Part shown: piece by piece, positions 1-64,000 of the stretch
Layout: every line of letters begins with the position of its first letter
Position numbering within the stretch: the first letter of the stretch is position 1
NCBI GenBank assembly: GCA_947492585.1
Contig: CANLND010000020.1
Coordinates: 1 to 64,000 of the forward strand
DNA: 64,000 bases
From: an uncultured Paracoccaceae bacterium
Lineage (GTDB): Bacteria > Pseudomonadota > Alphaproteobacteria > Rhodobacterales > Rhodobacteraceae
Direction: 5' to 3'
The notes under the pieces: model-generated
Database searches by the model: none
Told to the model about the DNA's origin: nothing
Seen by the model: only the letters and a program-made list of their open reading frames with translations
Position numbers and translations under genes: made by a program

Positions 1-107
1 ATCAGACATGTTCACCGCTCGATTTTCGAACTGTGAATCACGCAGCTAAGCGGAAATCAATGGGTCCTGACCCTAGAACATTTCAACGCTCTGAAGGCCT
101 AAATGAT

Positions 108-938
108 ATGACTGACAACAGCGCTCTGGTTGCGAAATTAAATGATTTGGATGTGGTTATTGCGGACCCTTTCCGTTTCAAAGCACGGCTGGAAATCGGC
201 GAAGAGGCGTTCCAGATGTTATCTCTTCGAAACAAGGCATTTGAACTCTGGGACGTTGCCGGAGCCTCTGTAACAGGAGCTGGGATCGCCGGATCCAGCG
301 CTGTCGCCTCGACTTTTTTCTCCGCTACAACCGGGGGTATTTTCGGTTTCTTTGGGGTCGCAACTGCTGCAACGCCTTTGGGGTGGATTATTGCAGCTGC
401 CGTTGCCTCGGGAGGGGCCTATTGCGGCGTGTTAAAGCTAATGCGGGGCATGACGGATGATCGCGTTGAGATTGTGCCTAAATTCATCAACACGCCGCTT
501 GATGTACTTGCTGTGTCTCTCTTCGATCTTATAGCGCCTCTGGGGCTGAAAGTCGCGGCAGCAGATGGGGACATCGCAGAAGAAGAACTGGATGTTATTC
601 GATCTTACTTCATAGATGGATGGGGATTTAACCCTGACTATGTGGAGGTGGCCCTTCAGGTTTTTGTTCTCAAGATCCATGAATTGCCGCTTAAAGATCT
701 GACCGAGGATCTTCGCAAGTTCACCTTGGAAAATCGGGATTGTAACCACAAGAAAGTACGGGAGAAGATCGTTCAGCTGCTCCGGGAGATCGCCGGAGCT
801 GATGGCCAAGTTCATGAGGTGGAAGAGTTGATGATCGATCACGTTTCGAAATTTCTACCGAAAGATCCGTGGTTCCAGCTTCCCAAACTCGGTGAGTTTC
901 CAAGACTTCCCAAGCTTCCAAGTCTGCGGAAAGGCTAA
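108..938 (+). CDS. TerB-like membrane-associated protein of unknown function
   Basis: Predicted protein of 276 aa. I chose the internal ATG because GAAGG lies about 10 nt upstream of it; the ORF track starts 25 codons earlier. Residues about 50-115 are Gly/Ala-rich and hydrophobic (ASVTGAGIAGSSAVAS, then FFGVATAATPLGWIIAAAVA), suggesting one or two membrane segments. The remaining C-terminal half is helical and acidic and carries two short repeats, KVAAADGDIAEEELDVI and IAGADGQVHEVEELMI. Such A-DG-x-hydrophobic-x-EE repeats are typical of TerB/DjlA-like helical domains, which may bind metal. Role unknown. It lies beside the decayed integrative element and may be cargo of it, but no boundary is visible. 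The gene runs close to the window edge, so an upstream partner cannot be excluded. Confidence 0.6.
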   Translation: MTDNSALVAKLNDLDVVIADPFRFKARLEIGEEAFQMLSLRNKAFELWDVAGASVTGAGIAGSSAVASTFFSATTGGIFGFFGVATAATPLGWIIAAAVASGGAYCGVLKLMRGMTDDRVEIVPKFINTPLDVLAVSLFDLIAPLGLKVAAADGDIAEEELDVIRSYFIDGWGFNPDYVEVALQVFVLKIHELPLKDLTEDLRKFTLENRDCNHKKVREKIVQLLREIAGADGQVHEVEELMIDHVSKFLPKDPWFQLPKLGEFPRLPKLPSLRKG

Positions 939-1166
939 CCCGCATCCCGGCCAACACCCTCGGTTCCCCAGTTGCGGGGGGCCGCTGCTTGCTGTCAAAC
1001 CGCCTCAGACTTCACCGAACCGCCCCAGTTATTGCCCCCGTTTTATATCGCAGTAGACTTGCTGTCCGTTGCTGGCGCTCGCGGGTGCCCCTCCCACGTC
1101 GCGGGAGATGGGTGTCTGGGGTGGCGTGGGGGCCGCTAGCAGGCTGCTGGAGGCCATAGCCACCGG
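939..1166. other. Gap with no gene recognised
   Basis: GC-rich stretch between the TerB-like gene and the HNH fragment. I see no convincing ORF, RNA or strong hairpin with a T-tract. It may be decayed sequence of the neighbouring element. Confidence 0.4.
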
Positions 1167-1430
1167 TTAGAGCAGACTGAAGTCCACACCGTTCGCCCAG
1201 TGCTCCCAGTCGTCTCGTTTGTTATCCCCCGCTGACCCCTCCACTAGATGTTCTGGCTGACAGCACCGCTCGTTTCCGCATCGATGACGCACCATCATTG
1301 TTTCCCCGATGACCGCCCGATTGAGTACACAGTAGACGAACCTTGCCGCCGCCACCTGCCGCCCTCGGAACCTTATCTTGGGCCGCCGTAGCGTGGAATT
1401 TTCAATATCAGCTGCCAGAATACAGAGAAT
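1167..1430 (-). pseudogene. HNH endonuclease fragment
   Basis: The frame reads RFVYCVLNRAVIGE, then VRHRCGNERCCQPEHL, then EGSAGDNKRDD. This matches the core of small phage/element HNH nucleases (H-x-C-x-N-x-x-C-x-x-P-x-H-L, then G-x-x-x-D-N-x-x-D). The ORF track begins at a GTG (1355), but the frame is open to 1430 and its upstream residues KIRFRGRQ also fit the family (basic strand before the AHR-Y motif). No good start codon or ribosome site precedes it, and the usual N-terminal W-x-G segment is absent, so it looks truncated. The family's AHR is replaced by AAR. It is probably a relic of the element that integrated at tRNA-Gln. A functional minimal protein starting at the GTG is possible but less likely. 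Confidence 0.6.
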
Positions 1431-1610
1431 TTATTTTTATTATTAAAAACAATATGTTGATGCCGCAATCGCCTCTCAGAAGCCACCAGGGCGCTCTTTT
1501 AGAGAGAACGTACGAATTTTTCAGCCGATTTCATGCCCTGCTCGCAAACCTAAATTCACTCTCTCCAGGGGCATGAAAGTTTTATCGGGACTGATTGGAG
1601 AGCAATAACA

Positions 1611-1790
1611 ATGGCAACAAATAAGCCAACGACCCCCAGCAGCGAAGACATCAAACTCATCAAGTTTCTCGCAGAGGTCTACGGCACCCAAATCGTTCGT
1701 CGTGACAATAAGTTCTACGACATCGAATACCTTGGCACCCCCCTGTCGCGTGTTGACGTCGAGATTCGGCGTCGTAGCCACGCTGCTTAA
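1611..1790 (+). CDS. Small orphan ORF, probably a truncated element gene (59 aa)
   Basis: Too short for the ORF track. It starts MATNKPTTPSSEDIKLIKFL and ends RRRSHAA. GGAGAG lies 8 nt before the ATG, a good ribosome site. The segment RRDNKFYDIEYLGTPLSR resembles N-terminal stretches of element or phage replication/primase-type proteins, but I cannot assign a family with confidence. Its stop codon lies where the opposite-strand integrase loses family-like sequence, so the two genes meet tail to tail at about 1785-1792. This suggests that both were cut by the same deletion and that the ORF is the 5' stub of a longer gene. Expression is plausible; function is unknown. Confidence 0.5.
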   Translation: MATNKPTTPSSEDIKLIKFLAEVYGTQIVRRDNKFYDIEYLGTPLSRVDVEIRRRSHAA

Positions 1791-3234
1791 TCCATTCGAC
1801 CAGGCCCAATTCCAAAAGAACTTGTGGGATCGGGACTACGCGTCGACTGGCGACGGTTTTCCCATCTTGCTCAACGCTCCAAGCAAAGCGCAAGCAGAAC
1901 ACCCCATCGTCATGCCAAATCAGGTCGCCAGCTTTGAGCTGCAGAACTTCGGTGAGGCGCGTTCCCATTGTCATGATGATCAATGGCACCCAGTAGATGG
2001 CATCCCGGATAAGCTTCTTTCCCGGGCGGGTGCGCCGGTTTAGACTGTAGCATCCCCGATAGATCGGCGACGTCAGCAGTTTCTTGAGCCGTATGCCACT
2101 CCAACGGGAACGCGTTTTGGGCCGTGTCATACGAAGAAAGAGCGGTTCATGCTTTCTTAGCTCCTGACTAAATGACTTCATTTCTTGCGCCAAAGCCGAA
2201 TAGGTGAGCACTTTGGTCTTTCCTGGGTATCCCAGGCTGGCGGCTGCTGAACGAAGGATGTCATGAACTCGGTCAAGATGGCGCTCAAGGTTCTTGTGCG
2301 TCATGCGAATTGACAGCAAATCTGGAAGCTTCGCCAGTTGTTGTCGCTCGCTGGCCCCAGGGATTCTGCGGACCATTTCATAGCATTCAGCATCGTGCGC
2401 ATCCGCTGCTGCAATTAATTCGCGCTTTGACACGGAAACCTCTTCTTTTTGATAGCGGTTCTTACCGTGCCTTTGGCCATGGTCGCGGGGTAGGCGATGT
2501 AGAAAACGGCAAAACTCGGTGATACGTCTTGCAGCTTGTTCAAGAGAGACATTCCCGAAACACTCCAGCAGTAGAGTGCCGGTAGCTTCAAGTTTGCGGC
2601 GCATTTCTGCGCTCTTTCCCTGCTTCGCGGTCTCAATGGCTGTCGCCATTGATATGAACGGCGGAATCTGGCCGTCTTTCGGAGCAATCTGAAAGCGTTC
2701 AAAAAGCCCTGCTGCGACTGCCAGCGGATCTTCAAAGTCTTCCAGCACGAAGAGCTCTGCTTTCCAGGTTGCCTTCAGGGTCGTCGCAAATTGCCTTGCG
2801 GCCCCGGCATCCATCAGATTGACAGGCGGCTCTCCAATTTTTTCTGCGACTTCCTTTGCGATCTGAGTAGGCCGCGAAAGGTCTCTCCCTCGTAATTCAA
2901 CCTGAAGGAGATTCAGCAGGGCACTTAGGTTCTGAATGCGCCCTTCAGCATCAAAGGCTGGATCAGATAAATTGCTGATTAGCTTTTCGAAATGGCTGCG
3001 AACTATCTCCCGCGAAATGGCGTGGATAGCTTCAGGTGTCGCTGGGGCTGTTGGCTCGATGAAAATCTTTTTGTCTCCTTCCTGGGGCACTGGAGGGCAA
3101 GGCTCCGGTGCGGGTGTGGGAAGGACGTGAGTCTTGATACGTTCGGACAGAAACGGGTTTGAGTGCGGGTTTGAATTATTTTTTGTTCGACTTACAGGGC
3201 TGTGGTCTGTGTTGGCTGCACGACTATCGCGCAA
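1660..3234 (-). pseudogene. Tyrosine recombinase (integrase), C-terminally truncated
   Basis: The 524-codon frame has a long helical N-terminal region, a SAM-like core-binding part, and the start of the catalytic domain. TMGTRLTEVLQLKAGDL carries the first catalytic Arg, followed by the beta strands RFAWSVEQDGKTV and RRVVPIPQVLLELGLVEWI. After VEWI the protein becomes unrelated Arg/His-rich sequence (RGYDAESRRQHATGG), which is the antisense of the 59-aa ORF. The second Arg, the His residues and the Tyr nucleophile are therefore missing, and it cannot be an active integrase. It lies immediately past the 3' end of tRNA-Gln, the classical attachment position. The start is uncertain: the track start is a TTG without a clear ribosome site. 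Confidence 0.75.
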
Positions 3235-3304
3235 AAGGAGCGCAACCGTGGCAGCATCGACTTTAAGTCGGTCTACTGATTTTATTGATTTTTTTCATGG
3301 AAGT

Positions 3305-3379
3305 TGGCTGGGATGGTAGGATTCGAACCTACGATACACTGTACCAAAAACAGTTGCCTTACCACTTGGCTACATCCCA
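3305..3379 (-). tRNA. tRNA-Gln (anticodon UUG)
   Basis: The reverse complement folds as a cloverleaf. The acceptor arm TGGGATG pairs with CATCCCA, the discriminator is G, and the CCA is encoded. The D-arm GCCAAGTGGTAAGGC is present, the anticodon stem is CTGT/ACAG with loop TTTTGGT giving UUG, and the T-arm is TAGGTTCGAATCCTA. The gene is intact even though the truncated integrase lies about 70 nt past its 3' end, as expected when the integrating element restores the tRNA 3' end. No second copy of the 3' end was found within the window to the left. Confidence 0.95.
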
Positions 3380-3513
3380 ACTCTTGTGGGGCGTTCTAAT
3401 GATAACCGTTGGAGCGTGCAAGAGGAATTTTGGAAAAAGACCGGATTTCGCAAAAAACTTTTTGTGGCCTGAAACTCTTTTCTTATCACAGCGTTAGGAG
3501 AGATTTACTGCGG

Positions 3514-4536
3514 TTAGGCGCTGGCGCGTACAACCAGCTCTCCGTTGAATTCGTACCGTTCCTGCGCATCTGGGGTGTCTTGCAGAATTGCCACAAGTCG
3601 CTGTGCCATCTCTGGTATTGGCTGGCGGTAGCTGGTCAGCTGGTATTGGGCCCATTGGGCTTGTGGGATATCGTCAAAGCCCGTGACCGCGATATCTTCG
3701 GGCGCGCGCAGGCCCGCCGCGTGACGTATGGCATCAATGGTTCCCATAGCCAGTGCGTCGTTTTCGCAGACGATGACATCGGGGCGTCGGTCAAGCGGGC
3801 AAGTGTGCAATAAACGCGCGATCCGATCAAATGCCAATGTGGCATCATAAGCCGCAACGTCGAGTGTTGGCGGTGTTTGCCCAGTGGCGTTTTTCCAATG
3901 GGTGAGGAATGTTTCTCGACGTCGTAAATGTGCAGACCCGGTCTGCGGCCCGGCGAGAAACAAAGGGGATTGATACCCTTGTGCCAGAACGTGATCGGCA
4001 ATCGTTGCCATGGCAACGGTATCATCAACTGAGATCGACAAAGTACTAGGGTGTTCTGAACTGCGCGCAAACACGATCAGTCGTTTCACGCGACCAGCGC
4101 CTTGCGCGGTTTCAAGCGTCGCATCGTTGAACTGAATTCCGATCAGAACGGCGGCGTCAACACGGCGCTGGCTGGCGGTTAGCAGGGCATCGTTTGTGGC
4201 GGTCCCGTCCAAGGTGTTCAGCAGCAAGCTGTCCCAGCCATGGGCGCGCAGAGTCCGGGTTAGCTGATCAATCAGAACCAGTTTGTGTGGGTTTTTGAAA
4301 TCATCGATCAACAACGCCACCAAATTCGAGCGATCAGATCCTAAACTGGCGGCTTGCAGGTCTGGCAAATAGCCAATCCGTTTGGCAGCTTCCAACACGT
4401 TCGCGCGGGTTTGGGCGGAGACCGGGGCATCTGATTTGAACGCGCGCGTCACGGTCCAGCGCGACACACCAGCCGCAGCGGCGACGTCATCTGCGGTGAC
4501 TTTGGTGAAGGGTTTTTGATCGGTCATTCTGTTCAT
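3514..4536 (-). CDS. LacI-family transcriptional regulator
   Basis: 340 aa, the usual LacI length. The N-terminal helix-turn-helix is at residues about 13-60 (VTADDVAAAAGVSRWTVTRAF, then hinge-helix region RIGYLPDLQAASL). It is followed by a periplasmic-binding-protein-like effector domain with the typical NDALAMGTIDAIR and DIAVTGFDDIP segments. A second Met at residue 4 (MTDQ) is an alternative start. It is divergent from the iolG-like gene, and the 122 bp between them contains two palindromic LacI-type half-sites, so it probably represses both that gene and itself. The effector is not visible; an inositol or related sugar intermediate is an inference from the neighbours. Confidence 0.9.
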   Translation of the reverse strand: MNRMTDQKPFTKVTADDVAAAAGVSRWTVTRAFKSDAPVSAQTRANVLEAAKRIGYLPDLQAASLGSDRSNLVALLIDDFKNPHKLVLIDQLTRTLRAHGWDSLLLNTLDGTATNDALLTASQRRVDAAVLIGIQFNDATLETAQGAGRVKRLIVFARSSEHPSTLSISVDDTVAMATIADHVLAQGYQSPLFLAGPQTGSAHLRRRETFLTHWKNATGQTPPTLDVAAYDATLAFDRIARLLHTCPLDRRPDVIVCENDALAMGTIDAIRHAAGLRAPEDIAVTGFDDIPQAQWAQYQLTSYRQPIPEMAQRLVAILQDTPDAQERYEFNGELVVRASA

Positions 4537-4564
4537 TTAACACGAGGATATACGCTATTTATCA

Positions 4565-4613
4565 CCTTTCTGCACGCATGTGCAAAATTATCTTGCACAT
4601 GCGTGCAGAAAGG
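4565..4613. promoter_or_regulatory. Double palindromic operator between lacI-type gene and iolG-like gene
   Basis: Two 21-nt arms form a perfect inverted repeat around a 7-nt AT-rich spacer (AAATTATC region). Each arm itself contains a near-palindromic 14-mer, TGCACGCATGTGCA on the left and TGCACATGCGTGCA on the right. LacI proteins bind such CG-centred palindromes, and a tandem pair would suit a tetramer or two dimers. It lies about 27 nt upstream of the lacI-type ATG and about 45 nt upstream of the iolG-like ATG, so it can control both. The ORF-track start of the downstream gene falls inside it, which argues against that start. Confidence 0.8.
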
Positions 4614-4657
4614 GTGAGCGTTCTCAGGAAATAGACGTATGCGCAGGGGAGGTGGCC

Positions 4658-5650
4658 ATGCTGAAGGTTGGATTATTGGGGGCAGGCCGCATTGGGCAGG
4701 TTCATGCGGTAAATATTACAGGACATCACGAAAGCACGCTGGTGGCGGTGGCGGATGTCCATGGGCCCGCTGCAGACAGGCTGGCGCGGCAATACGGGGC
4801 CGATGTGCGCAGCACCGAAGAGATTATCGCGGATCCAGACATTGATGCAGTTTTGATAGCAACGTCAACCGACACCCATTCCGACCTGATAGAAGCAGCC
4901 GCGGCTGCCGGGAAGGCGATCCTGTGTGAAAAGCCTGTTGATTTGTCGTTGGAACGAGCGCGGTTGTGCCTTGCACGGACAAAAGGCGCAACGGCGCCCA
5001 TTATGGTTGCCTTTAACCGCCGCTTTGATCCCAATTTTGCGAAGGTGCAACAGGCCGCGGCAGCAGGTGAGATTGGAAAGACTGAGCTGCTGTCCATCAC
5101 GTCATATGATCCCGCACCGCCTCCGATTGAGTATGTCAAAGTGTCTGGGGGATTGTTTCGGGACATGATGATCCATGATCTGGATATGGCCACGTTTTTG
5201 ATGGGCGACGCTCCGGTCCAGATTTCGGCGGTGGGACGCGCGCTGGTGGATCCTGCGATTGGTGCGGCCGGGGATGTGGACACTGCTGTGGCAACGCTGA
5301 TGTATGCAGATGGCCGCTTGGCTGTGATCAAGAACAGTCGCCGCGCGGCATACGGGTATGATCAACGGGTCGAGTTGTTGGGTTCGGAGGGCTTGTTGGC
5401 ATTGGAAAACATGCGGGAATCGACCGTGTCCAAGGCCACGCGTGACGGGATCATCAGCGCCAAACCAGAACATTTCTTTCTTGAACGTTACGCCCGGGCG
5501 TATGTGATAGAATGGCAGGCTTTTGTCGACAGCGCGCTACATGGAGCTCCGGTTCCGGCCACATTGCAGGATGGGATCACCGCGCTTGCATTGGCAGATG
5601 CGGCGCATCGGTCATCTGAAACAGGTCAGCCCGTTGCCGTTGAACTGTAA
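4658..5650 (+). CDS. iolG: Gfo/Idh/MocA oxidoreductase, inositol 2-dehydrogenase-like
   Basis: 330 aa from the ATG at 4658, preceded by AGGGGAGG. The longer track ORF would begin inside the operator. The N-terminal Rossmann fold has VGLLGAGRIGQVHA, followed by the family catalytic Lys in ILCEKPVDLS and the active-site Asp/His in FRDMMIHDLDM. This matches NAD-dependent myo-inositol 2-dehydrogenase, which oxidises myo-inositol to 2-keto-inositol, although related enzymes act on scyllo-inositol or other sugars. It is followed at once by an iolB pseudogene, which supports an inositol-pathway origin. With no other iol genes in view, the enzyme may now serve a different or partial pathway. Confidence 0.75.
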   Translation: MLKVGLLGAGRIGQVHAVNITGHHESTLVAVADVHGPAADRLARQYGADVRSTEEIIADPDIDAVLIATSTDTHSDLIEAAAAAGKAILCEKPVDLSLERARLCLARTKGATAPIMVAFNRRFDPNFAKVQQAAAAGEIGKTELLSITSYDPAPPPIEYVKVSGGLFRDMMIHDLDMATFLMGDAPVQISAVGRALVDPAIGAAGDVDTAVATLMYADGRLAVIKNSRRAAYGYDQRVELLGSEGLLALENMRESTVSKATRDGIISAKPEHFFLERYARAYVIEWQAFVDSALHGAPVPATLQDGITALALADAAHRSSETGQPVAVEL

Positions 5651-5664
5651 GCGGGGCGCATCAC

Positions 5665-6043
5665 ATGAGTGATTTGTTGTGCAAGCCGGTTGGAGCAACG
5701 GGCAAAGTGTATGGCAGTACATCCGCCTCTGGAGGGAGAGGGTATTTGGGCGTTGCGGTGCATCACGATGATAAAGATGACTATCCGCGCATCACGTACT
5801 CGGAAGAGACGTAATTATCATTGGTTGGCCCCAAAAAACGCTCACGGCACTCAGCGGGTATATATCGCTGATGGGACATTGAACGAGACCACGGCGGTCG
5901 CTGATGGTGACGTTTTTTGGTGCCACAGGGGCACCTTCCCTGTGGTAGGGCCGCATGGGTCGGAGATGTATGGCCTCAATGGTAGGGCTGGGCGGTCGCG
6001 ACAGTGGCGATTTGTGCCCGCGCCGAAGGGGGTTGAATTGTGG
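5665..6043 (+). pseudogene. iolB: iolB (5-deoxy-glucuronate isomerase) pseudogene with internal deletion and frameshift
   Basis: Frame 1 from ATG 5665 reads MSDLLCKPVGATGKVYG, the IolB N-terminus. It then jumps to HHDDKDDYPRITYSEET, which belongs about 130 residues further on in the family, and hits a stop at 5812. The next frame continues without a break as YHWLAPKNAHGTQRVYIADG, ETTAVADGDVFW, GSEMYGLNGRAG and RQWRF, the IolB C-terminal half. So the gene has lost its middle and shifted frame by one base at about 5811-5813. The extreme C-terminus is also unrecognisable. IolB converts 5-deoxy-glucuronate in inositol breakdown; this copy cannot. It begins 14 nt after iolG and was evidently in its operon. 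Confidence 0.85.
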
Positions 6044-6081
6044 CACGTGACGGCTGACGGTTGCGGGCCTGTAATTGCAAA

Positions 6082-6102
6082 GGCCAGCCGAAACGGCTGG
6101 CC
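6082..6102. terminator. Hairpin between iolB pseudogene and chemoreceptor 1
   Basis: Perfect 9-bp stem GGCCAGCCG / CGGCTGGCC with an AAA loop. On the minus strand it follows the chemoreceptor stop and is succeeded by a short T-containing run, so it could end transcription from that side. The T-tract is weak. Confidence 0.55.
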
Positions 6103-6122
6103 TAGTATGTCTCACCAGAGAA

Positions 6123-7991
6123 TTAAAACTCTTGCCACATGTCTTCCCTGTTGACTGCACGGGCGGGCGCGGGGGCGGGAGCCTCCCAATCCCCATGGGC
6201 AGATGGTGCCGCGGCCGGTGATGCAGTGGGCATTGGGGCCACATTGGCTGCGCGCGTGCCGCCCGTATCAAAATGCGCTACCAGTTCCGCCAGTTTACCT
6301 GCATCAGTATTCATTAGATGGCTGGCGGCGGTCGCTTCTTCGACCATGGCGGCGTTCTGTTGGGTTACCTGATCCAATTGGGTCATGCCGGTGTTGATTT
6401 CCCCCAATCCGGTCGACTGTTCGGCCGCACCTTCGGCAATGCCCGAGATCAAAGTGGAAATATGGCTGACTTGATCCACGATGGAGTTCAGCGCTTCGCC
6501 GGCTTTGCCCACCAGATCTACGCCGCGTTCCACCTGCTGTGATGAATTGGAAATCAGTGTTTTGATCTCCATCGCGGCATCTGATGAGCGCTGGGCCAAG
6601 GCGCGCACTTCTGACGCCACAACTGCAAAACCACGACCGGCTTCACCGGCGCGGGCGGCCTCTACGCCAGCATTCAGCGCCAGCAGGTTGGTCTGGAATG
6701 CGATGTCATCAATAACACTGATGATTTGGGCAATGTGGGTAGAGCTTTGTTCGATTTCAGTCATCGCGGCAACGGCATTTTGCACCACTTCGCCGCTGGT
6801 TTCGGCCTCGTTTCGTGCTTCTTGCATAGTGCTTTCTACGCTGCGCGCACCCTCAGCTGCGGACCGTACACTGGCGGTCAGTTCGTCCAACGCTGCTGCG
6901 GTTTCTTCCAGTGTTGCGGCTTGGCTTTCGGTGCGGTTTGACAGGTCATCTGACGACTGGCTGATTTCCATCGCTCCGTTGCGAATTGAGGACGCGGTGT
7001 CCACCATCTGGTTTACCGTTGATGTCAGATTGTCGAGTGTGGTGTTGAAATCCTGACGCAACTGTTCGTAGCCTTCGGGGAACTCTTCGGTGATATGCGC
7101 TGTCAGTTTGCCCTTGGACAGTTCAGCAAGGGACGTGCTGAGCACCTCGACAACGCGATTGCGCTCGTCCTCTTTGGCGTGTTGGGCTTCTTCCATTTCG
7201 TTTTGACGCATCAGCGCTTGACGGAACTGGTCCAGCGTGCGGGCCATGTCGCCGATTTCACTGCGCGACTCTGCGCCAGGAATTTTGTCTCGGTGATTGC
7301 CACTGGCCATGCTCTGCATACGCGCATTGAGCTGATCCAACGGGCCTGTGATCGACCGCATCAAGACAATGCTGGCGATGGTCAACAGAACCAGCCCGAT
7401 GCCTAGAGAAATCAATGAAGTTGTGCGCAGGGTTGCCAATTGTTCATAGATGTCATTGACATAAGATCCAGTTCCAACAACCCAACCCCATTTTGGAAAG
7501 TTGATCACATAGCCTAGCTTGGCTTCCAGTTCTTCTGAATCGGGTTTGTTAAAGTAGTAAGTGACATCGCCAGCCCCATTGGCTATGGCGACCTTGACCA
7601 TCTCAGCAACAATTGGAATCCCGGTTTTGTCGGTGAATGCTATTTGATTGGTGCCAACCCACTTCGGACGATGCGGATGTGCCACATAAACGTGATCATG
7701 GGTAAAGGCATAGAAATAACCTGATTTTCCATAGCGCAGTTTTTCAAGCTCGATGCGGCCCTGCGTCTGCGCCTCTTCCAGCGTCATATCACCCGACTGC
7801 ACCTTTGCATCAAGATGGTTGAGCGTGCTGATCGCGGTTTCCGTTAAGGCGTGCAGTTCCATTTTACGCATATCAAACGCGTTTTCGACGGAACGGTTGA
7901 GCAGGGTGAATGTCAGGATACTCGCCAAGCCGAGGGCGAGCACGACGATGGCGTAGATGCGAGCCGGTAGACGGTGAAAAAATGCAGGCAT
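6123..7991 (-). CDS. Methyl-accepting chemotaxis protein with single-Cache sensor
   Basis: 622 aa from the MPAFFHRL start, which has AAGGAAG 8 nt upstream; the track start (8039) adds 16 residues. TM1 is IYAIVVLALGLASILTFTLL. The periplasmic domain carries sCache features (GYFYAFTHDHVYVAHP, GWVVGTGSYVNDIY). TM2 is LISLGIGLVLLTIASIVLM, then HAMP, then a long signalling hairpin with the conserved tip [23 protein letters not shown]. It ends MWQEF, an xWxxF tether of the type that docks CheR/CheB. It probably senses a small carboxylate or similar ligand. Its signalling half is closely similar to that of the next gene, so the two are paralogs. A 9-bp-stem hairpin lies downstream. Confidence 0.93.
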   Translation of the reverse strand: MPAFFHRLPARIYAIVVLALGLASILTFTLLNRSVENAFDMRKMELHALTETAISTLNHLDAKVQSGDMTLEEAQTQGRIELEKLRYGKSGYFYAFTHDHVYVAHPHRPKWVGTNQIAFTDKTGIPIVAEMVKVAIANGAGDVTYYFNKPDSEELEAKLGYVINFPKWGWVVGTGSYVNDIYEQLATLRTTSLISLGIGLVLLTIASIVLMRSITGPLDQLNARMQSMASGNHRDKIPGAESRSEIGDMARTLDQFRQALMRQNEMEEAQHAKEDERNRVVEVLSTSLAELSKGKLTAHITEEFPEGYEQLRQDFNTTLDNLTSTVNQMVDTASSIRNGAMEISQSSDDLSNRTESQAATLEETAAALDELTASVRSAAEGARSVESTMQEARNEAETSGEVVQNAVAAMTEIEQSSTHIAQIISVIDDIAFQTNLLALNAGVEAARAGEAGRGFAVVASEVRALAQRSSDAAMEIKTLISNSSQQVERGVDLVGKAGEALNSIVDQVSHISTLISGIAEGAAEQSTGLGEINTGMTQLDQVTQQNAAMVEEATAASHLMNTDAGKLAELVAHFDTGGTRAANVAPMPTASPAAAPSAHGDWEAPAPAPARAVNREDMWQEF

Positions 7992-8189
7992 TCCGGGATC
8001 TTCCTTGTGGCGTTTTTTGTTGCCCCAAAGCTTATCCATGCATTCCTAACAGCAAGTTTCACAGATGACTGGTCTTGAACCTAATCGACGCTTTTCAGTG
8101 AAAAAGATAGTTCAATTGTATCAAAAGCCTGGGCGACGTCCGGGACCCACCTGTGCTGTGTGGTAGGGCAGGTGTTTGATACGTCGTGG

Positions 8190-8221
8190 CGATGCCGATC
8201 CGCTTGTTCAGGTCGGCATCG
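8190..8221 (-). terminator. Inverted repeat downstream of chemoreceptor 2
   Basis: Arms CGATGCCGA and TCGGCATCG (9 bp, perfect) enclose a 14-nt loop just after the stop of the chemoreceptor at 8239. There is no clear U-tract, so it may slow or end transcription only weakly, or be a regulatory palindrome. Confidence 0.4.
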
Positions 8222-8238
8222 TCGATTCTTCAACGTGT

Positions 8239-10035
8239 TTAGAAATTGTCCCATTGGTTGCCGTTTGCCACCTTGGCAGCGGGCGCCAGAGACACTGACG
8301 GTTTTTGTTGCACTGGCGCGTCTACGCGACTGGGTGGTGTCTCGCCAAAGTTGAACCGGGATACCAGACCCGCGAGTTTGCCTGCGTCACTTTCCAGCAT
8401 TTGACTGGCCGCCGTCGATTCCTGAACCATTGCGGCGTTTTGCTGGGTTACTTTGTCCAGCTGCGTCATGCCTGTATTGATTTCTGCAAGACCCGTGGAT
8501 TGTTCCGCCGCTCCTTCCGCGATCTCGCTGATCAAGGTTGAGATGTGGCCAACCCGATCAACGATCGACTGCAACGCCTCGCCCGCCTTGCCGACAAGGT
8601 CAACACCGCGCTCGACCTGCTGAGAGCTGGCGCCGATCAATGTTTTGATTTCCATTGCGGCATCTGAAGAGCGCTGGGCCAAGGCGCGAACTTCGGACGC
8701 CACAACCGCAAACCCGCGACCGGCTTCGCCTGCGCGTGCGGCCTCAACCCCGGCGTTCAAAGCCAACAGGTTGGTCTGAAAGGCGATATCGTCGATAACG
8801 CCGATGATTTGAGAGATATGGGTAGAACTTTTCTCGATCTCCGTCATCGCGGAGACAGCGCTTTGAACAACTTTACCGCTGTTGTGGGCTTCGTCTTTGG
8901 CTTCGGCCACAATCTTTTCGACGCTACGTGCGCCACCAGCCGCGGACCGCACACTGGCAGTTAGTTCATCCAATGCTGCGGCTGTCTGCTCCAGCGTTGC
9001 CGCCTGGCTCTCGGTGCGCTGTGACAGCTCATCCGAAGACTGGCTGATCTCTTGCGCGCCGGTTTGAATACTGGATGAGTTTTGAGCCGCCGTGCTGATG
9101 ATGTCGCGCATCTTCGTCACGGTCTCATTGAAGTTCAGCCGCAGTTGTTCATAGCTGGGAGGGAACGGGGTTTTGATGACCTTGTTGAGATTGCCCTCGG
9201 CCAGCCCCTGCAGGTGGTCTGACAGTTTTACAACAATGCCTTTTTGCTCTTCCTGGGCTTCTTTGCGCACGGTTTCTGCGGCACGGCCTTTTTGCAACTG
9301 CTCTTTGAGACCTTCCAGGTGGTGTGAGATCCGGCCAATTTCGTCACCGCGTGAGAGATAAATCGCCGGCTTGTCATAGTCACCGTCCGCAATTTCGGTG
9401 ATGCTGTCGTCAATCCGCTTCAATGGAATACCCATCAGGCGATGAAGGGCAAATGCGGTGAAACCCGCCAGTCCGACAAAGGCCAACGTGGCCAATGCCA
9501 AAGAGTTCAAGCGACTGGCTTGCATGTAACCAAGATCAACTTCGGTGGACCAAACAAAGCCAACCGCGCCAACAATATTGCTGCCGTCGGCACCCACGGT
9601 GGACGGGGCCGCCGCAATCAAGCCATCGGCTGTGCCTTGGAACTGGCCATCATCAATCGCGGCCAACGCGGATTTTTTCAACCGGGTGCGATCAGCGGGG
9701 GTAGCGCTGCCGACCTCAACCAGAATTTCGCCAGCTTTGTTGAGAGCCAGCCCATAGACTGCGCGGTTCTCGGTGCGCTCTAATACGCCATTAAACCGCT
9801 CTACCAGTGGTTCGATATTGGAGAACCTGATCATGCCACCACTGGTGGAGGCGACTTCACCCGTCATGGTTTGGCCTAGGCTTTTCACCCCGTGCTCAAC
9901 TGTTGTCCTCTGAGCGTATGCACTGGAGAGGGTTAGAATGGACGCGAGCGTCAGCGAACAGACGACGGTCAGTAGCATGCATTTGACGAACAGCGACATA
10001 CCGCTGAATGCGCCGGGCGCTTTCAACTTGGTCAT
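8239..10035 (-). CDS. Methyl-accepting chemotaxis protein, partner of periplasmic rhodanese
   Basis: 598 aa from ATG 10035, with GGAAAG upstream; the track's TTG start lies over that ribosome site. TM1 is [18 protein letters not shown] periplasmic region of about 150 aa has the form of a small four-helix or Cache-like sensor ([19 protein letters not shown]). TM2 is [19 protein letters not shown], followed by HAMP and the MCP hairpin with tip [23 protein letters not shown]. It ends QWDNF, again an xWxxF CheR/CheB tether. It lies 54 nt after the rhodanese gene on the same strand, so both are probably co-transcribed. The ligand is unknown; a sulfur compound is an inference from the partner. Confidence 0.93.
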
Positions 10036-10089
10036 AGTAATATTTCTTTCCAACAGGGGCTGAACAAGGGGTGAAACGGTAGCGAGTCG

Positions 10090-10497
10090 TTATTCGGTGG
10101 GCAGACCAGCGGCGTACCAGGCGGGGAAGCCACCGCGGAAGTAGTTCACGGATGTATACCCCCAAGACACCGCCAGTTTCGAAGCATTTGCAGAGCGCAA
10201 GCAGGAATGGCCGTTGCAATAAAAGACCACGGGGTCAGTTTCTGCAACGTGTTGAGCCAGCGCGTTTTTGTTTAGATCCGTTTTCGAATCTAGATGCACG
10301 GCGCCTTTGATACGACCTGTTTCAGAAACGTCGGCGGGCTTGCGAACGTCCACAAATGTGACACCATCGCTGAAAAGGTCTGCCGCTGTTTCCACGGTGA
10401 TGGTGGTGGCCCCGGGAATCGTTTCAGGGGCGACGTCGGCCGCGGCCACCGAGGCGAACAAGGTGGCGGACGCTACAATTGAGAAGGCAGTTTTCAT
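10090..10497 (-). CDS. Periplasmic rhodanese-like sulfurtransferase
   Basis: 135 aa with a signal peptide (MKTAFSIVASATLFASVAAAD). The single rhodanese domain shows TFVDVRKPADVSETGRIKGAVHLD, the active loop YCNGHSCLRS with the first Cys as the likely catalytic residue, and the C-terminal GGFPAWYAAGLP. The track start is a GTG four codons earlier; I prefer the ATG because the signal peptide begins there, although its ribosome site is weak. Rhodaneses transfer sulfane sulfur; an exported one could handle thiosulfate or persulfides in the periplasm. Its tandem position before a chemoreceptor suggests a sensory or ligand-modifying role. Confidence 0.85.
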   Translation of the reverse strand: MKTAFSIVASATLFASVAAADVAPETIPGATTITVETAADLFSDGVTFVDVRKPADVSETGRIKGAVHLDSKTDLNKNALAQHVAETDPVVFYCNGHSCLRSANASKLAVSWGYTSVNYFRGGFPAWYAAGLPTE

Positions 10498-10837
10498 TGG
10501 AATAATCACTTAGGTTGAGTTGTGTACTGATGCTAGAAATCTGATGCCTGAATTAAGAATAGGTGAATTTCGGAGGCCGCTAAGGCCCGAAATTTCATGG
10601 AAATTTTAAATGCGTATTTTTTCCACTTCGCGTGGTGATGACCTTTAATTTGCAGACTGAAAAGGACACGCCTGCCACGGGGTCTTCTGTTGGACGCGCT
10701 GGGGTGTGTTTGGGGGTTTTGAAGCACATCTTTATAGGATGGTGTGGCGCATGAACGAGGTTTGGCGGCGGGGTGCTCGCACCAAAAGTGGCGGGTCAGC
10801 GCGTGACGTATTGGGGGGCCGGGAGGGCAGGCCTCGC
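10498..10837. other. Gap before icd terminator, no gene recognised
   Basis: Probably contains the promoter of the rhodanese-chemoreceptor pair. The 104-aa minus-strand track ORF here has no protein-like character and is rejected. No RNA was recognised. Confidence 0.4.
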
Positions 10838-10870
10838 AAAAAAACACGCCCGGTTTCCCGAGCGTGTTTA
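10838..10870 (-). terminator. Rho-independent terminator of icd
   Basis: On the minus strand, AACACGCTCGGG pairs with CCGGGCGTGTT (one mismatch, AA-containing loop) and is followed by seven T residues. It sits about 30 nt after the icd stop. Confidence 0.9.
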
Positions 10871-10898
10871 TGTTACTTTCATATCGGCGGTGAGAAAT

Positions 10899-13112
10899 TT
10901 AACCGATAATCGCGTTTAGCGTCGCCGAAGGGCGCATTACTTTGGCTTTCAGCTCAGCGTTGGGGCGATAATAGCCGCCAATGTCCGCGGCTGGCCCTTG
11001 CACTGCGGCCAGTTCCGACAGAATCGCTTCTTCCCCGTCGGCCAGAGCCTTGGCGACAGGAGCAAAGTGTGCCGCCAGGTCCGCATCATCACCCTGTGCC
11101 GCCAGTGCTTCGGCCCAGTAGCGGGCAAACCAGTAATGGCTGGCGCGGTTGTCGGGCTGGCCGACTTTGCGCGAAGGTGATTTGTTGTTGTCCAGGATGC
11201 CTTGTGTCGCGATTTCGGCCGCTGCACCCAGAACGCCTGCTTTGGCGTTGCCTTTGACGTCAGCGAGGAAGTTCAAGGATTCACCCAACGCGCAGAATTC
11301 ACCCATCGAATCCCAACGCAGGTGGTTTTCTTCAACCAGCTGCTGCACGTGCTTGGGGGCCGAACCACCCGCACCGGTTTCAAACAGCCCACCGCCCTGC
11401 ATCAGCTTCACGATCGACAGCATCTTGGCCGAGGTGCCGAGTTCCAAGATAGGGAACAGGTCGGTCAGATAGTCGCGCAGCACGTTGCCCGTGATGGCGA
11501 TACTGTCGTTGCCAGCTGTGATGGTCTTCAGAGACTGGGCCGTTGCCTCACGGGGCGCGAGGATCTGGAACAGATCGGCCTTTCCCGCGGCTGCAAGCGC
11601 GGGCGTGACGTATTTGATCAGCTGAGCATCGTGGGCGCGGTTTGCGTCCAGCCAAAAGATCGCTTCGGATCCGGTCAGGCGCTGACGGTCCAGCGCCAGC
11701 TCGATCCAGTTCTCAATGGGAGCTTTTTTGACGGTGCAGGCACGCCAGATGTCGCCCGCTTCTACATTGTGGCTGTGCAGCGTTTCGCCGTTGGCCACAA
11801 CCACACGGATCGTGCCGTTTGCTGGCACTTCAAAGGTGGTGGGGTGAGAGCCGTATTCTTCGGCCTTTTGCGCCATGAGGCCAACGTTTGCGACAGACCC
11901 TGCGGTGGTCACGTCCAATGCGCCGTTGGCTTTGAAGAAGTTGATGCTTTCGTCATAGACGGTTGCATAGCAACGATCAGGGATCACACAGTTGGTGTCG
12001 CCCTTGGTGCCAGCCGCATCCCAGCCTTTGCCGCCTGCGCGGATCACGGCAGGCATGGAGGCGTCGATGATCACATCGGACGGCACGTGCAGGTTGGTGA
12101 TGCCTTTGTCGCTGTCGACCATATACATGGCAGGGCGATCAGCCGTTACGGCGTCAATCGCAGCCATAATGTCGGCATTGTCTTTGACGCGATCCAGCAG
12201 GTCACCCATGCCGGAGTTCGGGTTCACACCCAGCGCCGCCAATTCATCACCAAATGCGTCAAACACGGGGGCCAGCCATGCTTTGACTGCGTGGCCAAAG
12301 ATGATTGGGTCCGAAACCTTCATCATGGTGGCCTTCATGTGCAGCGAGAACATGGTGCCGTCGGCTTTGGTGTCTTCAATTGCTTCGGACAGGAACGCGC
12401 CCAAGGCTTTGGCCGACATGAAGGTTGCATCGGCAATGGTGCCCTCGGCCAGAGGCCAGGCATCTTTCAGCACGGTCACGGCACCATCGGCGGCAACGAA
12501 TTCGATCTTCGCATCACCTGCCTGTGCAGCGGTGATGGTGGCGGATTTCTCGTTTGCGTAGAAATCGTTGCCGGGCATCGACGAGACTTTGGTCTTGCTG
12601 TCCGCAGCCCATGCCCCCATCGAATGTGGGTTGGCTTGGGCGTAGTTCTTTACCGCGCGGGCAGAACGACGGTCCGAGTTGCCTTCGCGCAGAACCGGGT
12701 TCACCGCCGAGCCCTTGATGGCATCATAGCGCGCGCGGATGGCTTTTTCAGCGTCAGTTTTTGGCTCTTCGGGGTAGGCGGGCAGGTCATAACCTTGGGC
12801 CTGCAACTCTTCGATCGCAGCCACAAGCTGAGGGGTGGACGCGGAGATGTTGGGCAGCTTGATGACATTGGCGTCTGGCGTTTTCACCAATTCGCCCAGC
12901 TCGGCCAGATCGTTGGGTTGGCGCTGTGCTTCGGTCAGGCCTTCGGGGAAGGCGGAAATGATACGGGCTGCCAGCGAGATGTCTTTGGTACCCACGCTAA
13001 CGCCGGCGGCACCGGCAAAGGCGCGGAGGATTGGCAAGAAGGAGGCCGAGGCCAGTTCGGGTGCTTCGTCTACAATGGTATACAGAATGTCTGAGTTTGA
13101 GTTATCTGCCAT
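10899..13112 (-). CDS. icd: Monomeric NADP-dependent isocitrate dehydrogenase
   Basis: 737 aa, the usual length of the monomeric enzyme. Conserved stretches include [23 protein letters not shown] (Ser/Arg substrate site), [48 protein letters not shown] and [11 protein letters not shown]. It converts isocitrate to 2-oxoglutarate with NADP in the cytosolic TCA cycle. The gene stands alone with its own terminator. A 630-codon antisense frame lies within it; this is a base-composition shadow, not a gene. Confidence 0.96.
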
Positions 13113-13506
13113 GTTCTATACCCTTTCAGCGATATCGGAGGCTCTATTGGACGATGCGTGAAGTTCCACGCGGCCCTGGTTGTTCTCTACAGTCTGGCTG
13201 GCAAAGTCCTGCCGGGCTGCATGTATAGTCCCCATGTAAAACAGGAGCGACGTTCGCGCAATTGCAAGCTGCAGGAATCCACATGTTCGGCGTTGCAAAT
13301 GTGGTTTTGGGCAACGTTGTGGCATCTTCTGCGCAAAAGTATAGTGAGACCGCGATCCGGATATGCTGTTGCGCCGAGCGAACGCAATTGTAGTCCAACG
13401 CGTGATTGAAACCTGCGGTGGCGCTCAGTCAATCTGAGAGGAGATCAGCAGTCCATAAAGGATGGCTGTGATGGTGGTGCTGTCACCTTGGCGGGAGAGT
13501 GGAACA
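13113..13506. other. Divergent upstream region of icd and glycosyltransferase
   Basis: Presumably holds both promoters. The short overlapping track ORFs (62-84 aa) have no protein-like features. No hairpin or known RNA was recognised. Confidence 0.4.
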
Positions 13507-14838
13507 ATGATGCCTGAGACAAAAGTTCAACCTGTGGCGCCAGTATTGCTGATTTATGCGCCGGTGCCAGTCTATCTGTTTCAAGGGGACTACTTTGTCG
13601 AACGGCAGGCGATCAACGGGCTGCGCTTGTGGGCGCGTCATTTTCACCACGTCATTGTCATGATGCCTGTCGAAGAAAAGGCGCCACCCGCTGGGTGGTT
13701 GCCGGCATCTAAATCGATGAAAAATATGGACCGCGTCCACATCGAGCCGCTGCCGATGGCCTACCGGCCAGATAAGTTCCTATGGCATTTCCTTGCGACC
13801 CGAAAACGGATCAGGAGCCTGATTGAACAGGCAGATTGTCTGAGCTTTGCGATTGGGGGTCTGTTTGGCGATTGGGGTGCAGTGGCCGCAGTTGAAGCGC
13901 AGCGCTTGGGGCGGCCTTTTGCGGTGTGGACGGACCGCGTGGAATCAGAAGTCACTCGCTCTGGGATGCACGAGGGGTCATGGCGAAAGCGTTTGCGGGC
14001 ACGTTTGACCCATCGCCTGATGGCCCGGCTAGAGCGCAGCCTGATTCATATGGCGCCTTTGGGCCTGTTCCACGGCAAAGAGACGTTTGAGGCCTATAAA
14101 GGTTACAGTCAAAACCCGCAGTTGGTGCATGACATCCATCTGCGCGCCGAAGATCACATTCCATTAGATGTCATGCGCAACAAAGTCCGCCAAGCGCGCG
14201 AGGGCCCATTGCGTATTGTCTACGCCGGGCGTGCCGACGCAATGAAAGGGCCAATCGACTGGATTGCGGTGTTGGAGCGCCTGCATGTAATGGGGGTGGA
14301 TTTTCGGGCAACATGGATGGGAGATGGGGACGAGCTGTTGCAGATGCGGGCGCGGGTGTCGCGCTCGGGATTGCGCGATAGGGTTTTTTTGCCGGGTTTC
14401 GTCTCTGACCGCGTGCAGGTCTTGCAGGAACTGCGTCGCGCCCATGTGTTTATGTTCTGCCATAATACTCCAGAAAGCCCCCGGTGCCTGATTGAAAGCC
14501 TGTGCAATGGAACGCCGATTGTGGGCTATGACGGGGCGTTTGCGGCCGATCTGATTGCGCAGCATGCAGGTGGAACTCTTGTCGCGCAGGGCGATATAGA
14601 AAGCCTTGCCTTTGAAGTGGCTGCTCTTGCCACGGATCGTGCGCGACTGGGCCGATTGATCGGACAGGCGCGCAGTGACGCTGTCCCGTTCACCGATGAA
14701 AAGGTGTTTGAGCACCGGTCTCAACTGATCAAGAAATATTTAGCGCCTCAATTTGAAGCGGACGAGGTCCGAGAGAACGCAAGTGTACCTTATCAGGAAA
14801 GCCAGGCCGCGCGTGTCTTGGCGTGGCGTTCTGCTTAA
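13507..14838 (+). CDS. Glycosyltransferase, GT4-like (group 1)
   Basis: 443 aa from ATG 13507, preceded by GGGAGAG; the track start 45 nt earlier has its AAGG too close to be used. The C-terminal half is a GT-B fold donor domain: LRIVYAGRADAMKGPIDWI, WMGDGDELLQMR, RVFLPGFVSDRVQVL, then the E-x7-E-like PESPRCLIESLCNGTPIVGYD, where the conserved Glu residues bind the nucleotide sugar. It probably transfers a sugar to a cell-surface polysaccharide or lipid. No other polysaccharide genes adjoin it, so acceptor and sugar are unknown. Confidence 0.85.
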   Translation: MMPETKVQPVAPVLLIYAPVPVYLFQGDYFVERQAINGLRLWARHFHHVIVMMPVEEKAPPAGWLPASKSMKNMDRVHIEPLPMAYRPDKFLWHFLATRKRIRSLIEQADCLSFAIGGLFGDWGAVAAVEAQRLGRPFAVWTDRVESEVTRSGMHEGSWRKRLRARLTHRLMARLERSLIHMAPLGLFHGKETFEAYKGYSQNPQLVHDIHLRAEDHIPLDVMRNKVRQAREGPLRIVYAGRADAMKGPIDWIAVLERLHVMGVDFRATWMGDGDELLQMRARVSRSGLRDRVFLPGFVSDRVQVLQELRRAHVFMFCHNTPESPRCLIESLCNGTPIVGYDGAFAADLIAQHAGGTLVAQGDIESLAFEVAALATDRARLGRLIGQARSDAVPFTDEKVFEHRSQLIKKYLAPQFEADEVRENASVPYQESQAARVLAWRSA

Positions 14839-14866
14839 GGCACTGACCTGGCAACATGCTTTGGGG

Positions 14867-15394
14867 TTAGTCGCGGATCTCTTCGGGTGCCACACCCCAT
14901 AATTTATGTTTGGGGGCCCACCCCCGGTATCCGTTCGACGAAATTTTACACCAGTCGCGGTTGCATTCCCCCAGCCGCGCAACAACACCCAGTTCGAACG
15001 CTGCTGACACCTGCGATTGCGGGTCGGGACGGGTGTAAACCTGTAGAAGTTCCTCTTCGATCAAAACGGTGCGTGATCCTGACAGCAGGGCGTAGTGAAC
15101 CCAGCCTCCGGCCCCATCACGGTCTTGAACGCGGCGCCAATGGCCATATTCCGCAGTGATCTCCAATGGCATGCCGCGCCGTTTGAACACCCAATCCACC
15201 CGGTGTGTCAGCGATGGACCGCGTCGCACGTTGCTTTCGGCGGCTTTCATCGACACGAAACGCGGCAGCGGCAGGTTGGTTACGGGACCGCGTTTTTCTG
15301 TGGCCGCAGCAGCGCCTGCGCACAATAGAATTGCACTGCACAATAGCGCGGTAACGCGCGCGGGAATTGCTGAAAGTATCACGTGCCTGATCAC
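14867..15394 (-). CDS. Exported bacterial SH3-domain protein
   Basis: 175 aa. The N-terminus is a signal peptide or anchor (VTALLCSAILLCAGAAAATEK). It is followed by two SH3b-like repeats: SNVRRGPSLTHRVDWVFKRRG with WRRVQDRDGAGGWVHYALLSG, and VYTRPDPQSQVSAAFELGVVARL with WCKISSNGYRGWAPKHKLWGV. Such periplasmic SH3-like proteins are thought to bind cell-wall peptides or act in envelope stress; the role here is unknown. It converges with the glycosyltransferase and is divergent from the 2-hydroxyacid dehydrogenase. Confidence 0.8.
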   Translation of the reverse strand: MIRHVILSAIPARVTALLCSAILLCAGAAAATEKRGPVTNLPLPRFVSMKAAESNVRRGPSLTHRVDWVFKRRGMPLEITAEYGHWRRVQDRDGAGGWVHYALLSGSRTVLIEEELLQVYTRPDPQSQVSAAFELGVVARLGECNRDWCKISSNGYRGWAPKHKLWGVAPEEIRD

Positions 15395-15597
15395 TCTTAT
15401 TGGTGGTTTTGATTCTGCTCTAGTGGCGAAAGCTTAACGCAAATTTTCAAAGCTGACATCCGTGATCGCCATGACGGGGACCACTGATGTATTCCCGTAA
15501 AAGCTGTGTTCAAAGCAACTTGAGTTCTTGTGCCTGCCCTCGTCCTCAGTCACGATGCCATGAGGACGGCGCAGTGCAAAGCGGAGGGGAAGCGCAA

Positions 15598-16584
15598 ATG
15601 CCAAGAGAACGCATGAGTGTTGTTGTAACGCGACGGTTGCCAGAACCTGTGGAAACCCGGTTAAGCGAATTGTTCGACGTGCAGCTTCGCGATAGCGATC
15701 AGGCGATGACCCGGGCTGCGCTGGTCGAGGCCGTTCAACACGCGGAGGTGTTGGTCCCCACTGTGACCGACCGAATAGATGCAACGCTTTTGGCGCAGGC
15801 TGGAGATCAGTTGAAACTGATCGCAAATTATGGCGCGGGCGTAGACCATATAGATGTGTCCACGGCGCGACAGCGGGGCATTCTGGTGTCCAACACGCCC
15901 GGCGTTCTGACAGATGATACCGCAGATATGGCTATGGCGTTGATCATGGCAGTGGTGCGGCGTGTGCCCGAAGGTCTGGCCATGATGCAAAAGGGCGACT
16001 GGGCGGGATGGGCCCCCACCGCCATGTTGGGGGGGCGATTGGCCGGGCGGCGTATTGGAATTTTGGGCATGGGTGGTATCGGTCAGGCTGTTGCCCGACG
16101 GGCGTTGGCCTTTGGGATGCAGGTGCATTATCACAACCGTCGTCGCCTCCATGCCGAAGTCGAAAAACAGCTTGAGGCGACGTATTGGCAGAGCCTTGAT
16201 CAGATGGTCGCACGTATGGACGTTATCTCGATCAACTGCCCATCTACGCCTTCCACCTTTCATTTGATGAATGCGCGTCGATTAAAGCTGATGAAGCCAG
16301 ATGCGGTCTTGGTGAACACCTCTCGCGGAGAGGTTGTGGACGAAAACGCGCTGACCCGTATGCTGCGCTCTGGTGATATCGCGGGTGCGGGGCTTGATGT
16401 GTATGAAAACGGCAATTCGATCAATCCGCGTTTGCGCGAATTGTCGAACGTCGTGTTGCTGCCCCATATGGGGTCCGCCACCGTAGAGGGGCGGATCGAG
16501 ATGGGCGAAAAAGTTCTTTTGAATATCAAAACGTTTGAAGATGGGCACCGACCGCCAGATCAGGTCGTGCCCTCGATGATGTAA
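15598..16584 (+). CDS. D-2-hydroxyacid dehydrogenase (glyoxylate/hydroxypyruvate reductase type)
   Basis: 328 aa from ATG 15598, with GGAGGGG upstream; the track start is 111 nt earlier and has no ribosome site. It shows the substrate loop IANYGAGVDHID, the NAD(P) motif GILGMGGIGQAVARR, then the catalytic triad Arg in NTSRGEVVDE, Glu in GLDVYENG and His in LLPHMGSAT. It reduces 2-oxoacids such as glyoxylate or hydroxypyruvate to D-hydroxyacids. It is followed at 36 nt by ggt and then by an FAD-linked hydroxyacid dehydrogenase, a probable operon. Confidence 0.88.
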   Translation: MPRERMSVVVTRRLPEPVETRLSELFDVQLRDSDQAMTRAALVEAVQHAEVLVPTVTDRIDATLLAQAGDQLKLIANYGAGVDHIDVSTARQRGILVSNTPGVLTDDTADMAMALIMAVVRRVPEGLAMMQKGDWAGWAPTAMLGGRLAGRRIGILGMGGIGQAVARRALAFGMQVHYHNRRRLHAEVEKQLEATYWQSLDQMVARMDVISINCPSTPSTFHLMNARRLKLMKPDAVLVNTSRGEVVDENALTRMLRSGDIAGAGLDVYENGNSINPRLRELSNVVLLPHMGSATVEGRIEMGEKVLLNIKTFEDGHRPPDQVVPSMM

Positions 16585-16620
16585 TTCTGGCTCTGCCAGT
16601 AGAAAGTAGGAGACGTTCTT

Positions 16621-18423
16621 ATGAAGTCACTTGTTTCAGTTGGTTTTACATGCGCAGCGATGGCCGCAGCGGGGATCTTACAGGCACAAGAAGCCGCAGA
16701 TGCAGTGGCCCCCGAAGCTGCCAGCCAAGGCGAAAGTGCAGCCCTGTCCAAATCAGCGCAGGCCTCACAGGCAGCGAAGGCGGCAGGGCAGGTGGTTGAG
16801 GCCGACAATTGGATGGTCGCGGCCGCCAACCCGCTTGCGGCGGAAGCAGGCGCTGAGATTTTGCGCGCTGGTGGTACGGCTGCGGATGCAATGGTTGCGG
16901 TGCAAACCGTGTTGGGGCTGGTTGAACCTCAATCCTCGGGGTTGGGCGGGGGGGCGTTTCTGGTCTGGTATGACGCCGCTACGGGCGCGCTGACAACGCT
17001 CGATGCCCGCGAAACCGCGCCTTTGGCTGCGACGCCGCAATTGTTTCAGGATGACCACGGTGAGCCGCTCAAGTTTTTTGACGCGGTTGTGGGCGGGCGT
17101 TCGGTCGGTACACCCGGCACACCAGCCCTTTTGGAAGCCGCGCATCGCCGCTGGGGGAGCGCAAATTGGGCGTCATTGTTTGAGGCGGGGATATCCCTAG
17201 CAGAAGATGGGTTTGCCGTATCGCCCCGTATGGCGCAATCCATTGCGCGGGACGCTGACCGATTGGGACGGTATCCCGCGACTGCCGAGTACTTCCTGCC
17301 CAACGGTACGCCACTTGCCGAAGGTCAGATGATCACAAATGCCGCCTACGCCGAAGTGCTGCGCGCGCTGTCCAAGGACGGAGCAGATGCGTTTTATACC
17401 GGAGCGATTGCAGCAGACATCGTGCGCACCGTTCAAACGGCCGCTGGCAACCCCGGCGTTTTGTCCGAAGCCGATCTGGCCTTGTATCAGATCAAAGAAC
17501 GCCCGGCGGTCTGTGCCTCTTACCGCGCCTACGAAGCCTGCGGCATGGGGCCACCCTCCTCGGGGGCGCTGACCGTTGGGCAAATTCTCGGCCTGTTGGG
17601 GCAGTATGATTTGGCTGAGCTTGGCGCAGAAAATCCCGAAAGCTGGCGATTGATTGGCGATGCCTCGCGGCTCGCCTTTGCTGATCGGGGCCGCTATATG
17701 GCGGATAGCGACTATGTGCCGATGCCCACCAAAGGACTGGTAGACCCGGATTATCTGGCAGCGCGTGCTGAATTGCTGCACGGCGAGACTGCTCTGGAAA
17801 GCGTCGCCCCGGGCACGCCCAGCTTTGATCACGCAGGTGTGGCGCCTCGCTGGGCAGATGACGAGTCTCTCGAGCTACCGTCGACCTCGCATATTTCGAT
17901 TGTGGATCAGTACGGCAATGTGCTGTCGATGACGACCACGATCGAAAACGGCTTTGGCTCACGACTGATGACCAATGGGTTCCTGCTCAACAACGAGCTG
18001 ACCGATTTTTCGTTCCGCACCCACCGCGATGGTGTTCCGATTGCCAACCGTCTGGAGCCGGGCAAACGCCCACGGTCTTCGATGGCGCCAACAATTGTGA
18101 TGCGGGATGGCAAGCCGGTTCTGGCTCTGGGGTCTCCCGGCGGCAGCCGTATCATTGGATATGTTGCCAAAACCATCATTGCCTGGGCCGATTGGGGCAT
18201 GTCAGTGCAGGAAGCCATCGATATGCCGCATCTGGTCAACCGGTTTGGAACGTATGACCTGGAACAAGGCAGCGCGGCTGTTGATTTTGAAAATGCGCTC
18301 ACCAGCATGGGATTTAAAGTCAATCAACGCGATTTGACGTCTGGGCTGCATGCCATTGAAATTGGTGATAGCCTCAAAGGTGGCGCGGACCCCCGCCGAG
18401 AAGGTATCGCGGTGGGTGGCTAA
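16621..18423 (+). CDS. ggt: Gamma-glutamyltransferase, periplasmic
   Basis: 600 aa, the usual proenzyme length, with a signal peptide (MKSLVSVGFTCAAMAAAGILQAQ). The large subunit begins with NWMVAAANPLAAEAGAEILRAGGTAADAMVA. The autoprocessing and catalytic Thr lies in LPSTSHISIVDQYGNVLSMT, and later motifs are RPRSSMAPTIV and LGSPGGSRIIGYVAKT. It hydrolyses or transfers the gamma-glutamyl group of glutathione and similar compounds in the periplasm. AGGAG lies before the ATG. It is probably co-transcribed with the upstream dehydrogenase. Confidence 0.93.
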   Translation: MKSLVSVGFTCAAMAAAGILQAQEAADAVAPEAASQGESAALSKSAQASQAAKAAGQVVEADNWMVAAANPLAAEAGAEILRAGGTAADAMVAVQTVLGLVEPQSSGLGGGAFLVWYDAATGALTTLDARETAPLAATPQLFQDDHGEPLKFFDAVVGGRSVGTPGTPALLEAAHRRWGSANWASLFEAGISLAEDGFAVSPRMAQSIARDADRLGRYPATAEYFLPNGTPLAEGQMITNAAYAEVLRALSKDGADAFYTGAIAADIVRTVQTAAGNPGVLSEADLALYQIKERPAVCASYRAYEACGMGPPSSGALTVGQILGLLGQYDLAELGAENPESWRLIGDASRLAFADRGRYMADSDYVPMPTKGLVDPDYLAARAELLHGETALESVAPGTPSFDHAGVAPRWADDESLELPSTSHISIVDQYGNVLSMTTTIENGFGSRLMTNGFLLNNELTDFSFRTHRDGVPIANRLEPGKRPRSSMAPTIVMRDGKPVLALGSPGGSRIIGYVAKTIIAWADWGMSVQEAIDMPHLVNRFGTYDLEQGSAAVDFENALTSMGFKVNQRDLTSGLHAIEIGDSLKGGADPRREGIAVGG

Positions 18424-18492
18424 TTTCCACAGGCCGGGACCCATCGGGCACCCGGCCCATCTGTTAACGGTCGAGTAGACTTGGAGATCACC

Positions 18493-19896
18493 ATGAGTGC
18501 AACAAAAGCCATGCCGCGGAATAATGCGGGGATCGCGGCTGCGATCATGGCGTTGGCGCTCAGGTTCGAAGAGCGTTTGCAGACTGGCGACGCCTTATGT
18601 GCGCAGCATGGTCACACCACCACATGGCTCCCCAATCAGGCTCCTGATGCGGTGATCTTTGTGGAAAACACCGAAGAGGTCTCTTTCGTCGTGCAGTGTT
18701 GCGCGGACCATGATGTGCCCGTTATCGCGTATGGCACGGGGACCTCGCTTGAGGGGCACGTAAATGCCCCTGCTGGCGGAATTTGCATTGACCTTATGCG
18801 GATGAACCAAATCTTACGGGTGAATGCACAGGATCTGGATGTTGTCGTGCAGCCGGGGGTCACCCGCGAAGAGCTGAACACTTACCTGCGTGATCAGGGG
18901 CTGTTTTTTCCCATAGATCCCGGCGCGAACGCTTCATTGGGCGGCATGGCTGCCACCCGCGCTTCGGGCACCAACGCGGTGCGCTATGGCACGATGAAAG
19001 ATAATGTGTTGAGCCTCGAAGCCGTGATGGCAGATGGAACCATCATCCGCACTGGCGCTCGGGCCCAAAAGTCGTCTGCCGGATATGACATGACCCGTTT
19101 GCTGATTGGATCAGAAGGCACGTTGGGGATCATCACTGAACTGACCCTGCGCTTGCAGGGCATACCAGAGGCCATTCGCGCGGCACGTTGTTCGTTTGAC
19201 AGTATCAAAGATGCCTGCGCGGCGGTCATGACAACCATTCAATGTGGTATTCCTGTTGCTCGGATCGAATTGATGAATGCGGTGGCGATCAAAGCGGTGA
19301 ATGCCTACTCGAAATTGGATTTGCCGGAAACGCCAGTGCTGCTCCTTGAATTTCACGGTTCGGAGGCCGGAGTTGTCGAACAGGCGGAGCTTTTTCAGCA
19401 GATTGCCGAGGACAACGGTGGAGGGGAATTCACCGCGACCTCAACTCTGGAAGAGCGCAACGCCATGTGGCAGGCGCGCCATGATATGTACTGGGCGGGC
19501 TTGCAGTTGCAGCCGGGTGCATTGGGGCTGTCGACTGACGTTTGCGTGCCAATCTCACGTTTGGCCGATTGTGTTGAGCAAGCCCGACTTAAGGCCGAAG
19601 AGTTGGGATTCCTCGCTCCTATCTTGGGCCACGTCGGCGACGGAAACTTCCATGCGTTGCTGCTGGTCAATAAGGATGACGTCGCACAGTTTGAACGGGC
19701 TACATCATTTGTCAGCTGGTTGAATCGTCTTGCAATTTCGATGGAAGGAACCTGCACGGGGGAACATGGCATCGGACAGGGTAAGCGGGCGTATCTGGCC
19801 GAAGAGCTAGGGGAAACCACACGATTCATGGCCGCGATAAAAATGGCACTGGATCCTCAGAACATCCTGAATCCGGGTAAGATTTTTTGCGCCTAG
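18493..19896 (+). CDS. FAD-linked 2-hydroxyacid dehydrogenase (GlcD / D-lactate dehydrogenase family)
   Basis: 467 aa from ATG 18493 (GGAG upstream); the track start is a TTG four codons earlier. The FAD-binding PCMH domain has VPVIAYGTGTSLEGHV and DPGANASLGGMAATRASGTNAVRYG. The C-terminal oxidase domain has GHVGDGNFHALLLV and the signature GTCTGEHGIGQGKRAYL. The family oxidises D-lactate, glycolate or D-2-hydroxyglutarate and passes electrons to cytochrome or quinone. It follows a D-2-hydroxyacid dehydrogenase and ggt, so a hydroxyacid salvage role is plausible. Exact substrate unknown. Confidence 0.88.
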   Translation: MSATKAMPRNNAGIAAAIMALALRFEERLQTGDALCAQHGHTTTWLPNQAPDAVIFVENTEEVSFVVQCCADHDVPVIAYGTGTSLEGHVNAPAGGICIDLMRMNQILRVNAQDLDVVVQPGVTREELNTYLRDQGLFFPIDPGANASLGGMAATRASGTNAVRYGTMKDNVLSLEAVMADGTIIRTGARAQKSSAGYDMTRLLIGSEGTLGIITELTLRLQGIPEAIRAARCSFDSIKDACAAVMTTIQCGIPVARIELMNAVAIKAVNAYSKLDLPETPVLLLEFHGSEAGVVEQAELFQQIAEDNGGGEFTATSTLEERNAMWQARHDMYWAGLQLQPGALGLSTDVCVPISRLADCVEQARLKAEELGFLAPILGHVGDGNFHALLLVNKDDVAQFERATSFVSWLNRLAISMEGTCTGEHGIGQGKRAYLAEELGETTRFMAAIKMALDPQNILNPGKIFCA

Positions 19897-20053
19897 GCCA
19901 TGCTCGGGTGGACCATGTGGCCTGAACCGACGGTGGCTCTGTTGGTTGGGGTCGGTTTCGTCGTTTTTTAGGTCGGATGGATTTTGTGCAGGGGCTGGCA
20001 AATCAGCCATAACCGTCACAGGATTCTATACAAAAAATGTGGAGCGCGGGAAA

Positions 20054-22561
20054 ATGAAAACCGAAGTCAAAGCTCTGGTTGTTGGTGGCGGTGCCGTCGG
20101 AGCCTCGATTGCTTATCATCTGGCCAAGGCTGGCTGGGACGATGTCATGCTGATCGAGCGGGATGAGCTGACCTCGGGCTCAACCTGGCATGCAGCTGGC
20201 CTTTTGCCATTGTTTAACATGTCTTATGCGACGACTCATATTCACCAGTATTCGGTAGATTTCTACAAGACGCTGGAAGAAGAGACTGGTCTGAACGCAG
20301 GTTTTGCTGTCGTCGGCAATCTGCGCATGGCGCAGACACAGGAGCGCATGGACGAATATATGCTCTATGCATCGACCGCAGAAACTTGCGGTGTGTCATA
20401 CGAGTGGCTCTCTCCGGATGAGATCAAAGAGCGCTGGCCGCTGATCAAAACAGATGATCTGAAAGGTGCGATCTTTCACACCGAAGATGGGTACATCAAC
20501 CCAGCTGATGTGACACAGGCCATGGCCAAAGGCGCGCGCCAGCGTGGTGTGGACATTGTTCGCAGATTGCAGGCTGACGCCTTCCACTGGACCGGTACGC
20601 ACTGGGAAGTTACCTGCACCAAGATGGTCGAAAAGGGCGGCAACCTTGTCCCTGGCGACGAACAGGTGGTGATCACTGCGGAACACGTTGTGACGGCGTC
20701 CGGCAACCACGCGCAGCGTACGGCTAAAATGCTTGGCATCAAAATTCCTGCTGTGCCGGTGGAACACCAGTTCATCGTCACCGATGTGGACCCGGCACTG
20801 GAAGCCTACCGTGCGGCGGGGAACGCCGAGCACCCGGTGATCCGTGACGCTGATGCGCAATCATATGTTCGCGAAGAGCGTGGCGGGTGGATCCTTGGCG
20901 TCTATGAAAAAGACGCCCCAGCCTGCTTTGAACATGGCGTGCCGGACAGCTTCCGCGCGGACCTGTTCCCGCTGGAACTGGAACGCATCGAAGAGCAGTA
21001 TATGGCGATGATTCACCGTATGCCTTCAACCGAGGACTGCGGCCTGAAAGACGACTTCAACGGTCCAATCTGCTACACACCTGACGGCAACCCACTGGTT
21101 GGTCCGGCCCCCGGCCTACGCAACATGTGGCTGGCCGAAGGTTTCTCGTTTGGCATCACCGCGGCGGGCGGCACTGGTTATTATCTGGCGCAGATGATGG
21201 TCAATGGCGAAGCCGAGATCGATATGGCAAGCCTCGACCCCAAGCGTTACAGCCAGAGCTGGATGACCACGGAATTTGCATCGCGCAAAAACGAAGAATG
21301 CTACGACCACGTTTACGTTTTGCACCACCCGGACGAAGAACGCCCGGCGGCTCGGCCTTTGCGGACCTCGCCAGCGTTTGATCGTCAAAAAGAACGCGGC
21401 GCGCAATTTGGCTGGGTGAACGGTTGGGAACGTCCGAACTATTTTGGACCACTGGATGCCCCTGAGAATTTCGACCATGATGCGCGCTCGTTCCGTCGCG
21501 GCGGCTGGTGGCAGCACGCGGTTGATGAGGCAAAAGCCATCCGTGAAGGTGTTGGCCTTGTGGATGCAACCGCCTTTACCAAACATGTGGTCAAAGGCCC
21601 CGGTGCCACCCAGTTCCTGGATTGGTTCACCTGTAACAAACTGCCCAAAATTGGCCGTATCAATCTGACCTACGCACTGACAGCGGCGGGGACAACGCGC
21701 ACAGAATACACCATCGTGCGCAACGGCGAGAATAACTATTATCTCGTGTCTGCCGGTGCTTGGACTGAATACGATGCCGACTTCCTGCGCAAGGCAGCTG
21801 CCGACAAGATGGAGGAGTTCGGGTACATCGAGATCCAGGATGTCACCACCCAATGGGGCGTCTTTGCTATCGCGGGTCCCAAGTCGCGTGATGTGCTGAA
21901 AGAGGTGATTGTTGACGCTGATCCTGAAACGGCGCTGTCGAACAAACGCTTCCCATGGCTGTCGGCCAAGCAGATCGAACTGGGCATGTGCCCGGTGAAC
22001 GCGATCCGCGTTGCCTATACCGGCGAACTTGGTTGGGAACTGCACCACCCGATGGAAATGCAGAACTACCTGTTCGATCTGCTGGAAAAGGCGGGCGAAA
22101 AGCACGGTATGAAGCTGGTCGGCGCCCGCGCTCAGAACTGGCTGCGTCAGGAGAAATCCTACCGCGCGTTTGGCAACGAACTGGGCCGTGATGCAACTCC
22201 GGCTGAGGCTGACTTGCCGCGCTTCATTGACCTGTCCAAGGATTTCAACGGCAAAGAGGCCATGGTTGAGACCGGTGTTCGGTTCAAATGTGTGACCTTG
22301 CTGATTGACGGCCCGTCGGATGCGGATCCATGGGGACGTGAGGTGCTGTATACACCCGAAGGCACGCGCGTGGGTCGTTTGACGTCCGGCGGCTATTCGG
22401 TGGCGTTTGAGAAGAGCATCGGCATGGGCTATGTGCGCCCCGAGGATGCTGTCGAAGGCACCAAACTGAAGGTCAAAATGCAGGATAAGTTGTGGGACGC
22501 GATTGTGACCTGTGACAGCCCGTATGATCCGAAGAACGAAACCATCCGCAAAAACGGCTGA
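20054..22561 (+). CDS. Dimethylglycine/sarcosine dehydrogenase-like flavoprotein with GcvT domain
   Basis: 835 aa from ATG 20054 (GGAGCG upstream). The N-terminal DAO-type FAD domain starts ALVVGGGAVGASIAYHL. STWHAAGLLP contains the His that carries covalent FAD in DMGDH and SARDH. The C-terminal half, from about residue 430, is a folate-binding GcvT/aminomethyltransferase module (GVFAIAGPKSRDVL, YTGELGWELH, GKEAMVETG). Such enzymes demethylate N-methylated glycines and load the one-carbon unit onto tetrahydrofolate. Which substrate is used cannot be told here. It stands alone between a short leader region and a strong terminator. Confidence 0.87.
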   Translation: MKTEVKALVVGGGAVGASIAYHLAKAGWDDVMLIERDELTSGSTWHAAGLLPLFNMSYATTHIHQYSVDFYKTLEEETGLNAGFAVVGNLRMAQTQERMDEYMLYASTAETCGVSYEWLSPDEIKERWPLIKTDDLKGAIFHTEDGYINPADVTQAMAKGARQRGVDIVRRLQADAFHWTGTHWEVTCTKMVEKGGNLVPGDEQVVITAEHVVTASGNHAQRTAKMLGIKIPAVPVEHQFIVTDVDPALEAYRAAGNAEHPVIRDADAQSYVREERGGWILGVYEKDAPACFEHGVPDSFRADLFPLELERIEEQYMAMIHRMPSTEDCGLKDDFNGPICYTPDGNPLVGPAPGLRNMWLAEGFSFGITAAGGTGYYLAQMMVNGEAEIDMASLDPKRYSQSWMTTEFASRKNEECYDHVYVLHHPDEERPAARPLRTSPAFDRQKERGAQFGWVNGWERPNYFGPLDAPENFDHDARSFRRGGWWQHAVDEAKAIREGVGLVDATAFTKHVVKGPGATQFLDWFTCNKLPKIGRINLTYALTAAGTTRTEYTIVRNGENNYYLVSAGAWTEYDADFLRKAAADKMEEFGYIEIQDVTTQWGVFAIAGPKSRDVLKEVIVDADPETALSNKRFPWLSAKQIELGMCPVNAIRVAYTGELGWELHHPMEMQNYLFDLLEKAGEKHGMKLVGARAQNWLRQEKSYRAFGNELGRDATPAEADLPRFIDLSKDFNGKEAMVETGVRFKCVTLLIDGPSDADPWGREVLYTPEGTRVGRLTSGGYSVAFEKSIGMGYVRPEDAVEGTKLKVKMQDKLWDAIVTCDSPYDPKNETIRKNG

Positions 22562-22581
22562 TCTTGTTCACACGGCATTCA

Positions 22582-22611
22582 AAGCCCCGGTCATTTGGCC
22601 GGGGCTTTTTT
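22582..22611 (+). terminator. Rho-independent terminator of DMGDH-like gene
   Basis: Stem AAGCCCCGG / CCGGGGCTT (9 bp, perfect) with an 8-nt loop and a following T6 run, 21 nt after the stop. Confidence 0.93.
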
Positions 22612-22686
22612 GTTGCAAGTGCCGCGCAACGGCGGTGTCTGGATCAAATTTCGGGGGGGGCGACGGGACCGGTTTTATTACCGCGC

Positions 22687-23349
22687 TCAACGTTCTCGGC
22701 GTGTCAGAACCAGCGCAAGATTGTTTGCGGGCATTTCAACCTGCTCAAGGATGCTCAGCCCGGCCGTCTCGGCGCTCTGTGCGAGGGCGACATCATCTTT
22801 GTAACCTATATCCGGGTCATGGGCACGAAGGCCGGAATCAAATTGACGATCCCCTTCGCTGGTCAGACGACCGTTGCGGCGGAACGGCCCATATAAAACC
22901 AGTACACCCGTTGGGCAAAGCGCTTGCGCCGCCTCAGCGATCAATGTGTTTGCTTCCTCTTCGCTGATGAGATGCAGGAGGTTGACCAGAACAATGAGAT
23001 CAAACTGTTCTGCCCTCGGGCCGCTCCAACCGGGCTGTGTGGCGTCCAAAGTGACCGCAGATGCGATGTTGTCCAGTTGCGCGTCTTGTCGGTAGGCGTT
23101 GATGCTAACCAGTCGGGTCGCGTCGATCTCGGTTGGTTGCCAATGAATATCTGGCATCGCTTCGGCAAAGATCGTGACGTGCTGGCCAGTGCCGCTGGCC
23201 AATTCAAGGGCCTGTCCCTTGGGGGCTGCGACACGTCGCAACAGCCCGACCAAGGCTTGGGCGTTGCGGGCGGCGGCGGGAGCAAACAGCCGGCCCTGCG
23301 CGTCGGGGTGCGCCACCGAGGCGGAGTTGGGGGGAGGGCGTAGAGGCAT
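22687..23349 (-). CDS. DUF938 SAM-dependent methyltransferase-like protein
   Basis: 220 aa. The SAM-binding motif I is ALELASGTGQHVTIFAEAMP, followed by the acidic WQPTEIDATRL, then FDLIVLVNLLHLISEEE and VLVLYGPFRRNG; the last of these matches the DUF938 family. The substrate is unknown. It begins 5 nt after the aldo/keto reductase stop, so the two genes form an operon. Confidence 0.88.
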   Translation of the reverse strand: MPLRPPPNSASVAHPDAQGRLFAPAAARNAQALVGLLRRVAAPKGQALELASGTGQHVTIFAEAMPDIHWQPTEIDATRLVSINAYRQDAQLDNIASAVTLDATQPGWSGPRAEQFDLIVLVNLLHLISEEEANTLIAEAAQALCPTGVLVLYGPFRRNGRLTSEGDRQFDSGLRAHDPDIGYKDDVALAQSAETAGLSILEQVEMPANNLALVLTRRER

Positions 23350-23354
23350 GAGAA

Positions 23355-24290
23355 TTAATATTCCTCCAACCGGTCAGTGGCGGGCGCTGGGCGCGGGCTC
23401 AGCTTTGCGATTTCGCTATAGAGCTGCGCGGTCATGTCGAATTCAGCCGCTGCCAGCGAGGGTCGCAGCTGGTCAACGGAGCGCGCGGATAATATTGGGG
23501 TAGGTTGGCTGGGATGGGCGGCTGCCCAGGCCACAGCGAGGGTCGCCGGGTTTACGCCTCTTTGCTCTGCCAGCTGTGCCAGGTCGCGGGCGCAATCATG
23601 CATCCAGTCGGCACCATAGCGGGCGGCATACCTGCTGTCCTCGGACAGGCGGCCCATACCCCCAACTGCGTATTTCCCAGTCAGAAGGCCACCGCCAAGA
23701 GGCGAATAGGGCAGGGCGTTGATGCCCAGGTCCGCGCACATCGGCAGGATTTCGACTTCTGCCTGTCGTTTGACCAACGAGTACATCGGTTGCATCGCGT
23801 CAATTTTCAGATCAAACGTTGACGCCACCCAAGCGGCTTGGACGACCTGCCATGCGGCAAAATTTGACACCCCAACATAGCGGATCTGGCCCGCTTGTTT
23901 CTTGTCTGCAAACCAGTTGAGCGTGGCGCGCAGATCAGTGTGCGGATCAAAACGATGCAGATACAATAGATCGACTGTGTCCATGTTGAGTCTGCGACGG
24001 CTTTGATCAAATTGGGTCTGAAGATTTACGGGAGCCGCCCCGCCGGTATATCCAACCTTGCTGGCAATCAGCAGATCCTCGCGGCGCGGCGCGGCAAGTT
24101 GACCCAGAATCTGTTCGCTCTCGCCATCTGTGTACACCCATGCTGTATCAAAGTGACGAATGCCAGCGGCGCAGCTGGCATGAAACATCTCGGCTGACGC
24201 GGCGCTATCTGCCCGTCCCCCAAACTGCATGGTGCCATAGGCAAAGCGCCCCTGCGGCGCGCCTGAAATTGTGGTCAATGCGGTCGGCAT
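23355..24290 (-). CDS. Aldo/keto reductase
   Basis: 311 aa. The catalytic tetrad is visible: Asp48 (RHFDTAWVY), Tyr53 (VYTDGES), Lys78 (IASKVGY) and His112 (LYLHRFDPH). YVGVSNFAAWQV and YSPLGGGLLTGKY are typical of NADPH-dependent AKRs that act on aldehydes, sugars or other carbonyls. It is first gene of a two-gene operon with the DUF938 methyltransferase. Physiological substrate unknown. Confidence 0.9.
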   Translation of the reverse strand: MPTALTTISGAPQGRFAYGTMQFGGRADSAASAEMFHASCAAGIRHFDTAWVYTDGESEQILGQLAAPRREDLLIASKVGYTGGAAPVNLQTQFDQSRRRLNMDTVDLLYLHRFDPHTDLRATLNWFADKKQAGQIRYVGVSNFAAWQVVQAAWVASTFDLKIDAMQPMYSLVKRQAEVEILPMCADLGINALPYSPLGGGLLTGKYAVGGMGRLSEDSRYAARYGADWMHDCARDLAQLAEQRGVNPATLAVAWAAAHPSQPTPILSARSVDQLRPSLAAAEFDMTAQLYSEIAKLSPRPAPATDRLEEY

Positions 24291-24836
24291 AGTGGCGTCT
24301 CCAAGTCCAGTCGTGTCGCTGGCCTAGAGGTAGAACGTGGAACCGCTGCGATCAAGTGTGAGTGAGGTTCACATAAGCGAGATGTCGACTGAACAGCCGT
24401 GGAGCAGGATTCGCCAAATATGAACTTTGGGGCTGAATCGTTAAGGTGGATCGCTGCAATTAAGGGGATCGAAAGCTGTGGGGGTGGGGGATTCGGACAC
24501 ATTTGCGCCCTATTGAGGCGTTTTCGATGGGCTGCGACCGGATTTTGTCGCGAAATACCCCGGCTGAGACACCTTTAGGCTGTGTTTTTGCAAGTTTTTA
24601 GCCTGCAGAAAGCTATTATTTTACAGACTATTGAATAGAAATTTGGTGAATTACGGCGCTTCCTGCGTATGGAAGCCCTTATTATTGCGGATATTGCTGT
24701 AATACTGGCCTCATCGTTAATAATTTATTAAGTTTGCCACATTCTGTCCACGAAACCGCCGCCCAGGGGCACGATTGGGCCTCATTCCAGCCGTACGACT
24801 GAATGAAATTGTGAACGTGGGAAGTTGGAGTGGAAT
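24291..24836. other. AT-richer intergenic region, no gene recognised
   Basis: About 545 nt separate the aldo/keto reductase and the protease gene, and carry their divergent promoters. The right half is AT-rich (stretches such as TCGTTAATAATTTATTAAG). Near 24550, CGCGAAATACCCCGG resembles the core of the palindromic repeat seen at 52797 and 60806, without its hairpin arms. No ORF or RNA was identified. Confidence 0.4.
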
Positions 24837-25550
24837 ATGAAACGACTTATTGCAGTTGCTGCGGCCTGCCTGACGTTGGGCATGCCCGGTAGTATCTCTG
24901 CCCAAGACCATTTGGGCAATGGAAGTAAAGTCACCGGGTGGGAAGCCGTTGGACGGCTGAACATAGCGGGACGCAACATGTGTACCGGGTCATTGATCGC
25001 ACCGAACCTTGTGCTGACGGCGGCGCATTGCCTTTATGACCCAAACAACGGCAAAGCGGTGGATCCAACGACGATCCGTTTCGAAGCCGGTCTGAACGGG
25101 CGCTATGCAAAGGCCGCGCGCAGTGTCGCCAAGGCTGTTCTGCATCCGCAGTATCAATACCGCCGGCCTGGGCAGGCTCAGATCGGCCATGATCTGGCAG
25201 TCCTTCGTCTCAGCAGCCCGATCAGTTCAGAGCAAATCCAACCCTTTGCAACGTCGTCGCGGGCCGTGCGCGGTGATGCGGTGGGGGTCATGTCATACAA
25301 CTACGTCCAAAAGAACCGACCAAATTGGGAACAGCCCTGTCATGTGCTGGCTCGAAAGGCGCAGACATTGGTGATGAGTTGTCGTGTTGATTTTGGTGCC
25401 TCTGGTGCACCAGTATTCGAAATGGTCGCGGGCCGTGCACCTCGGCTGGTGTCAGTGATCTCGGCAAAGGCAGCCATGGGCAAACGCAGAGTTTCTATTG
25501 GAACAGCGTTAGACCAAAGTTTATGGGATCTGGTGCAGCGCGCCGGTTGA
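24837..25550 (+). CDS. Secreted trypsin-like serine protease
   Basis: 237 aa from the second Met (TTGGAG 7 nt upstream), with signal peptide MKRLIAVAAACLTLGMPGSISAQ. It is a chymotrypsin-fold S1 peptidase: catalytic His in VLTAAHCLYD, Asp in IGHDLAVLRL, Ser in VDFGASGAPVFEM. Four Cys residues could form two disulfides. It probably acts outside the cytoplasm. The target is unknown; its neighbour, a convergent adhesin-secretion operon, makes adhesin processing conceivable, but this is only position-based inference. Confidence 0.88.
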   Translation: MKRLIAVAAACLTLGMPGSISAQDHLGNGSKVTGWEAVGRLNIAGRNMCTGSLIAPNLVLTAAHCLYDPNNGKAVDPTTIRFEAGLNGRYAKAARSVAKAVLHPQYQYRRPGQAQIGHDLAVLRLSSPISSEQIQPFATSSRAVRGDAVGVMSYNYVQKNRPNWEQPCHVLARKAQTLVMSCRVDFGASGAPVFEMVAGRAPRLVSVISAKAAMGKRRVSIGTALDQSLWDLVQRAG

Positions 25551-25579
25551 ATCATCCTGTTCAATCTCAGTCCCATAAG

Positions 25580-25614
25580 ACCCGCGCCAGAATGGCTGCG
25601 GGTTTTGGTTTTTT
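25580..25614 (+). terminator. Terminator of protease gene
   Basis: ACCCGC-GCCA pairs with TGGC-T-GCGGGT (one bulged base), followed by TTTTGGTTTTTT. It lies 30 nt after the protease stop and is placed between convergent genes. Confidence 0.8.
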
Positions 25615-25638
25615 GGGGACTGTGTTTCGCGAGCGTGG

Positions 25639-26808
25639 TTAAGGTTCGCGTAGAGCGTTCTTGGATTTATAAAGCGGCTTGAGCAGGTATTGCAGGATGG
25701 TTTTACTGCCTGTTTGCAATTCCGCAATCGCCCGCATGCCAGGGCGGATCTGAATGCTTTGTTGGCGCTCAGAAAAGCTGCTGCGATCGACCTTTACTGT
25801 CACCCGATAAAAGGGTTCCGCGCGCGGATTGCGATCATCTTCAAACGTATCCGCCGACACAAAGTCCACCTTGCCCCGCAGGCTGCCATAGATCGTGTAA
25901 TCATAGGCCGAGAGTTTCACCGTAGCATCCTGACCGGGCTGAACGCTGGCGATGTTTTCTGGTTTGACCCGTGCTTCGACAAACAGCTCTTCGCCCAATG
26001 GAATGATTTCTACGATCTCTTCACCGGGGCGTAGAACACCACCAATCGTCGTGACCGCCAGACGGTTCACAATGCCCTGCATGGGGGAGGTGATGACGGT
26101 ACGGTCCAGCTGATCTCGGGCAATACGCAGTTCCTGACGGCGAGAGGTCAGCTCTTGCAGAGTCTGCGAATACTCTTCGGCCAGCATCAGTTCGTTCTGT
26201 GTGCCGATTTCGGTGAATTTTGCTGCGGCATCGTTGGCCGCTTTTTGTGCGCTGTTCACTTCGATCAAGGCCACGATGTTCTGCTTGTGAAGTCGCTGCA
26301 TGTTGGCCAGTTCTTTATTTAACTGGTCCATCACTTGTTTCGCATTTTTGCGGCGGCCGTTGTAATCAGTCTGGCGTGCATTGAGCAGCGCACGTTCTGA
26401 GGCAAAAATGCCGGGAGAACGGTCTCGAAGTTCTGGATTCACGTTAAAGGACAGCAGGCCAGAAACTTCGGCTTCCAACCGGTACTGTATGATTTCCAGC
26501 GCGTCGATTTGGTCCTGAAGATCATCCACCTTGGTGCGGAACTTGGTGTCTTGCAATTTTGCCAGAACTTGTCCGGCCTGCACAACATTGCCCTGTCGGA
26601 CATAAAGTTCCGCCAATATCCCGCCTTCAAGGTTCTGTACGATCTGTGCGCGGGAGGAGGAGACAACTTCACCATCCGCACGTACGATTTCATCGACCCA
26701 AGCAAATGTAGCCCACCCCAGAAACGCCAATAAGGCGAGGCCAACGATATAGATGATGCGGCTCGACTGCTGTGCGCTTTCGGCCAAGTCTTGCTGGGCT
26801 GAGCTCAT
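25639..26808 (-). CDS. HlyD-family periplasmic adaptor of type I secretion
   Basis: 389 aa. A short cytoplasmic N-terminus and one membrane anchor (IIYIVGLALLAFLGWATFAWV) precede the lipoyl half-motif SRAQIVQNLEGGILAELYV. Then follow a coiled coil (about residues 85-225), the second lipoyl half and a beta-barrel domain. It bridges the ABC exporter to the TolC-like outer-membrane duct. Its ATG overlaps the ABC gene's stop by 4 nt, indicating translational coupling. It is the last gene of the adhesin-secretion operon. Confidence 0.93.
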   Translation of the reverse strand: MSSAQQDLAESAQQSSRIIYIVGLALLAFLGWATFAWVDEIVRADGEVVSSSRAQIVQNLEGGILAELYVRQGNVVQAGQVLAKLQDTKFRTKVDDLQDQIDALEIIQYRLEAEVSGLLSFNVNPELRDRSPGIFASERALLNARQTDYNGRRKNAKQVMDQLNKELANMQRLHKQNIVALIEVNSAQKAANDAAAKFTEIGTQNELMLAEEYSQTLQELTSRRQELRIARDQLDRTVITSPMQGIVNRLAVTTIGGVLRPGEEIVEIIPLGEELFVEARVKPENIASVQPGQDATVKLSAYDYTIYGSLRGKVDFVSADTFEDDRNPRAEPFYRVTVKVDRSSFSERQQSIQIRPGMRAIAELQTGSKTILQYLLKPLYKSKNALREP

Positions 26809-29144
26809 TTTTTATCCCCAGAGGCCAGATGCGCCAGCACCTGATCTCGTGGTCCATCCACGACCATGCGACCGGCCTGCAAAATCAGCGTGCGGTTGGT
26901 CAGCTGCAAGATGGGCATTCTGTGGGTCGCAATCACCGCAGTCCGGCCCTGCAGCCATGTGTCCAGGCGGCTGACGAGCGTGCGTTCAAGCGTCTGGTCG
27001 AGCGAGGCTGTAGGTTCATCCAACAGTACAATGGACGGGTTTTGCAGCCAAAGCCGCGCCCATCCGATGGACTGGCGCTGACCAATGGACAGCCCGCCGC
27101 CCCCGTCTCCGATTTCCAGATCCAGACCCTTGTGGTGGTTGCGCACATAGGCGCCGAGACCCGCAAAATCGAGCGCAGCCATCAGACGTTCGTCATTGCG
27201 CTCCAATAGGTTCATATTGAGGTTTTCACGCAAGGACCCAGCAAACAAGCGGATGTCTTGGCTGAGGTAGCCAACATGGCGGCGCAGATCGCGGGGATCG
27301 ATTTGGTTCATGTCGGTGCCGTCGATCATCACCCGGCCCTGATCTGGTGAATACAGACCTGTCAGGAGCTTCAAAAGGGTTGATTTCCCAGAGCCGTTGA
27401 CGCCCAGAATGGCGACGCGTTGGCCGGGGGTGATCGCAACCGCAGGTACATCCACGGTGGGTGCGCCGTCATCATCATAGCGGAATACAACTTCGCGCAA
27501 TTCAAAACGACCCTCAAAGGTCTCTCGGCGCATGTAGTTGCGGTCGTCTTCTTTTTCCTGTGCGGCGTTGGCGATGGTGTCCAACCCTTCCAGCGCAGCC
27601 TTGACGTTGCTCCAGCGTGCCAGCGTGCCAGCAAACTGGGTGAGCGGCGCCAGAGTACGGCTGGTCAGGATGCCGGTGGCAATGATGGTGCCCACGGTGA
27701 ATTCACCTTTGAAGACCATGAATGTGCCAAAGACCACAGCAGAGATATAGGTGAATTGTTGAATGCCCTGTGACCAATAGGTCAGCGCGCTGGACAGGCG
27801 ACGCTGTTCAGCGGCCGAATGGGACGACAACGTGTTCAGTTCATCCCACAGGCGCAGCACGCGGTCTTCGCCACGTTGGGTTTTCAGGGTGTCCAGTTCG
27901 GTCACCACCTCATGCAGCAGACGGCCCGCCTTGGCGTTGGCGCCTTGGGTCTGGCGCGTGAGCGCGATCATCTTCCGCTGCATGAAATAGGCCGGCATCA
28001 GCATCAGGACCGCACCCAGCATGAGAACCCAGACAATGGGGCCAGCGATTGAGGCAACCAGCAATAAGAAGATGGCGATAAACGGGATATCGGCCAGCGT
28101 GGAGATAGTCGATGAGGTAAAGAACTCGCGCACAGCGCCAAAGTCGCGCATTGCCGCAAACAGGCCCGAAGGGGGCAGGGGTTTCTTGTCAGAACGCATC
28201 CCGATCAGGCGACGCATTAGGTTGCGTTGCACCGACAGTTCGATCTGACGGCCTGCCGTGTCGGTCAGACGTGCACGTGCGAGTTTCAACACACCTTCCA
28301 GGCCGATCGCAAGGAACGCTCCAACAGCCAGCACCCACAGGGTGGCCTGTGACTGGTGCGGTACGACACGGTCATAGACCTGCAAAGAGAACAGCGCGAC
28401 AGAGACGGCAAGGATATTGGCCACGAGAGAGCCAAGCATTATTTCGCCAACCTGGCGACGGTATTTTCGGAATTCACCCCAGAACCAGTGCTTGCCCTTC
28501 AGCTGCGGCGTGTGGCGCGCGGCCATCTGATCCAGCGAGGGGCGCGCGCTGAGCGTGGCACCGGTGAAAAACGGCTGAAAATCATCGACCGGAACTTCGG
28601 CGCGGTGTTCTTCACAGGTCAGATCAAAGATGCTGAGCGTGCCTTCGTCCTGTCCAAGGACCAGAACGCACTGCCCATTGTTCATCATGGCGATGGCAGG
28701 CCAGACGTCAGGGTGCAGTTTTACATTTGTTTCCATCGCCGGGTTCAACCCTGCGGCTTCCACCGCACGCGCCATGGTTTCAAAGGTCACATCGCCGGGA
28801 TTGTTGCTCCACAGGAAATCGGTGATGTCACTGATCGGAGTTTCGACCCCGTTCATCGCCGTCAGCGTCGAGACCAGCGTGGCGCGGTGCTGGATGCGAG
28901 AGGATGCGCCCTCGACCAATGCGTGCACTTCTGCGTCGCCGTCGGCGCCGTCCAGCGCGATCGGCTCGATGGTCACATCTTGCGCCATGACGTCACTTGT
29001 GACGACCTCGCCATCTGCCGGTGCAGGTGCGGGAGTGTCAGCCGTGTCCTCAATATCATTGGAGACAGCACGCAAGTTGGGTTGCTTGCGTTCAGATGCG
29101 GGTGCATCCTGCTTGATCTCATCACTCGGGGTGTGCTCGTTCAA
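26805..29144 (-). CDS. Type I secretion ABC exporter with degenerate C39-like domain (LapB type)
   Basis: 779 aa. A poorly conserved, acidic N-terminus of about 90 aa is followed by a C39-like domain without the catalytic Cys (residues about 95-210; AIMMNNGQCVLVLG), five or six membrane helices and the nucleotide-binding domain. The last shows Walker A GVNGSGKSTLLK, the signature GGGLSIGQRQ (Ile in place of the usual Gly), Walker B SIVLLDEP and the switch His in ATHRM. The inactive C39 domain is typical of exporters for large adhesins and RTX proteins, where it recognises but does not cut the substrate. ATGA-type overlaps join it to both neighbours. Confidence 0.93.
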   Translation of the reverse strand: MNEHTPSDEIKQDAPASERKQPNLRAVSNDIEDTADTPAPAPADGEVVTSDVMAQDVTIEPIALDGADGDAEVHALVEGASSRIQHRATLVSTLTAMNGVETPISDITDFLWSNNPGDVTFETMARAVEAAGLNPAMETNVKLHPDVWPAIAMMNNGQCVLVLGQDEGTLSIFDLTCEEHRAEVPVDDFQPFFTGATLSARPSLDQMAARHTPQLKGKHWFWGEFRKYRRQVGEIMLGSLVANILAVSVALFSLQVYDRVVPHQSQATLWVLAVGAFLAIGLEGVLKLARARLTDTAGRQIELSVQRNLMRRLIGMRSDKKPLPPSGLFAAMRDFGAVREFFTSSTISTLADIPFIAIFLLLVASIAGPIVWVLMLGAVLMLMPAYFMQRKMIALTRQTQGANAKAGRLLHEVVTELDTLKTQRGEDRVLRLWDELNTLSSHSAAEQRRLSSALTYWSQGIQQFTYISAVVFGTFMVFKGEFTVGTIIATGILTSRTLAPLTQFAGTLARWSNVKAALEGLDTIANAAQEKEDDRNYMRRETFEGRFELREVVFRYDDDGAPTVDVPAVAITPGQRVAILGVNGSGKSTLLKLLTGLYSPDQGRVMIDGTDMNQIDPRDLRRHVGYLSQDIRLFAGSLRENLNMNLLERNDERLMAALDFAGLGAYVRNHHKGLDLEIGDGGGGLSIGQRQSIGWARLWLQNPSIVLLDEPTASLDQTLERTLVSRLDTWLQGRTAVIATHRMPILQLTNRTLILQAGRMVVDGPRDQVLAHLASGDKK

Positions 29145-30445
29145 ATCTTGTCCCCGTCTGCCAGGAGCCCTTGATCCCGTGCCAATTCTAGTTGGATTTG
29201 GATCACTTCATATTTTGCTTCAATGCGCGCGAGCTCGCGACGGACGTATTCCTCGTAGATGTTGACCACATCCAATACGGTTCGTTGTCCGGCTTCAAAC
29301 TGCGCCTTGAACAGCTTGTAGGTGTCGCGGCTGGTGCGGGCAAGCCGAGATGTTTCTTCTTCTTGTCGTCTAAAGGAGGTCAGACGCTGCAGTTGGCGGC
29401 TGTAAGACCGGCGCGCGTCTTCTTCGGCTTCTGAAACCTGACGGCGTGCGATTTCCTTGGTGGCTTCGATGGCTTTTAGGGCGGCAGGCGTACCCAGCCC
29501 TAGAGGTTGTCCAATGCTGGCTGTGAGGCCCGCGCCAGATCCATCGCTGGTGAGATTTCCAGCCGCGGCGACTTGTGGCAGCAATCCGGCACGCTCGACT
29601 TCGGCCTGTGCGACACTGCGGTGTGCTTCGGATTGGGCAAGCAAGACCCCCATGAAGCCCGCCGCTTCGGGTGGGGTGCCGATGACCAGTTTTTGCGGCT
29701 GGACGTCAAAATCCTGTCCGGTCAGCGCATACAGCTCTGCGCGCGCGGTGGATGCTGTCTCTGATGCGGTCGACGCGCCAGAACGCAAGCCAGCGATTTT
29801 GCTTTGTACCACTTGCAGGTCGGAGCGATCTGAAACGCCCCCGTTCACGCGACCTTGTACGACGCGCTCAAATTCGCTCATTTGACGCAGGGCTTTTTCC
29901 GCAAACCGTGCTTTTTCATCGCCAAGCAGGCCATCGATATACAATTTGAGCGCAGTTTCAACTCGGCTGTTTTGATCGATCGACAGATTGACCGCAGCGA
30001 CTTCGACATCTGCGGCGGCAAAGGCACGTTCAGATTTACGGCGGCCGTTATCAAAAAGCACCTGCTCAATCAGGATGCTGGCAACCATATCCCCCAGATC
30101 CGTCAGACTGATCGTTGGTCCGATCGAGGGCAGCCAATTTTTCGCCTTGGCCTCAGCCCGCAGTTTGGCGCTGATCAATTCCGCTTCGGACGAACGAGCC
30201 GACGCATTGAGCGCGGCCTGAGCAACTGTATTGTAGATGCTGGAATCTTCCAGCAGTGATCGCCGTGCCATCAATTGTTCGATGACTTCGGATTTCTGTT
30301 TTTGATTTGACTGATCAAAATTTGTGACGGGCGCGCCCGTCGCTGATCCTGGTGCGGTTTCCGGCGCCATAAACGGCAATTGCTCCACACAGCCGGTCAA
30401 GCTGCATAGAGCAATGAGCCCACCCATTGCAAACGTCCGTTTCAT
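29141..30445 (-). CDS. TolC-family outer-membrane efflux lipoprotein (LapE-like)
   Basis: 434 aa. It starts MKRTFAMGGLIALCSLTGC, a lipoprotein signal with lipobox LTGC. The rest is two repeated helical-hairpin OEP domains (ARSSEAELISAKLRAEAKAKNWLPSIG and AHRSVAQAEVERAGLLPQVAAAG). The C-terminus has the usual FEAGQRTVLDVVNIYEEYVR. It forms the outer-membrane channel for type I secretion. It follows the adhesin gene after a palindromic hairpin and overlaps the exporter gene by 4 nt. Confidence 0.93.
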   Translation of the reverse strand: MKRTFAMGGLIALCSLTGCVEQLPFMAPETAPGSATGAPVTNFDQSNQKQKSEVIEQLMARRSLLEDSSIYNTVAQAALNASARSSEAELISAKLRAEAKAKNWLPSIGPTISLTDLGDMVASILIEQVLFDNGRRKSERAFAAADVEVAAVNLSIDQNSRVETALKLYIDGLLGDEKARFAEKALRQMSEFERVVQGRVNGGVSDRSDLQVVQSKIAGLRSGASTASETASTARAELYALTGQDFDVQPQKLVIGTPPEAAGFMGVLLAQSEAHRSVAQAEVERAGLLPQVAAAGNLTSDGSGAGLTASIGQPLGLGTPAALKAIEATKEIARRQVSEAEEDARRSYSRQLQRLTSFRRQEEETSRLARTSRDTYKLFKAQFEAGQRTVLDVVNIYEEYVRRELARIEAKYEVIQIQLELARDQGLLADGDKI

Positions 30446-30475
30446 CCTGCCCCCTTGCCCGAATTGGGCATTATA

Positions 30476-30506
30476 GAACCTGGCAATTCAATGAATTGCC
30501 AGGTTC
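30476..30506 (-). terminator. Hairpin between adhesin and secretion genes
   Basis: Near-perfect palindrome: GAACCTGGCAATTCA is mirrored by TGAATTGCCAGGTTC around a single A. It sits 5 nt after the adhesin stop and 30 nt before tolC. It lacks a strong U-tract, so it probably lowers expression of the transporter genes relative to the adhesin, or stabilises the adhesin mRNA. Confidence 0.7.
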
Positions 30507-30511
30507 GGACT

Positions 30512-33070
30512 TTAGATAATGACGTTGACGTTTTCGTCGACGATCAAGGTCGCGCCATCCGTGCCTACTGTGTAGACATTGAATGTATCGCCGTTGATGT
30601 CGCGTGTTTCCGACAAAGTAGCGCTTGTCACGGTCAATGTGTCGTCGACACCGCCCTGGACAACCAAAGTATCGGTGTTGTCGGACAAAGCTAGAATGTC
30701 AGCTTCGGTCAAAACCAGGTTTGAATCGGCGCTTTCATTCAGATTGAGGTTCTCGATGTTGAACCCAGTCAAGCCGGTGTTGGCAAACAGATCGCTGCCG
30801 GAGACTGCGTCTTCAATTACAACCATGGTGCTGGCGGAGTTGCCCGCGGCATCGGTGCTGCTGACGACAAGAACCGAACCATCTGGAATATCTGCAGGGT
30901 TGTCCACGCGGAAGGTGGTTTCAGTTTCATTGGTGAAGGGGTCGTTGCCGACGGCGGTTGCGCCATCGATTGATGCAACTGTGCCATCATCAGCAATGGT
31001 ATTGACAGTCATGTCCGTAAGGGCTTCGGCAAACTCCAGATCTTCGATAAAGCCCACGTCGGTATGCAGGCCCAGGTATTCCGGTGCGCCTTGCGTATCG
31101 ACGGTAAAGGTCTCGGTGATTGTTTCGCTATTCCCCGCCGCATCGGTGGCAACGATTGATGCCGATGTCGAATAGGTGCCTTCGGGGAGATCAGCTGGGA
31201 GGAAATCAACAGTCCAGTTGCCTGCGTCGTCGACGGTGGCTTCGCGCTCTACACCTTCGATGGTGACAAACACGGTAGATCCGGCTTCGACGGTGCCGCT
31301 GAGGGTCAGACCTGACTCACGTTCGCTGCTGTTGATAACGTCGTCGGCAGTTTGGTTGCCGTCAGCGGTCAGGGTGTTCACCAGCGTGTCAATTTCAACG
31401 TCATGGGTGACGGTGTCGCCAACGTTCCCGGCCAGGTCGGTGATCGTCACAGTCGCGGTGGCAGTTGTTTCACCGCTGGGCAGAGCTGAGGCGTCATAGT
31501 CAAGCGACCAAGTGCCATCATCGCCAACTGTCGCCGTGCGTGTTGCGCCAAGGAACGCAACCGAAACAGTTGATCCGGCCTCACCGGTGCCCGACAGCGT
31601 CACGCCATCGGAGGCTTCGGCAGCATTGACCACATCGTCGGTCTCGACGGTGTCCACGGTCGCGACAGGCGCAACAGTATCGATCGCAAATGTATGGGCT
31701 GAGGTTGTGCTGTTGCCTGCCGCGTCAACGGTGGTGACAGTTGCTGTGGCATCGTACTCGCCCGCGGTGAACACGCTGGAGGCAAAATCAAGCGACCAGC
31801 TGCCGTCGTTTGCGACGGTTGTTGTCATAGTCTCGCCAAGCAGCTCAACCGAGATCGACGCCCCGGCTTCGCCCGTACCTGAAATGACAATACCATCTGA
31901 CGCTTCGGCCGCGTTGGCCATATTGTCGCCTTCGACGGCGTCAAAACCAACTGCTGGAGCGACAGTGTCAACTTCCAATACGTCTGACAGTGTCGTGGCG
32001 TTGCCAAAGGAGTCCGTGCTGGTGATGCTCACGGCGGTCTCGTATTCGCCGCTCTCCAGTTCAGAAGATGCAAACGTTACACTCCAGCTGCCGTCGTCGG
32101 CCACTGTGGTTTCGTGGGTGGTGCCGTTGATGGAAACTGCGACACTTGCCCCAGCTTCGCCGGTGCCGGAGATCACGGTCCCTGCATCATACTCGGTGCC
32201 GTTGACAACTTCGCCAACCGATTGCGTGCCTGCGGTCACTTCCACTGGGGGAGGGGTTGTGTCGATGTTGATTGACGGACCATCCAGCTCGTGGGTGACC
32301 CCGTCTGGGTCATCTACGGTGACGACAACGTCATAGCTGCCATCGACAGGCAGATCCGCGGGGTCAAACGTCGTTGTCCAGGTGCCATCATCGCCAATGG
32401 TTGTTGTTTGCTCGGTGTCGCCAATCGCAACTACAACGTCAGAGCCCGGCTCGCCGGTTCCAGACACAACAACGGGGTCAGTGGTGTTGCCTGAGACATC
32501 TACAACCGCGTCTGGATTGTCGACTGTTGGATCTGCGATGCCACCTGCACCTGGATCGCCGCTTCCGCCACCATCGCCCCCGCCACCACCGATAATGGCT
32601 GCACCCAATACACCTGCCGCAGCCGCGGCAGTTCCCAAACCGCCCAGCCCAAGAAGCGGCGCGGCCAATGGTGCAACGACAGGTTCGATGCGGTCCAGAT
32701 CCAGAAACGCCATATCATCGTAGGCGCTCCACTTGCCGGTAAGGTCAAGTGGTTCGTATGTCGGGTAAAGCATGCCCTCTGCGCGATCTTCCAACAGCAC
32801 TTCAACAAAAGTACCATCTTCGCTCAGGAACAGGTTTTTCTCGCCTGTGATGCCTTCCGCAAAATAGTTGTCCAGCACAAGGGTCTGGCCATCGTGGGTC
32901 ACGATCTGCAGGTCATTGCCGATCCGCTGATAGCTTTCAACGTCGGACGCGCTCATATTTAGGGAGATATCTTTTGCGCTGGTGGCATCGACAATAGACG
33001 CGCCCTCAGCAAATTCACCATGTTGTTTTGTACCCGTCAAATCACGGGTGATATATGCAACCGTACTCAT
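30512..33070 (-). CDS. Bap-like surface adhesin with five Ig-like repeats
   Basis: 852 aa from MSTVAYITRD; the track start adds 9 residues. Residues 1-130 resemble the BapA prefix domain. At 133-170 there is an Ala/Gly-rich hydrophobic linker (GTAAAAAGVLGAAIIGGGGG). Five Ig-like repeats of about 95 aa follow, with the recurring core SGTGEAGASVAV, D-DGSW and DTVAP. The C-terminus (NLVLTEADILALSDNTDTLV, FNVYTVGTDGATLIVDENV) is the type I secretion target region of Bap adhesins. No RTX nonapeptides were seen. The protein is strongly acidic. It probably mediates attachment or biofilm cohesion; the three genes downstream are its exporter. Confidence 0.88.
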   Translation of the reverse strand: MSTVAYITRDLTGTKQHGEFAEGASIVDATSAKDISLNMSASDVESYQRIGNDLQIVTHDGQTLVLDNYFAEGITGEKNLFLSEDGTFVEVLLEDRAEGMLYPTYEPLDLTGKWSAYDDMAFLDLDRIEPVVAPLAAPLLGLGGLGTAAAAAGVLGAAIIGGGGGDGGGSGDPGAGGIADPTVDNPDAVVDVSGNTTDPVVVSGTGEPGSDVVVAIGDTEQTTTIGDDGTWTTTFDPADLPVDGSYDVVVTVDDPDGVTHELDGPSINIDTTPPPVEVTAGTQSVGEVVNGTEYDAGTVISGTGEAGASVAVSINGTTHETTVADDGSWSVTFASSELESGEYETAVSITSTDSFGNATTLSDVLEVDTVAPAVGFDAVEGDNMANAAEASDGIVISGTGEAGASISVELLGETMTTTVANDGSWSLDFASSVFTAGEYDATATVTTVDAAGNSTTSAHTFAIDTVAPVATVDTVETDDVVNAAEASDGVTLSGTGEAGSTVSVAFLGATRTATVGDDGTWSLDYDASALPSGETTATATVTITDLAGNVGDTVTHDVEIDTLVNTLTADGNQTADDVINSSERESGLTLSGTVEAGSTVFVTIEGVEREATVDDAGNWTVDFLPADLPEGTYSTSASIVATDAAGNSETITETFTVDTQGAPEYLGLHTDVGFIEDLEFAEALTDMTVNTIADDGTVASIDGATAVGNDPFTNETETTFRVDNPADIPDGSVLVVSSTDAAGNSASTMVVIEDAVSGSDLFANTGLTGFNIENLNLNESADSNLVLTEADILALSDNTDTLVVQGGVDDTLTVTSATLSETRDINGDTFNVYTVGTDGATLIVDENVNVII

Positions 33071-33796
33071 TCTTTTTACCGCTCGCCTAGTGGGCAAACG
33101 CGCGCGATCTGAAAGTGTCAGAACGTTGCGCAGGCCCGATTTTCGCTCAAATGTCCGACGGCCCTATATGTGGCCGTTTTGTGGCATATTGTTCCAAATG
33201 TGTGGGGTGAGTCCAGTCTTGGGCAAGTGATAGTATGTGTTAACGCATATTAACCGTGTCTATTGTGCAGCAATCGCGAGTTTGTGAACCAATAAAACAA
33301 GGAAACCACTGGTTTTCGTTAACCTTTCGTGAAGATTTTTCTTCCCCTTCGATCAAAATGTGGCACAATTGGGAGGAGAGCACGCGGTGAATTCCATCCG
33401 CGCGGTCTGAGCGGCGAGAAGGCTAAAGAGATTCTCGACAACCGTTCTTGCAGTGGCCTGACCCTTGGCACTGCACTTTGTACTCTCCGCCTTGTGAACA
33501 GAAGTTTGTCAAACTTCATGGAAATTAAATAAAAATATACCAGTTACAGATAGCGTGATGAGGACATCTGTAGTAATCTGGTGCCCAAGCATACGCCGCT
33601 GCGGAGAGAATTCCGTGGCCCAAGTCACCCGCGAGAGAGTGACCAGCGGGCGCGCGTCATGGACGCGGTGCAGAGCAGATATCAGAATTTAAGAACGACG
33701 CGGACACCCCATTGGCCTACGTGCAGGGGCCTTGTGTTCGCTTGCAGTGAAGAACCCCAGGAGGACGGGCACACAGAGATCAGGAGGCTTGATCAT
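33071..33796. other. Divergent regulatory region of adhesin operon and prkA
   Basis: About 725 nt between divergent operons. The adhesin side (33100-33340) is AT-rich and probably carries its promoter. The track extends prkA upstream to 33581, but nothing in that extension resembles PrkA. No RNA gene was recognised. Confidence 0.45.
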
Positions 33797-35731
33797 ATGT
33801 CAAATATCGCTGAACTTTTCGCCGAGCAGTACGGTCAGATACAGGAGCAGGAGATGTCCTTACAGGACTATCTGCTGGCCTGTAAGGATGACCCAAGCAT
33901 GTATGCCAATGTGGCAGAGCGCATGCTGAAGGCGATTGGAGACGAAGAGCTGGTTGATACATCCAAGGATGCAAGGCTAGGGCCGATTTTCCAGAACCGA
34001 ACGATCAAGCGATACAGTGCCTTTAAAGATTTCTATGGAATGGAGGACACGATCGAACGCATTGTCGGCTATTTCCGGCATGCGGCGCAGGGCCTAGAGG
34101 AACGTAAGCAGATTCTCTATCTTTTGGGGCCTGTCGGCGGCGGCAAGTCCTCGCTCGCAGAACGGCTGAAGCGCCTGATCGAAGATCAACCCATCTATGT
34201 TCTGAAAGCCGGGGATCAGATCTCTCCGTTGTTTGAAAGCCCTCTGGGCCTGTTTGATCCCGTTCGTATGGGCAAGATGCTGGAAACAGAATACGGAATT
34301 GTGCGCCATCGTTTGCCGGGACTAATGTCACCTTGGGCGGTGGAACGGCTGGACGAGTTTGAAGGGGATATCAGCAAATTCTCTGTTGTGCGCCTGTACC
34401 CGTCGCGCCTGCGGCGCATTTGTGTCGCCAAGGTGGAACCGGGCGATGAGAACAATCAGGACATTTCAACGCTTGTCGGTAAGGTGGACATTCGCCAGCT
34501 GGAACATTTCAGTCAGGACAATCCCGATGCCTATAGCTTCTCGGGCGGTTTGAACCGTGCCACGCAGGGCGTTCTGGAATTTGTCGAGATGTTCAAAGCG
34601 CCGATTAAGATGCTGCACCCGTTGCTGACGGCAACGCAGGAAGGCAACTATATGGGCACCGAGAGCTTTGGTGCGATCCCGTTCTCGGGACTCATTTTGG
34701 CGCATTCTAACGAAAGCGAATGGCAGACCTTTAAGAACAATAAGAACAACGAAGCCTTTATTGACCGGGTGTCGATTGTGAAGGTGCCTTATTGCCTGCG
34801 GGTCACGGATGAATCGCAGATTTATCACAAGCTGATCGAAACCAGTGAGCTGCGCGATGCGCCCTGTGCTCCGGAAACGCTGAAAATACTCAGCCGGTTC
34901 TCGGTTCTAACGCGGCTGAAGGCGCACGAAAATTCAAACCTTTACAGTAAGATGCGAGTATATGACGGCGAAAGCTTGAAGGACACGGACCCGAAGGCCA
35001 AGACCGTACAGGAATATCAGGACCGCGCTGGCGTGGACGAAGGGATGAACGGTGTCTCAACCCGCTTTGCCTTTAAGGTGCTGAGTTCGGTTTTCAATTT
35101 TGACACCGATGAGGTGGCCGCGGATCCAGTGCATTTGATGTATGTTCTAGAGCAGATGATCAAACGCGAGCAGTTCCCGCAGGAGATCGAACAGACCTAT
35201 CTGGAGTTTATTAAAACTGAGCTTGCGCCGCGGTACGAAGAATTCATTGGCAATGAAATTCAGAAGGCCTATCTCGAGAGTTATACCGAATACGGTCAGA
35301 ACGTCTTTGACCGCTACATCTCGCATGCGGACGCCTGGATCGAAGAGCAGGACTACAAGGATCCCGACACCGGGCAGCTTTACAATCGCGAGATCCTGGA
35401 CGCTGAGTTGAGCAAGATTGAAAAACCTTGCGGCATCGCAAATCCCAAGGATTTCCGCAACGAAGTGGTCAAATTCTCGCTGCGCCACCGGGCAAACACG
35501 GGCGCAAACCCTGCCTGGAATTCGTATGAAAAACTACGCGATGTGATCGAAAAACACATGTTCAGCCAGGTGGAAGAGCTGCTGCCGGTGATCTCATTTG
35601 GGAGCAAGAAAGACAGCAAGACTGAAAGCAAACATCAGGAGTTCGTCGAGCGCATGCGAAGCCACGGCTACACCGACCGTCAGGTCAGGCGTCTGGTTGA
35701 GTGGTACATGCGCGTAAATAAAGCTGGATAA
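33797..35731 (+). CDS. prkA: PrkA serine protein kinase / AAA-type ATPase
   Basis: 644 aa from ATG 33797, which has a perfect AGGAGG 9 nt upstream and matches the family start MSNIAELFAEQYG. Features: a PrkA AAA domain with Walker A LLGPVGGGKSSLAERLK, TATQEGNYMGTESFGAIPFSG, HSNESEW, and a C-terminal PrkA-specific region (residues about 400-644) ending in GYTDRQVRRLVEWYMRVNK. Homologues (E. coli YeaG) act in stationary-phase and nitrogen-starvation adaptation. First gene of the prkA-yeaH-spoVR operon, with 15 nt to the next. Confidence 0.96.
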   Translation: MSNIAELFAEQYGQIQEQEMSLQDYLLACKDDPSMYANVAERMLKAIGDEELVDTSKDARLGPIFQNRTIKRYSAFKDFYGMEDTIERIVGYFRHAAQGLEERKQILYLLGPVGGGKSSLAERLKRLIEDQPIYVLKAGDQISPLFESPLGLFDPVRMGKMLETEYGIVRHRLPGLMSPWAVERLDEFEGDISKFSVVRLYPSRLRRICVAKVEPGDENNQDISTLVGKVDIRQLEHFSQDNPDAYSFSGGLNRATQGVLEFVEMFKAPIKMLHPLLTATQEGNYMGTESFGAIPFSGLILAHSNESEWQTFKNNKNNEAFIDRVSIVKVPYCLRVTDESQIYHKLIETSELRDAPCAPETLKILSRFSVLTRLKAHENSNLYSKMRVYDGESLKDTDPKAKTVQEYQDRAGVDEGMNGVSTRFAFKVLSSVFNFDTDEVAADPVHLMYVLEQMIKREQFPQEIEQTYLEFIKTELAPRYEEFIGNEIQKAYLESYTEYGQNVFDRYISHADAWIEEQDYKDPDTGQLYNREILDAELSKIEKPCGIANPKDFRNEVVKFSLRHRANTGANPAWNSYEKLRDVIEKHMFSQVEELLPVISFGSKKDSKTESKHQEFVERMRSHGYTDRQVRRLVEWYMRVNKAG

Positions 35732-35746
35732 AGGCGGGGTCTCTAA

Positions 35747-37081
35747 ATGCATCATTTCATTGACAGGCGCGCCAATCCCAAAGGTAAAAGCCTGGGCAAC
35801 CGGCAACGGTTCCTGCGGCGCGCCCGTGAGAATATCAAAGAACGGGTCGACCGATCTGTCAAAGATAAGTCGATCAAGGACGGCGCCGAGGCGGTTGGCT
35901 CTGGAGAAAAAGTCACCATTCCATCCAAGGGCCTGAAAGAGCCGCGTTTGTATCACGGCTCAAAGGGCGGAAACCGTCAGTATGTATTACCCGGCAACAA
36001 GGATTTTGTTGTCGGTGATCAGATCAAGCGCCCCGAAGGGGGGAGTGGTAAAGGCGGCCGTAAGGGCGCTGAGGACGGCGAAGGGGATGACGAGTTTTCC
36101 TTTACTCTGACACAGGATGAATATCTCGAAATCTTGTTTGACGGGCTGGAACTGCCGGATCTGGTCGAAAAGGCTACGGTCGAAACAGAGACCATCGGCA
36201 CTCGGCGTGCAGGTCTGACGACGGCAGGCACCCCCAACAATCTGAACCTTGTGCGCACCATGCGCAATTCTCTGGGGCGGCGTATCGCGTTGCAGCGTCC
36301 GTCGACGAAGGCTCAAAAAGAGCTGGAGGCACAGATCGCTGATCTCGAAGGGGAGGAGACGCGCAGCGAGACGCAACAGGAATTGCTGGAGGCGTTGCTC
36401 AAGCAGCGGGACGTTTTGCTGCGCAAGCGCCGAGTGGTCGGCTACATCGATCCCTTGGATCTACGGTATGATACTTTTGTACCCGAGAAGATCCGCAATT
36501 CCCGAGCCGTTGTTTTTTGTTTGATGGATGTTTCGGGATCTATGCAGGAGCGCGAAAAAGATCTGGCCAAGCGGTTTTTCCTGTTGCTGCATTTGTTCCT
36601 GAACCGCTGTTACGAGCATACTGAGATAGTGTTTGTACGCCATACGCATCACGCGCAGGAAGTCGACGAAGATACGTTCTTTTATGCCCGTGAAACCGGG
36701 GGGACGATCGTCTCTACTGCATTGGAAAAGATGAAGGAAATCATCGAAGAGCGCTATCCGCCGGATGAGTGGAACATCTATGGGGCGCAGGCTTCGGATG
36801 GCGAAAACTTTGGCAATGACTCGCAGCGCTGCAAAAATCTTCTGCTGCAGCATCTTTTGCCAGTGTGTCAGTATTATGCCTATGTGGAAATTGTCGAAGA
36901 AAGCGCCGATCAGTTGCTGTTAAATCCTGAGGCTGGCGAAGATCTTTGGCAGAATTACCGCGAAGTCAAAGCCCAGTCAGCGCATTTTGAAATGCAACGA
37001 GTGGCCTTTGCGCAGCATATCTATCCGATTTTCCGCGAATTCTTTTTGCCCAAGGTCAAGGGAGGTCTGAATGTTGGATAA
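35747..37081 (+). CDS. yeaH: UPF0229 protein, YeaH-like, with VWA domain
   Basis: 444 aa. The N-terminus MHHFIDRRANPKGKSLGNRQRFLRR is typical of UPF0229. A Gly/Lys-rich segment lies at about residue 98 (GGSGKGGRKGAEDGEGDDE). The von Willebrand A-like domain has FCLMDVSGSMQEREKD, the MIDAS DxSxS motif, so metal binding is likely, and later IYGAQASDGENF. It is always found between prkA and spoVR and is thought to work with the kinase; its biochemical role is unknown. Its end overlaps spoVR by 11 nt. Confidence 0.95.
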   Translation: MHHFIDRRANPKGKSLGNRQRFLRRARENIKERVDRSVKDKSIKDGAEAVGSGEKVTIPSKGLKEPRLYHGSKGGNRQYVLPGNKDFVVGDQIKRPEGGSGKGGRKGAEDGEGDDEFSFTLTQDEYLEILFDGLELPDLVEKATVETETIGTRRAGLTTAGTPNNLNLVRTMRNSLGRRIALQRPSTKAQKELEAQIADLEGEETRSETQQELLEALLKQRDVLLRKRRVVGYIDPLDLRYDTFVPEKIRNSRAVVFCLMDVSGSMQEREKDLAKRFFLLLHLFLNRCYEHTEIVFVRHTHHAQEVDEDTFFYARETGGTIVSTALEKMKEIIEERYPPDEWNIYGAQASDGENFGNDSQRCKNLLLQHLLPVCQYYAYVEIVEESADQLLLNPEAGEDLWQNYREVKAQSAHFEMQRVAFAQHIYPIFREFFLPKVKGGLNVG

Positions 37082-38585
37082 AACACCCCCACCTGAACTG
37101 CTGTTTGAGGGCCCTGAATGGACTTTTGAGCTGCTTGAGAAAGCCCGCGACGCGATCGAAAAAATTGCGCTGAACGATCTGGGGTTGGATGTTTACCCAA
37201 ATCAGATCGAAATCATTTCGGCCGAGCAGATGCTGGATGCGTATTCCTGCATTGGTTTGCCCTTGATGTATCAGCACTGGTCGTTTGGCAAACACTTTGC
37301 CCGGGATGAAGCCTTGTATCGCACGGGGCGTCAGGGCTTGGCCTATGAAATTGTGATCAATTCCAATCCTTGCATCAGTTACAACATGGAAGAAAACACC
37401 ATGGCGATGCAAACCTTGGTAATGGCGCATGCGGCCTTTGGTCATAACCATTTCTTTAAAAACAACTATCTGTTCCAGCAATGGACGGACGCCGATGGCA
37501 TTCACGATTACCTGGCTTTTGCCAAAAACTATATCGCCGCCTGCGAAGAGCGGCATGGGTTGGACGCGGTTGAGGAAATCCTGGATGCGGCTCACGCGTT
37601 GCAATCGCAGGGGGTGTTTCGATATGGGCGCCCGCCAAAGCCAACCGCCGCCGAAGTCGCCGCCATGGCAAAAGTGCGCGAAGGTTACGAGAGCGGGCAA
37701 AGCGTTTTGGACATTTGGACCGATGCCACCCTTGGTGATCGCAGGGGAGACCATGTTGAAAATGGGCCCTATGGTCAGCGGCGCAAAGACATGAATATGC
37801 CACAAGAGAACGTGTTGTATTTCTTGGAAAAACACAGCCCGATCTTGGAAGGTTGGCAGCGTGAGATCTTGCGGATCGTGCGCAATCTCGCGCAGTATTT
37901 TTACCCGCAGAAGCAGACCAAGGTGATGAACGAAGGCTGCGCGACCTTTGTGCACTATTACATCGTGAACGAGCTGTATGAACAGGGCTTGATCACGCAG
38001 GGCGCGTTGATGGAGATCATGCACAGCCATACAAATGTGGTGCTGCAACCTGAATTCGACGATCCTCGCTATTCGGGCATCAACCCGTATGCGCTGGGCT
38101 TTGCGATGATGCAGGATATCTGTCGCATCTGTGAAAACCCGACGGACGAAGACCGGGAGTGGTTTCCTGAATTTGCGGGCAATTCGGATTGGCGCAAAGT
38201 GCTGCGCGATGCATGGGCAAACTATCGGGATGAAAGCTTTATTCAGCAATTCCTATCGCCGCATCTGATCCGTAAATTTAAGCTGTTTGCGCTAAGCGAT
38301 GTTGAGGAACAGCCTAATCTGGTGGTCAGTCAAATCCACAACCGGGCTGGCTACAAAGCCATCCGTCGTGATCTGGCCCATCAATATGATCTGGCTTATC
38401 AGGAGCCAGATATTCAGGTTGCGGATGCTGATCTGAAAGGAGACCGCGAGCTAAAGCTGATCCATACCGTGCGGGATGGTATCCATCTGAGCGAGGACGA
38501 CAGAGAAGAGGTCTTGATCCATCTGCGTCGCTTGTGGGGGTATGACGTGCGACTTGATGCGGTTGAGGTCCAGAGCAACCTGTGA
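37071..38585 (+). CDS. spoVR: SpoVR family protein (YcgB-like)
   Basis: 504 aa, the family length. Typical segments are PDIWPNQIEII-like YPNQIEIISAEQMLDAYSC, GLPLMYQHWSFGKHF, INSNPCISYNMEENTM, HAAFGHNHFFKNNYLF and MNEGCATFVHYYI. It has many His and Glu residues but no defined enzyme activity. GGGAGG 5-6 nt before the ATG lies within yeaH, so translation is coupled. Third gene of the prkA-yeaH-spoVR module associated with stress or starvation survival. Confidence 0.96.
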   Translation: MLDKTPPPELLFEGPEWTFELLEKARDAIEKIALNDLGLDVYPNQIEIISAEQMLDAYSCIGLPLMYQHWSFGKHFARDEALYRTGRQGLAYEIVINSNPCISYNMEENTMAMQTLVMAHAAFGHNHFFKNNYLFQQWTDADGIHDYLAFAKNYIAACEERHGLDAVEEILDAAHALQSQGVFRYGRPPKPTAAEVAAMAKVREGYESGQSVLDIWTDATLGDRRGDHVENGPYGQRRKDMNMPQENVLYFLEKHSPILEGWQREILRIVRNLAQYFYPQKQTKVMNEGCATFVHYYIVNELYEQGLITQGALMEIMHSHTNVVLQPEFDDPRYSGINPYALGFAMMQDICRICENPTDEDREWFPEFAGNSDWRKVLRDAWANYRDESFIQQFLSPHLIRKFKLFALSDVEEQPNLVVSQIHNRAGYKAIRRDLAHQYDLAYQEPDIQVADADLKGDRELKLIHTVRDGIHLSEDDREEVLIHLRRLWGYDVRLDAVEVQSNL

Positions 38586-38607
38586 TCTGCATACCGACAT
38601 GTGTGAT

Positions 38608-39267
38608 CTAACTTTTGGCGAGTTGGGTTTCCAAGGACACACGCGCATGGTCGATGTGCTGCGCGGTCAATTGGGCCGCGGTGTCGGCATCACCCGCGGC
38701 GCAGGCGCTTAGAATGGCGTCATGCTCTGCGCTGCTTTGTGCCATGCCGTCGCTCATGACCAGCTGTGCACGCAGATAGCGGTCAATCCGGGACATCGCA
38801 GTCTCAATTACGGACAGGTGAAACGGTTGATCGCTCGCTTGATACAGCGCCATGTGGAATTTTTTATTCAGCGCGCTAAAGGTCAAGGGATCTGTTGCGC
38901 TGGCAAAATCGTCTTGGTGGGTCCGTGCCCGAGCGATGATTTCTGGCGTGATGTTGGGCACGGCGCGCCGCATGACCTCGGCTTCGAGTGTGCTTCGAAA
39001 ATGAAAGATCTCTTGTGCTTCTTTCAGGGACAACGTCGCAACAAACGTGCCTCTGTTGCGGATGTGTTCAACCAGCCCTTGTTGTTCCAATTTGGCCAAG
39101 GCGTCGCGCACAGGGTAGCGTGAGGTATTAAAGGCCTTCGCAATTTGATCCTGTCGTAGTTGTTCTCCATCGCGCAGATCTCCAGCGATGATAGCACGGC
39201 GTAAATTGCGGGCTATGATGGTCGAGGCGGTTTCCGTTTTGGAGATATCAACGGCCTGAAACTTCAC
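38608..39267 (-). CDS. GntR-family regulator with FCD domain
   Basis: 219 aa. The N-terminal winged helix has RRAIIAGDLRDGEQLRQDQIAKAFNTSRYPVRDALAKLEQQGLVEHI. The C-terminal FadR/FCD helical domain (about residues 85-210) has likely metal-site residues in NKKFHMALY, SSAEHDAIL and AQHIDHARV. FCD regulators respond to small organic acids. It is downstream of the class III alcohol dehydrogenase on the same strand but separated by a strong terminator, so it is probably transcribed separately. Target genes cannot be deduced from the sequence. Confidence 0.9.
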   Translation of the reverse strand: MKFQAVDISKTETASTIIARNLRRAIIAGDLRDGEQLRQDQIAKAFNTSRYPVRDALAKLEQQGLVEHIRNRGTFVATLSLKEAQEIFHFRSTLEAEVMRRAVPNITPEIIARARTHQDDFASATDPLTFSALNKKFHMALYQASDQPFHLSVIETAMSRIDRYLRAQLVMSDGMAQSSAEHDAILSACAAGDADTAAQLTAQHIDHARVSLETQLAKS

Positions 39268-39323
39268 AATGGTCCTCGTGCGCTACGTGCGTCCATACCG
39301 CATGATCACAAGCGGTTGGGCAA

Positions 39324-39358
39324 CAAAAAAACGCAGGCCGCAAATGGCCTGCGTTTTG
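39324..39358 (-). terminator. Rho-independent terminator of class III ADH gene
   Basis: On the minus strand ACGCAGGCC pairs with GGCCTGCGT (9 bp, loop ATTTGC) and is followed by T7. It is 16 nt after the ADH stop. Confidence 0.93.
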
Positions 39359-39374
39359 GCTTAGCTTCGCTTGA

Positions 39375-40490
39375 TCAGAACTCCACGACGGCGCGGATTG
39401 ATTTACCTTCGTGCATCAGATCAAATCCTTCGTTGATCTGATCAAGCGTCAATTTGTGGGTGATCATGGGATCGATCTCGATCTTGCCGTCCATATACCA
39501 ATCAACGATTTTTGGGACATCTGTTCGGCCCGACGCGCCGCCAAAGGCGGTGCCGCGCCAGCTGCGACCGGTCACCAGCTGGAAGGGGCGGGTTGAGATC
39601 TCGGCACCCGCAGGGGCCACGCCGATGATGATCGATTCACCCCAGCCTTTGTGGGCGGCTTCCAATGCGGTGCGCATGACCTGCACGTTGCCGGTTGCAT
39701 CAAATGTGTAATCAGCGCCGCCGCCGGTCAGTTCAACCAGGTGTGCCACCAGATCGCCGTCAACTTCAGCGGGGTTCACAAAATCAGTCATGCCAAAGTG
39801 GGTCGCCATTTCAACCTTGCCAGGGTTGAGGTCGACGCCAACAATTTGGTCTGCACCCGCCAGACGCAGGCCTTGGATCACGTTCAAACCGATACCGCCG
39901 AGGCCAAAGACAATGGCGGTAGAGCCGATTTCGACCTTAGCGGTATTGATTACAGCGCCGATGCCGGTGGTGACGCCGCAGCCGATGTAGCAGATCTTAT
40001 CAAAGGGCGCGTCTTTGCGAACTTTGGCCAGCGCGATTTCCGGCACAACCGAGTGATTGGCGAAGGTGGAGCAGCCCATGTAGTGGTGAATGGGCGTGCC
40101 ATCCAGCATCGAGAACCGGGTGGACCCATCGGGCAGCAGGCCTTGGCCTTGTGTCGAGCGGATCGCTTGGCACAGGTTGGTTTTTGGGTTCAGGCAGTAG
40201 TCGCATTCGCGGCATTCTGGCGTGTAGAGTGGGATCACGTGATCACCGACGGCAAGGCTGGTGACGCCTTCGCCCACTTCGATTACGACGCCCGCACCTT
40301 CGTGGCCCAAAATTGCCGGAAAAATGCCTTCGGGATCGTCGCCCGAGCGGGTGAATTCATCGGTGTGGCACAGGCCGGTGGCCTTGATCTCTACCAGAAC
40401 CTCACCGGCGCGTGGGCCTTCAAGGTTCACTTCCATGATTTCCAACGGTTTACCGGCTTCTACGGCAACGGCGGCACGGGTACGCATCAT
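39375..40490 (-). CDS. S-(hydroxymethyl)glutathione dehydrogenase (class III alcohol dehydrogenase)
   Basis: 371 aa from MMRTRAAV, with GGAAG 6 nt upstream; the track start adds 25 non-family residues. It has the catalytic zinc site ATGLCHTDEFTRSG and GHEGAGVVIEVG, the structural zinc Cys set in CRECDYCLNPKTNLC, and the NAD motif VFGLGGIGLNVIQG. MLDGTPIHHYMGCSTFANHS is typical of class III. It oxidises the glutathione adduct of formaldehyde, the first step of formaldehyde detoxification, which suits a cell that demethylates compounds. It is divergent from copA and ends in a strong terminator. Equivalent names in use include adhC, frmA and flhA. Confidence 0.95.
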   Translation of the reverse strand: MMRTRAAVAVEAGKPLEIMEVNLEGPRAGEVLVEIKATGLCHTDEFTRSGDDPEGIFPAILGHEGAGVVIEVGEGVTSLAVGDHVIPLYTPECRECDYCLNPKTNLCQAIRSTQGQGLLPDGSTRFSMLDGTPIHHYMGCSTFANHSVVPEIALAKVRKDAPFDKICYIGCGVTTGIGAVINTAKVEIGSTAIVFGLGGIGLNVIQGLRLAGADQIVGVDLNPGKVEMATHFGMTDFVNPAEVDGDLVAHLVELTGGGADYTFDATGNVQVMRTALEAAHKGWGESIIIGVAPAGAEISTRPFQLVTGRSWRGTAFGGASGRTDVPKIVDWYMDGKIEIDPMITHKLTLDQINEGFDLMHEGKSIRAVVEF

Positions 40491-40733
40491 GACGAACTTC
40501 CTTTGCGTCTGGTCTTGGCTCATCCCGGTGGGTCCGGGGGGACATGCCACAAGGGCACGCCACATCTATCTATGTGTGTCTACTTCACGGCTATCTTGCT
40601 TTGCTGCATCGGGCAAGGCCGACAAGACCGCTTTGATCCGTCAACATGATAGCGCGCCTGTGTGATGATCAGAGCGAAAATTGCGACAGGCTGTCGTGGC
40701 TTCACGTCATTCGGGCCGCGAGATAGTTTTTTC

Positions 40734-40764
40734 TTGACCTTCCAGTAGATGGAGGCTGCAAAAC
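40734..40764 (+). promoter_or_regulatory. MerR/CueR-type copA promoter
   Basis: A -35 box TTGACC is followed by the dyad CCTTCCA-GTAGA-TGGAGG and a 19-20-nt spacer before an A-rich -10 region. This is the hallmark of CueR/HmrR promoters, where activator twisting corrects the long spacer. It lies about 35-60 nt before copA, and cueR is encoded just downstream. Confidence 0.8.
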
Positions 40765-40796
40765 GCTGGTCAAACTGACCGATTTGAGACCCAAGT

Positions 40797-43307
40797 ATGA
40801 CGCAGACAACACAGTATAGTTTAAGGGTGACTGGCCTCAATTGCGCTGGGTGCGTAGGGCGGGCGACGCAGGCGCTTGAGACAGTCGCGGGCGTCACACA
40901 AGCCAGCGTCAATTTGGCCAATTCCCGTGCCGATGTGACAGCTGCGGCCAGCGTTTCCCTTTCAGATCTGGTGCTGGCCTTGGACAGGGCGGGTTATCCT
41001 GCCGCGCAAAGCGATTTGTCGCTGCAGCTTGAGGGGCTGTCTTGTGGGGGCTGCGTGGGTCGGGCTGAGGCCGCACTGGGGGCGGTGCCGGGGGTTGTAT
41101 CGGTGACGGTCTCGCTGGCAGATGCCCGTGCACGCCTGCGCATACTAGAAGGTATCTTTCACCATCAAACGCTGATCGCGGCCGCCCGACAGGCTGGGTA
41201 CCCTATATTAGATCCCGCTGTAGGGGGGGCTGTTTCCGCAAGCCAGCGTGCAAATGAACGCGTCGAACGGGTGCAGCGTGACCTGATACGTAGGGCGTTC
41301 GTGGCCTTCGGGCTGACCCTGCCTGTGTTCGTCATTGAGATGGGGGGGCACATAGTGCCGGGGGTGCACCATTGGGTGATGGCTACGCTGGGTCAGCAGG
41401 CCAGTTGGGCGATGCAGGCGATTTTGGTGGGGTTGGTGCTGATCGGACCGGGGCGGGGTTTCTTTACCACAGGGTTTGCAGCACTGCTTCGGCGTGCCCC
41501 AGATATGAATACCCTTGTAGCGCTGGGAACCTTGGCGGCGTATATTTATTCGCTGGTGGCGTGTTTTGCTGCGGCGCTTTTGCCGCCAGACGCTGTGTCG
41601 GTATATTTTGAATCCGCCGGGGTGATTGTTACGCTGATCCTGATTGGGCGGGTATTGGAGGCGCGCGCCAAGGGTCAGACAGGGGCCGCCATCCGCGCGT
41701 TGGCGCATCTGCGGCCTGCGACCGCCCTACGGATTTCGTCTGACATGGAGTGTGGTACTGAAGCCGTTGAGGTGTCAGTGGACCTCATCGAGACAGGAGA
41801 TCTCATCCGTCTTCGTCCCGGTGAACGTGTGGCTGTTGACGGCACGATCATCGACGGGAACGGTTTCGTCGATGAATCCATGCTGACCGGTGAGCCTGTC
41901 CCGGTCACAAAATCCCGCGGAGACAGCGTGTCGGCCGGAACGGTGAATGGGGCAGGGGTGTTTGTCTATCAGGCAACTCATGTGGGGCAAGAAACCCGGT
42001 TGGCGCAGATCATCCAGCTTGTCGAACGGGCGCAGGCCGTGAAATTGCCAGTACAGGCATTGGTCGACCGGATCACCCAGTGGTTTGTACCTGCGGTTTT
42101 GCTGGTGGCTCTGCTGACGGTGGCGGTGTGGCTTCTCGTGGGGGGCTCAACGACGGCGGCCTTGGTGGCGGGCGTTTCTGTGCTGATCATCGCATGTCCC
42201 TGCGCCATGGGATTGGCCACCCCGACGTCCATAATGGTGGGGTTGGGGCGTGCCGCACAGCATGGGATCTTGTTTCGTCAGGGCACGGCACTGCAATCGC
42301 TGGACGGGATCAAACTGGTGGCGTTTGATAAGACCGGAACGTTGACGCAGGGGGCGCCGCAGCTGCACGAGGTCTTGTGCGCCCCGGGTTTTCGCAACGA
42401 TCAGGTCCTGCAATTGGTTGCGGCTGTCGAACGGCAGTCTGAGCACCCAGTTGCACAGGCCCTTGTGCGGGCCGCGCCGACTTTAACAACGACCGCGCAA
42501 TCGGTACAGGTACAGCCCGGAATGGGGATCGAAGGCAAAGTCGCGGGACAGACCGTGAGGGTTGGAAATCAATCCTTTGCTCTTGCGGGGCAACAGGTGC
42601 CAGATGTGTGGCGTGATGCAGTTGCGGCGGGCTCTTCGCGCGGTGATACGCTGGTGTTTGCAGCGTTGGACGGGCAGCCGTGTGCGGTCTTCTTCGTGGC
42701 AGACCAAATCAAACCTGATGCAAAACGCGCCATTGAGACCTTGCAATCAAATGGGTGCAAGGTCGCCTTAATCTCGGGGGATACACGAGACGCAGCAGAT
42801 CACGTGGCACAGCAATTGGGGATTTCTATCGTTCATGCAGCTTGCCTGCCGGATCAAAAGCAGGACCATGTGTCGGCGCTGCGGGAACAGTATGGTGCGG
42901 TGGCCTTTGTTGGCGATGGGATCAATGATGCGCCTGCACTTGCAGCGGCGGATTGCGGTCTCGCGCTGGGCACCGGTACGGATGTTGCAATGGAGGCAGC
43001 AGATGTGGTGCTGGCGTCGGGGTCTCCCACGGGGGTCGCAGCGGCACAGAACATTAGCCGTGCGACATTGCGCAACATTCGCCAAAATCTCGTGTGGGCC
43101 TTTGGATACAACGCCATTCTGGTCCCAGTGGCCGCTGGCCTGCTGGTGCCCTTTGGTGGTCCGATGTTATCGCCCATGTTGGCAGCGGGAGCGATGGCGG
43201 CCTCAAGCATTTTCGTGCTCGGGAATGCCCTGCGCTTGCGTCGGGGGCTTTTGATCATACATGATGACCATGACGACGCGCAGCACGGCTCGGCTGTGGC
43301 GAGATGA
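40797..43307 (+). CDS. copA: Copper-exporting P1B-type ATPase
   Basis: 836 aa. Two N-terminal heavy-metal-binding domains carry GLNCAGC (about residue 14) and GLSCGGC (about 80). There are eight membrane helices, with the ion-binding CPC in IIACPCAMGLATP. Cytoplasmic domains have the phosphorylation motif FDKTGTLTQG, the SEHPVA motif and the hinge GDGINDAPALAAAD. It pumps Cu(I) from the cytosol to the periplasm. It begins after a CueR-type promoter and is followed at 14 nt by its regulator, as in many alphaproteobacteria. Confidence 0.96.
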   Translation: MTQTTQYSLRVTGLNCAGCVGRATQALETVAGVTQASVNLANSRADVTAAASVSLSDLVLALDRAGYPAAQSDLSLQLEGLSCGGCVGRAEAALGAVPGVVSVTVSLADARARLRILEGIFHHQTLIAAARQAGYPILDPAVGGAVSASQRANERVERVQRDLIRRAFVAFGLTLPVFVIEMGGHIVPGVHHWVMATLGQQASWAMQAILVGLVLIGPGRGFFTTGFAALLRRAPDMNTLVALGTLAAYIYSLVACFAAALLPPDAVSVYFESAGVIVTLILIGRVLEARAKGQTGAAIRALAHLRPATALRISSDMECGTEAVEVSVDLIETGDLIRLRPGERVAVDGTIIDGNGFVDESMLTGEPVPVTKSRGDSVSAGTVNGAGVFVYQATHVGQETRLAQIIQLVERAQAVKLPVQALVDRITQWFVPAVLLVALLTVAVWLLVGGSTTAALVAGVSVLIIACPCAMGLATPTSIMVGLGRAAQHGILFRQGTALQSLDGIKLVAFDKTGTLTQGAPQLHEVLCAPGFRNDQVLQLVAAVERQSEHPVAQALVRAAPTLTTTAQSVQVQPGMGIEGKVAGQTVRVGNQSFALAGQQVPDVWRDAVAAGSSRGDTLVFAALDGQPCAVFFVADQIKPDAKRAIETLQSNGCKVALISGDTRDAADHVAQQLGISIVHAACLPDQKQDHVSALREQYGAVAFVGDGINDAPALAAADCGLALGTGTDVAMEAADVVLASGSPTGVAAAQNISRATLRNIRQNLVWAFGYNAILVPVAAGLLVPFGGPMLSPMLAAGAMAASSIFVLGNALRLRRGLLIIHDDHDDAQHGSAVAR

Positions 43308-43321
43308 TAGGGAGGTGGTCA

Positions 43322-43720
43322 ATGAATATCGGCGATGTGGCAGTGCGATCGGGATTGCCTGCTAAAACCATTCGTTATTATGAAGACATCGGATTGATCC
43401 GCCCGCATCGCAGCGCCAATGGATATCGGTGTTTTGCAGACACGGACCTGCACAAACTGGCGTTTTTGGCGCGGGCGCGGGCGCTTGGGTTTACCATCGA
43501 AGATTGTCGGACCCTTATGGGCCTGTACGAGGATGACAGCCGCGCAAGTGCGGATGTCAAAGCGCTGGCGCAGGAGCATCTTGGCAAGATTGCCGAAAAG
43601 ATCGGGGATCTTGAGGCGATGCGGGACACGTTGCGCGAGTTGGTGGAGTGCTGCGCAGGTGACGATCGGCCAGAGTGTCCCATATTGCACGGCCTAGCCT
43701 GCGGGGACCCTAAGGTATAA
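43322..43720 (+). CDS. cueR: CueR/HmrR-type copper-responsive MerR regulator
   Basis: 132 aa from ATG 43322, preceded by GGGAGG; the track start inside the copA end is less likely. The N-terminal MerR helix-turn-helix is MNIGDVAVRSGLPAKTIRYYEDIGLIRPHR. A dimerisation coiled coil follows, then the metal loop ECCAGDDRPECPIL, whose two Cys spaced as C-x7-C mark the Cu(I)/Ag(I) sensors. It activates copA from the long-spacer promoter upstream. It is co-transcribed with copA. Confidence 0.95.
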   Translation: MNIGDVAVRSGLPAKTIRYYEDIGLIRPHRSANGYRCFADTDLHKLAFLARARALGFTIEDCRTLMGLYEDDSRASADVKALAQEHLGKIAEKIGDLEAMRDTLRELVECCAGDDRPECPILHGLACGDPKV

Positions 43721-44229
43721 ATTTGCGTTAGCGGTACCGGGGCAGTGCGTGTCCCTGCGCATCAATAGCGAATAAGCCGACTGTCTTAAAATGTGCTATT
43801 AATATGTCGTAGGCCGCCACACCAACCACCAATTCTTTAATAAATTATTAACTATCGCACATCTGGCGGCTTTAATTGCAACCCGGGGTGCATTTCTTTG
43901 GTTTTCTATGGAACGCGCCGAATTTGATCCCAGCTGACCATTTTAGTGGCATGTGTCTTTCGAGCTGCTTGGTGATGATTAATGTGATACGCTTAACTCT
44001 TTGAATTAATAGATATTTTTGCGGACTAGGCTAGATCGGCGTGATGTTGCCGTACTCCCGGAATAGGGCTGGATCACCCTCTTTCAACACGCTAAGATCG
44101 CAATGAGGGCATATTAAAACTCTGCGTAGAATTATTTTTTACTACCTAAGATAGTAAAGCTTGTGATTTTTAATATAATGTACCACACTATTGAAAACCG
44201 GTGTATTTTGCATTGAGTGGGCGTGAATA
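43721..44229. other. AT-rich intergenic region upstream of winged-helix gene
   Basis: About 500 nt, distinctly AT-richer than the neighbouring genes (for example AATTCTTTAATAAATTATTAACTA and TTTTTTACTACCTAAGATAG). Probably a long 5' regulatory region of the next gene. The 103-aa minus-strand ORF beginning at 44443 is not convincing. No RNA was recognised. Confidence 0.45.
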
Positions 44230-45861
44230 ATGACAGTGTTATTAAAAGTTCGGCACTTTGGTGCCTTTGGAGTATATCATGGCGATGGTCAGGGGATCCA
44301 GCTAGGGGCCAAACATCAGGCGCTTCTGGCTTTGCTGACGACAGGCGAAGGCGGTGTGCGTACACGGGCTTTTCTGGAAAATACGTTGTGGTGTCTGTCA
44401 CAGCCCGAACAAGCCAAAGCCAGCTTGCGGACGGCGTTGTCAACGCTCAAACGCCATTTGGGAAGCGATGCGGCCAAGGCCTTGGTGGCCAACCGTGAAC
44501 GCGTGACCCTGAAAATGGATCTTGTTGAGGTTGACGCTGACCCGAGCAAGGGAGAATTCATGGAAGGGTTTGAGCTCGCCCATGAAGAGGAATTTGCCAA
44601 TTGGCTCCAAAAAATGCGAATGCAGTACGAGTCGACGCCCAATGTTCGGTCCACCGAAGTCGATGCAGGCAATATTCGTAAACCCGTAGATACGATTTTG
44701 CCATCTATCACCGTGTTGCCGTTTCAGCTGCGCGAACAAACAGAAGAAAACTCACCCGTGGCGGCCGTGCTCAGTGAAGAGTTGACTCGGACGTTAGGGC
44801 GCACCCAATCGTTTAGCGTCACATCGTTTTTGGCAGCCCGTCATTTTGATCCGGCGACCTGTACTCCGGCGAGTGTCAGTGCAGCGACGCATGCAACGTT
44901 TATAGCAAGTGGGAGCGTTTCAGTATCTGGCGCTCAGCTAGTGCTCGATTTGGATTTGAATGACGCGCGTCGTGGGCGCTTGGTGTGGTCACGGCGGTAC
45001 GAAGCGGATGTGGATCAGCTGTTGAAGGGCGACACCGATGTGTTGCAAAAAATGGCACGTGACATTTCGCGCAGCATTGTCGGAGAAGCACTGGAGCAGA
45101 CGTCTTTTGCGCCCTTGGGAGACCTAGAGAGCCACACGTTGCTGATGGCGTCTGTTGCCTTGATGCAAAATGGCCAGCGCGCGCTGTTTGAACGGGCTAA
45201 GGATGTGTTGACCGTTCTGGCAGACCGCGCGCCCGGACATCCTATTTTGCATTGTTGGCAGGGGATCTGGCATGTGCTGCGGGTCGAGCATGGTCTGTCT
45301 GACAACCGACAAGCCGACATTCTGGCGGCGCGGGCCCATGCGGATGCGGCGCTGAATGCAGAGCCGATGTTTTCATTGGGCCATACGCTGAATGCGATGA
45401 TCGAAGCGCAGCTGACATTTCACTTTGAGGCGTCTCTTGCATCGCTGACATTGGCGTTGGAGGACAATCCAAACGAGGCGATGGCTTTGGCGATCAAAGC
45501 GTTGATCAGTGCCTATCTGGATATGCCGGATGAGGCGGTAAAGCTCGCAGAGGATGCGCGGCGCTTGATGCCGCTGGGGCCGCAGAAATATTATTTTGAA
45601 ACCGTAAGCGCAATTGCACATCTCGCAGGTGGAAATTTCCCGCAGGCGGTCGAACGTGGTGAGCAGGCTTTGTCTAGCAATCCCGGATATCCGCAGACGT
45701 TACGGGTGCTGTCGGTGGCCAATCAGATGTTGCGTAAGGCTGGGAATGGGCGAGACGCGATTGCACTTTTGCTGGCGCAAACGCCGGGGTATGCCCTACA
45801 GCCGCAGCGCCGGATCCGTCACGTCACAGGACATCCCGCGCTTATGGCAGGCAGTAGCTGA
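44230..45861 (+). CDS. Winged-helix / TolB-like / TPR protein, probable regulator
   Basis: 543 aa. N-terminal residues about 5-100 look like the OmpR/SARP winged-helix domain (LKVRHFGAFGVYHGDGQGIQLGAKHQALLALL, then KASLRTALSTLKRHLG). The middle (about 155-290) is TolB/FlgO-like, as in many CadC- and cyclase-type regulators: SITVLPFQLREQTEENSPVAAVLSEELTRTLGR, FIASGSVSVSGAQLVLDLDL and RLVWSRRYEAD. The C-terminal part (about 300-520) is a series of TPR-like helices. No membrane segment or signal peptide is seen, so it is likely cytoplasmic. Regulon and signal unknown; no gene partner is adjacent. Confidence 0.75.
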   Translation: MTVLLKVRHFGAFGVYHGDGQGIQLGAKHQALLALLTTGEGGVRTRAFLENTLWCLSQPEQAKASLRTALSTLKRHLGSDAAKALVANRERVTLKMDLVEVDADPSKGEFMEGFELAHEEEFANWLQKMRMQYESTPNVRSTEVDAGNIRKPVDTILPSITVLPFQLREQTEENSPVAAVLSEELTRTLGRTQSFSVTSFLAARHFDPATCTPASVSAATHATFIASGSVSVSGAQLVLDLDLNDARRGRLVWSRRYEADVDQLLKGDTDVLQKMARDISRSIVGEALEQTSFAPLGDLESHTLLMASVALMQNGQRALFERAKDVLTVLADRAPGHPILHCWQGIWHVLRVEHGLSDNRQADILAARAHADAALNAEPMFSLGHTLNAMIEAQLTFHFEASLASLTLALEDNPNEAMALAIKALISAYLDMPDEAVKLAEDARRLMPLGPQKYYFETVSAIAHLAGGNFPQAVERGEQALSSNPGYPQTLRVLSVANQMLRKAGNGRDAIALLLAQTPGYALQPQRRIRHVTGHPALMAGSS

Positions 45862-45888
45862 CGCCGATCATCAAAGCTGTACCAAAAA

Positions 45889-45918
45889 CGGGGGCTCCGA
45901 CTGGGTGCCCCTTTTTTT
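45889..45918 (+). terminator. Terminator of winged-helix/TPR gene
   Basis: GGGGGC pairs with GCCCC across a short irregular loop, followed by T7, about 30 nt after the stop. Confidence 0.65.
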
Positions 45919-45940
45919 ATGTGGGTCAGCAGAGCAACAA

Positions 45941-45966
45941 AAAAGCCCTGCGATTGCAGGGCTTTT
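45941..45966 (-). terminator. Terminator of BMP importer operon
   Basis: AAAAGCCCTGC pairs with GCAGGGCTTTT (11 bp, loop 4 nt). On the minus strand it ends in a T-run and follows the bmpA-like stop by 24 nt, closing the xdh-transporter operon. Confidence 0.93.
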
Positions 45967-45989
45967 GAGGTTTGGCATGGAGGGCTGAC

Positions 45990-47066
45990 TTATTGTGGGA
46001 TGTCGCCGTCCAGCCCTTCGACATAAAAGGTCATACCGGCCAATGTACCATCATCGGCCGTTTCGCCGTCTGCCAGCCACGCGCTGCCATCCTGCTTATT
46101 CAGCGGGCCAGTGAAGGCATGGTATTCACCTGAGGCCAGCGCCTCTTTCAGGGCCAGGGCTTCGGCTTTGACGTCGGCAGGCACCGCGTCTGAGATTTCG
46201 CCAATGCCGACCATGCCTGCACCGATGCCGTCCCAGGTATCAACGCTTGACCATGTGCCGTCGATCACGGCCTGGGTGCGTGCGATATAGTAGGGCGCCC
46301 AGTCATCAATGATCGAGGAAACGCGGGGGAAGGGCCCGTATTCGGCCATATCTGAGGCCTGACCAAAGGTCACCACGTTGCCCGCAGCTTGCGCGGCAGC
46401 CTGAGGCGCGGTGGAATCTGTGTGTTGTAGGATCACGTCTGCGCCTTGTTCGATCAGAACCTTGGCGGCGTCAGCCTCTTTGGCGGGGTCAAACCAGGTG
46501 AAGGCCCAGACAATTTTGAATTCAACGTCAGGGTTTACTTTCTTGGCGTGAATATAGGCCGAGTTGATGCCACGGATCACTTCGGGGATCGGGAACGAGC
46601 CAATATAACCGATGGTGTTTGTTTTGGTCATGTGGCCCGCGATGGTGCCCTGTACGGCGCGGCCTTCGTAGAAACGCGCGGAATAGGTCGATACGTTGTC
46701 CGCACGTTTGTAGCCTGTGGCGTGTTCGAATTTCACATTTGGGAATTTTTTAGCGACGTTGATTGTTGGGTCCATGTACCCAAACGAAGTGGTGAAGATC
46801 AGGTCCGCACCATCTAACGCCATTTGTGTCATCACACGTTCGCTGTCGGGGCCTTCGGCCACGTTCTCCACGTACACGGTTTCAACTTTGTCGCCGAACT
46901 CGGCCACAACCGCTTTGCGGCCCTGGTCGTGTTCATAGGTCCAGCCGCCATCCCCAACAGGGCCGACGTAGACAAATCCAACTTTGGTTTTGTCTTCTGC
47001 ATAACCGGTTGTCGCGAGGCCCAGCGTCATTGCAGCCGTGGCCAAAAGGGATTTGAGTTTCATCAA
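45990..47066 (-). CDS. BMP-family substrate-binding lipoprotein-like periplasmic protein of ABC importer
   Basis: 358 aa with a signal peptide (KSLLATAAMTLGLATTGYAED). BMP/PnrA-family motifs are VGFVYVGPVGDGGWTYEHDQGRKAV, DGADLIFTTSFGYMDPT, VWAFTWFDPAKEADAAKVLIEQGADVI and a QHTDSTA-type binding loop. The family binds nucleosides or purines. The operon also encodes xanthine dehydrogenase, so a purine base or nucleoside is the likely ligand. There is no lipobox Cys, so it is soluble in the periplasm. It is the last gene of the operon, 57 nt after the permease. Confidence 0.9.
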   Translation of the reverse strand: MMKLKSLLATAAMTLGLATTGYAEDKTKVGFVYVGPVGDGGWTYEHDQGRKAVVAEFGDKVETVYVENVAEGPDSERVMTQMALDGADLIFTTSFGYMDPTINVAKKFPNVKFEHATGYKRADNVSTYSARFYEGRAVQGTIAGHMTKTNTIGYIGSFPIPEVIRGINSAYIHAKKVNPDVEFKIVWAFTWFDPAKEADAAKVLIEQGADVILQHTDSTAPQAAAQAAGNVVTFGQASDMAEYGPFPRVSSIIDDWAPYYIARTQAVIDGTWSSVDTWDGIGAGMVGIGEISDAVPADVKAEALALKEALASGEYHAFTGPLNKQDGSAWLADGETADDGTLAGMTFYVEGLDGDIPQ

Positions 47067-47123
47067 TATGCACTCCAGTTGTTGTAGGTGCTCATGTTTC
47101 TGAGCAGTTGTTTTATATGGTGT

Positions 47124-48047
47124 TCAGCGAGATGCGTGGAAAATACGGCCCAAGGCTGCGGGGGCGCGGCTTTTGTCTGCGGAGAGAATAACCAAAACGA
47201 GAATGGTAATCAGATAGGGTGACATTGCCAGATACTCGACCGGAATGGCAACGCCTGCCGCCTGAAGGTTCAATTGCATAACGGTCACGCCGCCAAATAA
47301 ATAGGCACCCAGCAATGCGCGCCAGGGTTTCCAGCTGGCAAAGACCACAAGGGCCAAGGCAATCCAGCCGATGCCGGCGGTCATGCCCTCGGTCCATTGT
47401 GGCACACGGATCAGGCTGATGTAGGCGCCGCCAAGACCTGCGCAGGCCCCGCCAAACAGGATGGCCAAAATGCGTATACGGACAACCTTGTAGCCAAGTG
47501 CGTGCGCGGCATCGTGGTTTTCGCCAACAGCCCGCAAGATCAACCCCCCGCGTGTGAATTTCAGCATAGCCCCGACGGCCGCAGTAAGCGCGATGCCAAA
47601 ATATAGCACGGGGTCATGGGAAAATAAGATCGGGCCCACAAATGGCAGGTCTGATAGAACAGGCAGCTGAATCTGCGCCATCTCTGGGGGGCGAACGCCG
47701 ACATATGACTGTCCCAGTAGGGCCGACAGGCCAAGTCCAAACAGGGTCAGCGCGAGGCCTGAAGCCACCTGATTGGCCAAAACCACTTGGGTAAGGAATA
47801 CAAAGAGCAGCGACAGCGCCGCACCTGCCGCTGCCGCGACAACAAAGCCAAGCGTGGGAGAGCCGCTTTCAACGGCTGTGGCAAATCCGGCGATGGCGCC
47901 GATGATCATCATGCCTTCAACGCCAAGGTTTAGAACCCCGGCCTTTTCGACCACGAGTTCACCGATCGCGGCCAAGAGGATTGGTGTGGCTGCCACCATA
48001 AGCGAGGCGATCAGCAGGACGGGATTGATAGCAGAAAGATCCATCAC
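47124..48047 (-). CDS. ABC importer permease 2 (BMP/nucleoside type)
   Basis: 307 aa with about nine hydrophobic helices of the RbsC-like BPD_transp_2 family. Motifs include AAIGELVVEKAGVLNLGVEGMMIIGAI and LRAVGENHDAAHALGYKVV, the loop that contacts the ATPase. It begins ATGATGG and overlaps the first permease's stop by 4 nt, so the two are coupled and probably heterodimerise. It is paired with the BMP binding protein. Confidence 0.92.
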   Translation of the reverse strand: MMDLSAINPVLLIASLMVAATPILLAAIGELVVEKAGVLNLGVEGMMIIGAIAGFATAVESGSPTLGFVVAAAAGAALSLLFVFLTQVVLANQVASGLALTLFGLGLSALLGQSYVGVRPPEMAQIQLPVLSDLPFVGPILFSHDPVLYFGIALTAAVGAMLKFTRGGLILRAVGENHDAAHALGYKVVRIRILAILFGGACAGLGGAYISLIRVPQWTEGMTAGIGWIALALVVFASWKPWRALLGAYLFGGVTVMQLNLQAAGVAIPVEYLAMSPYLITILVLVILSADKSRAPAALGRIFHASR

Positions 48048-49126
48048 GCGGTCTCCGGTGTGCCAAAGCGAATGCGGAAGTTGGTGAGCAGGTCAAAAGC
48101 GAGAAGGAAGAACAAAAGCATCCCCTGAAAAACCTGAATAGCGGCCGAGGGCAGGCCCAGTTTGGATTGTGCGATGTCGCCGCCGATATAGGTCAGTGCC
48201 ATGAGAGCCCCTGCCAGTAGAATGCCAACGGGATGCAAACGGCCCAAAAAGGCAACGATAATGGCGGTAAACCCATAGCCGACGTTGAAATCGATGCTGA
48301 CCACACCGGCTGGGCCAGAGACTTCGAACAGGCCCGCAAGACCGGCCAAAGCACCAGACATGCCCAAGCAGAACAGTACCAATCGGGTTGGGTTAACACC
48401 GGCAAATCGTGCGGCGCGCGGAGCTTGACCTGTCAGGCGGATGTGAAAGCCGAGCATGTGTCGGTTTAGCAAAATATAGGCAAAGATCACAGCAATCAGA
48501 GCTGCCACGACTCCCAGATGTAGGCCCGTACCCGCGATCAGTTCGGCATTGTGGGCACTGTCATACTGTTGCAGGTTGCGGCTGCCCGGAAAGCCATACC
48601 CCTGGGGGTTTTTCAACAACCCCAACGACATAGAGGCCAGTAATTGTTCGGCCACATAAACCAGCATCAAGGAAACCAGGATTTCATTGGTGTCAAACTT
48701 GGTTTTCAACACGGCTGGGATCATTGCCCAAAGCCAGCCGCCCAAAGCGCCGACCAAAACCATCAAAGGGAATACATACCACGCCTCCAGCGGATAAAAC
48801 GCCAGACCCACACCTGCACCTGAGAGGGCTCCGATAATGTACTGCCCTTCCGCGCCGATGTTCCAGATGCCAGCCTTGAACCCCAAAGATAGGCCAATGG
48901 CGATCAACACCAAGGGAGCGCCCTTGATCAACAATTGTGGGCGGTAATAGAATGAAAATTCGCCAAACAGCGGTTCCCAGAAAATGGTGCGAATGGCTTC
49001 TATCGGAGGTTTGCCAAGCGCCGCAAACAATAGCCCGCCCATAACCATTGTCGCCATCACCGCGACCAGTGGCGTGGCAAGCGACCATGCCCGTGACGGC
49101 TGCTGCCGTTTTTCCAGCCGGATCAT
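48044..49126 (-). CDS. ABC importer permease 1 (BMP/nucleoside type)
   Basis: 360 aa from MIRLEKRQQPSRAWS, where AAGGAG stands 9 nt upstream; the track start is 69 nt earlier. Multiple membrane helices of the same family: ISLGFKAGIWNIGAEGQYIIGAL-like LSLGFKAGIWNIGAEGQYI, and RLTGQAPRAARFAGVNPTRL, the coupling loop. It forms the importer with its neighbours. Ninety-three nt without a gene separate it from the ATPase gene. Confidence 0.92.
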   Translation of the reverse strand: MIRLEKRQQPSRAWSLATPLVAVMATMVMGGLLFAALGKPPIEAIRTIFWEPLFGEFSFYYRPQLLIKGAPLVLIAIGLSLGFKAGIWNIGAEGQYIIGALSGAGVGLAFYPLEAWYVFPLMVLVGALGGWLWAMIPAVLKTKFDTNEILVSLMLVYVAEQLLASMSLGLLKNPQGYGFPGSRNLQQYDSAHNAELIAGTGLHLGVVAALIAVIFAYILLNRHMLGFHIRLTGQAPRAARFAGVNPTRLVLFCLGMSGALAGLAGLFEVSGPAGVVSIDFNVGYGFTAIIVAFLGRLHPVGILLAGALMALTYIGGDIAQSKLGLPSAAIQVFQGMLLFFLLAFDLLTNFRIRFGTPETA

Positions 49127-49219
49127 TGGTTTAGGCTCCTTATGCCATTTTCTGCGGAAAACTGCCATCGGACGCAGGTCTGGCGGTTCACCCAATGCGG
49201 GTCGTGCGCGGCCAGAATT

Positions 49220-50737
49220 TTATACATGCGCCACGTCCATTCCATGAGATCCCCCCATCATGAGGCCAATCTCTTCCACGTCCAGACCGGCGGTTGGGCG
49301 TGGGGCGCTTAACCGTCCTTCGTTGAGCGCGGCAAAAGCATCAGAAATTTCCATCAGCTCGTCCAAATCCTGACTGATGCACAAGATGGCAGTGCCTTCC
49401 GCCGCCAGATCAAGCAGGGCCTGACGAATTGCAGCCGCCGCGGCGGCGTCCACCCCCCAGGTGGGTTGGTTGACCACCAGTATCTCGGGACGTTGCAGCA
49501 CCTCGCGGCCAATGACAAACTTTTGCAAATTGCCGCCAGACAAAGATCGGGCAGTGTTTTCGGTGCCAGGCGTGCGGACATCAAATTCTTTGATCACGCG
49601 CTCGGCAAATCCGCGCGCCGCGCTCCATTTCAGAAATCCCCCTGCGGCCAGATTTTCGCGCACTGCTCCGGTGAGCATTGCGTTTTCTGTCAGGCTCATA
49701 TCCGGGGCGGCGGCGTGACCCAGCCGTTCTTCGGGCGCAGACAAAACGGCCAGCGCGCGACGCTTGGTGGGGCCTAGATCGCCAATTGGAGCGCCGTCGA
49801 GCTGCACAGAGTTGGGGTCGGTTGTCATCTCACCTGATAACACCGCCAACAGTTCGTCCTGACCGTTGCCCGCGACACCGCCGATGCCCAAGATCTCCCC
49901 TTTGCGGAGGGAGAACTGGATGTTTTTCAACGCCGTGCCAAATTCGGCTGGGGCGGCAGCAGAGAGGTTGTGCACACGCAACGCTTCTGGGCCAAAGTCT
50001 CGCGTGCGGCGCTCAGGCGTTTTCAGCGCGCTGCCGACCATCAATTCCGCCATATCCCGCGCAGAGGTTTCCGCCGGGATACAGGAACCAACGTTTTTTC
50101 CCAGCCGCAAAATTGTAGAGGCGTCACACAGCGCGCGGATCTCTTCCAATTTGTGACTGATATACAGGATCGAGGTGCCCTCGCTGCGCAATTTGCGCAG
50201 GGTTTCAAATAAGATCTCGACCTCTTGTGGAGTGAGAACGCTGGTGGGTTCATCCATAATCAGCAGTTTGGGCTCTTGTAGCAGGCAGCGAATAATCTCG
50301 ACGCGCTGACGTTCTCCTGCGGATAAATCGCCAACCGTACGCGCCGGATCAAGCGGCAGCCCATAGGTTTCAGAGACTGAACGAATACGTTTGGCGAGGT
50401 CGCGCATTTTGGGTGGGTTTTCCATACCAAGTGCGATGTTCTCGGCGACACTCAATGCGTCAAACAGTGAGAAATGCTGGAACACCATAGCAATGCCATC
50501 GGCGCGGGCTTGACGTGGCTCCGCTGGCTTAAACGGCGCGCCGTTCAGGCGGATGTCACCACTGTCGGGTTTGACCAAGCCATAGATCATTTTGACCAAC
50601 GTGGATTTGCCTGCGCCGTTTTCTCCTAGCAATGCGTGGACTTCGCCCGGCTGAATGACCAGAGAGACTTTGTCATTGGCGACAACGCCGGGGTAGGCTT
50701 TGGTCACGCCAGTTAAGCTCAACAAAGGTTCTGTCAC
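49220..50737 (-). CDS. ABC importer ATPase with two nucleotide-binding domains
   Basis: 505 aa from a GTG start whose first bases overlap the xdhC stop (GTGA); the track ORF begins upstream, inside xdhC. The first NBD has Walker A LLGENGAGKSTLVK, signature DLSAGERQRVEI and Walker B LLIMDEPTS. The second is degenerate, with GGVAGNGQDELLA, signature SLSGGNLQKFVIGRE and VVNQPTWGVDA. This layout fits the RbsA/YufO class of sugar- and nucleoside-importer ATPases. It powers uptake by the two permeases and the BMP binding protein. Translational coupling to xdhC ties the importer to purine oxidation. Confidence 0.93.
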   Translation of the reverse strand: MTEPLLSLTGVTKAYPGVVANDKVSLVIQPGEVHALLGENGAGKSTLVKMIYGLVKPDSGDIRLNGAPFKPAEPRQARADGIAMVFQHFSLFDALSVAENIALGMENPPKMRDLAKRIRSVSETYGLPLDPARTVGDLSAGERQRVEIIRCLLQEPKLLIMDEPTSVLTPQEVEILFETLRKLRSEGTSILYISHKLEEIRALCDASTILRLGKNVGSCIPAETSARDMAELMVGSALKTPERRTRDFGPEALRVHNLSAAAPAEFGTALKNIQFSLRKGEILGIGGVAGNGQDELLAVLSGEMTTDPNSVQLDGAPIGDLGPTKRRALAVLSAPEERLGHAAAPDMSLTENAMLTGAVRENLAAGGFLKWSAARGFAERVIKEFDVRTPGTENTARSLSGGNLQKFVIGREVLQRPEILVVNQPTWGVDAAAAAAIRQALLDLAAEGTAILCISQDLDELMEISDAFAALNEGRLSAPRPTAGLDVEEIGLMMGGSHGMDVAHV

Positions 50738-51678
50738 GCGCGTTTGTCCTTTTTCGTCATCTCCACAGCTGGGGGCCGCAAAAGTTCGCTGGCAACGCCC
50801 ACCGCAATCATTTGCGGGTGTTTGCCCAATGCTGGATCTCCAATCGGGCATGTGATCCGGTCGATGGCAACCGGATCATGTCCCAGTGCCCGCAAGCGAG
50901 AGCGAAACCGCGCCCATTTGGTGGCGGACCCGATCAAGCCCGCAAAGGAAAACCCATGAACAAGCAAGGCGTTACATAGCGATAGATCCAACGTATGGGA
51001 ATAGGTAAGCACCAAATGAGAGGCATTTTGCGGCGCATGGTGCACCAGTCTGGAAGGATCCGTCGCCTCCAGAATTGTGACGGCGTTTGGGATTTCATCC
51101 GGAAAGCGTGTGCGCCCGGTATCCACCCATGTAATCGCCAGATCTGGGAGAGGCGATAAGACCGACACGAGCGCGCGCCCGACATGCCCCGCGCCCCATA
51201 TCCACAGGGCGCGTTGCGGACAATGAACTGGCTCGATAAACCAGCCCTGTTGCAACTGGTGCTTCGGCCGCTTCCCCTGACTGCGCGCTTGTGCCAAGGC
51301 GCGTTTTACGATCAGAGGCATGTCTTGCGTTGCGGAGTTGTCGACGGGGCGGGCAATCAGGTCCTGCCCTAGAGCGGCACAGCGTTTTTCATCATAGATT
51401 TCGCTTACCAATGTGACCGACCCACCGCAACATTGCCCCATATCTGGCCCCAGCGCGTGGGTGGAACAGCGGGTGAGGCAGTCTTGATGACGTGCTGAGA
51501 GAGCGGCATGATGCTCCAAGGTGCCTCCGCCAATAGTGCCAGATTGTCCGTCGCCCCAAACGAGCATTGCAGCACCCACTTCGCGTGGTGAAGACCCCCT
51601 TACGGCGGCGATTACCACCCGTACTACGCGGCCGTGCTGGGCCACTGCGTCTTGTAGCTGTTCGCGATCAAACCCCAT
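50734..51678 (-). CDS. xdhC: XdhC, xanthine dehydrogenase molybdenum-cofactor maturation factor
   Basis: 314 aa from MGFDREQLQ, an ATG inside the end of xdhB (11-nt overlap). The N-terminal XdhC/CoxI domain has AAVRGSSPREVGAAMLVW and SGTIGGGTLEHHA, plus MGQCCGGSVTL, whose Cys pair is expected to bind the cofactor. The C-terminal Rossmann domain has LWIWGAGHVGRALVSVL. It collects and sulfurates Moco and inserts it into XdhB. It links to xdhB upstream and the importer ATPase downstream. Confidence 0.95.
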   Translation of the reverse strand: MGFDREQLQDAVAQHGRVVRVVIAAVRGSSPREVGAAMLVWGDGQSGTIGGGTLEHHAALSARHQDCLTRCSTHALGPDMGQCCGGSVTLVSEIYDEKRCAALGQDLIARPVDNSATQDMPLIVKRALAQARSQGKRPKHQLQQGWFIEPVHCPQRALWIWGAGHVGRALVSVLSPLPDLAITWVDTGRTRFPDEIPNAVTILEATDPSRLVHHAPQNASHLVLTYSHTLDLSLCNALLVHGFSFAGLIGSATKWARFRSRLRALGHDPVAIDRITCPIGDPALGKHPQMIAVGVASELLRPPAVEMTKKDKRA

Positions 51679-54010
51679 GACGTAGCCTCTGGCAGGCGTG
51701 CCACACTTCTTCGGGCGTGGCGGGTGCATTTAGTGCAGGATACTCGCTGCCAAAGGCGGAGATTGCATCGCTCAATGCCAGAAAGGCAGAGATCCCCAAC
51801 ATAAACGGCGGCTCTCCGACCGCTTTGGAGCGATAGACCGTTTTGGCCGGGTTCGCTTGATCCCATAGGGCAACGTTGAACACATCTGGCGCATCAGAGC
51901 AGGCTGGAATTTTATAGGTTGATGGGGCGTGGGTGCGCAACCGCCCGGCATCGTCCCACACCAGTTCCTCGGTGGTCAACCAGCCCGCGCCCTGCACATA
52001 CCCGCCTTCAATCTGGCCGATATCCAACGCAGGATTCAGCGACGCGCCCGCGTCATGTAGAATATCAGCGCGTAAAATACGGTTTTCACCCGTGAGCTGA
52101 TCCACAACCACTTCGGTCAGAGCCGCGCCATAGGCAAAATAATAAAACGGTCGACCTTGGCCTTTTATGCGGTCCCATTGCAGATCTGGCGTTTTGTAAA
52201 ATCCGGTGGCGGACAGGCTTATGCGACCTTCGTAACAGTCACGCGCGGCCTCCGCAAAAGAGAGTTGGCGGGGGCCAATCTGCACCTGCCCGTTCGCAAA
52301 CATGATCTCTTCGACAGGCACATGGTGTGCAGTGGCCAAAAAGGTGGCCATGCGCATTTTGATCTCATCGCAGGCGTTTCGTACGGCCATTCCGTTTAGA
52401 TCTGATCCTGACGACGCTGCGGTGGCTGAGGTATTGGGCACTTTCGCCGTATCCGTGGCAGTGATCTTCACCCTTTGCAGATCCACGCCAAACCGGCTGG
52501 CCGCCACCTGGGCAACCTTTTGAAACAATCCTTGCCCCATTTCCGTACCACCGTGGTTCAAGTGGATCGATCCATCTTGATACACATGCACCAAGGCCCC
52601 AGCTTGGTTGAGATGGGTGAGCGTAAACGAAATGCCAAACTTCACCGGAGAAAACCCCAGTCCCCGTTTCAAATGCGGCTGCGCAGCATTCCAGGCCGCA
52701 ATCTCGTGACGCCGCTGCCCGTACTCTGCGCTGTGTAACAGTGCATTGGTCATCCCATGCAACTCAAAATCTACGACTGGCATGCCATAGGGCGTCATGG
52801 CTTCTTTTTGGCTTGAAATACCCCGGGGGGAGGCCCCAAGGGGCCGGGGGGCAGCGCCCCCCTCTTGCGCAGCAGGGTAATAATTTCGCATCCGCACCTC
52901 AATCGGATCCAGCCCAAGGTGATGGGCGATATGGTCCATCACCCGTTCTACGCCCAGCATCCCTTGTGGTCCGCCAAAGCCACGAAAGGCAGTGGCGCTT
53001 TGCAGATTGGTTTTTAATCGGTGGCTTTCGATGCGTATATGCGGCAGGTGATAGGCATTGTCGGCGTGCAACATAGCGCGATCTGCCACCGGCAGGGACA
53101 GATCCTGCGCCCAGCCACAGTTGACCAAATGGGTGAACACCAGCCCTTCGACGCGGCCAGCAGCATCAAATCCAACCTCATAAGCAATGCGAAAGGCATG
53201 GCGTTTGCCGGTGATGATCATATCATCGTCTCGGTCATAGCGCATTTTGCAGGCCTGACCCGTGGCGCGGGCAGCAATGGCGCAGGCGACTGCCAATGCG
53301 TTGCCCTGGCTTTCTTTGCCGCCAAAGCCTCCGCCCATGCGCCGTGTTTCGACCCGGACACTGTGCATCGGCACACCAATGGCCTCGGCCACTTTGTGCT
53401 GAATTTCCGTAGGGTGCTGGGTGGAGGCATGCGCATGACAGCCTCCGTCCTCTTGTGGCAGGGCAAGCGCAGCTTGACCCTCCAGATAAAAATGTTCCTG
53501 CCCGCCGATTTCAAACTGACCTGACAGCTGATGCGGGGCCAGCGATAGGGCCTGATCGGCGTCGCCAGCGTGCCAAATACGGGGCCCCTCTTCAAAGCGG
53601 CTGTTGATTGCGAGGGCGTCGTCCAGCGTCAAAATGGGAGGGTCTGAATCATAGGTCGCCTGCGCTTTACGCGCAGCCACCCGCGCGGCACGATGGCTGC
53701 GCGCGACCACCAGAAACAATGGCTGTCCGACATAATGAACCCGTCCAGTGCTTAACAGCGGTTCGTCATGCGCTGACGGGGAGACATCATTGGCAAAGGG
53801 CAGGTCAGCTGCAGTAAAAACAGCGACCACATCCTTGCTGTTGCGCACTTGGGTCAAGTTGAGATCACGCACATGTCCGTTGGCGATTTCACTGAGTCCA
53901 AAGGCCAGATGCAGGCAACCACGCGGAGTGGGAATGTCATCAACATATCGCGCCTCACCGGTGACATGCAGGGCCGCGGCATCGTGGGGCAGGGATTTTG
54001 CAACGCTCAT
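51668..54010 (-). CDS. xdhB: Xanthine dehydrogenase molybdopterin subunit
   Basis: 780 aa. It has the AldOx/Mo-binding motifs RRMGGGFGGKESQGN, FRGFGGPQGMLGVERVMDHIA, GGTEMGQGLFQKV (Moco contact) and KAVGEPPFMLGISAF. It forms a heterotetramer with XdhA and oxidises hypoxanthine and xanthine to urate in the cytosol. Its ATG overlaps the xdhA stop (ATGA). Residues about 380-404 (AQEGGAAPRPLGASPRGISSQ) are low-complexity and are encoded by a palindromic repeat inserted in frame between RNYY and TPYG, where the family normally has a much shorter loop. The rest of the protein appears intact. Confidence 0.95.
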   Translation of the reverse strand: MSVAKSLPHDAAALHVTGEARYVDDIPTPRGCLHLAFGLSEIANGHVRDLNLTQVRNSKDVVAVFTAADLPFANDVSPSAHDEPLLSTGRVHYVGQPLFLVVARSHRAARVAARKAQATYDSDPPILTLDDALAINSRFEEGPRIWHAGDADQALSLAPHQLSGQFEIGGQEHFYLEGQAALALPQEDGGCHAHASTQHPTEIQHKVAEAIGVPMHSVRVETRRMGGGFGGKESQGNALAVACAIAARATGQACKMRYDRDDDMIITGKRHAFRIAYEVGFDAAGRVEGLVFTHLVNCGWAQDLSLPVADRAMLHADNAYHLPHIRIESHRLKTNLQSATAFRGFGGPQGMLGVERVMDHIAHHLGLDPIEVRMRNYYPAAQEGGAAPRPLGASPRGISSQKEAMTPYGMPVVDFELHGMTNALLHSAEYGQRRHEIAAWNAAQPHLKRGLGFSPVKFGISFTLTHLNQAGALVHVYQDGSIHLNHGGTEMGQGLFQKVAQVAASRFGVDLQRVKITATDTAKVPNTSATAASSGSDLNGMAVRNACDEIKMRMATFLATAHHVPVEEIMFANGQVQIGPRQLSFAEAARDCYEGRISLSATGFYKTPDLQWDRIKGQGRPFYYFAYGAALTEVVVDQLTGENRILRADILHDAGASLNPALDIGQIEGGYVQGAGWLTTEELVWDDAGRLRTHAPSTYKIPACSDAPDVFNVALWDQANPAKTVYRSKAVGEPPFMLGISAFLALSDAISAFGSEYPALNAPATPEEVWHACQRLRHGV
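52797..52870. repeat. GC-rich palindromic repeat inserted in frame in xdhB
   Basis: On the + strand: GGCTTCTTTTTGGCTTGAAA, then TACCCCGGGGGG, then the hairpins GGCCCC-AA-GGGGCC and GGGGGGC-A-GCGCCCCCC. The TTCTTTTTGGC...AAATACCCCGG core recurs at 60806 and resembles an abundant intergenic element in roseobacter genomes. The length is compatible with the reading frame and introduces no stop. Confidence 0.75.
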
Positions 54011-55389
54011 AAGGTCACCTCCAATACGGAGGTGGCAGTGCCAGATAGATCCGCGAAATACCTTGCTAACAAGGCCTCAGCACAGCCTATGCGATATTGT
54101 GCCGAGGCGCGCATATCGCTGAGAGGGGTGAAATCGTGCGACAGGGCGATCTGGGCTTTCTTCAAAGTGTCGGACGTCATGGGGTGCCCAATTAGCGCGT
54201 CTTCAGTACTGCGCGCCCGTTTGGGGATACCGGCCATTCCGCCAAAGGCCAGCCGTGCTTCGGTGATCACGCCCTGTTCTGTGCGGATGTTAAACGCTGC
54301 CAGGACTGCTGAAATGTCCTGATCAAAGCGTTTGGACAGCTTGTAGACCCGCAGATTGTGCGCGCCACGGGGCAGGGTGATACTGTCAATAAACTCTCCC
54401 GGTGCGCGGTCCTGTTTGCCATAGTCCAAAAAGAAGTCTTCCACCGGCAGTGTGCGGCGCAGGTTGCGGTGGCGCAAAGTCATTTTTGCATCCAGTGCAA
54501 TCAGAGCCGGCGCGCAATCTCCGATTGGAGAGCCGTTGGCGATATTGCCACCAAGTGTCGCTGCATTGCGCACCTGCTGGCTGGCAAAGCGGCGCAACAT
54601 TTCGGCAAAATCTGGAAACTCTTTCGCCAGGGCAGTGCGCAACGTGTTCATTGTGACCATCGCGCCGATGCGGATTTCAAACGGATCACAGTGAATGGTC
54701 TGCAGGTCTCGACAGTCCTGCAAAAAAATCAATGGTGTCGGGGTTTGCAGTTTCTTGGTGACGTCCAGTCCCAGATCAGTGGCCCCCGCGACAAGAGTGG
54801 CCTCTGGTCTGTTTGCATAGGCTTCGGCCAGTTCGTCCGCAGTTTGGGGGCGACTTTCGGGCTGTGGGGCGGTTACGGCCTCGGCCTGTTCAAGCGCAGC
54901 TTGATCTGTCGCAATCCAATTGGGCACGGGCGCGTATTGGGCGGCCTTCGCCGCCCGCAAGATCGGAGCATAGCCCGTGCATCGGCACAGATTACCGGCA
55001 AACTGATCGTTGTAATCCTGAGTGCCATTGGCGTGGGCTGTGGTCATAGACATGACAAACCCTGGCGTACAGAAACCGCATTGGCTGCCATGATAAGTGA
55101 TCATGGCCTGCTGCACGGGGTGAAGATCTGTGGACGAGGTCGATACGCCCTCAACCGTGCGTATTGATTTCCCCTGAAGCTGCGGCAGGAACAGAATGCA
55201 GGCGTTCAACGCGTAATGCCCCGATCCATCGCTGACCATGATCGTACAGGCCCCGCAGTCTCCTTCGTTACAGCCTTCTTTGGTTCCCGTTAAACCGCGT
55301 TCTTCGCGCAGCCAGTCCAAAAGGGTTTGTGTTGGTGGCACATCTTTCAATGCCACGCTCTCTCCGTTTAGAAGAAAGGTGATGTCCAT
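54007..55389 (-). CDS. xdhA: Xanthine dehydrogenase small subunit ([2Fe-2S] and FAD)
   Basis: 460 aa. The N-terminal ferredoxin-like [2Fe-2S] domain has CNEGDCGACTIMV (about 39-51). The second cluster's Cys residues are in SQCGFCTPGFVMSM and NLCRCTGYAPI. The FAD-binding domain starts about residue 190 (ATLVAGATDLGLDVTKK, then TLGGNIANGSPIGDCAPALIAL), followed by a CO-dehydrogenase-flavoprotein C-terminal domain. It passes electrons from the Mo subunit through Fe-S to FAD and NAD. First gene of the seven-gene operon xdhABC plus BMP importer. Confidence 0.95.
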   Translation of the reverse strand: MDITFLLNGESVALKDVPPTQTLLDWLREERGLTGTKEGCNEGDCGACTIMVSDGSGHYALNACILFLPQLQGKSIRTVEGVSTSSTDLHPVQQAMITYHGSQCGFCTPGFVMSMTTAHANGTQDYNDQFAGNLCRCTGYAPILRAAKAAQYAPVPNWIATDQAALEQAEAVTAPQPESRPQTADELAEAYANRPEATLVAGATDLGLDVTKKLQTPTPLIFLQDCRDLQTIHCDPFEIRIGAMVTMNTLRTALAKEFPDFAEMLRRFASQQVRNAATLGGNIANGSPIGDCAPALIALDAKMTLRHRNLRRTLPVEDFFLDYGKQDRAPGEFIDSITLPRGAHNLRVYKLSKRFDQDISAVLAAFNIRTEQGVITEARLAFGGMAGIPKRARSTEDALIGHPMTSDTLKKAQIALSHDFTPLSDMRASAQYRIGCAEALLARYFADLSGTATSVLEVTL

Positions 55390-55582
55390 AATGACACCCT
55401 GTCGCCATACCTGAGATTAGGCCTTGGTTGCGCTGGTCGATGCGACGTAGACCAGACGCGGCTCCCCATAATTTTGTAACAATAGGATAGGGAGCCGCCG
55501 CGCCGGATAGCAAGGAAAACATGTACAATTCCGGATGTTGCCGCCTATATATGCAGTCCTATCTGGGAATGGCCGACAAAAC

Positions 55583-55606
55583 AAAGGCGCCTGTCTTGGC
55601 GCCTTT
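55583..55606 (-). terminator. Terminator of double NTF2-like gene
   Basis: AAAGGCGCC / GGCGCCTTT (9 bp, 6-nt loop TGTCTT), 16 nt after the gene's stop, with TTTG-TTTT following on the minus strand. Confidence 0.85.
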
Positions 55607-55621
55607 GCTGTCGTATGGGGT

Positions 55622-56569
55622 TTATTGTGCCGCCGGACGGAAAGGTTCGAGCACTTCAACATCCATGGAGCGCACCCGCGCAAAGCGTTGGGACGCATCG
55701 TTTTCGACCGTCCAGATGTGGTGGGTCTTGGCGATGAGTTTGGTGCCGTCGGGCAATAGGCCCGCCCAGTCAAACTCCATATCGATTGTATAGGTTTGAT
55801 CGGTGTTTTGGGTGACGTCAAATTCGGTGATCTGATGGGTGCTGGCTGCAACCGACGATGCCGGGCCTGCAAGCCAGTCAGAAAAGCCTTGGAAATCGGT
55901 GATCGCGCCGCTGGAAAAGTTCAACGTGAAGGGTGTGGCCAAAATTTCACGCACCGGGTCCGCGGCGCGGTCAGGGTTTTCGATCAGAGCCAGCCAATAG
56001 TGCACAAGGCTGCGCATGCGGTTTTCAGCGTATAGATCAATAAACGCCGTCGGGTTCAGTGCGCTTTTTGGTGTGATTTCAACGGACTGAAGTAGCGGTT
56101 GTGGTAGGTCTGTGCCCAATGACACAGAATAGTCCAGCTCGGCGCCGCGCAGCGCGCCGTCCGGCAACATGCCTTTGTTGATATAGTTCACGGTGGCGTT
56201 CAACTGCACCGTGCCGTCGGGCTGGGGAGTGACAGTTGCCGCCGTGACAGAGTGGCTGTTTTGCCATTCCTGCGGAATCTGGGCGATCCGCGCTGAATAC
56301 TCAGCATGGCCGCGGGCCTCTCCCAGCGAAGACTTCACAAAGACATCAGGCGCCAGAATATCCAGCGCGTTTTGAAGGCCACTGTCGGCGTTTTCATACA
56401 GCAAGAACCAACGATGAAACTGCGCAAGCGCTGCGTGTGTCACGTGACTTTGACGAATTTCATCGGGGGTCATTTCGGCGGCGGGTTGGGATAAGGCGGG
56501 ACTGGCCAAGACGGGCAAAACACATAGGGTCACGGTGCCTGCGAGGCGGCGAAACAAAGAGGGGAACAT
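55622..56569 (-). CDS. Exported protein with two NTF2/SnoaL-like domains
   Basis: 315 aa with a signal peptide (GTVTLCVLPVLASPALSQ). The two halves look like internal duplicates: ALAQFHRWFLLYENADSGLQNALDILAPDVFV with a later KSSLGEARGHAEYSARI, and RSLVHYWLALIENPDRAADPVREILATPFTL with SSGAITDFQGFSDWL. Each ends in strands with F/W-rich ends, so two cone-shaped NTF2-like domains in series are likely. Function unknown. It lies 42 nt after a TetR gene on the same strand, with a palindrome between, so TetR may control it or be co-transcribed with it. Confidence 0.6.
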   Translation of the reverse strand: MFPSLFRRLAGTVTLCVLPVLASPALSQPAAEMTPDEIRQSHVTHAALAQFHRWFLLYENADSGLQNALDILAPDVFVKSSLGEARGHAEYSARIAQIPQEWQNSHSVTAATVTPQPDGTVQLNATVNYINKGMLPDGALRGAELDYSVSLGTDLPQPLLQSVEITPKSALNPTAFIDLYAENRMRSLVHYWLALIENPDRAADPVREILATPFTLNFSSGAITDFQGFSDWLAGPASSVAASTHQITEFDVTQNTDQTYTIDMEFDWAGLLPDGTKLIAKTHHIWTVENDASQRFARVRSMDVEVLEPFRPAAQ

Positions 56570-56592
56570 GAGCGGTCCTGTACAGAGTTACA

Positions 56593-56614
56593 TTAATGAG
56601 CAACAACTCATTAA
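56593..56614. promoter_or_regulatory. Palindrome at the end of tetR and before the NTF2-like gene
   Basis: Perfect 8-bp arms TTAATGAG and CTCATTAA around CAACAA. It overlaps the tetR stop and lies 24 nt before the next ATG, in position to be a repressor operator. No classical T-tract makes a terminator role weaker. Binding by the adjacent TetR is only inferred. Confidence 0.45.
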
Positions 56615-57192
56615 TCCGGTTGTGCCACTGCACGCCAGCACATTGTGTACACCTCTTCCAAATAAGCGTCGTTTGGCCGAGGACTGCCAAGCGCAGTTGC
56701 ACGTGCAATCTGCGCCACCGGGGCAGCCAACAGTGTGGTAATCGCGGGCAAGGGGGCTGGACGCAATGCTCCTGAAGTCACGAAGTCTTGCAGCAGCTCT
56801 TGTAACGGCGCGTTCATCGCGGATATTTCGGCGCGGATTTCGCTGGTGTACAAAGGGGAGTGCGCCATAGCTTCGGTGAAGGCAAACATGCCCGGGTTCT
56901 CAAAGGCATGGGTGAGCAGTGCAAACCAGACATTGCGGACCCGTTCACGCGGCGTCCCGGTGTTCGACAGTGCTTGCAGCATCGCTGTGTGGGCGCTTTT
57001 TTTACAATCAAGATAGACCACCTGCAACAGGACGTCTTTGGTTGGGTAATGACGGTAAATCGTACCAACCGAAAGCCCGGCACGTTTGGCAATACGATTG
57101 ACCGAGGCCGAGGCCAGCCCAAAATCGAGGACTTCGGCGATGGTCGCACGCCGTATGTCAGCGGGCTTATTGCCTGTGGGCTTGCGGGCCAT
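56611..57192 (-). CDS. TetR-family transcriptional regulator
   Basis: 193 aa from MARKPTGNKP; the track extends it 23 codons upstream without family match. The helix-turn-helix is ASVNRIAKRAGLSVGTIYRHYPTKDVLLQVVY. The ligand domain is helical and divergent (MFAFTEAMAHSPLYTSEIRAEI). It is divergent from dnaE and sits directly upstream of the double NTF2-like gene. Ligand and targets unknown. Confidence 0.88.
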   Translation of the reverse strand: MARKPTGNKPADIRRATIAEVLDFGLASASVNRIAKRAGLSVGTIYRHYPTKDVLLQVVYLDCKKSAHTAMLQALSNTGTPRERVRNVWFALLTHAFENPGMFAFTEAMAHSPLYTSEIRAEISAMNAPLQELLQDFVTSGALRPAPLPAITTLLAAPVAQIARATALGSPRPNDAYLEEVYTMCWRAVAQPD

Positions 57193-57287
57193 GCGTAAAA
57201 GTCCTTGTTGGCGGGGCAAAAAAGCAAGCGCTACAATGACGTAAAACACGGTGGTTCGCAACGCTGCCGTGCGATAGCTTGGTGCAC

Positions 57288-60200
57288 ATGACAGCTTCTC
57301 GATTCATTCACCTGCGCACCCATACCGAATATTCGTTGCTAGAGGGCGCCGTGCGTCTGAAAAAGCTACCGGATCTATGTGCTGCCAATAATATGCCCGC
57401 CATTGCGGTCACTGATACCAATGCGATGTTCTCGGCACTGGAATTTTCGGTGACCGTGTCAAAAGCCGGGGTGCAACCCATTGTCGGGTGTCAGGTGGAT
57501 TTGACGTTCCTAACGGCAGAGCCCGGGGGAAAGCCCAAATTGCCTGCCCCCTTGGTGTTGTTGGCGCAAAGCGAAGCCGGGTATGAAAACCTGATGAAGC
57601 TGTCGTCTTGTCTATACGTCGACAAGGGGGGCCAGTTGCCGCAGGTGACACTGGATGAACTGGACCGGCATTCAGCAGGGCTGATCTGTCTGTCTGGAGG
57701 GCCAGACGGACCTGTGGGCATGTTGCTGCAACTCGGCCAGCGTGACGCTGCCGAGGATCTGATGCGGCGGCTCAAATCGATATTCCCGGATCGCTTGTAT
57801 GTGGAGCTGCAACGTCATCCCGGCGAGGACGGGCAACCCGAAAAGGAACGCCTGACAGAGCGCGCTCATGTGGAAATGGCCTATGCAATGGATCTGCCCC
57901 TGGTGGCGACCAATGATGTGTATTTCCCCAAGGCTGAGATGTACGAAGCCCATGATGCGCTGATCTGTATCTCTGAGGGTGCCTATGTCGACCAGATGGA
58001 GGGCCGTCGTCGCCTGACACCGCAGCACTACTTCAAAAGCCAAGAAGAGATGATCACGCTGTTTGCCGATCTGCCCGAAGCGATCGAAAACACCGTGGAA
58101 ATTGCACAGCGTTGTGCATTCAAAGCCTATCTGCGCGATCCCATTCTTCCAAAATTTGCTGATGACGAGGTCGCCGAGCTGCGCCGCATCGCCAATGAAG
58201 GCCTGCAACAGCGTCTGGCAGTAATCCCCCACGCGGTGAGCGTGGAAGACTACCAGAAACGGCTCGATTTTGAGCTGGATATTATCGAGGGCATGGGCTT
58301 TCCCGGCTACTTCCTGATCGTTGCGGACTTTATCCAATGGGGCAAGGACCAAGGGATCCCGGTCGGGCCGGGCCGGGGGTCGGGCGCGGGGTCTTTGGTG
58401 GCCTATGCGTTGACGATCACCGACCTTGATCCGTTGCGCTATTCTTTGCTGTTTGAGCGGTTTTTGAACCCGGAACGCGTGTCGATGCCCGACTTTGATA
58501 TCGACTTTTGCATGGACCGCCGCGAAGAGGTGATCCGCTATGTGCAGCAGAAATACGGTCGTGACAAAGTCGGCCAGATCATCACCTTTGGTGCGCTATT
58601 GTCCAAAGCGGCCGTGCGAGACATTGGGCGTGTATTGCAGATGCCTTATGGTCAGGTGGACCGCCTGTCCAAAATGATCCCGGTGGAAGGCGTCAAACCT
58701 GTCTCGATCGAAAAGGCCCTGCAGGATGAACCGCGCCTGAAAGAAGAGGCGCGCAATGAACCCGTGGTCGACCGGCTGCTGACCTATGGTCAACAGGTCG
58801 AAGGCCTGTTGCGAAACGCGTCTACCCACGCGGCGGGCGTGGTGATTGGGGACCGCCCGTTGGATGCCTTGGTGCCGCTATACCAGGATCCGCGCTCGGA
58901 CATGCCCGCGACTCAGTTCAACATGAAATGGGTCGAACAGGCTGGTTTGGTCAAATTTGATTTTCTTGGCCTGAAAACTCTGACGGTTATTCAAAACGCG
59001 GTGGATCTGATCTGTAAATCGGGCCGGGATCTGCATGTCCGCGCAGACGGAACACCACTGTATGACCCGCCTGAAGGCGCGGTGAATGAGATCAATGCCA
59101 TCCCGCTGGATGACAAACCCACCTACGATCTCTATTCCGCTGCAAAAACTGTGGCAGTGTTTCAGGTGGAATCCACCGGTATGATGGATGCGCTTAAGCG
59201 CATGAAACCCACCTGTATTGAGGACATCGTGGCGCTTGTGGCGCTGTATCGCCCAGGTCCGATGGAGAACATCCCGACCTATTGTGAGGTCAAGAACGGG
59301 CTGCGTAAGATCACCTCAGTCCATCCGTTGATCGATCATATTCTTGAAGAAACGCAAGGTATTATCGTGTATCAGGAACAGGTGATGCAAATTGCCCAGG
59401 TGATGGCGGGCTACTCGCTGGGCGGGGCGGATCTTTTGCGCCGTGCCATGGGTAAGAAGATCAAGGAAGCGATGGACGCAGAGCGTCCCAAATTTGAAAA
59501 AGGGGCTGCCGAAAACGGCGTGCCCACGAAAAAAGCCTCTGAAGTCTTCGATCTCTTGGAGAAGTTCGCCAACTACGGCTTCAACAAATCCCACGCCGCC
59601 GCCTATGCGGTGGTGAGCTACCAGACAGGCTGGCTCAAGGCCAATCACCCGGTCGAATTCATGGCCGGTGTCATGAACTGTGATATCCACCTGACCGAAA
59701 AACTGGCGATATATTTCGAGGAAGTGCGCAAGGGTCTGAAGTTGGGTTATGTCCCCCCCTGCGTGAATCGGTCGTTGGCGACGTTTGATGTGGTCGAGGG
59801 CAAGCTGGTCTATGCGCTGGGCGCCCTGAAAAACGTCGGCGCCGAGGCTATGAACCTGGTGGTTGATGGCCGCGATGATCATCCCTTTGCCACCCTGTTT
59901 GATTTTGCCCGCCGGGTGGATCTGAAAAAGGTTGGCAAACGTCCGTTGGAAATGCTGGCCCGAGCCGGGGCCTTTGATCAGCTGGATAAAAATCGCCGCC
60001 GGGTGTTTGACAGTCTCGAAGGCCTGGTGGCCTATTCCGCCGCCATTCATGAACAGAAAAATTCCAATCAGGTGTCTCTGTTCGGCGAAGCAGGCGATGA
60101 CTTGCCTGAACCACGGTTGGCTGGGGTGCCGGATTGGTTGCCAGCAGAACGTCTCGCAGAAGAGTTCCGCGCGATTGGGTTTTACCTGTCCGGCCACCCA

Positions 60201-60785
60201 CTGGACGACTATATGCCAGCGCTAAAGCGTAAAGACGTGATGACTTTGGATGAGGTCGAAGCCAAGGCGGCACGTGGACCATTTATGGCAAAAATGTCGG
60301 GTGTGGTGGCTGGGCGGCAAGAACGCAAATCTGCACGCGGCAATCGCTTTGCCTTTGCACAATTGTCGGATCCAACCGGCGCATTCGAAGTCACGCTGTT
60401 TTCCGAAGTTTTGGAAAAATCCCGCGAGTATCTGGATACCGGATCCAAAGTTGTGATCACCGCCGAGGCCACCATGGAGAGCGATCAGTTAAAGCTTCTG
60501 ATCCGTTCAGTTGGCCCCGTAGACGCAGCGATTGCCGACGCCGGACGCAGTTCTTTGCGGTTGTATCTGCAAGATGCCAGTGTGGTGCCCACTGTGGCGC
60601 GTGTGCTGGAAGACGCCAAATCCGCCGCGTGCAGCGCCACCCCAGGGGAGATCTATGTCTATCTTCAGGATCCTAAGCTGCCGGGGGATGTGGAAATGGA
60701 TTTGGGGCAGATGTTCCCGATTAATCCTCAGATCAAAGGCGCGCTCAAGTCGTTGGATGGAGTTTTAGACGTCGAGGAAATCTAA
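57288..60785 (+). CDS. dnaE: DNA polymerase III subunit alpha
   Basis: 1165 aa from ATG 57288; the track start (TTG) lies 9 nt upstream and neither has a clear ribosome site. The PHP domain begins FIHLRTHTEYSLLEGAVRLKKL. The catalytic palm has GPGRGSGAGSLVAYALTITDLDP and the catalytic Asp pair in PDFDIDFCMDRREEV. Further motifs are RNASTHAAGVVIG, QMIAQVMAGYSLGGADLL-type IAQVMAGYSLGGADLLRRAMGKK and NKSHAAAYAVVSYQT. The OB fold is at FMAKMSGVVAGRQERKSARGNRFAFAQL. It is the replicative polymerase of the chromosome. Confidence 0.97.
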   Translation: MTASRFIHLRTHTEYSLLEGAVRLKKLPDLCAANNMPAIAVTDTNAMFSALEFSVTVSKAGVQPIVGCQVDLTFLTAEPGGKPKLPAPLVLLAQSEAGYENLMKLSSCLYVDKGGQLPQVTLDELDRHSAGLICLSGGPDGPVGMLLQLGQRDAAEDLMRRLKSIFPDRLYVELQRHPGEDGQPEKERLTERAHVEMAYAMDLPLVATNDVYFPKAEMYEAHDALICISEGAYVDQMEGRRRLTPQHYFKSQEEMITLFADLPEAIENTVEIAQRCAFKAYLRDPILPKFADDEVAELRRIANEGLQQRLAVIPHAVSVEDYQKRLDFELDIIEGMGFPGYFLIVADFIQWGKDQGIPVGPGRGSGAGSLVAYALTITDLDPLRYSLLFERFLNPERVSMPDFDIDFCMDRREEVIRYVQQKYGRDKVGQIITFGALLSKAAVRDIGRVLQMPYGQVDRLSKMIPVEGVKPVSIEKALQDEPRLKEEARNEPVVDRLLTYGQQVEGLLRNASTHAAGVVIGDRPLDALVPLYQDPRSDMPATQFNMKWVEQAGLVKFDFLGLKTLTVIQNAVDLICKSGRDLHVRADGTPLYDPPEGAVNEINAIPLDDKPTYDLYSAAKTVAVFQVESTGMMDALKRMKPTCIEDIVALVALYRPGPMENIPTYCEVKNGLRKITSVHPLIDHILEETQGIIVYQEQVMQIAQVMAGYSLGGADLLRRAMGKKIKEAMDAERPKFEKGAAENGVPTKKASEVFDLLEKFANYGFNKSHAAAYAVVSYQTGWLKANHPVEFMAGVMNCDIHLTEKLAIYFEEVRKGLKLGYVPPCVNRSLATFDVVEGKLVYALGALKNVGAEAMNLVVDGRDDHPFATLFDFARRVDLKKVGKRPLEMLARAGAFDQLDKNRRRVFDSLEGLVAYSAAIHEQKNSNQVSLFGEAGDDLPEPRLAGVPDWLPAERLAEEFRAIGFYLSGHPLDDYMPALKRKDVMTLDEVEAKAARGPFMAKMSGVVAGRQERKSARGNRFAFAQLSDPTGAFEVTLFSEVLEKSREYLDTGSKVVITAEATMESDQLKLLIRSVGPVDAAIADAGRSSLRLYLQDASVVPTVARVLEDAKSAACSATPGEIYVYLQDPKLPGDVEMDLGQMFPINPQIKGALKSLDGVLDVEEI

Positions 60786-60805
60786 CAGATTACGCACTTC
60801 CTGCC

Positions 60806-60853
60806 GCTTCTTTTTGGCGAAAAATACCCCGGAGCGCGAGGCAGAGCCTCGCT
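60806..60853. repeat. Palindromic repeat after dnaE, second copy of the xdhB element
   Basis: GCTTCTTTTTGGCGAAAAA-TACCCCGGAGC, then hairpin GCGAGGC-AGA-GCCTCGC (7-bp stem). The left part matches the repeat at 52797 almost base for base. It may also end dnaE transcription. Confidence 0.65.
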
Positions 60854-60926
60854 CACCCTTTCACAAACGAACGGGCGGGATGATTTATGCATGGGTTATA
60901 CTGATAGCGCGCGGGGCACCCGGGCA

Positions 60927-61121
60927 TCAATAATGGGGCGGGCGCTCGTCACCAAAAACAACGCTGCCACCTCCGTCGCTGTCACGCTGCGCCTCGCGCT
61001 CCATTAACATCTGCACGCGGTGCTGAAGAATGGCAATGTCGCTTTGTTGTTGCGCGACGATAGCGCTCATTTCATCGACGGTTCGCGTCAGATGGGCGAT
61101 TTGCTCTTCAAGATGTTGCAT
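60927..61121 (-). CDS. slyX: SlyX family protein
   Basis: 64 aa. It is a coiled coil (LEEQIAHLTRTVDEMSAIVAQQQSDIAILQHRVQML) with the family's C-terminal end ERPPHY. SlyX proteins are small, cytoplasmic and of unknown function. It is divergent from hisS, with about 200 nt between them. The start is the first ATG; no clear alternative is in frame. Confidence 0.85.
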   Translation of the reverse strand: MQHLEEQIAHLTRTVDEMSAIVAQQQSDIAILQHRVQMLMEREAQRDSDGGGSVVFGDERPPHY

Positions 61122-61320
61122 AGCTGGGCCTCCGAGGGATCTGAGCCGTCTGATACGCGTTTTCAGACAGATGGTCCATTGGCCGTTTCCCGTGAAACGT
61201 CCGAGGCGGCGCGGCTGGTGTGTGACGGATCTGTAACGATCCTGCGGCGTGGCTTGCCGCGACGGGGCGCATGGGATAGACGCCTAGCCACGTTTAATGA
61301 CCACCTGCGAGGAGGCCGAT

Positions 61321-62808
61321 ATGGCCAAGATCAAGAAACAACCCCGTCCCAAGGCGCAGACGCCAAAGGGGTTTCGTGATTACTTTGGAGCAGAGGTAAG
61401 CCAGCGCACAGAAATGTTGCGGGCGATCGCGGGTGTATACCATCATTACGGCTTTGACGCGCTGGAATCGGCGGCTGTTGAAACTGTTGAAGCGCTTGGG
61501 AAATTCCTGCCTGATGTGGACCGCCCGAACGAAGGCGTTTTTGCGTGGCAGGAATTCGACGAGAATGACAAAGGTGATTGGATGGCGCTGCGCTATGACC
61601 TGACTGCACCTTTGGCGCGGGTCTATGCGCAACACCGCAATGATCTGCCCAGCCCCTATCGTCGCTTTGCGATGGGGCCCGTCTGGCGCAATGAAAAGCC
61701 GGGGCCAGGGCGCTATCGTCAGTTCTATCAGTGTGATGCGGATACCGTCGGCACGGCTTCTATGGCGGCTGATGCTGAGATTTGCATGATGCTGTCGGAC
61801 ACGTTGGAAACCGTCGGGATCCCGCGCGGCGACTATTTGGTGCGAGTCAACAACCGCAAAGTGCTGAATGGTGTGTTAGAGGCCATGGGCCTTGCCGACG
61901 AGGATCCCAAGCGCGACGACGTGCTGCGCACCATTGATAAATTCGACAAGGTCGGCGAATCCGGGGTGCGGGAGCTTCTTGGGAAGGGGCGTTTGGATGC
62001 ATCGGGCGCGTATATCGATGGCGTTGGTTTGACTGACAGCCAAGCGGATCCGGTGATTGCTTTCTTGACCTCGCGTGCAGATGATATGGCGGGCACGATG
62101 GCCAACCTGCGTGCAGCGGTGGGCGGCAGCAAAGTCGGGGCCGATGGTATTGCCGAGCTGGAACAAATCGGTGAGCTGGTCGCGGCCGCAGGCTATGGCC
62201 AGGATCAAGTGCTGATTGATCCGTCGATTGTGCGCGGGCTGGGCTATTATACAGGTCCGGTGTTTGAGGCGGAACTGACTTTTGAAATCCTGGATGAAAA
62301 GGGTCGTAAACGTCAGTTCGGCTCGGTAGCTGGGGGCGGGCGTTATGATGGTTTGGTCAAACGCTTTACTGGTCAGGAAGTGCCCGCGACCGGGGTCTCG
62401 ATTGGTGTGGACCGATTGCTGGCCGCGCTGCGCGAAAAGGGTCGCATTGCGGTGGAAGCCAAAGGGCCGGTTGTTGTCACAGTTATGGACCGGGATCGCA
62501 TGGCAGATTACCAAGCCATCGTTGCTGAACTGCGCAGTGCGGGCATCCGCGCTGAGGTGTATCTGGGCAACCCCAAGAACTTTGGTAACCAGCTGAAATA
62601 CGCGGACAAACGCAATTCTCCGATTGCGATCATCGAAGGTGGTGATGAAAAAGCCAATGGCATCATCCAGATCAAAGACTTGATCCTAGGCGCGAAGATT
62701 GCTGAAAACGCCACCTTGGAAGAGTGGAAAGAGCGGCCAAGCCAGTTCACTGTTCCCCGTGGCGATCTGATCGCCAAGGTCCGTGAAATTCTTGAAAGCC
62801 AGGACTAA
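61321..62808 (+). CDS. hisS: Histidyl-tRNA synthetase
   Basis: 495 aa from [22 protein letters not shown], with GAGGAGG upstream; the track adds 8 codons. Class II motif 2 is [53 protein letters not shown]. The His-specific loop is [14 protein letters not shown], and motif 3 is [13 protein letters not shown]. The C-terminal anticodon domain follows from about residue 385 ([33 protein letters not shown]). It charges tRNA-His with histidine. It is followed at 4 nt by hisZ. Confidence 0.96.
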
Positions 62809-62812
62809 CAGA

Positions 62813-63901
62813 ATGGCAAATCGTTCAGAAATTGTGGCGCGTGCACGGCGCTTTCGGACTAATTTCGAAGCGGCGGGCGCGGTTCTTGTTGAACCGCCTT
62901 TGTTGCAACCGGCGGAGGCCTTGTTGGACCTTTATGGTGAAGACATCCGCGCGCGCGCTTATGTGACGTCTGACGCCCTGCGCGGTGAACAGATGCTGCG
63001 CCCTGACTTCACTGTGCCAGTGGTGCAGATGCATATGCAACAGGGCGCTGAACCAGCGCGTTATACCTATGCGGGCGAAGTGTTCCGGCGGCAGGAGCAA
63101 GACCCGGATCGCGCCAATGAATATATGCAGGTAGGATATGAGGTCTTTGATCGCGCGAAACCTGCCGTATCTGACGCCGAAGTGTTTGCGTTGATGACCC
63201 TGCAACTGCGCAATCTGCCCGTACGGGCAATCTGTGGAGACATCGGCATCCTCAAGGCGGCGGTGCAGGGGTTGAACACCACAGAGGTGCGCAAAGAGGC
63301 TTTGTTACGTCATATCTGGCGCCCTCGTCGGTTTAAATTTTTGCTGGATCGCTTTGCGGGACGTGTTGCCCTGCCGGAGAGTCGTGCAAAAATCTTATCG
63401 ACCGAGGGCCGTCTGACGGGCACAGCACCTGAGATCGGAAAACGGCGCTCTGCTGACATTGACGCGCGCGTTGACATCTTGCGGGCTGACGCGGCCGCGC
63501 CGCTGATTGCGGATCACGAGGTTGCTGCGCTGGAGGCCTTGCTGGCAGTGCGTGAAACCGTACCATTTGCAATTGAGCAGATGCGGGATATTGCCGTTGA
63601 TCTCCCGGCGATCTTGCCCTCGCTGGACCTGATGGACGACCGGGTCAATGCGATGCGCGCGCGTGGCATTGATGTTGATACGCTCGAGTTCGAGGCCTCT
63701 TATGGGCGGACCTCGATGGAGTATTACGATGGGTTTGTCTTTGGTCTGTACGCAATAGGGCGCCCGGACTTGCCTGCTATTGCCTTAGGGGGGCGCTATG
63801 ATGCGCTGACTCGCCAATTGGGGCAGGGCAGTGAAATCCCCGCCGTTGGCGGTGTATTGCGCCCTGATCTGATCCTGACGCTGGAGGAAGAGACAGCATG
63901 A
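62813..63901 (+). CDS. hisZ: ATP phosphoribosyltransferase regulatory subunit HisZ
   Basis: 362 aa from MANRSEIVARARRFRTNFEAAG; the track start lies inside hisS. It is a HisRS catalytic-domain paralog without tRNA-charging function: LRPDFTVPVVQMHMQQGAEPARYTYAGEVFRRQEQDPDRANEYMQVGYE, and later YYDGFVFGLYAIGRPDLPAIALGGRYDALTRQLG. With short-form HisG it makes the first enzyme of histidine synthesis and confers feedback control. It overlaps hisG by 4 nt (ATGA). Confidence 0.95.
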   Translation: MANRSEIVARARRFRTNFEAAGAVLVEPPLLQPAEALLDLYGEDIRARAYVTSDALRGEQMLRPDFTVPVVQMHMQQGAEPARYTYAGEVFRRQEQDPDRANEYMQVGYEVFDRAKPAVSDAEVFALMTLQLRNLPVRAICGDIGILKAAVQGLNTTEVRKEALLRHIWRPRRFKFLLDRFAGRVALPESRAKILSTEGRLTGTAPEIGKRRSADIDARVDILRADAAAPLIADHEVAALEALLAVRETVPFAIEQMRDIAVDLPAILPSLDLMDDRVNAMRARGIDVDTLEFEASYGRTSMEYYDGFVFGLYAIGRPDLPAIALGGRYDALTRQLGQGSEIPAVGGVLRPDLILTLEEETA

Positions 63902-64000
63902 GCCTGAAACTTGGCGTGCCGTCCAAAGGACGGCTGATGGAAAAAACCTTTGACTGGTTCACCAAACGTGGTGTGACCCTGTCGCGCACTGGGTCCGACC
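63898..64000 (+). CDS. hisG: ATP phosphoribosyltransferase catalytic subunit, 5' end only
   Basis: Starts MSLKLGVPSKGRLMEKTFDWF and is cut by the window edge after 34 codons. The opening LGVPSKGRLMEKT matches HisG, the first enzyme of histidine biosynthesis. Its ATG overlaps the hisZ stop, so the two subunits are translationally coupled. Presence of HisZ means it should be the short, regulated form. Confidence 0.9.
   Translation, partial: MSLKLGVPSKGRLMEKTFDWFTKRGVTLSRTGSD

Follow-up and report, generated by a model that had tools for sequence, protein, structure and literature searches.

A decayed iolB beside an intact iolG, and a full-length iol cluster without iolG, in a Rhodobacteraceae genome

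The lacI-iolG locus and its damaged iolB

Analysis of the window, the whole stretch of 64,000 nucleotides studied here, from a marine bacterium, revealed a short inositol (iol) locus consisting of a LacI-family regulator gene, a divergently oriented iolG with twin operators in its promoter, and the remains of a type-1 iolB (Table 1). The mechanically called iolG reading frame begins at 4580, and the start supported by homologues lies at about 4658. The encoded protein retained all 99 residues that are invariant in 42 relatives, which, together with its score against the inositol 2-dehydrogenase equivalog, bears out the original prediction that the gene adjoining iolB is intact; by that score, its predicted activity is the oxidation of myo-inositol. 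Close to the flanking tRNA gene, a minus-strand reading frame (1660-3234) showed a weak match to a PHROG integrase (19.7 bits) and no Pfam match, and is possibly a degraded integrated element.

Table 1. Features at the iolG locus (positions in the window)
Feature	Position	Strand	Evidence or remark
tRNA-Gln(ttg)	3305..3379	-	likewise flanks the locus in E. ulvae
LacI-family regulator, divergent from iolG	3514..4536	-	orthologue adjoins type-1 iolG in many alphaproteobacteria
Twin LacI-type operators	4570..4608		TGCACGCATGTGCA (4571-4584) and TGCACATGCGTGCA (4594-4607), 23 bp apart
iolG, inositol 2-dehydrogenase, intact	4658..5650	+	TIGR04380, 424 bits, cut-off 355
iolB (type-1, TIGR04378) pseudogene	5665..6057 (end approximate)	+	profile matches, frame-aware alignment, invariant-residue and relative-rate comparisons
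iolB N-terminal 34 codons, ATG kept	5665..5766	+	frame-aware alignment to E. ulvae IolB
Junction of in-frame deletion of about 138 codons (E. ulvae residues 35-172), approximate	5764..5769	+	ambiguous by a codon or two
+1 frameshift in EET-YY-H motif of iolB	5812..5815	+	leads to TAA at 5812-5814 in the starting frame
-1 frameshift in iolB remnant	5915..5916	+	frame-aware alignment
+1 frameshift in iolB remnant	5947..5950	+	frame-aware alignment
Methyl-accepting chemotaxis protein (MCP)	6123..8039	-	other flank in common with E. ulvae, 65% identical

Both ends of IolB are recognisable in the remnant, as had been predicted. The C-terminal part matched the TIGR04378 iolB model (47 bits, E 2.3e-12, model positions 172-242) and PF04962 KduI/IolB (45.9 bits against a cut-off of 23.9); the N-terminal part gave no family match by itself in searches with profiles of these types, and was aligned in a frame-aware manner, from the ATG onwards, with IolB of Epibacterium ulvae. 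The reference for the damage was this intact 268-residue E. ulvae protein, encoded at the same site; an automatic whole-stretch DNA alignment with E. ulvae misplaced the N-terminal part across a long gap, and the frame-aware alignment was used instead. The gap of some 130 codons that was originally proposed is indeed present and, measured against E. ulvae IolB, is slightly larger, with 138 codons missing in frame. The remnant is also frameshifted as proposed, although a single frameshift understated the damage, since there are at least three single-base shifts (+1, -1 and +1), which together with the deletion leave no intact reading frame. A fourth shift, of -1, probably lies near 6030, given that the C-terminal DG-stop that would be expected occurs at 6049-6057 in the starting frame. 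A set of 24 intact type-1 IolB proteins has 121 invariant residues; the remnant retains 40 of these, has lost 60 through deletion and carries substitutions at 19, and a further two fall on frameshifted codons; the damaged parts include the His-rich stretch at about residues 170-173.

Comparison of lineage-specific amino-acid changes, using the congeneric genome G003 as outgroup, revealed 32 changes in the iolB remnant against four in E. ulvae over 118 alignable codons (chi-square 21.8), pointing to relaxed constraint on the remnant relative to intact relatives. The same comparison showed no excess of change in the window for iolG (13 against 20 in E. ulvae) or lacI (24 against 30). Relative amino-acid change was used in place of dS, from which the decay cannot be dated because synonymous sites are saturated between the window and E. 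ulvae. That the loss was recent, as first supposed, is doubtful: a deletion, several frameshifts and 32 changes against four do not suggest a very recent event. Full residue conservation and the lack of excess change in iolG contradict the further suggestion that this gene might itself be on the way out.

A second iol cluster and the distribution of iolG

A search for other iol genes in the genome, the check suggested with the original prediction, identified a second cluster on contig C8, in the order lacI, gfoB, iolE, gfoA and then, divergently, iolD, iolC, iolB and an iolJ-like aldolase gene, all full-length. The genes iolB, iolC, iolD and iolE of the predicted myo-inositol pathway are thus all present there. 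While iolD (794 bits, cut-off 715) and iolC (316 bits, cut-off 300) score above their thresholds, iolB (146 bits, cut-off 205) and iolE (183 bits, cut-off 290) fall below the curated NCBIfam cut-offs, as do IolB and IolE in all members of the type-2 cluster in the genus, and the myo-inositol activity of these two C8 genes is putative. The two gfo genes of the cluster are other members of the Gfo/Idh/MocA dehydrogenase family, and the two score 127 and 74 bits against the iolG model. It is colinear with the type-2 clusters of about 20 named relatives; iolG directly follows iolJ in the same type-2 cluster in about 20 named relatives, and at C8 a MYG1-family gene follows iolJ, in the position where most relatives have iolG. 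Pelagimonas varians (L104), for example, has the same gene order as C8, but clusters of its kind carry at their end an iolG of their own, which shares about 55% identity with the window iolG, whereas C8 lacks one.

In this genome no gene other than the window iolG exceeds the iolG family cut-off, although the assembly is a draft (95.56% complete, 83 contigs) and may lack a further iolG. Four genomes of the genus have a type-2 cluster devoid of iolG (this genome, E. ulvae, G014 and G017), and each of them carries a lacI-iolG pair elsewhere; this comparison includes sister pairs, so that as few as one or two events may underlie it, and the G017 contig ends inside the type-2 cluster, after iolC. 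In a sample drawn evenly from the family and tallied by hand from tables, 55 of the 57 genomes with iolB have iolG, against only 3 of the 54 that lack iolB. Every one of the 13 sampled genomes in which the only iolB is of type 2 has exactly one iolG above the cut-off, nine of these lying in the type-2 cluster and four elsewhere, although for two of the four (G076 and G124) the assembly is too fragmented to judge the distance.

Operators and regulators of the two loci

The twin operators in the iolG promoter are two 14-bp near-palindromes conserved in relatives, in agreement with the original view that the iolG operator is intact. All 12 named relatives in which the orthologous LacI gene adjoins iolG have a twin pair of the form TGC[A/T]C-N4-G[A/T]GCA ahead of iolG, and such a pair is likewise found before iolG of G017; across these genomes the spacing is 23 bp, once 22 bp, and the sequence varies. 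The half-site drifts between TGCAC and TGCTC at steady spacing in L064, L065, L066, L069, L070, L074, L079, L088, L090 and L095.

The palindrome of the C8 cluster, TGCAACCGGTTGCA, is unlike the window operator and occurs at only two sites genome-wide, both at the C8 cluster (L003 13377-13390 and 18398-18411). No match to the window operator beyond chance was found at the C8 cluster, and matches elsewhere in the genome were no commoner than those of the control. We rejected regulation of both loci through one operator sequence, as the operators differ. Because the C8 palindrome differs from the window operator, each of the two loci probably has a different LacI protein as its regulator, and the window LacI may respond to an inositol-related ligand. 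The TGCAACCGGTTGCA sequence also lies upstream of iolG in Ruegeria loci lacking the window-type LacI (L067, L076 and L085), which suggests a regulator swap between iol operon types.

Comparison with published regulatory data placed the window operator apart from that of the myo-inositol module of Caulobacter crescentus (PMC2597717), in which idhA occurs with iolC, iolD, iolE, iolB and iolA and control is exerted through operators that are palindromic; the C. crescentus operator, GGAA-N6-TTCC, differs from the window sequence. In some relatives of C. crescentus, idhA stands apart from the other myo-inositol genes (PMC2597717).

Retention of iolG and decay of its operon neighbours

The closest counterpart of the locus is that of E. 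ulvae U95 (G016, L037, L060; NZ_FMWG01000008.1), where tRNA-Gln, lacI, iolG, iolB and the MCP gene are arranged as in the window, with a twin operator and an iolG 83% identical; a type-2 cluster lacking iolG is likewise found in that genome. In contrast to the window, its iolB is intact with 268 codons, which supplies the intact gene that the original prediction had proposed looking for in close relatives. Type-1 operons of other alphaproteobacteria, such as that of Phaeobacter sp. J2-8 (L064), share the orthologous LacI, the twin operator and iolG but continue with iolC, iolD, iolE and iolB, which look intact. Within the genus, the locus ranges from lacI with intact iolG, iolE and iolB in G003, through lacI, iolG and intact iolB in E. 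ulvae and lacI, iolG and dead iolB in the window, to lacI and iolG only in G014 and G017, beside whose solo iolG a search for iolB remnants found none. This series looks like stepwise erosion of an operon around a retained iolG, as far as a comparison of living genomes, rather than of their history, can indicate.

We consider it likely that the window locus is the remnant of a type-1 iol operon in which iolB is redundant and iolG has been retained, probably for the first step of the pathway encoded on C8. The window iolB would be redundant because the C8 type-2 cluster has its own iolB, such that the deletion and frameshifts could be tolerated, and iolG would be retained because C8 is without the terminal iolG typical of such clusters. 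Window IolG would most likely supply the C8 enzymes with 2-keto-myo-inositol made from myo-inositol, although the two other dehydrogenase-family genes on C8 might perform this step instead. The organism is predicted to grow on myo-inositol. With somewhat less assurance, we lean towards a mosaic origin of the pathway, in which iolG disappeared from the type-2 cluster and the first step passed to the iolG of a decayed type-1 operon under different regulation, a role that would preserve this one gene while its operon neighbours decay. The decay of iolB is then the ordinary decay of a redundant gene copy inside a mosaic pathway, not the loss of an ability.

An unlikely alternative, in line with the original suggestion that iolG was kept for another use, is that the enzyme has a role unconnected with C8, for example the oxidation of some other polyol or inositol isomer. 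Gfo/Idh/MocA dehydrogenases differ in substrate, C8 contains two further superfamily members of its own and has a different operator, and three sampled genomes have iolG and no iolB. Nevertheless, the equivalog score lies above its cut-off (424 against 355 bits), iolG is nearly always accompanied by iolB across the family, and the expected iolG is missing from the C8 cluster, so that retention for the same pathway, with its intact cluster lacking an iolG of its own, is the better reading.

The initial proposal that inositol catabolism is being lost, iolB first and iolG next, is very improbable. The window iolB is certainly dead, but the second iol cluster, with all its genes full-length, argues against such a loss, as do the 99 of 99 invariant residues of iolG, its lack of excess change and its conserved twin operator. 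Sequencing or assembly error as the source of the iolB frameshifts and deletion is scarcely credible: errors often take the form of single-base indels and the genome is a draft of 83 contigs, but neither the replacement of 19 invariant residues nor the 32 lineage-specific changes scattered through the remnant can be assembly artefacts, and the flanking iolG is undamaged.

A dead pathway gene does not equal a dead pathway, and annotation of this single locus would wrongly call the organism an inositol non-user. We found no paper on the window locus by title or abstract; the genus series lends itself to testing, by simple genetics, whether one operon depends on another.

Incomplete iol genes were also observed elsewhere in the family. 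Genome G051 carries two short C-terminal iolB fragments (contigs C34 and C15, open frames of 73 and 68 amino acids), that on C15 at the contig edge, alongside two full iolB copies. In a Rhodobacteraceae MAG (L127, 9327-14935), a type-2 cluster lies beside a type-1 cluster, has no iolD2 match and has its iolE2 split into two weak matches, and is perhaps another decaying copy.
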